Below, piece after piece: positions 1-36,017 of a stretch of 36,017 bases of DNA; the first letter of the stretch is position 1, and every line of letters begins with the position of its first letter. The position numbers were made by a program, and so were the translations under genes. Source of the DNA: Lewinella sp. (GTDB taxonomy: Bacteria > Bacteroidota > Bacteroidia > Chitinophagales > Saprospiraceae); the NCBI GenBank assembly GCA_020436695.1, contig JAGQXH010000005.1:1-36017 (forward strand), read 5' to 3'. The notes beneath the pieces were generated by a model. It was not told the DNA's origin. It saw only the letters and a program-made list of their open reading frames with translations, and ran no database searches.

Positions 1-474
1 CGACGCACGGACGCACTTTATTGGGTCAGTTGTTTTCCGGAGTCGCTTTATCAGGTAGAGAATGCCAAAAGGCAAAAGGCCCGTGAGGAAAATAAGGCTA
101 ATGTGTTGTCTGGTATACCTGATATGCTCAGTAAAACCATATTAACTGGTCTGGATAGTAAGCCCGGAGAAGGAATTAAAGATATCGGCCTTAGTGCCGG
201 CTATTACGATGAAAAAAACAATTTCATCACTTCCGCGATTACGGCATTTGATAGTGAACAGTTAAAAGAACAGGGCTTGAGGTTTACGGATGAGAATGAG
301 GAACTCAAAGAGGAGTCTTTGACTAAAATGGAGAAAGAAAATGCCCCGGGTAGAGTGCTCAGGATCTCCCGGCTATCTATCGGCGACATCAAAAAACCAA
401 CCTCAGTAGGCGGGCCAAACGATAAGCCGACTCATTTTCTTGACCCGGAAGATATTGTAGTTCCAGGTGCTTAA
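1..474 (+). CDS. 3' end of an unrecognised protein (partial)
   Basis: Frame 1 is open from the first base to a TAA at 472-474, giving at least 157 residues, so the true start lies upstream of the window. An internal GTG at 103 could act as a start, but the frame continues upstream with ordinary protein-like sequence, so I annotate it as truncated. The visible part is hydrophilic and rich in Lys, Glu and Asp, with a Lys/Arg/Glu-rich stretch before residue 35. It has no membrane segment and no motif I recognise. The tail carries a short Gly/Pro-rich piece (TSVGGPNDKP). The histidine kinase gene starts only 21 bases downstream, so the two may be co-transcribed. Function unknown. Confidence 0.7.
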   Translation, partial: RRTDALYWVSCFPESLYQVENAKRQKAREENKANVLSGIPDMLSKTILTGLDSKPGEGIKDIGLSAGYYDEKNNFITSAITAFDSEQLKEQGLRFTDENEELKEESLTKMEKENAPGRVLRISRLSIGDIKKPTSVGGPNDKPTHFLDPEDIVVPGA

Positions 475-495
475 TTCCAGCCACTTGTGTAGCTT

Positions 496-2364
496 ATGAA
501 AATCATCTTGCTTTTAGTTGCTTATTTGTGGGTCCCCTGCTGGTTATTTGGTGGTGATATTGAACTGGAAATTGACGAGTTCAATACTTTGGCAAGGACC
601 TTATATGGAAACAATGACATTGATGCTGCGATCCGGGTCTCCCAGAAAGCATATCATATGGCGGATTCCATTGGGTACCTCAATGGGATGAGTAAGAGCG
701 GCATCTTTCTGGGTATTTTGTTTACGACCGTCAACAGATTTACCGAAGCGGAGCAGTATTTCTTACAGACAATAGATGTCCGAAGGAAAATGGGTTATGA
801 AGCCGGGATCGCTTATATATACGATAACCTTTGCTGGATGAAGAAGGAAGCAGGTGACTATTTAGAAGCCATCAAATACGGGTTTCTGGGTTTAGACCTG
901 CTGAAGACTTTAGGAAAGGAAAAAGAAGAACCCACTCTTTTTTTAAATCTGGCTATTGCCCACCAATTCAATCGGGATACTGCCGATGCGCTGAATTATT
1001 ATCAGGAGGCGCTTGAGGTTGCTGCAGCCTTGCCAGACAGTGTCAACCTTTGTCGTATATATTATAATCTGGGCAATTTTCATCGCGAATTAATAAACTT
1101 CGATTCAGCAAAGACCTATTTGGAAAAGGCACTGGGGTACGCTAAAGAAGTGCACTACAGCTTAATAGAAGCAGCCGTGTACGATGTACTGGCAGTGATT
1201 AGTACAGAAGAAGAAAATTACGAAAAGGCCCTGTCGTTATTTTCCCAAAGTATCGCGATCAACCAAGAGCTTGACGATAAGCTGAGGCTTTTTCACAACT
1301 ACTTATACATTTCCAAATTGTACTCCAAACATGGAGATTTTCGCACCGCTTTACTGTATTGTGATACGGCCAGTCAAAAGCTGCTGATGACCCAAAGAAA
1401 GGAAGAAAAAGAATTGCTCAACCGGGAATACAGTGTGGTCTACGCCGGATTGAATGATTTTAGTAAAGCCTATGAATATCTGAATACAGCGGAGGGTATT
1501 AAAGACTCGATCTTCGACGAGGAAAAGAACAGAAGTATATTCAAGCTGCAAAAAAATATTGCGGAGAAGGAAAAGGTTGAAGCGGAAAATAAGTTTCATG
1601 TCAAGGAAAGAGAGAACGAACGCCTGATTGGAGGGATTAGTTTCCTGGCACTTTTTTCGGCCTTCGGGCTGTATTTTTTAAACCAAAGAAGATTAAAGAA
1701 CAAGAAAGACCTGGAAGATTACAAGGCCGAGCAGGATAGAATTATTGATCGCCGGATCTTTGAAGAGGATATCCGGGTGCGGAAAGAATTTTCAACCAAT
1801 TTGCACAATCATGTATCTACACCGCTTACGCATGTCAAGCGGTTTATAGAGCCTATCTATCAGCAATTCTCTTTCGATAAAAAAGTACAGACAAGTTTAA
1901 TGCAGGCTATGCAGATCATCGATCGAACGCATGTGATTTCCCGGGACATCGCATACAAGCTTAAACCCGAAAAAATCGATTGGGTGGAAAGGATCAAATT
2001 AAGCCTGAATGCTTTGGAAAGGAAAGAAGATATCAATGCGGATTTCCAGGTGTCTAATTTGGACGAAAAACACTTCAACAGGCATAAAGGGGAACAGATC
2101 AGTTCGGTGATCTGCAATCTATTAAGTAATGCCGACCGGCATTCGGAAGCAACCAAGGTGGAAGTCCGTATTGACCAGGATAAACACTTCTTAAAGTTAC
2201 TGGTACAAGACAACGGAAAAGGATTCGATCCGGCAAAAACTCGCGGAATCGGCCTTGGATATGCCTACGCCACGGTAAATGAAATGAAGGGTACTATTGA
2301 TATCAGATCCGGTGTCAATCTTGGAACAACAATTAATATTAAGGTCCCTGTCGATCATGAGTGA
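496..2364 (+). CDS. TPR-repeat sensor histidine kinase
   Basis: This is a membrane-anchored sensor kinase of 622 residues. It begins with a signal-like hydrophobic segment (about residues 2-18). Tandem TPR-type helical repeats follow to about residue 345, with recurring patterns such as 'YYNLGNFHRELINFDSAKTYLEKAL' in shortened form A/G-x-Y-x(n)-A. A coiled region leads to one transmembrane helix (about 377-397). The kinase core is of the HisKA_3-like class: the likely phospho-acceptor is His437 in NLHNHV, followed by an ATPase domain with an N box (NLLSNADRH), a G1 box (DNGKGFD) and a G2-like GIGLGYA. TPR regions outside the membrane are typical of Bacteroidota kinases of this type. The ATG of the regulator gene lies 8 bases inside its 3' end, which supports a translationally coupled two-component pair. 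The signal sensed cannot be read from the sequence. Confidence 0.9.
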   Translation: MKIILLLVAYLWVPCWLFGGDIELEIDEFNTLARTLYGNNDIDAAIRVSQKAYHMADSIGYLNGMSKSGIFLGILFTTVNRFTEAEQYFLQTIDVRRKMGYEAGIAYIYDNLCWMKKEAGDYLEAIKYGFLGLDLLKTLGKEKEEPTLFLNLAIAHQFNRDTADALNYYQEALEVAAALPDSVNLCRIYYNLGNFHRELINFDSAKTYLEKALGYAKEVHYSLIEAAVYDVLAVISTEEENYEKALSLFSQSIAINQELDDKLRLFHNYLYISKLYSKHGDFRTALLYCDTASQKLLMTQRKEEKELLNREYSVVYAGLNDFSKAYEYLNTAEGIKDSIFDEEKNRSIFKLQKNIAEKEKVEAENKFHVKERENERLIGGISFLALFSAFGLYFLNQRRLKNKKDLEDYKAEQDRIIDRRIFEEDIRVRKEFSTNLHNHVSTPLTHVKRFIEPIYQQFSFDKKVQTSLMQAMQIIDRTHVISRDIAYKLKPEKIDWVERIKLSLNALERKEDINADFQVSNLDEKHFNRHKGEQISSVICNLLSNADRHSEATKVEVRIDQDKHFLKLLVQDNGKGFDPAKTRGIGLGYAYATVNEMKGTIDIRSGVNLGTTINIKVPVDHE

Positions 2365-3067
2365 GGTTATCAAAATAAAAGTTTTTGTGGTAGACGATGA
2401 CAATCTGACCATTGATCTGCTGGTAACACCCTTCAATGAATCTGGCTTCATTCAGTTCATCGGTAGAGCCAACAGTGGAGAAGAATGCCTGGAAAAGCTC
2501 CGAAACCGGCCCGTTGACCTGATCCTGATGGATATTAATATGCCGGGCATTGACGGCATAGAAACTGCTGAAAAGATTATAGACAGTAGAGCAAAGGATG
2601 ATGCTCCCAAGATCATTTTTCTAACCGTCTACGGCGATTACGGCTATGCTCAAAAAGCCTTCGAAATGCGTGCTTCGCTGCTGGGTAAAAATATTGGGAT
2701 CGACTATCTGATTGCCTCCATTGAACGGGTACATCAGGGCGAACTCATCATCAACCCGAACCCCAATGGGATCATTAAAGAAGATAGCAATGCCAAACTA
2801 AAGTACTTGTTACAAACCTTGCTGACGGAAGAACAACTGCTGATCGCATGCATGATCAGAGACGGTAAAACAGCCGATGAGATCGCAGCGGAATTAAATA
2901 CCAATAGTCATCATATTAATAACCAAAAGAAAGAGATCCACAAGCGATTGAGCCCCCTGAAACCAAACATTAATGCAGCTTCTCTGGCCGCAATCATGGA
3001 GCGCAGCGGCCTCTGCCCGCCTTTACAACTTGACAATCTGGATAGTCTGCTTCCCAAATTCACCTAA
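2357..3067 (+). CDS. LuxR/NarL-type response regulator
   Basis: This is the cytoplasmic partner of the upstream kinase. I place the start at ATG 2357, which overlaps the kinase stop by 8 bases. An earlier in-frame ATG at 2297 would add 20 residues that are only the kinase 3' end read in another frame. The 236-residue product has a receiver domain with the acidic pair VVDDD near residue 10, the phospho-acceptor Asp59 in LMDINMPG, and the conserved Thr in IFLTVYG. A C-terminal helix-turn-helix follows (about 150-215, from LLTEEQLL through TADEIAAELNTNSHHINNQKKEIHKRL). This HTH matches the LuxR/NarL pattern in outline but is divergent in the recognition helix. Targets are unknown; the haloperoxidase and RiPP genes downstream are candidates by position only. 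Confidence 0.88.
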   Translation: MSEVIKIKVFVVDDDNLTIDLLVTPFNESGFIQFIGRANSGEECLEKLRNRPVDLILMDINMPGIDGIETAEKIIDSRAKDDAPKIIFLTVYGDYGYAQKAFEMRASLLGKNIGIDYLIASIERVHQGELIINPNPNGIIKEDSNAKLKYLLQTLLTEEQLLIACMIRDGKTADEIAAELNTNSHHINNQKKEIHKRLSPLKPNINAASLAAIMERSGLCPPLQLDNLDSLLPKFT

Positions 3068-3416
3068 CCAGCGGTTTCCCGGACTGCACTACCATCAAGC
3101 TTACCATTTTTAGTAAATCCTGTTACCGAAATTAGTAGAACTCCAACCATTTCCTGTGTTTTAAAAGCAGTCGATAACCCTAAACTTTGCAGTATTGGTG
3201 ATCTTGATGGTTCATGGCGCTGACTTCGATGGACTGAGTCAGGAATAATAGCGCTAAAAGAAATCCTGCTCAAACTAAGCCCCAGTTATCTCCATTGATG
3301 CTTTGCCATGAACCTTTTGTAGAACGATGGGGAACACTATGCAAGTCCCGTTCGACATGCTGATCATTATTTTTTTCAAATATCAGGAATGTAAAATCAA
3401 ACCTAAATCAACAGTT
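3068..3416 (+). other. Intergenic region, no gene seen
   Basis: This stretch of about 350 bases separates the response regulator from the haloperoxidase. A 69-codon minus-strand frame (3064-3273) overlaps the regulator stop and has no protein-like features, so I do not call it. The frame of the haloperoxidase is open back to an ATG at 3327, but the segment 3327-3416 is poor in family-like sequence. I see no convincing promoter box or RNA structure. Confidence 0.5.
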
Positions 3417-5207
3417 ATGAACAATTTAGATTCGAGAAAACAAACCAGTCGCGAGTTAAGAGAACGGGCGGCTCGGATTGCTTACGACCGCAATAATCCT
3501 ACCCGTCAGCACCAGCCCAATGGGGATGAAGCCCTCCCCGGAAGAATGATGAGTTTTACCAAAGGACTCCTACACGACGACAAAACAGGACTGCTGGCAA
3601 GAGAAAGTGACTTCGAAGTCTTTAAGAAAAGTATCGAATCGGGTGACCCGAAAGATTTTATTGCGGTTCCGTTAGGCCCGGGTACCCATCCGGTCAGTTG
3701 GAAATCAGCCAAAGGTAATGCCATCAATGCCGACGTCCGGGCCTGGGAAAGTGCCGGCGCCGGTTTGACTTTTGACCTGCAGGGGCCGGATGCTCAATCT
3801 GTAACGATGCCTCCGGCTCCGTCGCTGGGCTCACAAGAGCTAACCGCCGAAATGGCAGAGATCTACTGCCAGGCTTTGTTAAGGGATATTCCCCTGTCCG
3901 TCTTTTTCCATTCGGGTTCAAATGATAAGGTAGAAGCCTGCCTTAGTGCTTTAAATCAATTGGACTATTTTAAGAATGGTGGAAGATCCTCCGACGGACA
4001 ACAACTCAATACCGATAATGTCTTTCGCGGATTTACTCCGGGAGATCAAAAGGGGCCTTATGTTTCTCAGTTTCTGCTCACCGGCAATAGCGGACTGAAT
4101 ACGCGGGATGCCGATGCTGAATTTCCAGCGTCTGCCGGAATGATCAATTACGGGGCATTGACCATTGATCAGCGAGTGCGTCAGGCGGCGAAGGTCAACT
4201 ACATGACGGAATGGGATGAATTCATTGATGTGCAAAACGGAGCGGACTTCAGACGCCTGGAAAAATACGAAGGGGAAAAACGCCGGTTCATTACTACCGG
4301 TCGAGATCTGGCTACCTATGTTCATTATGATGCTTTATACGAAGCCTATTTGAATGCCTGTTTACTGCTGCTGAGCGCCCCGTTGGAAACCGATGATGGG
4401 ACGGTTTCAAGATTTGATAAGGGTGTGCCTTTTCAAAAACGAGATCTTTTCGACAAGCAGGAAGGCTTTGCTCATTATGGCGGCCCGCACATTCTGACGC
4501 TCGTCACGGAAGCCGCCACCCGCGCGCTGAAAGCGGTTCGCTATCAAAAATTCAATGTGCACCGTCGCTTGCGGCCGGAAGCATTCGCTGCACGTATGGA
4601 GAAATGTGATCCGATCCTTAAGTCCGTCAAATGGGGAGATAGCGGGAAACTCAGACAAAGCTATGACGACCTGGAAAACGCCGGTATTTTCAACCTGCTC
4701 CGGGCGGAGAACGGAAAGAATTTGTTACTGCCAATGGCTTTCTGCGAAGGTTCTCCCATGCACCCCTCCTACGGAGCGGGGCACGCTACCGTGGCCGGGG
4801 CCTGTGTCACCATCCTCAAAGCCTTTTTCAACCATGAACTCTATGTAAATATCTCAGAGGATGGATCTACTTTTTCATTGGGGACCTACCCAAGCGGCTT
4901 TGCCTTTATTCCTGATGATCAGGGACAGACACTTGAAGTTGTCCAGACCGAAGATCTTAAGGTACAAGATGAACTCAACAAGTTAGCGGCCAATATTTCG
5001 ATCGGCCGGAACTGGGCCGGGGTCCATTACTACTCGGACTATAAGGATTCGCTTTTGCTCGGAGAAGAAATAGCGATCGGTATCCTCCAGGAACAATCGA
5101 TTACTTATAATAAGAAAGAGAAGTTCTTTTTAACCTTACCTAAATTCAATGGCGAGGAGATCACGATCAGCGGAGAGGCATACGCTGAACTGCTGACCGG
5201 AATTTAA
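3417..5207 (+). CDS. Vanadium-dependent haloperoxidase (bromoperoxidase-like)
   Basis: Members of this family use vanadate and hydrogen peroxide to oxidise halides, giving hypohalous species that halogenate organic compounds or disrupt signals. I chose ATG 3417 (MNNLDSRK), giving 596 residues, close to algal Corallina-type bromoperoxidases. The ATG at 3327 would add an unlikely hydrophobic 30-residue lead. The vanadate-site motifs are all in the expected order: Lys378 and Arg386 in KFNVHRRLRPE, HPSYGAGHATVAG with His456, and GRNWAGVHYYSDY with Arg531 and His537. The spacings of 8 (Lys-Arg) and 6 (Arg-His) equal those I recall for Corallina. One difference is Ala454, where the algal enzymes have the vanadate-contacting Ser of SGH. 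No signal peptide is visible with this start. A strong hairpin follows, so it is probably its own transcription unit. Confidence 0.93.
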   Translation: MNNLDSRKQTSRELRERAARIAYDRNNPTRQHQPNGDEALPGRMMSFTKGLLHDDKTGLLARESDFEVFKKSIESGDPKDFIAVPLGPGTHPVSWKSAKGNAINADVRAWESAGAGLTFDLQGPDAQSVTMPPAPSLGSQELTAEMAEIYCQALLRDIPLSVFFHSGSNDKVEACLSALNQLDYFKNGGRSSDGQQLNTDNVFRGFTPGDQKGPYVSQFLLTGNSGLNTRDADAEFPASAGMINYGALTIDQRVRQAAKVNYMTEWDEFIDVQNGADFRRLEKYEGEKRRFITTGRDLATYVHYDALYEAYLNACLLLLSAPLETDDGTVSRFDKGVPFQKRDLFDKQEGFAHYGGPHILTLVTEAATRALKAVRYQKFNVHRRLRPEAFAARMEKCDPILKSVKWGDSGKLRQSYDDLENAGIFNLLRAENGKNLLLPMAFCEGSPMHPSYGAGHATVAGACVTILKAFFNHELYVNISEDGSTFSLGTYPSGFAFIPDDQGQTLEVVQTEDLKVQDELNKLAANISIGRNWAGVHYYSDYKDSLLLGEEIAIGILQEQSITYNKKEKFFLTLPKFNGEEITISGEAYAELLTGI

Positions 5208-5258
5208 AAGACATAAATCGCTGCCTTACCACAGACTTTTGTGGTTCTTATCAGGACC

Positions 5259-5289
5259 CGTCCGACCGGGTGCAAAATCCGGTCGGACG
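5259..5289 (+). terminator. Hairpin after haloperoxidase gene
   Basis: An 11-base perfect inverted repeat (CGTCCGACCGG at 5259-5269 and its complement at 5279-5289) encloses a 9-base loop, 52 bases after the haloperoxidase stop. The stem is GC-rich and would be very stable in RNA. There is no proper U-tract afterwards, so it may be an atypical terminator or a 3'-end stabiliser. Confidence 0.6.
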
Positions 5290-5422
5290 ATCCGGAATTT
5301 AGCTCAGGCAAACATTTATTATTTTTTCAGCAATATTGCCCTCTCCCGTTATTGACCGTATATTATCCAACAGGGACTAATTGCGTGCTATTTTATTATT
5401 ACCAATAATTTGATTGGATTGC

Positions 5423-5452
5423 TTGCGATTTACAAAATTATTATCTAACTTG
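5423..5452 (+). promoter_or_regulatory. Candidate Bacteroidota promoter for the RiPP precursor
   Basis: TTG at 5423-5425, a 20-base spacer, then TAACTTG at 5446-5452 resembles the Bacteroidota sigma-70 pattern TTG-N19-21-TAnnTTTG with one deviation in the -7 box. Transcription would begin near 5459, leaving a leader of about 75 bases before the precursor ATG at 5534. The leader is A/C-rich with no Shine-Dalgarno sequence, as is usual in this phylum. Confidence 0.45.
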
Positions 5453-5533
5453 TAGAAGACGGGGAGTCATTAATAATCAAATCCCCAGTGATACAATCCT
5501 AAACCTCTAACTATAACTCTAAATCTCAAAGTT

Positions 5534-5905
5534 ATGTCTTTATCTCACCAATTTGAACAAAAACTGTTCAGTGTTCTGGGTCACGCCTTGGATGATCCGA
5601 GTTTTGCCGATGAACTTATTACTGATCCGGATGGAGCCATTAAGAGAAAAGGGCTTTTTCTGAGCGGAGCGGACTTAAAAGCAGCTCAACAATTTGTAAA
5701 AGAGATGTTAGTCGCTCGTGAAGAAGGCCAGGGAGCCGATGCTAAATTCACTCGTGCTATTTTTGCACCTGGTGGAAAGCGTCCCGGAGACTTAGCCGCT
5801 ACCCATGGGGATGTACATGGTGACGGACATGGAGATGTAAGCGTTGGTAATGTTGCGCGCTTTGATGCGCTCTTTATCAAGACTCCTTTTAAAAGTCAAC
5901 GGTAA
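5534..5905 (+). CDS. RiPP precursor peptide with NHLP-like leader and HGDx repeats
   Basis: This 123-residue protein is the likely substrate of the enzymes encoded just downstream. Residues 10-55 follow the pattern of nitrile-hydratase-like/Os1348-type leader peptides: a helix with VLGHALDDPSFADELITDPD, then a G-L-x-L turn and another helix (ADLKAAQQFV). After a charged linker comes APGG (78-81), a possible cleavage zone, and a compositionally different C-terminal part. That part contains three tandem four-residue repeats HGDV-HGDG-HGDV (91-102) and then VSVGNVARFDALFIKTPFKSQR in shortened form VSVGNVARF...KSQR. There is no Cys, which argues against lanthipeptide or sactipeptide rings. It has its own candidate promoter and is separated from the enzyme genes by a long hairpin. 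The leader assignment is by pattern memory, so the exact family is uncertain; the precursor role rests mainly on the neighbourhood. Confidence 0.68.
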   Translation: MSLSHQFEQKLFSVLGHALDDPSFADELITDPDGAIKRKGLFLSGADLKAAQQFVKEMLVAREEGQGADAKFTRAIFAPGGKRPGDLAATHGDVHGDGHGDVSVGNVARFDALFIKTPFKSQR

Positions 5906-6032
5906 CAGCGAGAATCAGTCCTCTACGGACAAGCCTGCCCGCATGTAACCAATTTTCAACCTCCAACTGATTTTGTCTCTGAGCACAAAAGGTTAGAGTA
6001 TCATCTCGTTTGCATTGCACTACGACGATGCC

Positions 6033-6076
6033 GCGCAGAAGTAGCTGTTGCATTCCTGCAATTGTTTCTTCTGCGC
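6033..6076 (+). terminator. Nested hairpin between precursor and enzyme genes
   Basis: A 9-base perfect inverted repeat (GCGCAGAAG at 6033-6041, CTTCTGCGC at 6068-6076) encloses a second short stem, TTGCA/TGCAA (6048-6052 and 6057-6061) with a TTCC loop. It lies about 130 bases after the precursor stop. In RiPP operons a structure here often makes precursor transcript exceed enzyme transcript by partial termination or processing. That role is inferred; no U-tract follows directly. Confidence 0.45.
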
Positions 6077-6091
6077 AAAATTCAACCTTTG
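6062..6091 (+). promoter_or_regulatory. Weak candidate promoter for the maturation enzymes
   Basis: TTG at 6062-6064, a 19-base spacer and AACCTTTG at 6084-6091 fit the Bacteroidota promoter pattern with one mismatch (A for T at the first -7 base). It overlaps the right arm of the hairpin. It would give a leader of about 100 bases before the ATG at 6198. With one mismatch this could be chance. Confidence 0.22.
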
Positions 6092-6197
6092 CTTTTGGAG
6101 AAATTAAACGATACGGAATACCGCTGTCATTTTGGAATTGACCGGCAAATTGTTGGTCGACACGGGGGTTGTGTGCCCAAAATCAATTACCTCCCTT

Positions 6198-7748
6198 ATG
6201 TATTTTATCAAATATAATCGAGATAATTTTGATACCATTCACAGAGTACTAAATCCGTTCCCATCCTTCCTGGACATAAAGGTTAGATCAAAATCATTGC
6301 GTTGGAATTATTCAAACCACTTGGAAAAGGACGGAAAGATCTGTCTGTTCAATAATAGTAATCTGGCGTGGGCGGTCCTTGAGGCCGAAGAACTGGCCTA
6401 TTTGCCCATTCACACCAAAGAAGAAGTTTTCATTGATGATCTGTTTGATCGGGTTCCGGTTAGCTATCATCCTGCTTTGGAGGGAATACTGATCTCCCTG
6501 TACGCCAGAGGGCTTATCCTGTTGAATAATGAGGCCTATGTCGGCAATTATATATTCGATGAAGGTGTATTGTATCATCATACCTACCTTATTGAGTTCC
6601 TGTTGACAGAGAAATGCAATATCAGGTGTTCCTATTGTTTCGCAGAGGTGGACAATCGGAAAAAAATGATGAAGGAAGATACTGCTAAAGCTATTCTGGA
6701 TAAAGTTCTGCAACTGCCCACAAATCGACTAATGATCGAATTTTCGGGGGGAGAGGTTTTCCTGAATTTCCCCACGTTTCAATTCTGTGTCGAATACCTG
6801 AAAGCGCACAAAGGGAATAAGGAGATCCTTTTAACAGCGCAAACCAACGCTATGCTCCTGAATGAGAAAATACTGACCTATTGCGAAGAGAATCAGATCC
6901 ACTTGAGTTTAACACTGGATGGGCCACAATGGATCCATGATAAACAGCGGATCGGATGGAATGGAAAAGGAACCTACCATAAAGTGATCGAAGCCATTGA
7001 GTTGCTCCAAAAAAAGAAAATGCCTTTTGGTATGATCGGTGTTATAACAGCCCATTCAGTGGATTATGCCAGAGAGATCATGGATCATTATAAAGCGTTG
7101 GGCGTGAGATCTGTAAAGCTCAACCATTGTACTCCTCAGGGGTATTCAAGGGAAGTTTGGGGCGACATTGGGATAGATGGTCATGATTATTTGAAATTCC
7201 TAAAGGAGGTTTATGCCTGGATAAAGGACCATGATGGAGCAGTAACTGAAAGCAATCTCAGTGTATTTTTCCTGAATATCTTATCAAAGACCAGCCAATA
7301 TCGCTGTACGCGCACTACTTGCCGGGCCGGATCCGAATTCCTGGTCTTTGATCCTAATGGAGATATATTTCCTTGCCCTAGGTTTAAGCACAATCCTTTA
7401 ACTCGATTGGGTAATATCGCTGATGTGCATGAAACACCGGTCAATGAACTGTATAAGCAGAACGATTTGGTCAGGGGAATTGACGAGAGAAATGTCAACA
7501 GAATCCCTATGTGCAAGGATTGTACCTGGAGAAATGCCTGCCGGGGAGGTTGCTCGTTGGAAACCTTTGAGGCTTATCACACCCTGGATCGTGAGTCTGG
7601 CATTTGCCAGTTCTATAAAGGCATCTATCCTTTTTTATTCGAGAAATTACTGGATGACGCTGAATTTATTGCCAGGCACTTTCTATCGGATAGTACCTTG
7701 GTTGGTATTCCATTTGAAGAAACAGTAGCGAGCCCGGTATCCGGTTAA
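6198..7748 (+). CDS. Radical SAM/SPASM peptide-modifying enzyme
   Basis: This enzyme binds a radical-SAM [4Fe-4S] cluster through Cys140, Cys144 and Cys147 (CNIRCSYC) and would cleave S-adenosylmethionine to start radical chemistry on the precursor. A SPASM domain follows with the classic Cys set: Cys375 (CRAGSEF), Cys393 (IFPCPRF), Cys439, Cys442, Cys448 and Cys452 (CKDCTWRNACRGGC) and Cys470, expected to hold auxiliary clusters. The GGE motif is present as SGGEVF. I prefer ATG 6198 (516 residues) over an in-frame TTG at 6132, because the 22 extra residues look non-homologous. Residues 30-120 form an N-terminal domain resembling those of RiPP SPASM maturases and may contact the leader. The gene follows the precursor and is first in the enzyme set. 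The bond it forms cannot be told from the sequence: epimerisation, cyclophane or thioether-type links are all known for relatives, though thioethers are unlikely with a Cys-free core. Confidence 0.9.
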   Translation: MYFIKYNRDNFDTIHRVLNPFPSFLDIKVRSKSLRWNYSNHLEKDGKICLFNNSNLAWAVLEAEELAYLPIHTKEEVFIDDLFDRVPVSYHPALEGILISLYARGLILLNNEAYVGNYIFDEGVLYHHTYLIEFLLTEKCNIRCSYCFAEVDNRKKMMKEDTAKAILDKVLQLPTNRLMIEFSGGEVFLNFPTFQFCVEYLKAHKGNKEILLTAQTNAMLLNEKILTYCEENQIHLSLTLDGPQWIHDKQRIGWNGKGTYHKVIEAIELLQKKKMPFGMIGVITAHSVDYAREIMDHYKALGVRSVKLNHCTPQGYSREVWGDIGIDGHDYLKFLKEVYAWIKDHDGAVTESNLSVFFLNILSKTSQYRCTRTTCRAGSEFLVFDPNGDIFPCPRFKHNPLTRLGNIADVHETPVNELYKQNDLVRGIDERNVNRIPMCKDCTWRNACRGGCSLETFEAYHTLDRESGICQFYKGIYPFLFEKLLDDAEFIARHFLSDSTLVGIPFEETVASPVSG

Positions 7749-7794
7749 TGATCACTACGGAATTCCTGTTTGCCATATTTCAAAAGTATGCTTT

Positions 7795-9861
7795 ATGAAA
7801 TTAAAGCGAGTTACCATATCAACGGCTCTGATTGTGCCGGAGGAGGAAGCAGAGGATCCAAGAGAAAGGATCCAGTTAGGCCCGCTGTGTATAGCCGCCT
7901 CCCTAAGGCTTCATGGCTGTGAAGTTGATTTTGTCAATTTGAACGAATTTAGCCCCAAATTTCAAAGTAATTCGATCCTCCTGGATCAGGAGGCTTTTAT
8001 TCAGTATGCCGCACAACAGATTGTGGGAAAAGGGAATCGGGTGATCGGCTTAGGGTCAATTTGTAGTTCTTACAGAATTACGTTGCGACTTATTCAGCAG
8101 CTCAAAAAATTAGCACCCGAGGCCTTTGTATTTATGGGAGGACCGCAGGCTACCGCCACCGCAAAACAGACCTTGGAAATAGTCCCGCAATTAGATGCTA
8201 TACTAAAGGGAGAAGCTGATTTTTCTATTTTGGAGTTGGTGAATGAGGTTTTTGGTTCCCGCAATTTTGAACGGGTTAGGGGTTTGGTGTGGAGACGCGG
8301 GACGCAAGAGATCGTCACCAACGAATCAAGTCCGGTCATCGAGGACCTCGATAAGTTGCCTATGCCGGCCTACGATCTTTATCCGAGATCTTCCTATGCA
8401 GGAGGCATTGCTATTGATGCCGGTCGCGGTTGTCCCTTCGGGTGTACGTTTTGTTCTACCAACGAATTTTTTAGTCGCCGGTTCCGCATGAAATCAGGTT
8501 TGAGACTGGTCGAGGAAATAGACTTCCTGCACCAGGAATACGGTACTACACAATTCTCGTTGACCCACGACCTGTTTACCACTAATCCAAAACTCGTTAG
8601 ACAGATCTGTACTACGTTTCAGGAAGAGATAAAATTCGAATCATTTGAGTGGACTGCCAGTGCGCGTATCGATTCAATGAAAGATGATCTTACGGAGATC
8701 ATGGCAAAATCCGGGTGCACAAATCTGTTTTTTGGCGTAGAATCCGGATCGGCCAGCATCCAGAAAACCATTAAGAAAAAACTAAGTGTTCACAAGGTAC
8801 TGCCGGTTTTAGAAGAGTGTGCCGCACATTCCATAGAGTCGACCGCATCGATAATCATTGGATATCCGGAGGAGACCTATGAAGACATCCGGGATTCGAT
8901 TGAGTTGGCCATAAACGCTATTCGCATACCAAATGTGAAGAGTCAGATCCATTTGCTGGTGCCCTTACCCGGTACACCACTGTCCATATTAAACGCAGAT
9001 GCTTTAGTGTATTCGGATCTCTGCTCCAACATCGCTACTACTGGAGGCAGTGAAATGACCGACCAGGAAAGAACTTTCATCAGTGGAAATAAGGAACTCT
9101 TCACTCAGCACTTTTATGTGCCCAATGATCTTTTCGCACGGGAGACTTTATACCATGTGGCCCAGCTAACTTTTTTTGGAACTTCCTACCATAAGTATAC
9201 ATGCCTGGCTATCCAAAAGATTGCCGGGGAATTCACTGCTTTTGCCTTCCGTTGGGCCGATTGGGCCTGTGAGCATATTGATACTCCCAATTACCTGTTG
9301 GAAGAATTTTACCGGGGAGATGTATTTTGTGTCCAATTTGAACAATTTACGAAAGCCTATTTCTCCAGGGAATTCCCCGACAGCCTCTATATTATTGAGT
9401 GTGCTATTAATTTTGACCAGGAGGTCCTTACACTTTTAAGAGAAGACTATCAACGTACAGAAAGGGAATATTCTCCTGTCTTCGACCTGGAATCGAAAAT
9501 GCGCTTAAATCCTTTACTGAAGATCAATTATTTCCCGATAGATCTGGATGAGCTACTTCCCGGACTACAGAAAGATCAGGCTTTACCCGACAGATTGCCT
9601 CTGCCCATACCCTATCTGTTCTCCAGAATTGGTCGGGGCAGGATCGTCTACACTCCTTTGGAGCGATATATGGCAGTTGTTCTGGAACAGTGTACCGGAA
9701 ATATCTCTCTGAGGCGGATACTTGATCACACCGAACTCTCAACGGATGAAAGAAGAACGATGATAACCCGGCTTGCCCTCATGATCTCCCAGAAAATGCT
9801 TATTCCAACGGTCCCTCATGGATCCACTTACGATAAAGTGGAGTTGGAATCTTTGCTCTAG
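7795..9861 (+). CDS. B12-binding-type radical SAM enzyme, RiPP-associated
   Basis: The 688-residue product has an N-terminal cobalamin-binding-like Rossmann domain (about 1-170, including IGLGSICSSYR and VFMGGPQATA). A radical SAM domain follows with Cys213, Cys217 and Cys220 in GRGCPFGCTFCST, then a long C-terminal part. Relatives with this order are often C-methyltransferases, and a group of similar length occurs with NHLP-type precursors. The typical DxHxxG cobalamin-ligand motif is not obvious, so B12 may be bound base-off without a His ligand or not at all. Residues about 620-675 (LERYMAVVLEQCTGNISLRRIL...) resemble a small winged-helix module that could recognise the leader, but this is inference. 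The gene starts 46 bases after the SPASM enzyme. C-methylation of the core is the leading guess; other radical rearrangements are possible. Confidence 0.85.
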   Translation: MKLKRVTISTALIVPEEEAEDPRERIQLGPLCIAASLRLHGCEVDFVNLNEFSPKFQSNSILLDQEAFIQYAAQQIVGKGNRVIGLGSICSSYRITLRLIQQLKKLAPEAFVFMGGPQATATAKQTLEIVPQLDAILKGEADFSILELVNEVFGSRNFERVRGLVWRRGTQEIVTNESSPVIEDLDKLPMPAYDLYPRSSYAGGIAIDAGRGCPFGCTFCSTNEFFSRRFRMKSGLRLVEEIDFLHQEYGTTQFSLTHDLFTTNPKLVRQICTTFQEEIKFESFEWTASARIDSMKDDLTEIMAKSGCTNLFFGVESGSASIQKTIKKKLSVHKVLPVLEECAAHSIESTASIIIGYPEETYEDIRDSIELAINAIRIPNVKSQIHLLVPLPGTPLSILNADALVYSDLCSNIATTGGSEMTDQERTFISGNKELFTQHFYVPNDLFARETLYHVAQLTFFGTSYHKYTCLAIQKIAGEFTAFAFRWADWACEHIDTPNYLLEEFYRGDVFCVQFEQFTKAYFSREFPDSLYIIECAINFDQEVLTLLREDYQRTEREYSPVFDLESKMRLNPLLKINYFPIDLDELLPGLQKDQALPDRLPLPIPYLFSRIGRGRIVYTPLERYMAVVLEQCTGNISLRRILDHTELSTDERRTMITRLALMISQKMLIPTVPHGSTYDKVELESLL

Positions 9862-9891
9862 GAAAGAACGGTAGGCATCAATCAACGATAT

Positions 9892-10626
9892 ATGGTAAGG
9901 CACATCTCCTCCAGGCTGGAAACGCTATTGCTGACTTTTTACCCCTACCTGGAAGAACCAAAAATCGATCTCTTAGACCTGGCGGCCGTTATACTGAGAC
10001 ACCCTCTGGCGTGCCTGAACATTAAACAATCTGCTCTGGAACCCTCGATCTTTAGAAAGCTTGTGGCTTGCTCTATGGCGTTTGGTTATCACATTTCGGA
10101 TCTAAACGGGAATATTGGGCATCCAGATGAATACCAAAATGCGGCCATACGACAGACGCATGTGCCCGTCTTGATCTTTGCGAGACAAAGAGCGCATTTG
10201 GAGAGATTAGTGCTGCAACACCAGCTATTGCAACCCAGGGGATTTGAGCATTGGGCCCGATATCTTGGTATGGAGCTTGCCTATCCGGATTGCTGTGTCG
10301 ACCATTATGTTGCTAAGGTAAAGCAACCCTCTGACAGGAATGATTTCTGGCGCGATGTAAAAAGTAAGGTGATCACCCATGAAGAAATAATACTTGGATT
10401 TGCCCCTTGTTCTTTTAGTTGCGAAAAAGCTCAGAATGAGATCTTTAGAAGGTTATTGGTCGCTCATAAGATAGGAGTGCTTAATGTCGAAGTAGTTAAA
10501 AGGTGGTTGCTGAAAAAAGGCAAAGAAAACTACTGGCAATTGATCGATACTTCCGAACCGATTGTCGATCTGAGTGAGAAACTTATAGGGTTTAAGATCC
10601 CACTCGACTTAACTAATTATACCTGA
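9892..10626 (+). CDS. Cysteine-motif (DUF483-like) protein of the RiPP locus
   Basis: This 244-residue protein starts 30 bases after the B12-type enzyme. The two notable sites are LAYPDCCVDHY (Cys134, Cys135) and GFAPCSFSCEKA (Cys173, Cys177). This pairing of a Y-P-x-C-C site with a downstream P-C-S-x-x-C resembles the motif layout I recall for DUF483-type proteins, whose role is poorly known. The four cysteines could bind a metal or an iron-sulfur cluster. No signal peptide or membrane segment is seen, so it should be cytoplasmic. Its place between two modifying enzymes suggests an accessory or modifying role in peptide maturation. The family name is tentative. Confidence 0.65.
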   Translation: MVRHISSRLETLLLTFYPYLEEPKIDLLDLAAVILRHPLACLNIKQSALEPSIFRKLVACSMAFGYHISDLNGNIGHPDEYQNAAIRQTHVPVLIFARQRAHLERLVLQHQLLQPRGFEHWARYLGMELAYPDCCVDHYVAKVKQPSDRNDFWRDVKSKVITHEEIILGFAPCSFSCEKAQNEIFRRLLVAHKIGVLNVEVVKRWLLKKGKENYWQLIDTSEPIVDLSEKLIGFKIPLDLTNYT

Positions 10627-10641
10627 AAATTCACCTGTCAC

Positions 10642-11508
10642 ATGAATGATTTTCTGATTGATTGGTCAAGAATGGCCAGACCGCAAAATGACGGCTATGA
10701 TTCGCAGATCGTTCTTCAGTTTGCAGAAGAAAAGGGATTTAGACGTAAAACTACCGATGGCTATAAAACAATATTTGAAGATCGGATCGCTATTCGTCAC
10801 TGGGAAAAAAATACCGAAGTAGATGAATGGGCAGAGCAGGGAGATCTGGAACATCCGAATTTTGACATTGCTGCTGATCTGTTAAGGATCTGGCCGGAAG
10901 GTTTCAATCAGTTTGTTCGCTTAATGGATACGATCTATCCCATGACCAAAGTGAAAGTTTCCACCGAGGCCTTCCCCAATTTAGAACATTCCAATACCCC
11001 TTTGGTTCTTGGGTCTTCCTCGCATTCGGAAGGGCGTCGGTTCGGGTCGATGTATGTTACTACTTATGATCCGATTGGAACTGCACAGGCCTTTGTTCAT
11101 GAGCTTGCACACCAGAAGCTGCGGGCACTGGGCTTTCAGGTTGAGCAGGCAAATATATTGGTTTGTAATTCACCGGATGAACTGTTTGAAAGTCCGGTCA
11201 GGAAAGATAAACTTCGTCCGATGACCGCAATTGTACATGCTACATATTCCTGGATCTACATCACTGAGTTAAATGTCCATTGGGTCCAAGATGCATTAAC
11301 CGCCGGGAAAGAAAAGGTGGTTATTGATCTGTATGCCCACTATCTTTACAAAAACCTGCCCAGACTATACGACGGCATTAAGCTGATTAGTGAACATGCA
11401 ATAGTTGATAAAGCGGGCGAAAAATTTTTCACCAGTCTACTGGATTGGTACAACGAGATAGTGGAAAGGGTTCAACAATTCGAGGTTTTGAAAGTAAGTA
11501 ACGTTTAG
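10642..11508 (+). CDS. HExxH-type putative peptide hydroxylase / modification protein
   Basis: This 288-residue cytoplasmic protein carries VHELAHQKLRALG with His153, Glu154 and His157. A further His213 (ELNVHW) is placed to be a third metal ligand. This layout matches the 'HExxH motif-containing peptide modification protein' group found in RiPP clusters; some members are now described as 2-oxoglutarate-dependent iron enzymes that beta-hydroxylate precursor peptides. An ordinary zinc protease is the alternative, but the sequence around the motif (AHQKLRALG) and the neighbours favour modification. It begins 15 bases after the preceding gene and ends the + strand RiPP block. Asp or His in the HGDx repeats would be plausible targets, but that is speculation. 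Confidence 0.8.
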   Translation: MNDFLIDWSRMARPQNDGYDSQIVLQFAEEKGFRRKTTDGYKTIFEDRIAIRHWEKNTEVDEWAEQGDLEHPNFDIAADLLRIWPEGFNQFVRLMDTIYPMTKVKVSTEAFPNLEHSNTPLVLGSSSHSEGRRFGSMYVTTYDPIGTAQAFVHELAHQKLRALGFQVEQANILVCNSPDELFESPVRKDKLRPMTAIVHATYSWIYITELNVHWVQDALTAGKEKVVIDLYAHYLYKNLPRLYDGIKLISEHAIVDKAGEKFFTSLLDWYNEIVERVQQFEVLKVSNV

Positions 11509-12014
11509 AGCCCACCTAAAAACCATCCGTTGGTCTGGGAATGTCTATTTGTGGAACCTCATTTCATCATTTCCTCCCCTAATAGCGCTGCTGCGAAGCT
11601 CGAAAATGACTTTGATAGAACCTTGATTTAGCCATTTTTGACCTTGAAAACAGTTGCTGGATAGGCTCTTCGCTTAGTATTTTATCAGTAGAGCACCCAT
11701 ATGCTCCGACCTGCTGTCGGCGTTTCAGGTTATCTTTTTCTCCGAAAGAAATTTTAGAGATGATCTGAATAATTGAAATTTCATTCTTCCCATCTCTCTA
11801 ATCAAAGGATCGGCTCTTTCACTCAGCATACCGGCTGGTTGACGCAAGCCTACTTTCCCTATCAACGTAATCCGCCTACATTTGCTTCATAATGGCCCGC
11901 TAACGGGGATGTATACTCGTCGCCTGATCACTACATTTGAGCGGAAAAGGCGACCGCTATATCATGTGCCGGGACCTGAAACCCGAAATTAATACCTAAA
12001 CCAGACCCATTATC
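11509..12014 (+). other. Intergenic region after the RiPP block, no gene seen
   Basis: About 500 bases hold no frame longer than about 27 codons that looks protein-like. A small 5-bp hairpin (CCGAC/GTCGG, 11706-11720) is too weak to call. A -7-type box near 11932 is listed separately. No RNA gene was recognised. The RiPP operon probably ends here, and no protease or transporter gene follows. Confidence 0.5.
11932..11939 (+). promoter_or_regulatory. TAnnTTTG-type -7 box upstream of the S74 protein gene
   Basis: TACATTTG is an exact match to the Bacteroidota -7 consensus, 75 bases before the ATG at 12015. No TTG is found at the expected -33 distance, so support is partial and chance occurrence is possible. 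Confidence 0.3.
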
Positions 12015-13511
12015 ATGAAAAATCTCTACCTGCTCTTCCTCCTTACCTTTTGTCTATGCTATAACGCCAACGAGTTGGCGGCACAGTTCAGCGGCAAAGT
12101 AGGTACTGCCGAACTTGGATATACCAGCGCTACTAATCCCAATTATCTGGCTGCCTACGGTATCTCCGGCCTGAAAATACGGAGCAATGATTTCCGCAGC
12201 AATATGGATGCCTTTGCCCTCAGCTATACCGGATCGGGCCAGTCCTCTACCCTAAGCGCCAATAGTGTGTATCTTTCCCAGAGCCTGACCGGATATGCCC
12301 ATGCAGTGAGTCTCAATGCCCGGCGTTTGATCTACAGCGGATCCCAGCCTTCCCAGGTCAATAATGAAACCTGGTATTTCGGTCCTACCGATATTGGGGC
12401 CTACGATCCTAATGATCCTGTTACTTCCCTGTTTTCCCTTTCTTCCGAGCGGACTAAGGGTGGAGACCCAACCCTTCGCCATCATTACTTCAGTGCCGAC
12501 CCTATTTCCGGTTCACTAAGCATCGGCACCGAAGAAGTTTACGCAGATTCGCGCATGTATGTATCGGAGACCGGCGAGAAAGAGGCTGCCCTGCGTGTTC
12601 GTCATCAGTCACCGACGGAGACCTTTGGTGCCTACGGCATTTATTCCTCAAGTGTCGGCGCTAATCCCGCTACCGGCCGGTATGGGATCTTTGCATTTGC
12701 CGGGGGTAGTTCGCAAGCGAATTACGGCGTTTTCGGCAGTACGGATGCAACTGCTTCTCACTATGGGGTTTACGCTAATGGCAACTTGGCCTATACCGCC
12801 ACTTTGACTAATGTTTCCGACCGAAAGTTCAAACGGAACATATCGGCTTTCCGGGCGCTCGACCGGATCATGAAGTTAGCCCCCCGTACCTATGAAATGA
12901 AACGCGATAAGTACAAAAGAATGAACCTGGCGGAAGGCCGTCAGTTCGGCTTTATTGCCCAGGAACTACAGGAGGTCTTTCCGGAATTGGTACACGAAAG
13001 TCTCAATGCGGTCCCGTACGAAGAGGAGGATGGTAGCATCACCACCGAAAAAATCGATTATCTGGGGGTAGACTATATCAGCATGGTGCCCATTCTCACC
13101 CAGGCTATGCAGGAGCAGCAGACGATCATTGAAGCCAAAGAAGAACGGATCCGTGAATTGGAAGATCGGCTGGATCGGCTGGAAGCTATTGTTCGGGAGA
13201 TTACCGGACAAGCCGCTGGTGATGACCAACAAGATACCGGTACAATTCCCGCCGGCAGTCTGCTACAGAACCAGCCCAACCCTTTCCAAAATAGTACCAT
13301 CATTCCTTACTTCATACCGGAACAGGTGCAGAAGGCACAACTACAGCTCACGGATGCTAGTGGCCGGATCATTCAGACTTTTGATGTGAATGGGAGAGGA
13401 GAGGGGCGTTTTACCCTCACCGGCGATCAATTGAGCCATGGTGTTTATTATTACACCCTATTGTTGGACGGAAGATTGGTAGCAACCCGTAAAATGATCG
13501 CTATTGAATAG
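12015..13511 (+). CDS. Secreted peptidase-S74 domain protein with T9SS sorting tail
   Basis: A 498-residue exported protein. Residues 1-23 are a signal peptide ending at AAQ. Residues about 25-260 are Ser/Gly/Tyr-rich and beta-like, with YGVFG/YGVYA-type short repeats common in tail-fibre-like proteins. The intramolecular chaperone domain (peptidase S74) begins at SDRKFKRNI, with the Ser268/Lys273 dyad used for self-cleavage in phage tail spikes, and includes GFIAQELQEVFPELV. A short coiled coil follows (about 363-395). The last ~85 residues (QPNPFQNST... GVYYYTLLLDG) are a type A T9SS sorting domain. Thus it is secreted across the outer membrane and may trimerise. It is transcribed towards the minus-strand block, and a shared inverted repeat sits between them. 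Ligand or role unknown. Confidence 0.9.
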   Translation: MKNLYLLFLLTFCLCYNANELAAQFSGKVGTAELGYTSATNPNYLAAYGISGLKIRSNDFRSNMDAFALSYTGSGQSSTLSANSVYLSQSLTGYAHAVSLNARRLIYSGSQPSQVNNETWYFGPTDIGAYDPNDPVTSLFSLSSERTKGGDPTLRHHYFSADPISGSLSIGTEEVYADSRMYVSETGEKEAALRVRHQSPTETFGAYGIYSSSVGANPATGRYGIFAFAGGSSQANYGVFGSTDATASHYGVYANGNLAYTATLTNVSDRKFKRNISAFRALDRIMKLAPRTYEMKRDKYKRMNLAEGRQFGFIAQELQEVFPELVHESLNAVPYEEEDGSITTEKIDYLGVDYISMVPILTQAMQEQQTIIEAKEERIRELEDRLDRLEAIVREITGQAAGDDQQDTGTIPAGSLLQNQPNPFQNSTIIPYFIPEQVQKAQLQLTDASGRIIQTFDVNGRGEGRFTLTGDQLSHGVYYYTLLLDGRLVATRKMIAIE

Positions 13512-13555
13512 ATAATGCGAGTTGCGAAATTTACCGGCCTGGACTGGTTGGTTTT

Positions 13556-13625
13556 GGGTAGAAGGAAGTCAGATAACTACAATTGAGCGCTCATGCTCCA
13601 TCTTGCAGACTACTTCCCTCTACCC
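13556..13625. terminator. Inverted repeat between convergent genes, likely bidirectional terminator
   Basis: GGGTAGAAGGAAGT (13556-13569) pairs with ACTTCCCTCTACCC (13612-13625) at 13 of 14 positions. The 42-base loop contains the palindrome GAGCGCTC. It lies between the stop of the S74 protein gene and the stop of the last minus-strand gene, which is where a terminator serving both would be. Confidence 0.5.
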
Positions 13626-13679
13626 ATATCCATATAACACCCAGTTTCAACTCAGCCAGTATGAGCTGATCTAGATCTA

Positions 13680-14897
13680 TCAGGTTTTTATAATGGTAAT
13701 GGTGGCCGGAGCGCCCTGAATGGTTCCCGGATTGCCATTGTTGCCTTGTGATCCCTTACCGCCTGAGCTGCCGCTGCTTCCACTGCCGCAGGAGGGACAA
13801 CCGCTGGCACCACCACCGCCACCTTTGCTACCGGCCGGGCCGCCGTCACCCGGTGCTCCGCCGGACCCGAAATCACCATATCCGGCATAGGCTGAGTTTT
13901 TGGTCACCTGATCCGCCACTGATGCCGGGATGGTAACTATAATATTAGCGGCAGCATTTACGCCATTACCTCCGTTCCCACCTAGACCTCCGGTGCCGCC
14001 AGGTCCGCCGTTCCCTGCGTTACCGCCACTGGTGCACTCGCAGTCACAGGTAGCTCCATGGCCGCCGTTCCCTCCGGTACCTCCTCTACCGCCTTTACCC
14101 CCGGCGCCGCCTTTGCCGCCAGTACCGGAGCGCGTGAAGAACAACAAGTTACCCGTTATACCATCGTTAATCGTGATCGTAGCCTGTTGGCTGGGTTGGC
14201 CATCTTTTCCGGGATTCCCGGGGCCGCCGGTACCACCGGTAAGACCGGTACCGCCTCCACCTCCGGCCTTGCCGGAAATGCCGCCACCATTGGTGCAGGT
14301 GCCCTTACTTCCGGCAGAGCCTGTTCCGCCGGTAGCACCGGTACTGCCCGTGGCGCCGGCCGCGCCGGTAGCACCGAAAAAATTGAAATCCCCGATGTTG
14401 GGGTTGCCGTTATCTCCATTCCTCACCACCTCGTCAATGTTAAAGGTGACGGTGGTCTGGTAGGCGGTGATATAAATGCCCTGGTTTAGCGTCAGCGTAC
14501 CGTAGTTGTAGACCTTGGGTTGGGTAGGGGAGTTGATGCTCACCGGAGCAGTGGGTGTATAATTTTCCGCCGAAGTGAGTTCTACTTCCATGGGGAAGCC
14601 ATTGGCGATCTTTTGGCGGTCCATAGCGCTCAGCTCAGCATCCTGGTAAATGAAGGCTTGTACACGGCGCAATACGCCGCTCATAGAACCATCAGCATCA
14701 TCCGCCGCCGGAATACCTTCGAAGAGCAATTTCCCAATTTTAGAATCTGGATCAACGATATGTTCATTGAAAATATGTTTGAGCTGATCTACATTGTTGA
14801 CGGTGATGGTACTACTCACGGTCATACCGGCCTTTAAAGCCTCGATCGAATGCCCGTATTTTTTGGCTCGATCATAAAATGTTGTTTTAGAATCCAT
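13680..14897 (-). CDS. Collagen-like Gly-rich protein, last gene of the minus-strand block
   Basis: I place the start at ATG 14897 (MDSKTTFYDR), giving 405 residues. An ATG at 14960 would run through a spacer repeat. Residues 1-170 form a non-repetitive head (AKKYGHSIEAL, then beta-like YNYGTLTLNQGIYITAYQ). The rest is dominated by Gly-X-Y triplets (for example GATGAAGATGST and GKGGAGGKGG), interrupted by two short hydrophobic beta segments (TITINDGITGNLLFF and AANIIVTIPASV). Cys clusters CDCEC and CPSC lie in the Gly-rich part and could cross-link chains. There is no signal peptide. The head and the NYGTL/NIGTL beta motif align with the upstream 435-residue gene, so the two are paralogues. 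A fibre or extended-stalk role is likely; Gly-rich sequence can mislead, so a true collagen triple helix is not certain. Confidence 0.82.
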   Translation of the reverse strand: MDSKTTFYDRAKKYGHSIEALKAGMTVSSTITVNNVDQLKHIFNEHIVDPDSKIGKLLFEGIPAADDADGSMSGVLRRVQAFIYQDAELSAMDRQKIANGFPMEVELTSAENYTPTAPVSINSPTQPKVYNYGTLTLNQGIYITAYQTTVTFNIDEVVRNGDNGNPNIGDFNFFGATGAAGATGSTGATGGTGSAGSKGTCTNGGGISGKAGGGGGTGLTGGTGGPGNPGKDGQPSQQATITINDGITGNLLFFTRSGTGGKGGAGGKGGRGGTGGNGGHGATCDCECTSGGNAGNGGPGGTGGLGGNGGNGVNAAANIIVTIPASVADQVTKNSAYAGYGDFGSGGAPGDGGPAGSKGGGGGASGCPSCGSGSSGSSGGKGSQGNNGNPGTIQGAPATITIIKT

Positions 14898-14938
14898 GTT
14901 CGATCTGGTTTTGGTTTTAGATTTTTTAAAGCAAGTTC

Positions 14939-15087
14939 CCAGTCGTAAGTCAATAGTCATCAGTCAAAGTGGTAAGTGCTGATATGTAGTGCAGCAGGGC
15001 GAAATTATCGGAAGCGAAGCCCTCATTTTATATTGGGTTAGGGCAATTCTCTTCATTTTAATGTTGACCCGCTTGACTTACGACTGG
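14939..15087. repeat. Inverted repeat flanking a 119-bp spacer (MITE/REP-like)
   Basis: CCAGTCGTAAGTCAA at 14939-14953 is exactly complementary to TTGACTTACGACTGG at 15073-15087, a 15-base perfect inverted repeat around 119 bases. The interior has further AGGGC/GCCCT pairs. A tandem GACTGGCA repeat sits at 15082-15097, overlapping the right arm. It fills the otherwise unusual 211-base gap between the two collagen-like genes. It may be an intergenic repeat element that inserted in the operon, or an RNA processing structure. Confidence 0.5.
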
Positions 15088-15108
15088 CAGACTGGCAACT
15101 TAAAATAT

Positions 15109-16416
15109 TTATACCCTTCTCTCATTCAGATATAATACCGCTGCCGGTCTGGTTCTCCCATTTGTGCCGTTCTTCCCATCTGCACCCTTTTGCCCGTCGA
15201 TCCCTTCGCTTCCCTGTACTTCAGGTATCTTCCCGATTCCTCCCCGGCCCCCGAAACCTCCGGCACCTCCTTGACCTCCCTGCCCGCCTATACCTCCTTC
15301 TGAGGGTAGAGAATGCATACTTATCTGTTGTTCTGATTTCGGGAGGACTGATAAATAGATGTTGGAGGAAAGCCCTCCGTTTGCACCATGACCGCCTCTC
15401 CCGCCCTGGCCGCCATTACCACCGTCTCCTCCCTGGCCGCCTTTGATATTACCGGAGACGCCTTTGTAGCCTGCCGTTCCGTGGCCGCCATTCCCGCCAC
15501 TGCCGCCGTTGCCGCCCTGCCCGCCGTTTCCACCTTTGCCGGCCTGAGAGAACACGGCCAGTGGCCCGCTCAGTTTTCTTATGCTCAGCTCGGCGATCTT
15601 GCACATGCCGCCGTTCTTACCTTTCTGCCCATCTGTTCCGGCTTTGCCGTTGGTTCCGGCTTGGCCGTCCAGGGACAATGGATCGGGTAGCGTGCGGATC
15701 ATTGCTCCGAGGGTGCCGTATTCAAGGTCCATGGGTAAGCCGTCCTGACCGGGAGTCCCATCTAGCCCATCGATGCCGTCGGAGCCGTGATGTGTACCTT
15801 TGTCGATGTCGACGGGAAAAGGGGTGGGTAAAATGCCGATCTGATAAGCATCCTTCGGCTGATCGGGCAGTACAATGAGTTCCTGGCATAAGAGGGAGAA
15901 CACATTGCCCCTGATTACCATGCTGGCCCCGGGCTCAAGGACCAGGGTGCCGATGTTCACAGCAGTATACAGCTCCTCCATTTTTGACAATCCCCATTCT
16001 TCGGCCCGGGCGCTTACATCCCACACCTCTCCGGCCGGCACTCTTTTGTATAGGATGCTCCAGGCCTTGACGTGGACCGGCAGGTGATGGGCAAGACTGG
16101 CCAGATCACTTTCTTTCATTTGGCCCTCAGCGAAAACAATGGATTCTCCCCGGTCGTGCATCCCCTGGCCCAGCCTGGAACGGGCGATCAGCTGCTCGTT
16201 AAAGAAATGCTTTGCTCTTTCCCGACGTTCCTCCGCAGTAGCATCACTCACGATCTCGCGGCACATCTGCAACGTAGGGAGGGTAAAGTGGCTAACCAAT
16301 GTTTCTCCCAGTATCAGCAGATCTGGATCATGACCTAATTTTTTGGCTTTCGCTTTAAATTCCGACAGATACTGCCCGGAAAGCATAATTGGGGGTAAAG
16401 AGGTAGAGGTTCTCAT
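15109..16416 (-). CDS. Collagen-like Gly-rich protein, paralogue of the next gene
   Basis: The 435-residue product has a head of about 215 residues (AKKLGHDPDLLILGE, then LYTAVNIGTLVLEPGASMVI). Gly-X-Y-like repeats fill most of the rest (for example DGIDGLDGTPGQDG and GKGGNGGQGGNGG), with beta interruptions at KIAELSIRKLSGPLAVFS and NIYLSVLPKSEQQIS. No signal peptide or anchoring tail is seen. The layout matches the 405-residue protein encoded downstream, and the two heads share the AKKxGH and N-x-GTL motifs. It starts 11 bases after the glycosyltransferase stop. Pairing suggests a heteromeric fibre or two fibre types, by inference. A glycosyltransferase immediately upstream could modify these or the other block proteins. 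Confidence 0.82.
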   Translation of the reverse strand: MRTSTSLPPIMLSGQYLSEFKAKAKKLGHDPDLLILGETLVSHFTLPTLQMCREIVSDATAEERRERAKHFFNEQLIARSRLGQGMHDRGESIVFAEGQMKESDLASLAHHLPVHVKAWSILYKRVPAGEVWDVSARAEEWGLSKMEELYTAVNIGTLVLEPGASMVIRGNVFSLLCQELIVLPDQPKDAYQIGILPTPFPVDIDKGTHHGSDGIDGLDGTPGQDGLPMDLEYGTLGAMIRTLPDPLSLDGQAGTNGKAGTDGQKGKNGGMCKIAELSIRKLSGPLAVFSQAGKGGNGGQGGNGGSGGNGGHGTAGYKGVSGNIKGGQGGDGGNGGQGGRGGHGANGGLSSNIYLSVLPKSEQQISMHSLPSEGGIGGQGGQGGAGGFGGRGGIGKIPEVQGSEGIDGQKGADGKNGTNGRTRPAAVLYLNERRV

Positions 16417-16427
16417 GAAAACTTGGT

Positions 16428-18341
16428 TTAGCAGGAAAGATATTGCACGCTTAGCTGTGGAATGTAACTATGTACCGGCGCGAAGGGCCTCTTGGCTCTT
16501 ACCATCTCAAAAGCATTCTTCTGATGGTCGATGTTGCGATTGTGATGACTGTTCGGATTGTCGGTGGTGTAGATATACCACACCTTTTCGTTGAAATGAA
16601 CGCGGTAAAAGCCCGCCATTTCCAATAAGGGGAACATCACTGCCGCATCCACTCCGGCCTGAAGCCAGTGGCCTTTTTCATCTTTCAGGCAGCTAAATTC
16701 CGGATCCTGTTCGGCAATACACTGGAAGAGCCCGGCACGGAAAGTGCGGAGGTGTGACGTTCGCCATTCCTGCCGAAGGGTGAGGAAATCATTGGGTGAG
16801 GAAAAGGGAGCAGATATTCCCAGGCCACCGTCATCGTCCTGATACTGGCCGTACAGTACCCAGCAATCGTACTTTTGATAGTGTTCCCGGACCGAGGAGA
16901 TCACATCCGGAACAGCCAGTCGGTCATCGCCGTCCAGGCAAATGACAATATCATCCGGTTCGCAATACTGGGTGATCACCTGATGGTAGTTGTAGGCTGT
17001 TCCACGCCGCTCGCTGTTTCGGATGAGCTGGGCGGAGAGCCTTTCGGGAGGAGAAAAATCAGCGGTTTGATCCGTACTGGCATCATCCACAAAGATCACC
17101 CGAAAATCATCGGTATCCTGCACGATCAGGCTTTCCACACATTGATCCAGGAAAGTTCCGGGGTTGTGGAAAGGAACAAAAACGACAATTCCGGGTATCT
17201 TTACCTCCTCTTTTGACCCTTCGGAGATCTGCTTCCCCGGCCCATAGAGCAACCGAAGGGCCATTCCTCTGGCTTCCCTGCCTTTCTCATAGATCCACTG
17301 CGGCAGTTCGGGTACTTTGAACATCAGATTAACCGCCCGGATCGTTTCGCTTACCCGTCCGCAAGCCAGTGCACAGGCACAGTGCTCCAGTAGCAGCAGA
17401 TAATCATAAACGGGCTTCTCAATGAAAAGCTGGTCCTTTGTAGGATAGCTAATACCTTGTATGGCAAAAGAAGAATAATAGTAGCCTTGCTGATAGGCCC
17501 CGGTGGCCCGGTAGTGTCGCACGATCGCGTAAAGTGGCTCCAAACGCTGTGGTCGCTCATCCATCGCCATTTGGTAAGCGCTCAGTACTTCCGACCAGGG
17601 ATGCTGCAGCAAACGTTTCATTTCCGCTCGCTGGTACATAGCGTACCAGGTCTCTTCCACCCAGCCGTCGGTGGCGGCCAATCGTTTTTCATACCATTCC
17701 AGTGCTTCTTCCCACTGGCCCAGGTCTTTATACGATTGTGCCAGGTAGAACTTATAACGGGTATTACCGGGTTCAGCCTTTAGACCTTCCAATAGTAAGC
17801 GGGCATCCCGTTCATATTTATCCGAGCGGTTTCCACCGTCGCCGAAATGGCTCAGTTCGACCTCCGGCAGGAAATCCCATCGTTTAGCACCTTCAGCGTG
17901 CAGGTATTCATGGGTAACACCGATATAATGCCAGTCAAAGCGGTTGGCAAAAAGCATGGCCTGAGAGTAATCCAAAGGGCCCGAATAGCGGATCTCATAA
18001 TAATCAGCCCATAGCCGGTGCCGGAATTCCTGATGAACAGCCAGGGTCATATCGGCATCCATCACCAGAATGTAGTCGCTCTTGCCGGCAGCAAGTTGAA
18101 CAACTTCTGTACGATTGTGCCCGAAATTGATCCATTCGCATTGATGCAATTTCCCGGGAATACCATTCAATGCTTCGGTGATCACTGCCTGCGTGCCATC
18201 GGTGGAACCGGTATCACAGATCACCCAATAGTTGATCCACGGGCGTGCAGAAGCCAGGGCACGACCGATCACGTGCGCCTCATTTTTTACGATCATGCAC
18301 AGGCAGATCGTCTTTAAGTCCGGCTTAGGTGATCTTGACAT
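16428..18341 (-). CDS. Two-domain glycosyltransferase with TPR linker
   Basis: The 637-residue cytoplasmic protein has two family-2 (GT-A fold) glycosyltransferase domains. The first starts at residue 11 (TICLCMIVKNEAHVI) with CDTGSTDGT at 42-50 and a DxD-type MDADM at 94-98. A central helical part (about 190-380) contains TPR-like units (KFYLAQSYKDLGQWEEALEWYEK). The second domain, from about 395 (VVFVPFHNPGTFLDQCV), has VDDASTDQT and CLDGDDRL. Such enzymes transfer sugars from nucleotide-sugar donors to proteins or glycans, and the TPR linker can bind acceptor proteins. Its start codon overlaps the end of the upstream FISUMP gene by 17 bases, so the two are translationally coupled. Acceptor unknown; the neighbouring leaderless fibre proteins are obvious candidates. 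Confidence 0.9.
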   Translation of the reverse strand: MSRSPKPDLKTICLCMIVKNEAHVIGRALASARPWINYWVICDTGSTDGTQAVITEALNGIPGKLHQCEWINFGHNRTEVVQLAAGKSDYILVMDADMTLAVHQEFRHRLWADYYEIRYSGPLDYSQAMLFANRFDWHYIGVTHEYLHAEGAKRWDFLPEVELSHFGDGGNRSDKYERDARLLLEGLKAEPGNTRYKFYLAQSYKDLGQWEEALEWYEKRLAATDGWVEETWYAMYQRAEMKRLLQHPWSEVLSAYQMAMDERPQRLEPLYAIVRHYRATGAYQQGYYYSSFAIQGISYPTKDQLFIEKPVYDYLLLLEHCACALACGRVSETIRAVNLMFKVPELPQWIYEKGREARGMALRLLYGPGKQISEGSKEEVKIPGIVVFVPFHNPGTFLDQCVESLIVQDTDDFRVIFVDDASTDQTADFSPPERLSAQLIRNSERRGTAYNYHQVITQYCEPDDIVICLDGDDRLAVPDVISSVREHYQKYDCWVLYGQYQDDDGGLGISAPFSSPNDFLTLRQEWRTSHLRTFRAGLFQCIAEQDPEFSCLKDEKGHWLQAGVDAAVMFPLLEMAGFYRVHFNEKVWYIYTTDNPNSHHNRNIDHQKNAFEMVRAKRPFAPVHSYIPQLSVQYLSC

Positions 18342-20118
18342 AACGAACCGATAAAAAGTAATTGATCAACTGACTGTTGGCGGCGTTAATGGAGGAACTG
18401 GCAGATGAGAATAATCCGTAAAAGTTTGAACCGGGGCTGCTGTTATCAGCCGAAGCAGTCCAGTAGAAACCCATATTCTGCAGGTTAAAGAATCCATTGT
18501 TGTCGTCACCAAAGCCACCCAGTTGCGCATTGAAATTGGAGCTTCCACCGGCGATCAGCTCCGCGTAAGTGTAGTTGTCAAAAAGATCTTTCCAATCATC
18601 GACGGTCGGGAGTCGCCAGCCGGAGGGAATATTGCTTTGGGCGCCAGCTATGGTATACAGCATTCCGTATTGAGCCCTATAACCGGAGTGGTTATCATAG
18701 TTTACCGATTCTCCACTCACGTAATAGGCCAGATTGGCTGCCATCCAGGTCTGATTGACCTTTTCCATATATACGGTGGGATAGATCTGCCCATTTGGAT
18801 CGATAAAAAAATTGGCGGAAATGAATACGGAAAACTGCACGGCATTCAGGAATCCTCCATTGCCGTTGTAGGCCTGGAGCGTGAAAAAGACCGGTGTATC
18901 TTCCGATATCTTTCCCGGCATTGTAATGGTATCGGCATCACTGTTTACCGGGGCGGCATTAGGGTAGGATCTGGTGATCATATTTACACCGGGGGTGTTG
19001 GTGATCAACTGGATCTTATCTACATAGAACATGGCCCACCGCAGCGGTATACTTACGACGGTACTAGGGTTGGAGATCCCGATAATGGGATCCGGCCCGA
19101 AAAAACTGACGATCCCGCGTGTGATCGGCGCATTTTGCTTAGCAATATCAAGAACGAACACTTCATCATTGTAGGTGGTATTGCTGTTCTTGGTAAAACT
19201 GGTGAACTGTACATACATCTGCGTATGTCCGGCCGGGGTGAAAGAAATGACATTGCCGAAAGCAAAAGTGACGTTGGCCTTATCTCCGGTGCCGATGATC
19301 TCCATATTGTTCTTATTCGGTGTAAGCGTCCAAACCGGCGTATTGGCCTGTCCTGACACCGAAGGGTTGGCAATACCCCAACCGGTAGTTTGATCCGCAT
19401 AGATCGATCCGCTGATATTCCAGGCCGAGCCTTCCGGTGGCGTTTCCGATTTGCCGGCGGGTGCCAGCGAACCGGAGGTGGTGCCGTACACAAAAGTTAC
19501 CTGCACCTTTGGGGTGCCCGACCACATATCGGAGCCGTCGTAAAGCGGCGTATTGCCGGTATTTTTAAAGTTGAGATAAATGGTGTTGGTGAGGGGGTCG
19601 GAAGTCGCCGAGACAAAGACATTGCCCTGATTATCCAGGTTGATCAGCAGGGTATCACTCAGGTTGACACTGGTGGGTGTATCGGCTTTGTTTAAGGCCA
19701 GTGGGATACTCAGCGAAAGCGGTATCGCATTGCCGGTGAGTCCGGCAAAGTTAAAGATGACGGAATCGGAACCAGGCGCAGCATCCGATTGGACCGATTC
19801 GATATTAAAGCTCAGTTTATCTCCGGCGGCCCAGGTGCCACCGGTGTTGTTGAAAGTCAGCAAAAGAGCAATATCATTGGCATCATAGGAAAAAGACCAT
19901 CCGTTTTGGGAAATATTGGTGATCTTCATCGCCTGCATCTCCGCATCGGAAAAATAGTAGGGCATATAGATCTTGATGGTGGCACCCGCTGCAATGGTGA
20001 TACTTCCGCCGGAATTATTGCTCAGGCTGATGTTCAGCGTAGCACTGACGCCTACATAAATTACGGCCTGATCATCTGCGGCGGGGTTCTGGAGAGAAAG
20101 AGTTAGGGAATCGGCCAT
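18325..20118 (-). CDS. Fibre-like protein with shared N-terminal module and C-terminal FISUMP domain
   Basis: Residues 1 to about 335 are a beta-rich module shared with the upstream 701-residue protein; signature stretches are LYDGSDMWSGTPKV and PPEGSAWNISG. After a middle region comes a FISUMP domain (about 433-597), recognised by DPNGQIYPTVYM, QTWMAANLAYYV, WRLPTVDDWKDLF, FYWTAS and the closing SVRYVKI. FISUMP domains have a C-type-lectin-like fold and serve as ligand-binding ends, sometimes as targets of diversity-generating retroelements. No signal peptide is visible. The gene follows its paralogue by 3 bases and overlaps the glycosyltransferase start. It is most likely a receptor-binding or adhesin subunit of a common scaffold, but this is inference. 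Confidence 0.85.
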   Translation of the reverse strand: MADSLTLSLQNPAADDQAVIYVGVSATLNISLSNNSGGSITIAAGATIKIYMPYYFSDAEMQAMKITNISQNGWSFSYDANDIALLLTFNNTGGTWAAGDKLSFNIESVQSDAAPGSDSVIFNFAGLTGNAIPLSLSIPLALNKADTPTSVNLSDTLLINLDNQGNVFVSATSDPLTNTIYLNFKNTGNTPLYDGSDMWSGTPKVQVTFVYGTTSGSLAPAGKSETPPEGSAWNISGSIYADQTTGWGIANPSVSGQANTPVWTLTPNKNNMEIIGTGDKANVTFAFGNVISFTPAGHTQMYVQFTSFTKNSNTTYNDEVFVLDIAKQNAPITRGIVSFFGPDPIIGISNPSTVVSIPLRWAMFYVDKIQLITNTPGVNMITRSYPNAAPVNSDADTITMPGKISEDTPVFFTLQAYNGNGGFLNAVQFSVFISANFFIDPNGQIYPTVYMEKVNQTWMAANLAYYVSGESVNYDNHSGYRAQYGMLYTIAGAQSNIPSGWRLPTVDDWKDLFDNYTYAELIAGGSSNFNAQLGGFGDDNNGFFNLQNMGFYWTASADNSSPGSNFYGLFSSASSSINAANSQLINYFLSVRYVKIT

Positions 20119-20121
20119 CGG

Positions 20122-22227
20122 TCAGTATTTGATAATGTAAGTGAGGGCAAAGTAAGGTGGACGGTTTTCGTGTGCCTGATCACCTCCGGCCTCCGTTGTG
20201 CCGTAGAAATGATTGTCATTGTCTTTACCTCCATGACTTCCCATCTGATTGCTCTCGTATATTCCAAGCGGCCAGTTACTATAGGATTCTCCAAACCCAT
20301 AATGTTTATGACTAGGCATTTCATCAACCGTCAGGGTGACCTTTTTAACTCCGCCTTTTTCGTTGAGATTATAGGTTTTGCCGGCACCGACCACAAAACG
20401 ATCACGCAGATCCGGGACCGTTCCGCCGATCAGGGCATGGAGGTTAGGATATTGACTCTGGGTAATGGACTGACCCGCGCAGAGCAGCCACCCGTTGGGA
20501 GGCTCGGTACCGCTATACGTAATGATGGTGCCCACCGGCATCTGGTTCACGGCTGTGGTTTGAGCGGTGGCTGCCGGTTCAATGGCTCCTTTCTGATCTT
20601 TTTCCATGTTTACTTTATTATTTGCTAAAGGTGTTGTCGCTTCTTCATCCAGCACACTGGGCGGATACAGGTTCAGGGTATATATGGTTTCGGCCGCAAT
20701 GGGATACACTTCATAGCTGGTAGCCTGACTGGGGATAGAGAGTTTGACCGGATTGCCGCCCGCTGCATCCTGAGCTATGATCTCAAAAGAGCCCTGCCCG
20801 GCGATGGCCCATTCCAGTTTGAAGGTGTTGCTATTCGGTGCCGTTGTATCGATCGATTCGATAGTAAAGCTGTAAATGACGGGAGGGAAATTTATCGGGA
20901 CGGTACACTGTACCTTATTCAGCAGGTTTTGTTGATCGATGTCCGAATAGGCAGCACAGTATATCGTAAGCATCCCGCTCGCCTGGACGCCGGAGAACAG
21001 CAAAATGTAGGAGTCAATATTCAGAGCCTGATGAGCTACCTCATAATTCGTGGAATAATCGGGAATATCCAGTCCGGAAAAATTGAAAGTCAATTTAACA
21101 CTGGCTACGCCGAACATCGACCAGTTCAGGGGGACTTCCAACTGCTGTTCCGGACTACTGACTTCCACTTCATCTTCCGGGCTCCAAATGGCAATGGCAC
21201 CGGGATTGGGCGGGTATTGCTTGTGGATAGGTATGACTATGAGGGCATCGTTGTACGTGGTATTGTCATTTTGGGTAAATCCTGTGAATTGTAAATAGAC
21301 CTGCGTTGCTCCGGGTGGCGTTAGGGAAATGATCCCTTCAAAGTCAAAGGATACATTCGCACTGTCTCCGGTACCGATGATCTCCTGATTGGTCTTTATC
21401 GGTTCCAGTATCCAACTGGGCGTGTTCGCCTGCCCGGTGACGGAAGGGTTGGTCACCTTCCACCCGGTAGTTTGGTCAATTCCTATTTTAGCACTTATAT
21501 TCCAGGCTGAACCCTCCGGCGGATTATCCGACTTATTATTGGGGGCTAATGCGCCACTTGTAATGCCGTATACGAAGCTCACGATCACTTTCGGTGTACC
21601 GGACCACATGCTGGAGCCGTCGTACAGATCATGGGTGCTGATGTTCTTAAAATTGACGTTTAAAACATTGGTGATGGGGCTGTCGGCATCAGATACATAC
21701 ACGAGCCCATCATTGGTCACGTCGACATCCAGCACGGTGCTCAGATCCACATTAGTACTTTGCGGTTTTTGATTGAGGATCAGTGGACAGGCCAGTTGTA
21801 AAGGCACTCCGGCCGTCGTAAAGTTATGGAAGGCGATCAGAATAGAGTAGGTTCCCGTTATTGCGGTGGAGAGTATCTCGGAAATATCAAACGAAAACGA
21901 CGAACCGGCCGCCCAACTTCCGGCTTCCGTATCGTCCCAACGGAGCATAAGACTCAGGTCTTGTTCATTATAGCTGGATGCCCATCCTTCCTGAGAGATA
22001 TTTTCCACCTGCATATTTTGCAACTCCTCATCACTGAATATTTCAAGCGGCATGAATATTTCCAGATAAGAGGCAGACGTGCCTGCCTGCAGGCTAATAG
22101 CTGTTCCCAGTTGATTGGTAAGGCTTACCTTTAATGCCGCGCTTACGCCGTCATATATCAAAGGCTGGTTGTCCAATGCCGGATTGGCAATGTCAATGAT
22201 GATCGATCCGTTAGTCGTGCTATCCAT
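20122..22227 (-). CDS. Fibre-like protein with shared N-terminal module and phage tail-collar domain
   Basis: The 701-residue product shares its first ~335 residues with the downstream FISUMP protein (LYDGSSMWSGTPKV, PPEGSAWNISA, NTPSWILEP). A middle Ig-like region follows (about 340-545). The C-terminus (about 563-701) is a phage tail-collar/microcystin-dependent-protein domain: MPVGTIITYSG, PPNGWLLCAGQ, VPDLRDRFVVGAG, EMPSHKHYGFG and the closing NRPPYFALTYIIKY. Tail-collar domains occur at the receptor-binding ends of phage tail fibres and related bacterial particles. No signal peptide is seen, as expected for cytoplasmically assembled particles. A 156-base gap with a hairpin separates it from the large upstream gene. 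Confidence 0.87.
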   Translation of the reverse strand: MDSTTNGSIIIDIANPALDNQPLIYDGVSAALKVSLTNQLGTAISLQAGTSASYLEIFMPLEIFSDEELQNMQVENISQEGWASSYNEQDLSLMLRWDDTEAGSWAAGSSFSFDISEILSTAITGTYSILIAFHNFTTAGVPLQLACPLILNQKPQSTNVDLSTVLDVDVTNDGLVYVSDADSPITNVLNVNFKNISTHDLYDGSSMWSGTPKVIVSFVYGITSGALAPNNKSDNPPEGSAWNISAKIGIDQTTGWKVTNPSVTGQANTPSWILEPIKTNQEIIGTGDSANVSFDFEGIISLTPPGATQVYLQFTGFTQNDNTTYNDALIVIPIHKQYPPNPGAIAIWSPEDEVEVSSPEQQLEVPLNWSMFGVASVKLTFNFSGLDIPDYSTNYEVAHQALNIDSYILLFSGVQASGMLTIYCAAYSDIDQQNLLNKVQCTVPINFPPVIYSFTIESIDTTAPNSNTFKLEWAIAGQGSFEIIAQDAAGGNPVKLSIPSQATSYEVYPIAAETIYTLNLYPPSVLDEEATTPLANNKVNMEKDQKGAIEPAATAQTTAVNQMPVGTIITYSGTEPPNGWLLCAGQSITQSQYPNLHALIGGTVPDLRDRFVVGAGKTYNLNEKGGVKKVTLTVDEMPSHKHYGFGESYSNWPLGIYESNQMGSHGGKDNDNHFYGTTEAGGDQAHENRPPYFALTYIIKY

Positions 22228-22274
22228 CAGTATGCTTCTCGATTATGGTGTTTTAGGTTTTTCTCAGTTTGTTG

Positions 22275-22322
22275 GGATCTCTTGAGGCGAACGGGAAACG
22301 GCAACCGACTGGAAAGAGATCC
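22275..22322. terminator. Hairpin in the gap upstream of the fibre genes
   Basis: GGATCTCTT (22275-22283) and AAGAGATCC (22314-22322) form a perfect 9-base inverted repeat with a 30-base loop, in the 156-base gap between the 1456-residue protein gene and the tail-collar gene. It may be an attenuator or processing site splitting the block into two parts. There is no U-tract on the minus strand directly after it. Confidence 0.35.
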
Positions 22323-22383
22323 GGTCTCCGTTTATTTGGAATAAGTCATACTACATTTTGAGCACGATCTTACCATCTATCAT

Positions 22384-25300
22384 CTACTGTGTTCCGTCCT
22401 CATCGTCCGAACCCGGATCCAGTTGTAACCAGCCTTCCAGGATCGTTTGCGGCGTATAGCCGTACACGGGAGTTTCATTGGCGGCATTGGCCGGAAGCGG
22501 CGTACCTGCGGTTCCCATTGTGATCCAGGACCAGTCATAGCCGCTTTCCTGAGGTAAGGGCACGACCAGCCCGTTACTCATTTCCAAAATAGGCCGGGTA
22601 ACAAAGTTCACGCCCAGGCTATTCATAATAGCCGAATATTGATCGGAAGGCACGGTCAGTTCATTTACCGGTAAAATCCCGGAGGTGGCGTGTACCGGTG
22701 CCCGGGGGTCGATCAGCATGGTAATACTCTTTGCCGAAGCATTAAGCGTGAGCTGCAGCGTTTTCTCGTTGGGGAGTACCACTCCGCTACCCATGGATTC
22801 CGTCGCGGCCGGAGAATAGAAGAAAGCGCCAGTATAGGGATTACTACCGCTACCTTCGATGATATAGCCTACCAGGCCGTCGTCCAGATTATACAGGTCG
22901 CCCAGCCGCAGGGGGAAATTCACCTCGGCCAGATTGGCCGCACTATGCTCCATCCGTTCGGTGTACTCATATCGATCATTATTGACATCCTGAGGGAATG
23001 GGCTGCCGGGTCCGGTGTCGGCCTGGCTCAACGGAAGTAGATTGCCGGCGGTTTCCAGCCCCACTACCGCACGGGTCAGAGCCAGTGGGCGGCCGATCAA
23101 CACGCTCAGACTGGCATTTTGGGCGAAGTTGGCCGGATTGAGGAATTCATTGGAATTTTCAATGCTGGTCATGAGGTCTTCCAGATATTGGGCACTCTCC
23201 CCGTTCAAGTACCACATGTAGTTAGCCAGATGCGCATTTACCGTTGGTGCACCCTGTGGTCCGATGTCTTCGGCCAGGTCGTTGGTGGGATTGGCCGTAT
23301 TACCGGCGCGGGTCCGGTAAACCAGGCTCGGGTTAGTGGCCCGGTGCTCTACACCGAAAGTCCCGATCGGGGTACCGTCGGCATCGTAAAAGAACAGATT
23401 GTCATCAAGATGATTGGGGAGTACCCAGCCGCAAACGGGCGAAGTGGCCGGATGCGTGTTCATCTCTACAAAATCGCCGGTGATGCCGCTGACGTCATCA
23501 TTAAAGGTAGCGGATAACCATTGGAACCACAGGCGGGTAGGTGCCAAAACGCGTGGAGGCAGATAGATCAGTCCCTTGTGTTCGGTATCATTTTCCAGTG
23601 GTGTCATGGAGTAGGCCGTGATGGTAGCCAGGGATCCGTCCGGATTGAACGTGCTGGTTTTAAGATCCATTCGCTGACCGAAGGCATCGACGATCTCTAT
23701 GCTCTTGATCTCCATGAAACCGGAACGCAGCGGGCCGAAATTTTCCTGGGCCAGCAGGTTGGTGGAAATGGGCTCCAGGCTATTGAAACCGAAATTATAC
23801 CAGTTGTCGTTAGGCGTAGCTTTGGCTTGAGCGGCAATGGCATTGGTAATGCTGTCCGACCTTTGGTAAACCAGATCTTCAACGCTTACCTGAGCGATGA
23901 AAGAAGTAAGGATCTGTTCCTGGTTGAAACCACTAATGCCTTGCGACAAAAACTTCCTGGAATCATAATATTGTGCGATCTGTTTGAGAGTGGCATCTTC
24001 CGGATCATTCGGGTGACTGCCAATGTAACTGTTGATCTGATGTACCAGTACACCGGCAGAATTAGAACTCATGGTAGCCGAATTGCCGTACTCAACGTAG
24101 TTTTCAATGGTGAACGGTACCGGCGTGTCGCCGTTCATGATGTATTGATAATCAACAGCATCAGCGTCCAGTACGAAGAAATCCGTCAGGTTGGTATCCG
24201 AATAGATCTCATTAGCGTTGGTATCGGTCGATTCTCGCTTCAGGGGATACAGTTTGATATTCCAGATCATGAATATGGGCAGGAAAGGATCAACCCGGCT
24301 GGAAGAGAATGCCGTTAGTGCTTTTTGTGTGGTCCAGGCGACAATGTTCGGAGTCCAGCCGTTATCATCGGCGTTGGTGAAGGTTAAGGTCAACGCCTGA
24401 GGAGCCTCCACGACAACAGACTCATTTTTGGCCGGCACGTAGTTTTCGGCCCCGACGGTAGCGTACAGGCTTGTTGCGGGTGGGGTCGGGACCCCACCTG
24501 GGTTGGGAGCGATATCCAACGGACTGAGACCACCCTGGCCGTACATCAGGGAGATAATGAAATTGTCCGGTGAACTGACCGCCGGGTTATTTCCACCGCC
24601 CTGTGCGGCCAGTGCCGTACTTACTACGGTTGCGAGCATAGGAGTGATCAGATAAGCTTCCCCGATGAGGCATTGCACATCGGTCTGCATGGGCGTATTG
24701 TCGGTAATTTCTGGTAACCCGCTGAGTTGAGATACTTTAACCTGAAAATCGTTGTTTTCATAGCTGATGGTGAGGGTGTCCAATAGCTCCTGACTCAATC
24801 TAACAAAGACCGTATCGGCATCTCCGTTGCGGGCTACCGGTTCCATCATATCCCCTTCCATCAGAACTACCGGCTCGGCCGGTTCGTAGAAGGAAGGCGC
24901 CTTGGCCGTCTGCAGGGTCCATTCCGGATATTGGTTGAGCGCCTGCAGGACGTTGTGGTAATTGGTCCATACTGCATAGGCCAGACTGGAGGTGGAAACG
25001 GTACTTCCGGGATTTTGCAGGCCCGTGATCACCCCGGTGATCATATCGGTAGTATACAACAATATTCCGACTTTATTCCCCTGATCGACCACGGCATTCA
25101 ATTCACCGGAACTGCTGGTAGCCAGAAAGTTGGCCAGATCATTCAGTTCGATATTGGGATCCGTTATTTCTTCAGTGAATAACTTGACGTAATGGGTCCA
25201 GTCCATGAACAACTGTTTGCGCATCAGGCTCAGCCCTTCCCGGCCCATATCGTAATCTTTTTGCGCCTGATTGAGCAAGTGCAGCTTTTCTGCCAGGTCG

Positions 25301-26754
25301 AGCGGCAGCGTGATCTCATCATTCGGATTGGGATTGCCTACCGGAATGGCTTCCTGGTTCTGGGTAATGATCCAAAGGTAGCCGGAAAATATATCGGAAA
25401 AGCCGTTGGTGTGGAGCGTCTCTTCCAGCAGGATCAGCTTATTGGGATCTTGCTCCATTTCGGGCAACAGGCCCAGTTGCAGCGCATCCAACAACAATTC
25501 ATAGTTACTGAGCACTTCATTGTTGTCGGATTGCGCCCCGTCACCCTGCATATCGTACTTCAACAGTGCGGAGACGGCTTCGATAGTAGAGTTGCCTACG
25601 GCTATTTCCACCTCAGACGTCCAGGCGGCCGCATTGGCGGGATTGTTGGACTTCAGAAAATAGCTGGTTCCCGGATTGGAAAGCATGTTCCACACGACTT
25701 CCTGGGCGGTACCGGCACAGATGGAGCGCGTTGGATAATTGAGCGATTTGATCGTATTATCCGAATTCAGCGTGTAGGAGACATCCTCCAGGTTAAAAGA
25801 CCAGTGCAGATCCTGGATTGAGATCTGATTGAAAAAATCAGTTGGCGTAAGTTCCGGTGCTACCTGATTGGCATTACAATTATCCAGGTAGGTATTGTAG
25901 GCGTCACTGATCTGGCTATCAATGTCAGTCAGGGGGTCATTTCCCACTTCATTCAACCAACCGATCACCTGATAGGAAGCACGGAACTGGACGGCTGCAT
26001 TATTAGAAAGTGCGTTGTACAAAGTGCTACCCTCGTAGCTTACATCGGCAAAATTATCCCAGAAGCCGAAGACACTCCGGCATTCCGGGTAATAGGAATT
26101 GAAATAGGCCCCCACAAAGCCGATGGAGGTCAGGTACAGGGGCAGGTCATCATTTCCGTTGTAAGCCGGCAGATAATTACCGGCTGGTTCGGTGGAGGGA
26201 TCCCAGTCGCTGTATTCCACCACCCGCCCCATATATTTATAGGGCTGCACCATATAGCCGGGAACGGTTGGGATCGGGACGGAAATAGCTGGGCGTAAGA
26301 TACCGTATTGGTCTTTGGAAAGATTATCGGCGAGATAATCGCTTTCCACGATCCAGTTCCTGGTACTGATCTCGCCGTAAGTCTTTCCGGATGGATCGTA
26401 CATACTCAAATACCGGGTTACCAGCCAGCGATTAGGAGCAGGTGGGAAGACCAGATTGCCGCCCTGGGCCGGCTGGGTGCCTTTCCGGAAAAAATCGGGC
26501 AGCTCCCACTGCAGGTGTACCCCTACCTCCAGTGGAAAATCGGGACTAATGCCGGGATTGCCGCCTACGACCGTCAGCGGATTGTAGATCTTATCACCGG
26601 TGCTGGCTTCCTTGGGAGGTGCTCCGGCATTGCGGTTATACCAGGGCATGTTCTCAAAAGAAGCAGTCTTGCCTTGAAAATTGGACACCACATTCGTCTT
26701 GTCGTTATTGTTGACCCGGACCGCGGCGATATTTAAAGGAACGATGGCATTCAT
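22384..26754 (-). CDS. Very large leaderless protein of unknown function (1456 aa)
   Basis: I do not recognise a named domain. The 1456-residue protein has no signal peptide, no membrane helices and no obvious repeats. Near the N-terminus it has GVHLQWELPDFF (78-89) and PPAPNRWLVTRYL (104-116), which look like conserved core motifs. The C-terminal ~110 residues contain IDPRAPVHATSGILP and YDWSWITMG. Aromatic residues (Trp, Tyr) are frequent and Cys is nearly absent (about four). A helical middle part lies near residues 430-570. This composition suits a large folded structural or carbohydrate-handling protein more than a repeat fibre. It starts 8 bases after the stop of the 324-residue gene and so belongs to the same transcript. 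Structure prediction would be the best way to assign a role. Confidence 0.85.
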   Translation of the reverse strand: MNAIVPLNIAAVRVNNNDKTNVVSNFQGKTASFENMPWYNRNAGAPPKEASTGDKIYNPLTVVGGNPGISPDFPLEVGVHLQWELPDFFRKGTQPAQGGNLVFPPAPNRWLVTRYLSMYDPSGKTYGEISTRNWIVESDYLADNLSKDQYGILRPAISVPIPTVPGYMVQPYKYMGRVVEYSDWDPSTEPAGNYLPAYNGNDDLPLYLTSIGFVGAYFNSYYPECRSVFGFWDNFADVSYEGSTLYNALSNNAAVQFRASYQVIGWLNEVGNDPLTDIDSQISDAYNTYLDNCNANQVAPELTPTDFFNQISIQDLHWSFNLEDVSYTLNSDNTIKSLNYPTRSICAGTAQEVVWNMLSNPGTSYFLKSNNPANAAAWTSEVEIAVGNSTIEAVSALLKYDMQGDGAQSDNNEVLSNYELLLDALQLGLLPEMEQDPNKLILLEETLHTNGFSDIFSGYLWIITQNQEAIPVGNPNPNDEITLPLDLAEKLHLLNQAQKDYDMGREGLSLMRKQLFMDWTHYVKLFTEEITDPNIELNDLANFLATSSSGELNAVVDQGNKVGILLYTTDMITGVITGLQNPGSTVSTSSLAYAVWTNYHNVLQALNQYPEWTLQTAKAPSFYEPAEPVVLMEGDMMEPVARNGDADTVFVRLSQELLDTLTISYENNDFQVKVSQLSGLPEITDNTPMQTDVQCLIGEAYLITPMLATVVSTALAAQGGGNNPAVSSPDNFIISLMYGQGGLSPLDIAPNPGGVPTPPATSLYATVGAENYVPAKNESVVVEAPQALTLTFTNADDNGWTPNIVAWTTQKALTAFSSSRVDPFLPIFMIWNIKLYPLKRESTDTNANEIYSDTNLTDFFVLDADAVDYQYIMNGDTPVPFTIENYVEYGNSATMSSNSAGVLVHQINSYIGSHPNDPEDATLKQIAQYYDSRKFLSQGISGFNQEQILTSFIAQVSVEDLVYQRSDSITNAIAAQAKATPNDNWYNFGFNSLEPISTNLLAQENFGPLRSGFMEIKSIEIVDAFGQRMDLKTSTFNPDGSLATITAYSMTPLENDTEHKGLIYLPPRVLAPTRLWFQWLSATFNDDVSGITGDFVEMNTHPATSPVCGWVLPNHLDDNLFFYDADGTPIGTFGVEHRATNPSLVYRTRAGNTANPTNDLAEDIGPQGAPTVNAHLANYMWYLNGESAQYLEDLMTSIENSNEFLNPANFAQNASLSVLIGRPLALTRAVVGLETAGNLLPLSQADTGPGSPFPQDVNNDRYEYTERMEHSAANLAEVNFPLRLGDLYNLDDGLVGYIIEGSGSNPYTGAFFYSPAATESMGSGVVLPNEKTLQLTLNASAKSITMLIDPRAPVHATSGILPVNELTVPSDQYSAIMNSLGVNFVTRPILEMSNGLVVPLPQESGYDWSWITMGTAGTPLPANAANETPVYGYTPQTILEGWLQLDPGSDDEDGTQ

Positions 26755-26762
26755 AGCGTTGC

Positions 26763-27737
26763 TTAAGTAGAGGATTTAATAAAACTGACCATACCGACGC
26801 CCTCCGTCATTTCGAAGCCCATTTCAGCGGAGTCGATGGAGGTTGGTGCAGTAGTATCCGGAGGAGGCGTTGCATTTTTGTTGGCTTCCAGGATAAGTTC
26901 GGCGAGGGAACTCATCTGGACCACCCGCGAATCCTGGCGAAAACAGGAACTGATATCGGTGGGGGTTACCGAAGTGCTCATGGTAACGCTGTTGGTGGTC
27001 TTGCCGTCTTCGGTGGTGGATTTGATACCGAAAGTGTACAGGTTCTTTACTGCATTAACGGCCTCGTTCCCCACTTTACAATCGTCCTCAAAACAGTCGA
27101 TCCCGTAGTGCAATGCCTGCGGGGCTTCGTGGATGTCGACCCGGTAAGCATCACCGGAAACCAGACAGATGAGCGTATCGGAAGTAGGGCCGAGTTGTTC
27201 CAGGCGTAGAATGGTCAGCATTTCCGGATCGGGATCCTGAGGTGTATGACCTTCCGGATAGACGTTGACGCCCATATCGGGGTAGTCCAGGACCAGCGAG
27301 GAACGCAGCACAAACCCGGAGATGGTAGCGGAGGTATCCAGAGGCTCGGCGGACAGACCGAATATCCTTGCGCGGACTATTGGAATAGAACGCAATAACT
27401 GCTGCCGGTGGGCGGGCCGCACCGCTCGTTCCAAATTAAGTTCAGGTGTATTGGTATCGCTGGTGAGGTTGCGACCGATGCTGTTGGCTCCATCCGTGAG
27501 CGCATTTACCCAATTGGGGTCCAGGTAGAAGAAACGGATGGATTCCGGTGGCAACATGCCTTCATCAGGCACCAGATAATTGAAGGGAACGCCCTGCAGC
27601 AGGCTCAGCTGACTCAGCCAGTTGAGCAGATCTTCCGGCATGTTCGGGTCTTCAAGATTAGCCTGGATGTTCTCCGGATCGGAATAAGTAGCCGAAAGCC
27701 GGTTGCCGAAGGCGGTTCTGGAAAATAGGTGTTTCAT
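26763..27737 (-). CDS. Unrecognised protein of the minus-strand block (324 aa)
   Basis: This 324-residue protein has no signal peptide or transmembrane segment and I recognise no family. A motif-like stretch is PPESIRFFYLDPNWVNALTD (63-82), followed by GANSIGRNL. The middle is beta-rich (ATISGFVLRSSLVLDYPDMG, LRLEQLGPTSDTLICLVSG). There are three cysteines, two of them close together in DCFEDDCK. It sits 1 base from the 491-residue gene and 8 bases from the 1456-residue gene, so these three were probably kept together and may form one complex. The last ~60 residues are low-complexity and Thr-rich. Confidence 0.8.
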   Translation of the reverse strand: MKHLFSRTAFGNRLSATYSDPENIQANLEDPNMPEDLLNWLSQLSLLQGVPFNYLVPDEGMLPPESIRFFYLDPNWVNALTDGANSIGRNLTSDTNTPELNLERAVRPAHRQQLLRSIPIVRARIFGLSAEPLDTSATISGFVLRSSLVLDYPDMGVNVYPEGHTPQDPDPEMLTILRLEQLGPTSDTLICLVSGDAYRVDIHEAPQALHYGIDCFEDDCKVGNEAVNAVKNLYTFGIKSTTEDGKTTNSVTMSTSVTPTDISSCFRQDSRVVQMSSLAELILEANKNATPPPDTTAPTSIDSAEMGFEMTEGVGMVSFIKSST

Positions 27738-27738
27738 G

Positions 27739-29214
27739 TTATTGTTCTTCCTGATTTAGGGCAATAATGGTTCTTTTGAGCAAAGAGCGGGATCCCCGGG
27801 GCGCTTTTCCGTCCCTTCCGACCAGCAGTCGTTTGTGCGGCGGATTGAGGTTTAGGGCCGCACCAAAGGTCTCTTCCAGCATCTGATCTTCTACTGAAGT
27901 ATTGACCTGCTGTTGTAAGCTCTTTTTATAGTTGTACAAGGCCGTAGAAAAGGCTACGTCCTGCAGCGCGATCATACGGCCTATCGTCCAGGCTGCAGCA
28001 TAGGATACGTCCAGCATACCGGTAGTGGGGTCGAAGATCGTGGCCGCATCGGGCGAAGCAATGGGGAGGCTTACGAATTCATCGGTGATCTCATAGGGCA
28101 CCAGTGGGCCGCGATACCATGAAACGGTTTGCCCGTTTTCGGTGCGCAGCACTTCGTTCAGGGGCACATAACCCATGTTCAGCGCCCCGGCTACCACGGT
28201 ATTGCTTCCACTGTACTCCAGCCGGATATTACTGTTGGCTGCGGTGTTTCCGTCATTGAGTCCTTCCAGTTGATGGACGAAGGTGGCTGGCTGTCCGGTA
28301 CTGAAAAAAGACCAGCTTTTCAATACGGCAAGCCGCAGGAGCTTGCTGCCGTCAAAAGTATTTCCGGAAGGTGCGCCCCCGCCTTCCTCATCGGGAAGGA
28401 AATCCTGCAGTTCTTCCAGCGAGACCAGATAGGCATTGGTTTTTTTCTGGGTAGCCGGCAACCGGTTGCCGAAAACAATGGAAAAGGAACCAAGGGGTTC
28501 TCCGGGATCGTTTTCGGAAGGGCTGGCGGGTTGGTTCACCAGACTGACCACCCGGCCGTGGGCCATCTGCTCCAGATCGGCAATAGTAGGAGCGATCTGC
28601 CAGATGAGGTCCAGCGGCACGTCAATGGTTTGGATCTGGTCTTCCGTCGTTTGACCGGGTTCCAGGCCGTTGGTATTGGTGGCGTCGTTGAAATAAGAGT
28701 AGTTATCTTCCAGGGTACTCCCGCTATAGGCCGCTTCCGGGAAGAGATTGCCGATCTTGCTGGTTACCGGTGTGGTAACGAGTGACGGATAAGCAGCCAC
28801 ATCATCTTCATCCAGGATCATGACCCACAACCAGGTCGGTACATCCGCATCGGTATCCGTACCCGGAGGTGGCGGTGAATAAGGTTCCTCATTGGTCGGA
28901 TACCGCACCCAGGGAAAAGTCTTTTGGGAAAATACCACGTGGGGAAGCACATTACTGAGTTCTCCGGAGGCATTGTCGGCCGGGAAGACGGAGCTGACCA
29001 CATTTTCTGGATTGGAAAGCACGAAACGATCGGCTGTTACTCCAAATTTGTAGGAGTTGGAATACGCTTCACCACTTACGGGATTGCCATCTGCATCGAG
29101 CACCTGCTGGGATACATCTAACTGATACTCGCCGGCATCCAGGCCGGGGAGGAAATGTTGAACAAAAGAAACCTGTTCGTTCAATAAGTCTTGTTCATTA
29201 TTATTGGAGGCCAT
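27739..29214 (-). CDS. Unrecognised beta-rich protein of the minus-strand block (491 aa)
   Basis: This 491-residue protein lacks a signal peptide. Residues 20-66 (LPGLDAGEYQLDVSQQ...YKFGVTADRF) look like an Ig-like beta domain. They are followed by SVFPADNASGELSNVLPHVVF (75-95), KTFPWVRYP (98-106) and WLWVMILDEDD (127-137). The C-terminal third contains an Ala-rich helix (VSYAAAWTIGRMIALQDVAF) and a basic end (KRLLVGRDGKAPRGSRSLLKRT). I know no function. It starts 35 bases after the DUF6603-type gene and ends 1 base before the 324-residue gene, so the three are probably translated from one message. Confidence 0.8.
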   Translation of the reverse strand: MASNNNEQDLLNEQVSFVQHFLPGLDAGEYQLDVSQQVLDADGNPVSGEAYSNSYKFGVTADRFVLSNPENVVSSVFPADNASGELSNVLPHVVFSQKTFPWVRYPTNEEPYSPPPPGTDTDADVPTWLWVMILDEDDVAAYPSLVTTPVTSKIGNLFPEAAYSGSTLEDNYSYFNDATNTNGLEPGQTTEDQIQTIDVPLDLIWQIAPTIADLEQMAHGRVVSLVNQPASPSENDPGEPLGSFSIVFGNRLPATQKKTNAYLVSLEELQDFLPDEEGGGAPSGNTFDGSKLLRLAVLKSWSFFSTGQPATFVHQLEGLNDGNTAANSNIRLEYSGSNTVVAGALNMGYVPLNEVLRTENGQTVSWYRGPLVPYEITDEFVSLPIASPDAATIFDPTTGMLDVSYAAAWTIGRMIALQDVAFSTALYNYKKSLQQQVNTSVEDQMLEETFGAALNLNPPHKRLLVGRDGKAPRGSRSLLKRTIIALNQEEQ

Positions 29215-29249
29215 ATAGGTCTTAATTTCTGATTATCAAATAAGTAGCT

Positions 29250-32200
29250 TTAGCTGCCAATAGGTTCTCCCAAAATGCCCACCATCGGCCAGTCGGTCAG
29301 GGCCTCGGTGGTACTCATTGCTTCCAGGTTGATTGCTGCCGGCGTAAGGGTGGCAAAGCCATTCGCCGTTAGATCATCCAGAATACCCGCCCGTTGGTCG
29401 CTCACCCAGTCATCGGTCAGGGTGCTGAGGATATAGTCCTCATCCGTGAAGGATTCTTCAGCGGCACCGCTGACCTGGATCTTCAGATCCTGATCGGTGG
29501 CGTCAATCTCAGCCGTTACCGTATAGCTGGTATCAGCCTGTTCGTGGGTGAAGGTGAAGTTGACAATATTTCCCTGCGTAAACAGCAGTTGGATCAACGG
29601 CACATTGTTGACCGTATCAGGATTTCGGGGCAATGGGATAAGATTGAAGCCCAGTAGCGTGTCTGGAATCAACTCCGGAGTATTGGGATCATCCGATGCA
29701 CTGGGATCTCCCCAAAGGGCCGTATTGGAAGCGCCCAATACCGGTTCGATCGCTATGGTGTTGAGGTAATCGTTGAAATTGCCGCCTGCATCGGCTTTCA
29801 GAAGCGTGATGGTATGAATAGACTGGACATTCTCCAGTTTCATCGGCTTTACACTGATGTTGGGGTTCCAGACTTCGGTATCGGTGTAGGGCTCCGTACC
29901 GGCGGCCAGTTGCAGATAAGGATGCTGGCTCACATCTATGGGAGTTGTGCCGTAATCCGACGGATCATTGGGGATATCGTAGGTCTCTTCGCTGCCGGTA
30001 GTCCATTTGGCCTGATTGGCGGGAATAGTCGTCGCCGTTACGATCTCAAAGTTGTTGGGATCCACGATCCAGTCGTATCCGTCATAGTCTTTTTTCAGGA
30101 GGCCTACAGATACCGATGCCGTTACGTTAGCTGTAGGCTCCGGATCATCTGTCAGAGCGGCCGGCGTAGTGCGGGCATTCATCATACGGGCCATCCGCAT
30201 GGTCTTGGGTGGAGGTACGGCATTGCTGCCGCCTTTCGGCAGAAAATTCTCTTCGATATTGTCCCAGGAAACCGGTGTGGGTACAGGAGCTGACGATCCG
30301 AAATCAATGGTGAATGTGACCACATCGAGATCGACATGTGCCTTACCGCCAAAGGGCGGACCCCAGATCGTGACATCGGCGCCAATGTTCACTTTGAGAG
30401 TGAACAGGCCCAGGTCAATCGAACAGCCGATGTTCACGTAGGCATCTGCTTCATAGAGGAAAGGCGCCCAGCCGATGAGAAAATCCACTCCGGCTAAAAA
30501 CCAGGCCTTGATCGGTCCGGAACTGAAGGTCGCATTGAACTGGATACCGGCCATAAACATGGAGGGAGTCAGGGCCAGATAGGCCGAGCCGCTCGCCTGG
30601 AAAGGCCCGATAGCATAACCCAGGGAGATCCTCGGTACGGTGGGGTACCAGGCAGGTTTGTTATAGGCTGCATTGTAACCACCCAGGGTCACAACGAAGT
30701 CTCCCTTATGCTCACCGCTGAACCAGATATAGAAAGCAAACCCTCCGTTTATCTTGACGATGTTGGACAAAATATAGGAAGCCGGGGTGATGACCCCTTC
30801 GACGGACAACAAACCGGTAGACGGCGTGAAAGAAGCGACCAGGTCGATCTCAATGTAGGCCACGGGATCAGGGGCACCCTTGGGCAGGGTGATGGCACAG
30901 GCTCCCAGGAGTCCGATCTGTAGATCCACCCCAAAAGAGACGGTTACCAGGCCGAATGCCGAGATCATATCAAAAGAGGTGAACTGAATACCGGCGGCCA
31001 CCCAATATTCTCCCGGTTTGTCCTGGAAAATACTAGCCATTTGCGGCATGACCTTGGCAATGGTATCCGAAGGAGAGGAACCCTCGGCCGGTGCATTATT
31101 CGGTAGGAGCAGATAGCCTGGCAAGGTGTCGATATTGGGTAAGATCAGGGTGCGATTGATCCCAAACCCGAAGGCAAGGCCGGTGACATAGAGGAATGGC
31201 GGTCCTCCCAGGGGCGCTTCCAGGTTAGCGTACAGGAAGAAGGAAGCCGGTTGGCCGTTCTGGGCCGGGGCATATCCGCCGAGCGCTTTAAAACCGAAGT
31301 TGCCCGCCTGTACAATGACCTCTCCGTAGTAATTGGTGATCTCGTCCTGAATGACCTTCAAAAAAGCACCGCCGATGGTCAGGCTGCCTTTTTTGAACTC
31401 CATTCCCATGCCCTCCAGATCAAAGCTCACCGTATTACCGGCCGGCATATTGGGCAGGGGTAGGGGGAAGGTGATGGAAAGCCCCTGCAATTCCAGAGAA
31501 AAGCCGCCCAGGGCGAAACCGGCGCTAAAGCCGAAAGTAGCTTCTCCATTTTTATAATTCACGCCGATCTGCTTTAGATTGATCGGACCGAAGGTCTTGT
31601 TGATCTTAATCCAGTGGATGGGGCTGGATGGCGGGCTGGTATTGACCTCCTTACCGCTGCTGTAATAACTTGCCGGCCCCTCGGAGGGAGTTGCCGCCGG
31701 TAAAGACATGGGCAACGCAAAATTGCTGACGGTCTCATCATTGCTGCTATCCCCCAACTGATCATTGCTGGCGGAGCTTCCTTTCATCAAACCGGCGGTG
31801 AAGGAAAAACCTTTTTTGGCAAGGCTGAAGGTGGTTTTATTACCACTGGTATCGATGCTGTAGTCTTTCTTGTTCTTCGCACTATCGGAGGAGCGGGTGT
31901 ATAATGGGTTATCTGAGCTACTTACTTTGGGGATGTTGAAAGTTACCTTATCTTTTCCCTCTGCGGAAGGATCGACATTGGTGTAGGAAAAACCGATCTT
32001 CTGCAGGCTGTAATCTTTAAAGACCGGCACATTGCCCACCAGAGGCAGCTTGGAAAAGGCCAGGTTGGTTTCGACGGAGCCGCCCACTACATAGGCACTG
32101 CTTTGCTCTCCTTTGGTGAGGATGGTATCGGCGTAGAAGGTGAGGGTGATGTCCCTGGTCGTATTGCCATTGCGGTAGATCAGATCGAATTTGGCAGAAG

Positions 32201-32531
32201 CCCCCATTTCGGTGGTCTGCTTAGCTGTACCGGCCGCAACACCTTCTGAGGACTCATTCTGGCTGGACGGGACAGTAGATATGACCTGCCCGGCAATATA
32301 GTCGATATCGGCTTCCAGATCCAACTCCGGCGGTAGTTCAACGTCTACCCCAAACTGCTGACCGACGTAGCTGATAAAATCCCCAATATTGATCTCCGCT
32401 GTTTGCATGCAGCCGTTAAAAGTGTATACGGTCTGATTGTTTGCCGTATTCACTTCCGCATCCAGGGAAACCGGGACGGAGCCTATTTCCAGGTTGAGAC
32501 CGATCTTGAGATCAATGGCAGTAGTAGACAT
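29250..32531 (-). CDS. DUF6603-type giant beta-rich protein (1093 aa)
   Basis: The central and C-terminal parts match what I recall of the DUF6603 family. Examples are GFALGGFSLELQGLSITFPLP and GSLTIGGAFLKV (about 330-390), SFFLYANLEAPLGGPPFLYVTG, GDFVVTLGGYNAAYNKP, SAYLALTPSMFMAGIQF and KAWFLAGVDFLIGWAPFLYEADAYVNIG (about 430-720), all quoted in short pieces. The pattern is long amphipathic beta strands rich in Gly and aromatics, like a large beta barrel or solenoid. The function of the family is unknown. No signal peptide is seen despite the membrane-like strands. The N-terminal ~300 residues are Ser/Thr-rich and start like the 162-residue upstream protein (MSTTxIxxK). The gene begins 14 bases after that one. 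Confidence 0.8.
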   Translation of the reverse strand: MSTTAIDLKIGLNLEIGSVPVSLDAEVNTANNQTVYTFNGCMQTAEINIGDFISYVGQQFGVDVELPPELDLEADIDYIAGQVISTVPSSQNESSEGVAAGTAKQTTEMGASAKFDLIYRNGNTTRDITLTFYADTILTKGEQSSAYVVGGSVETNLAFSKLPLVGNVPVFKDYSLQKIGFSYTNVDPSAEGKDKVTFNIPKVSSSDNPLYTRSSDSAKNKKDYSIDTSGNKTTFSLAKKGFSFTAGLMKGSSASNDQLGDSSNDETVSNFALPMSLPAATPSEGPASYYSSGKEVNTSPPSSPIHWIKINKTFGPINLKQIGVNYKNGEATFGFSAGFALGGFSLELQGLSITFPLPLPNMPAGNTVSFDLEGMGMEFKKGSLTIGGAFLKVIQDEITNYYGEVIVQAGNFGFKALGGYAPAQNGQPASFFLYANLEAPLGGPPFLYVTGLAFGFGINRTLILPNIDTLPGYLLLPNNAPAEGSSPSDTIAKVMPQMASIFQDKPGEYWVAAGIQFTSFDMISAFGLVTVSFGVDLQIGLLGACAITLPKGAPDPVAYIEIDLVASFTPSTGLLSVEGVITPASYILSNIVKINGGFAFYIWFSGEHKGDFVVTLGGYNAAYNKPAWYPTVPRISLGYAIGPFQASGSAYLALTPSMFMAGIQFNATFSSGPIKAWFLAGVDFLIGWAPFLYEADAYVNIGCSIDLGLFTLKVNIGADVTIWGPPFGGKAHVDLDVVTFTIDFGSSAPVPTPVSWDNIEENFLPKGGSNAVPPPKTMRMARMMNARTTPAALTDDPEPTANVTASVSVGLLKKDYDGYDWIVDPNNFEIVTATTIPANQAKWTTGSEETYDIPNDPSDYGTTPIDVSQHPYLQLAAGTEPYTDTEVWNPNISVKPMKLENVQSIHTITLLKADAGGNFNDYLNTIAIEPVLGASNTALWGDPSASDDPNTPELIPDTLLGFNLIPLPRNPDTVNNVPLIQLLFTQGNIVNFTFTHEQADTSYTVTAEIDATDQDLKIQVSGAAEESFTDEDYILSTLTDDWVSDQRAGILDDLTANGFATLTPAAINLEAMSTTEALTDWPMVGILGEPIGS

Positions 32532-32545
32532 ATCTGGCGGAATTA

Positions 32546-33034
32546 TTAGTTTTCAGAATTTTTCTTTTCTGCCGAAAAGGCGATAGAAAGGTTTTCGATC
32601 TTCAGCCAATTGGCCAACACACCCGGCATTTCGATCAGCCCGGTGGACGGATCCGAGCCCTGTACATCCAGATTGAAGGAGAATAGGAATTCACTGGAAG
32701 AAGAGTTCAGCGAGAATTCATAGACATTGATCAGCGTCTGATTGCTGGAATTAAAATTATCGGGCGTGAGGGAGGGAAAAGCCTGGGTAATCAAGGACAT
32801 ATTCGGGTTCTGCGACAGATCTCCTCCGTTCAATTTGGTTTCAATGAAATTGATCATATCCCCTAGGTAAATGGTTACGGGCGGATCGCTGGAGTCGCGA
32901 TCCAGTTTAAATAGGAAACCGTTTTCGACTCCATCCTGAGAATTATCATCACCGATCACCGCTTCGGTGATCAGAGGGATCTCTTCACTGCCGACCAACA
33001 AAGTGACTTTAAATTTTATACTGGTGGTACTCAT
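32546..33034 (-). CDS. Small protein related to the N-terminus of the DUF6603-type protein (162 aa)
   Basis: This 162-residue protein starts MSTTSIKFKVTLLVG, very like the MSTTAIDLKIGLNLEIG of the next gene. Both then have a beta stretch and an acidic-linked 'GDxIxxI/YI' motif: YLGDMINFIETKL here and NIGDFISYVGQQF there. It ends in PGVLANWLKIENLSIAF, resembling the 'plv...ykdysl' pieces of the larger protein. It looks like a free-standing version of that N-terminal module, perhaps a chaperone, cap or assembly partner. No signal peptide. It lies 37 bases after the 395-residue gene and 14 before the 1093-residue gene. Confidence 0.75.
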   Translation of the reverse strand: MSTTSIKFKVTLLVGSEEIPLITEAVIGDDNSQDGVENGFLFKLDRDSSDPPVTIYLGDMINFIETKLNGGDLSQNPNMSLITQAFPSLTPDNFNSSNQTLINVYEFSLNSSSSEFLFSFNLDVQGSDPSTGLIEMPGVLANWLKIENLSIAFSAEKKNSEN

Positions 33035-33071
33035 AGGTTATTAGGTTCACTGCGAATAAAAATATACTGCT

Positions 33072-34259
33072 TCAGGATTCGTAGGAAACGGAAATACTGA
33101 AGTCCTTGATATCCAGGCTTTGGGTTTGGAAAAGACCGAATGTGCTGCTCATGGCAATGTCTACCGAGAATTCGGAGATGGTGCCGCTACTGGTATCGGC
33201 AGCCGTATTAAAATCGAACTTTTCCAGGGTGATCGTTGAGGCAATACCTGTATTAAAAGTGCCGTCGTCCAACAGATCGGAAATAATGGTGGATACAGGC
33301 TGATCATCAGGATTATCAAAATTGCCGGAAACCACGAAGGTCGGATTCTGCTTGGTAGGCATCTCCATTTGAAATTCAAAGGTGAAATCCGGGGGCGATG
33401 CCGGTGGATCAGATTGCTTACCATAGGGATAGAGATTGACGGAGCCATCCAGTCCCCAGGTGACCGTAGGACTGCTGGTCGGATTGGTCAGGTTGATCCA
33501 GATGGCCAGCGGGCTCAGGAACAGGGCGTTTGGCTTAAGAGGAATATTGACAATGCCGATGGAAACACTGGCGGTGGCTACCGACACAGATACTTTTGGC
33601 GAAATGCTGACATTCAAGGCCAGGTCCATGCTCAGCAGATTAAGCGTCGTGGTGTTTGGGGTATAATAACTCGATGGCAAAGTATCCGGGAAAAAAGTGG
33701 AGAAATCACTTCCTCCAGCCAGGAAATTCAGGTCACTGAGTTGCACGCCGAAGTTCTCAAATTCAGCTTTCAAGGTAAATAAGCCGATGGACATCGGAAT
33801 CTGGGTAGTCAGGGTACCGGTACCACTTCCGATGGCAATGGTAACGTTCAGGTCGAATTCGTCGGTCGTCGGATCATCATCGGCGGTAGCCGAAGCAGGA
33901 GTGGTATTATCGATGCTTATCCAGGCTTTTTGCGTGATGTCTCCACCGATCAACGGAATGAGCTTGGCGACGGCGGCCGTGATATCATCATCATCGGTGG
34001 AAGATAATTTTACTGTGAGCGTATTATCATCGGTGGTTACGGTGCCCGACATCGGGATACTCGATAAACCTGTGATGGCATCCAGCACCTTCATGGTCTT
34101 GCCGGTGGCTGACAGGTTCAGGGGAGCCGAAAAGCTGGTGCCATCCACCGGAGAACTCCCCTCCGCTACATCAAAGACCAGTATATTCAGGATACTATTG
34201 GCCAGTGCCGGATAGGTCTTACCATATTGATCGGTAAATTTCCAATTTGCCATATTCAT
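33072..34259 (-). CDS. Beta-rich protein resembling DUF6603 neighbours (395 aa)
   Basis: The 395-residue product opens MNMANWKFTDQYGKTYP with no signal peptide; the ATG at 34253 (MANWKF) is an alternative start. It is Thr/Ser/Asp-rich with regularly spaced beta strands (SIGLFTLKAEFENFGVQL, LFLSPLAIWINLTNP, TWGLDGSVNLYPYG). The ending FGLFQTQSLDIKDFSISVSYE resembles the end of the 162-residue protein, suggesting a shared DUF6603-like fold. A cluster of four consecutive Asp lies near residue 115 (STDDDDITAA), which could bind calcium. The gene may have its own promoter in the 184-base gap upstream. Function unknown. Confidence 0.78.
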   Translation of the reverse strand: MNMANWKFTDQYGKTYPALANSILNILVFDVAEGSSPVDGTSFSAPLNLSATGKTMKVLDAITGLSSIPMSGTVTTDDNTLTVKLSSTDDDDITAAVAKLIPLIGGDITQKAWISIDNTTPASATADDDPTTDEFDLNVTIAIGSGTGTLTTQIPMSIGLFTLKAEFENFGVQLSDLNFLAGGSDFSTFFPDTLPSSYYTPNTTTLNLLSMDLALNVSISPKVSVSVATASVSIGIVNIPLKPNALFLSPLAIWINLTNPTSSPTVTWGLDGSVNLYPYGKQSDPPASPPDFTFEFQMEMPTKQNPTFVVSGNFDNPDDQPVSTIISDLLDDGTFNTGIASTITLEKFDFNTAADTSSGTISEFSVDIAMSSTFGLFQTQSLDIKDFSISVSYES

Positions 34260-34286
34260 TCATTTGGTAGAATACAAATCCAGTTG

Positions 34287-34315
34287 CAAATCCACTGTAA
34301 TGGATTTAACATCAA
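34287..34315 (-). promoter_or_regulatory. Weak candidate promoter for the 395-aa gene
   Basis: Read on the minus strand, TTG (34313-34315), 18 bases, then TGGATTTG (34287-34294) resembles TTG-N-TAnnTTTG with one mismatch. The same TGGATTTG occurs again at 34275-34282, a direct repeat with a 12-base period. The 34287-34294 copy also pairs partly with TGGATTT at 34301-34307. It would separate transcription of the large block from the nuclease gene. Confidence 0.22.
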
Positions 34316-34443
34316 GTACTGTTCGAAATTATTGACTTACCGGGTCAAAAATTTACGAGGAACATCGACAGTCTACTATGCTGATGTGCGAGCGCTGTAC
34401 GGAATTGAAGTATGCAGCAAAAAATAAATGGCCGACCTGAGCC

Positions 34444-35460
34444 TTACCATTCTATTACCACCGGTAAATGATCGCTGACCTTGTTGAACATAGACAAAAT
34501 CGAGCGGGAAGTGGCAGGGCTGGAACCGAATACGATGGGTGTGCCCGTCGCATTCATATTTCTGGCATTCCCGATCATATCTACTACGGTTTCGGCGGAA
34601 TTACCGGTCGTTAAACTTTTATTGAAGATGATGTTATCGTATGCGTCATTGAGGTACTGGGACTGGCCGGTCTGGCCGGAAGCCAGTTTATTGCGTACAC
34701 TCGACAAGGTCCCATTCGGGATATTGGTCTTATATCCGGTACTGAACAGATCAGTGAAGGGTTCTACGTCAATAAGCATCCCGCCACTGTTCTTTTCGTA
34801 GGTCGAATCCGGGTTGCAGTTAAAATCCCCCATATAAAAGGTGTTACTCATGGTAGCGGGATTGATGGTCTGCAAAACATTACAATACTGGATCGGTGGT
34901 TTGTATTTGAGATCCGGATTACCTCCCTTCGGGGGTGGTGCATGAATGCCGACCACCTGGAAAGTACTGCTGTCGGCTTTGACCTGGAATTGCGCCCCTC
35001 CGGGAGTACGTGGGTTGATCCACTTCTGATTGGTATTGTTTCGGAAAACGTAGAACGACTGCAGGTTGAGTGTTACGGTATTATAGATGACGCCAACGGT
35101 TTCGTGATAACCGGTGATCACTGGGGTAGCGTAGGCATATTTGAAGGAATCCAAATTTCCGTAGCGGGCGTTGGAAGCCAGATTCATGGCATCGCGGATA
35201 GCCGTAAGGGTAGGCAGGCAGGTACCGCTGATCGTTTTCCCTTTTTGATTGCCACCGGTTTTCAATTCGATCACTACAAACACGTCCGCCGGATTGGTGG
35301 ACAGATTGGTAATATTATTCCAGTTGCCGGAGCCCATGACAAGATTGGTAATATAACTCAATACATTTCCACCTAGCCCATAGGAGGAAAAGGTAGTACT
35401 GAATTTATTCTGCAACTTGCTATACCCAATGTTCTTGAGATTCCACGAAACGATCTTCAT
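34444..35460 (-). CDS. DNase I-like endonuclease/exonuclease/phosphatase (EEP) family protein
   Basis: All EEP-fold catalytic positions are recognisable in this 338-residue protein: SWNLKN with Asn7, Glu65 in VVIELKTGG, His173 in VGIHAPP, Asp212 and Asn214 in MGDFNCNP, Asp275 in DAYDNIIF and Asp330-His331 in SDHLPVVIEW. Two catalytic His and the metal ligands are intact, so it should be an active metal-dependent phosphodiesterase, with DNA the likely substrate. The fold is also used by RNA and phospholipid-cleaving enzymes. No signal peptide is present. The gene is the first of the minus-strand series but is separated from the rest by 184 bases. It could be an effector, a nucleic acid-processing enzyme or an unrelated neighbour. 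Confidence 0.88.
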   Translation of the reverse strand: MKIVSWNLKNIGYSKLQNKFSTTFSSYGLGGNVLSYITNLVMGSGNWNNITNLSTNPADVFVVIELKTGGNQKGKTISGTCLPTLTAIRDAMNLASNARYGNLDSFKYAYATPVITGYHETVGVIYNTVTLNLQSFYVFRNNTNQKWINPRTPGGAQFQVKADSSTFQVVGIHAPPPKGGNPDLKYKPPIQYCNVLQTINPATMSNTFYMGDFNCNPDSTYEKNSGGMLIDVEPFTDLFSTGYKTNIPNGTLSSVRNKLASGQTGQSQYLNDAYDNIIFNKSLTTGNSAETVVDMIGNARNMNATGTPIVFGSSPATSRSILSMFNKVSDHLPVVIEW

Positions 35461-35876
35461 ATCGGTCTCTTTCGATAGATTTATTTATAGCCTTTTTTGA
35501 CTTCAAAAATGTTTTATGGCTAATGCACGCTGGAGACTGTGAGCATTCAAGCAATAAGCAGCATAGGCAAGGTAGCTAGCAAATAACTACATTAACCTTT
35601 TGAATAAGAGAGTCTTTTTACCAGAGGAATGGTAGAGGTAATTTAAACTAGATATATGGACTGTGTAATTTAATGATCCTAAGACAAGGGCTGGCAAGCA
35701 TATAAGGGATATCTCCGAGATCACTAAATTTTAATTCGTCCCAATATATAAAATCTGGCCTACAGATGCAACGCTTTTGCTAAATAAGTAATATAATAAT
35801 TTTTCTTTGTGGCATAATTATTCTAATTGGCAGTTCACAATTCGGTATTCTTTTAGCTCGATAAAAAAGTGATCAT
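35461..35876. other. Divergent intergenic region, no gene seen
   Basis: These ~416 AT-rich bases lie between the divergent nuclease and NUDIX genes. I find no protein-like frame, no RNA gene and no clear TAnnTTTG box on either strand. The promoters of both genes should lie here. Confidence 0.5.
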
Positions 35877-36017
35877 ATGCCCAAACAAAGCGCCGGTATA
35901 CTAGTCTACAAGAAGATATCAGATCAGGTTCTGGTCTTGCTGGCACACCCCGGCGGCCCGTTCTGGAGACATAAAGACCTGGGCAGCTGGTCCATTCCCA
36001 AAGGCGAATTTACCGAT
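35877..36017 (+). CDS. NUDIX hydrolase (5' part, cut by window end)
   Basis: ATG 35877 opens a frame of 47 codons that runs off the window: MPKQSAGILVYKK, then VLLAHPGGPFWRHKD and LGSWSIPKGEF. The SAGIL start, HPGGPFW and WSIPKGE strongly match the N-terminal part of a NUDIX family usually annotated as a predicted NTP pyrophosphohydrolase. The NUDIX box itself would lie beyond the end of the window. These enzymes hydrolyse nucleoside diphosphate-linked compounds, typically as housecleaning. It is transcribed away from the nuclease gene and has no evident link to the minus-strand block. Confidence 0.88.
   Translation, partial: MPKQSAGILVYKKISDQVLVLLAHPGGPFWRHKDLGSWSIPKGEFTD

Follow-up and report, generated by a model that had tools for sequence, protein, structure and literature searches.

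Several described systems come close to the locus reported here. Known 3-CyFEs link an aromatic side chain to the Cβ atom two residues further on, joining Trp or Phe to Asn, Asp, Arg or Ser, Tyr to Asp or Arg, and His to Ala or Arg (PMC11002830). The C2(His)–Cβ(Ala/Arg) links are made by HaaB/YhhB, Tyr–Asp links by YxdB and Trp–Asn/Asp links by OscB (PMC11002830). The ChlB/ChlH pair of Chlorogloeopsis (8s5f, 9gm3) joins a radical SAM cross-linker and an aKG-HExxH hydroxylase that act on a cyclophane peptide; ChlBH hydroxylates Asp and His once the cyclophane is present (PMC12636437). PosA and PflA are Os1348-type RiPP precursors that are processed by an aKG-HEXXH enzyme in Pseudomonas, and PflC/PosC cleave the C-terminal tail off such Os1348-leader precursors (PMC12636437). 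Methylation of the Tyr Cβ atom to give β-methyltyrosine has been described for ApyD (PMC10635010).

We analyzed a stretch of 36 017 nucleotides from Lewinella sp. (contig JAGQXH010000005.1; the window), in which a putative precursor gene (A) is followed by four enzyme genes (B–E). This is very probably a RiPP locus, and a triceptide-type RiPP with added oxidation and methylation is the best explanation of its genes, although we hold it at about even confidence. As in ChlB/ChlH, a candidate radical SAM cross-linker accompanies an aKG-HExxH enzyme; in the window these are two separate genes, with an added B12-dependent radical SAM enzyme, a DUF483-like protein and an Os1348-type leader. The pairing of a probable Os1348-type precursor with an aKG-HEXXH enzyme is shared with PflA–D/PosA–D, which differ in having an MNIO-nitroreductase and a GNAT protein, no radical SAM enzyme, and a poly-Gln/ARMD core rather than HGD; neither an MNIO-nitroreductase nor a GNAT protein was found among the scanned neighbors of A. 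The triceptides/3-CyFEs (OscB, XncB, YxdB, HaaB, YhhB) likewise have a SPASM radical SAM gene beside a precursor with aromatic-X-X motifs, whereas B falls below all of their family cut-offs and the window has extra enzymes. C resembles ApyD, the RRE-containing B12 radical SAM enzyme of the aminopyruvatide cluster, but no P450, MNIO or methyltransferase was seen in the window, the precursor is free of Tyr and C reaches under half the ApyD cut-off. Among named models, B matches HxsB of the HXS system best, and both targets have regularly spaced His residues; however, HxsA, HxsC and HxsD were not seen beside B in neighbor scans and B scores half the cut-off. The five-gene set probably represents a new branch within a known modified-peptide class.

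Organization of the locus

As the preliminary description stated, a precursor-like ORF and four enzyme genes lie head to tail and in this order on the plus strand between positions 5534 and 11508 of the window. The features, including the upstream neighbor, are as follows.

3327–5207, plus strand: vanadium-dependent haloperoxidase (PDB 5lpc, E = 7e-151), a neighbor not claimed as part of the locus
5534–5905, plus strand: A, putative precursor of 123 residues, with an Os1348/NHLP-type leader (residues ~8–54), GG at 80–81 and an HGD core (91–101)
6132–7748, plus strand: B, radical SAM/SPASM peptide maturase with a seven-Cys SPASM domain (Pfam Radical_SAM, SPASM)
7795–9861, plus strand: C, cobalamin-dependent radical SAM enzyme, ApyD-like, probable C-methyltransferase (NF050148; Pfam B12-binding, Radical_SAM)
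9892–10626, plus strand: D, DUF483-like protein (PF04467) with a YPxCC ... PCxxxC four-Cys signature
10642–11508, plus strand: E, aKG-HExxH-type peptide hydroxylase by family (HELAH; TIGR04267, ChlH profile match)

The short gaps described between the genes hold for B–C, C–D and D–E (46, 30 and 15 bp) but not for A–B, where the gap of 226 bp means that the two are not tightly coupled; B, C, D and E look like a single operon, with A separate. The start of B at TTG 6132 is doubtful, the first ATG being at 6198. The ORF lists of the window, part of which was family-scanned, show no protease or exporter, as had been reported for the neighborhood, but four full-length C39-type ABC exporters are encoded on other contigs of the genome. 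An Rfam scan of the window gave no match.

The precursor

Residues 11–50 of A match NF038399 (Os1348 family, NHLP clan) with an E value of 1.1e-6 and 28.6 bits, below the curated cut-off of 40. This weak but real match of the first half of the protein agrees with the NHLP-like leader proposed earlier. A also matches the solved 85-residue 'nitrile hydratase alpha' chain 6lk7 (E = 9e-4), which we take to be the Pseudomonas Os17 leader structure, and a genome-wide scan found A to be the sole Os1348-type leader of its genome. Cys, Tyr and Trp are absent from the protein, and residues 91–101 read HGD-V-HGD-G-HGD (HGD at 91, 95 and 99), so the core is indeed Cys-free and rich in His and Asp. Of 200 000 shuffled versions of the 42-residue tail, one had three HGD units, which places these units beyond what composition explains. 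The GG pair ahead of the core is a possible C39 cleavage site; that the C39 exporters serve A is a guess.

We consider it improbable that there is no RiPP pathway here at all, that is, that A is a small folded nitrile-hydratase-α-like protein and the enzymes act on another substrate, or that the cluster is a decaying remnant. The wide A–B gap, the doubtful start of B and the unrelated precursors of the homologous enzyme operons (see below) would fit such a reading, but none of the four enzyme frames is interrupted, each keeps its catalytic motifs, and the enzymes belong to peptide-modifying families; A, for its part, has a repeat-type tail and adjoins the enzyme genes, and no other Os1348-like ORF turned up in its genome.

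The radical SAM enzymes

B contains a CxxxCxxC motif (Cys162, Cys166 and Cys169) and seven SPASM Cys residues, and both the Pfam Radical_SAM and SPASM domains score above cut-off, confirming that it is a full seven-Cys SPASM enzyme. Its best named NCBIfam models, all under cut-off, are HxsB (187 bits versus a cut-off of 370) and the anaerobic sulfatase maturase. The cyclophane-maturase models are also below cut-off, with 113 bits versus 445 for YhhB, 98 versus 310 for GrrM/OscB, and lower scores for XyeB and AmcB. Among solved structures, anSME and 5wgg come nearest.

These leading models and structures, together with a core rich in the metal-binding residues His and Asp, make it possible, if doubtful, that the product is a RiPP on which B carries out another radical chemistry (epimerization, or backbone or side-chain oxidation like that of the sulfatase-maturase/HxsB branch), the HGD units binding metal in a metallophore-like peptide decorated with hydroxyl and methyl groups. 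Two observations argue the other way: A has no Cys for thioethers, and precursors of related enzymes, though different from one another, show the aromatic-x-x spacing again, as cyclophane motifs would.

C scores above cut-off for the Pfam B12-binding and Radical_SAM domains, in keeping with its first assignment as a B12-type radical SAM enzyme. NF050148 (ApyD) is its best model by far (343 bits, the next model reaching 125), under an equivalog cut-off of 750. B12 radical SAM loci of S. meliloti and Mesorhizobium were set aside as not representing this system, since they have two radical SAM genes and no D or E. The S. meliloti plasmid pRmeGR4a carries another two-radical-SAM cluster (L019, 5140–10583), consisting of a PqqD-like small protein, a SPASM radical SAM enzyme, an ApyD-like B12 radical SAM enzyme, a decarboxylase/racemase-like protein and a CPBP protease.

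The DUF483-like protein and the HExxH enzyme

D, first noted as a paired-Cys, DUF483-like protein, matches PF04467 (DUF483) with 33.4 bits, above the gathering cut-off of 25. It shares 18 invariant alignment columns with its eight operon homologs, including YPxCC, N-x-F-x-R, a His and PCxxxC. The AF2 model of D has a pLDDT of 46. The homolog from L024 was modeled with a pLDDT of 83, and a fold search with this model returned nothing convincing among solved structures, the best being 2guk with a Z score of 7.7, in the common range of the tool. The start of the long homologs of D, NHLP-like in appearance, gave no match in a family scan. DUF483 also occurs in a methanogen.

E, already recognized as a HExxH protein, has the motif HELAH and scores 52.5 bits against TIGR04267 (aKG-HExxH; curated cut-off 40), which makes it probably a hydroxylase rather than a protease. 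A protease role was set aside, as E belongs to the aKG-HExxH peptide β-hydroxylases. The residues invariant among E and its operon homologs are His153, Glu154 and His157 of the HExxH motif, Ser127, His128, Arg187, Asp189, Arg192 and Pro193. A profile of the E family matches ChlH (PDB 8s5f) with an E value of 1.4e-13.

We think it rather unlikely that E is, instead of or besides an Asp/His β-hydroxylase, an oxidative cleavage enzyme that trims a C-terminal tail by aKG-dependent backbone oxidation. PflC/PosC do remove the tail of Os1348-leader precursors (PMC12636437), and A combines a leader of the Os1348 type with an additional tail beyond its HGD units; against this, A lacks ARMD and poly-Gln, and the operon homologs of E, like ChlH, accompany cyclophane-motif precursors. 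Assignment of E as a peptide hydroxylase is the preferred reading.

Homologous operons

A plasmid search with B led to a Paracoccus yeei locus in which a DUF483-like, a SPASM, a HExxH (TIGR04267, 90 bits) and a further protein stand behind a repeat protein. B is 31% identical to the P. yeei SPASM enzyme over 391 residues, and the Nitrosospira homolog of the further protein weakly resembles 2OG-Fe(II) oxygenases. With two SPASM sequences, 84 980 species genomes were then scanned using exact short motifs, so that the loci found are a lower bound. At least eight loci have homologs of D and B, from Pseudomonadota (four from Nitrosospira/Nitrosovibrio and that of P. yeei), Nitrospirota (one Nitrospira MAG) and Acidobacteriota (two). 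An E homolog is present in seven; the contig of the eighth (L029) stops short of E and the oxygenase. The genes follow the order precursor, D, B, E, oxygenase.

The preliminary description had linked the precursor role of A to its occurrence at homologous enzyme loci, and on this point the outcome is mixed without being fatal to that role. The Os1348 leader is absent from all eight operons, as is the B12 radical SAM enzyme, but a His-containing repeat precursor of their own stands at the operon head wherever this is intact (L024, L025, L027, L028, L029, L030 and L032). The seven intact precursors, from three phyla, each contain four copies of the 20-residue unit HVNSGPPGFVNGGGHANFDP, letter for letter; the L026 precursor is cut by the contig edge and retains the matching fragment GHANFDP. 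The sequence between the units differs, which indicates strong selection on the unit, and the units contain [HF]-x-N motifs (HVN/FVN/HAN), with three possible sites in the unit of the Nitrosospira/Nitrosovibrio operon. A literature text search for the string GPPGFVN gave no match. Similarity of this precursor type to GrrA/OscA, a triceptide precursor, is weak (E = 0.0016, below the cut-off).

An Acidobacteriota profile search identified a second setting, with two tandem DUF483-like proteins, a related HxsB-like SPASM enzyme and a protein whose tail carries HDRD repeats (GGHDREANHDRDSHDRDVHDRDVNREPAGHDREAAHDRESGHDRDL).

L046, 8234–12670, minus strand: HDRD system of genome G991 (Acidobacteriota), SPASM enzyme at 284 bits versus the HxsB cut-off of 370

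This appears to be a cousin of the HXS system built on His-Asp-Arg. A tree built from 23 radical SAM proteins places B as the sister of the eight-member SPASM clade (SH-aLRT 87) and the HDRD-system enzyme one group further out. Support for joining B with the D/E clade is moderate, and the branches, including that of B, are long; the tree favors this placement but does not prove it. Since DUF483-like proteins accompany these SPASM maturases in three different precursor settings, we lean toward regarding DUF483 as their true partner.

The exact set of the window (Os1348 leader, SPASM, B12 radical SAM, DUF483, HExxH) was found nowhere else by genome and profile searches and the motif scan. Searches with D in 395 Bacteroidota genomes and 395 genomes of the class gave no further locus, and those with PF04467 in 60 relatives and with D in 359 Pseudomonadota gave none beyond the known ones. 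Neither plasmids, searched with A, D and E, nor viral contigs, searched with D, yielded a match. Nine of 378 genomes of the order match the HExxH family, including that of the window; in the other eight, blastp of the retrieved stretches found no homolog of D or B.

Proposed pathway

From the gene content, the families with their conserved residues and the co-occurrence of B, D and E homologs, we infer the following chemical steps, their order and the route of export. The enzymes would bind the Os1348-type leader of A. In each HGD unit B would join the His imidazole to the β-carbon of the Asp two residues on, giving at most three cyclophanes, each with a mass change of −2.016 Da; the chances that B forms cyclophanes seem to us evenly balanced. 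E would place β-hydroxyl groups on Asp and/or His (+15.995 Da each), probably after cyclophane formation, a step that homology makes fairly likely. A similar degree of confidence attaches to the addition by C of one or more carbon-bound methyl groups (+14.016 Da each), the target of which would be Phe, His or an aliphatic residue because A has no Tyr. D may hold a metal or Fe–S site through its four Cys residues and assist B as a partner or act as an extra modifying enzyme; its role is the least certain part of the proposal. Finally, a C39 exporter encoded elsewhere could cut after the GG pair (residue 81), releasing a 42-residue product of 4472.29 Da when unmodified.

The aromatic-to-Cβ spacing and the precedents of ChlBH and ApyD are the grounds for assigning His–Asp links to B, hydroxylation to E, methylation to C and assistance of B to D. 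The aromatic-X-X spacing fits HGD, HVN, FVN, HAN and HDR alike. The motifs that PMC11002830 names do not include HGD, and His-x-Asp cyclophanes are not named in the literature cited. The points against the cyclophane reading are that B is under every cyclophane-maturase equivalog cut-off, that D and E are only 16–26% identical to their operon homologs and that A and B are 226 bp apart. With the Os1348 leader, the ApyD-like C and the aKG-HExxH enzyme E, a peptide with C-methyl groups, hydroxyl groups and radical-made cross-links, as first suggested, is still the reading that homology supports best.

More tentatively, we propose both that DUF483-like four-Cys proteins are an unrecognized partner or enzyme of a broad SPASM family acting on His-rich repeats (HVN/FVN/HAN, HDR, HGD) and that the window encodes a new triceptide with hydroxylated, C-methylated His–Asp cyclophanes. 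If so, several metalloenzymes would act on one short His/Asp tail in this peptide class, and DUF483 would gain a first testable role. Ammonia oxidizers, Nitrospira, Acidobacteriota and Paracoccus would share an operon family with an invariant 20-residue unit, the conservation of which implies a fixed, selected product.

Genomic surroundings

The haloperoxidase gene ends 326 bp upstream of A on the same strand; its product may halogenate the peptide or be unrelated to it. A run of large genes occupies 13680–34259 on the minus strand (glycine-rich collagen-like proteins and proteins of 1456 and 1093 residues), with a G+C content of about 0.50–0.54 versus 0.43–0.46 for the RiPP genes. In a DNA comparison of the flanks with a same-genus genome, matches were limited to the S74 gene downstream and a dispersed repeat, and no empty site could be recognized. 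A MITE-like dispersed repeat of ~163 bp lies at 11507–11669, with terminal inverted repeats AGAGCCYAYCC...GGATAGGCTCT and at least seven copies in a same-genus genome (G395); gene E takes the end of its TAG stop codon from the first bases of this repeat. A second dispersed repeat of ~170 bp, at ~14934–15100, has ends like CAGTCGTAAGTC / GACTTACGACTG and is present in several copies in its own genome.
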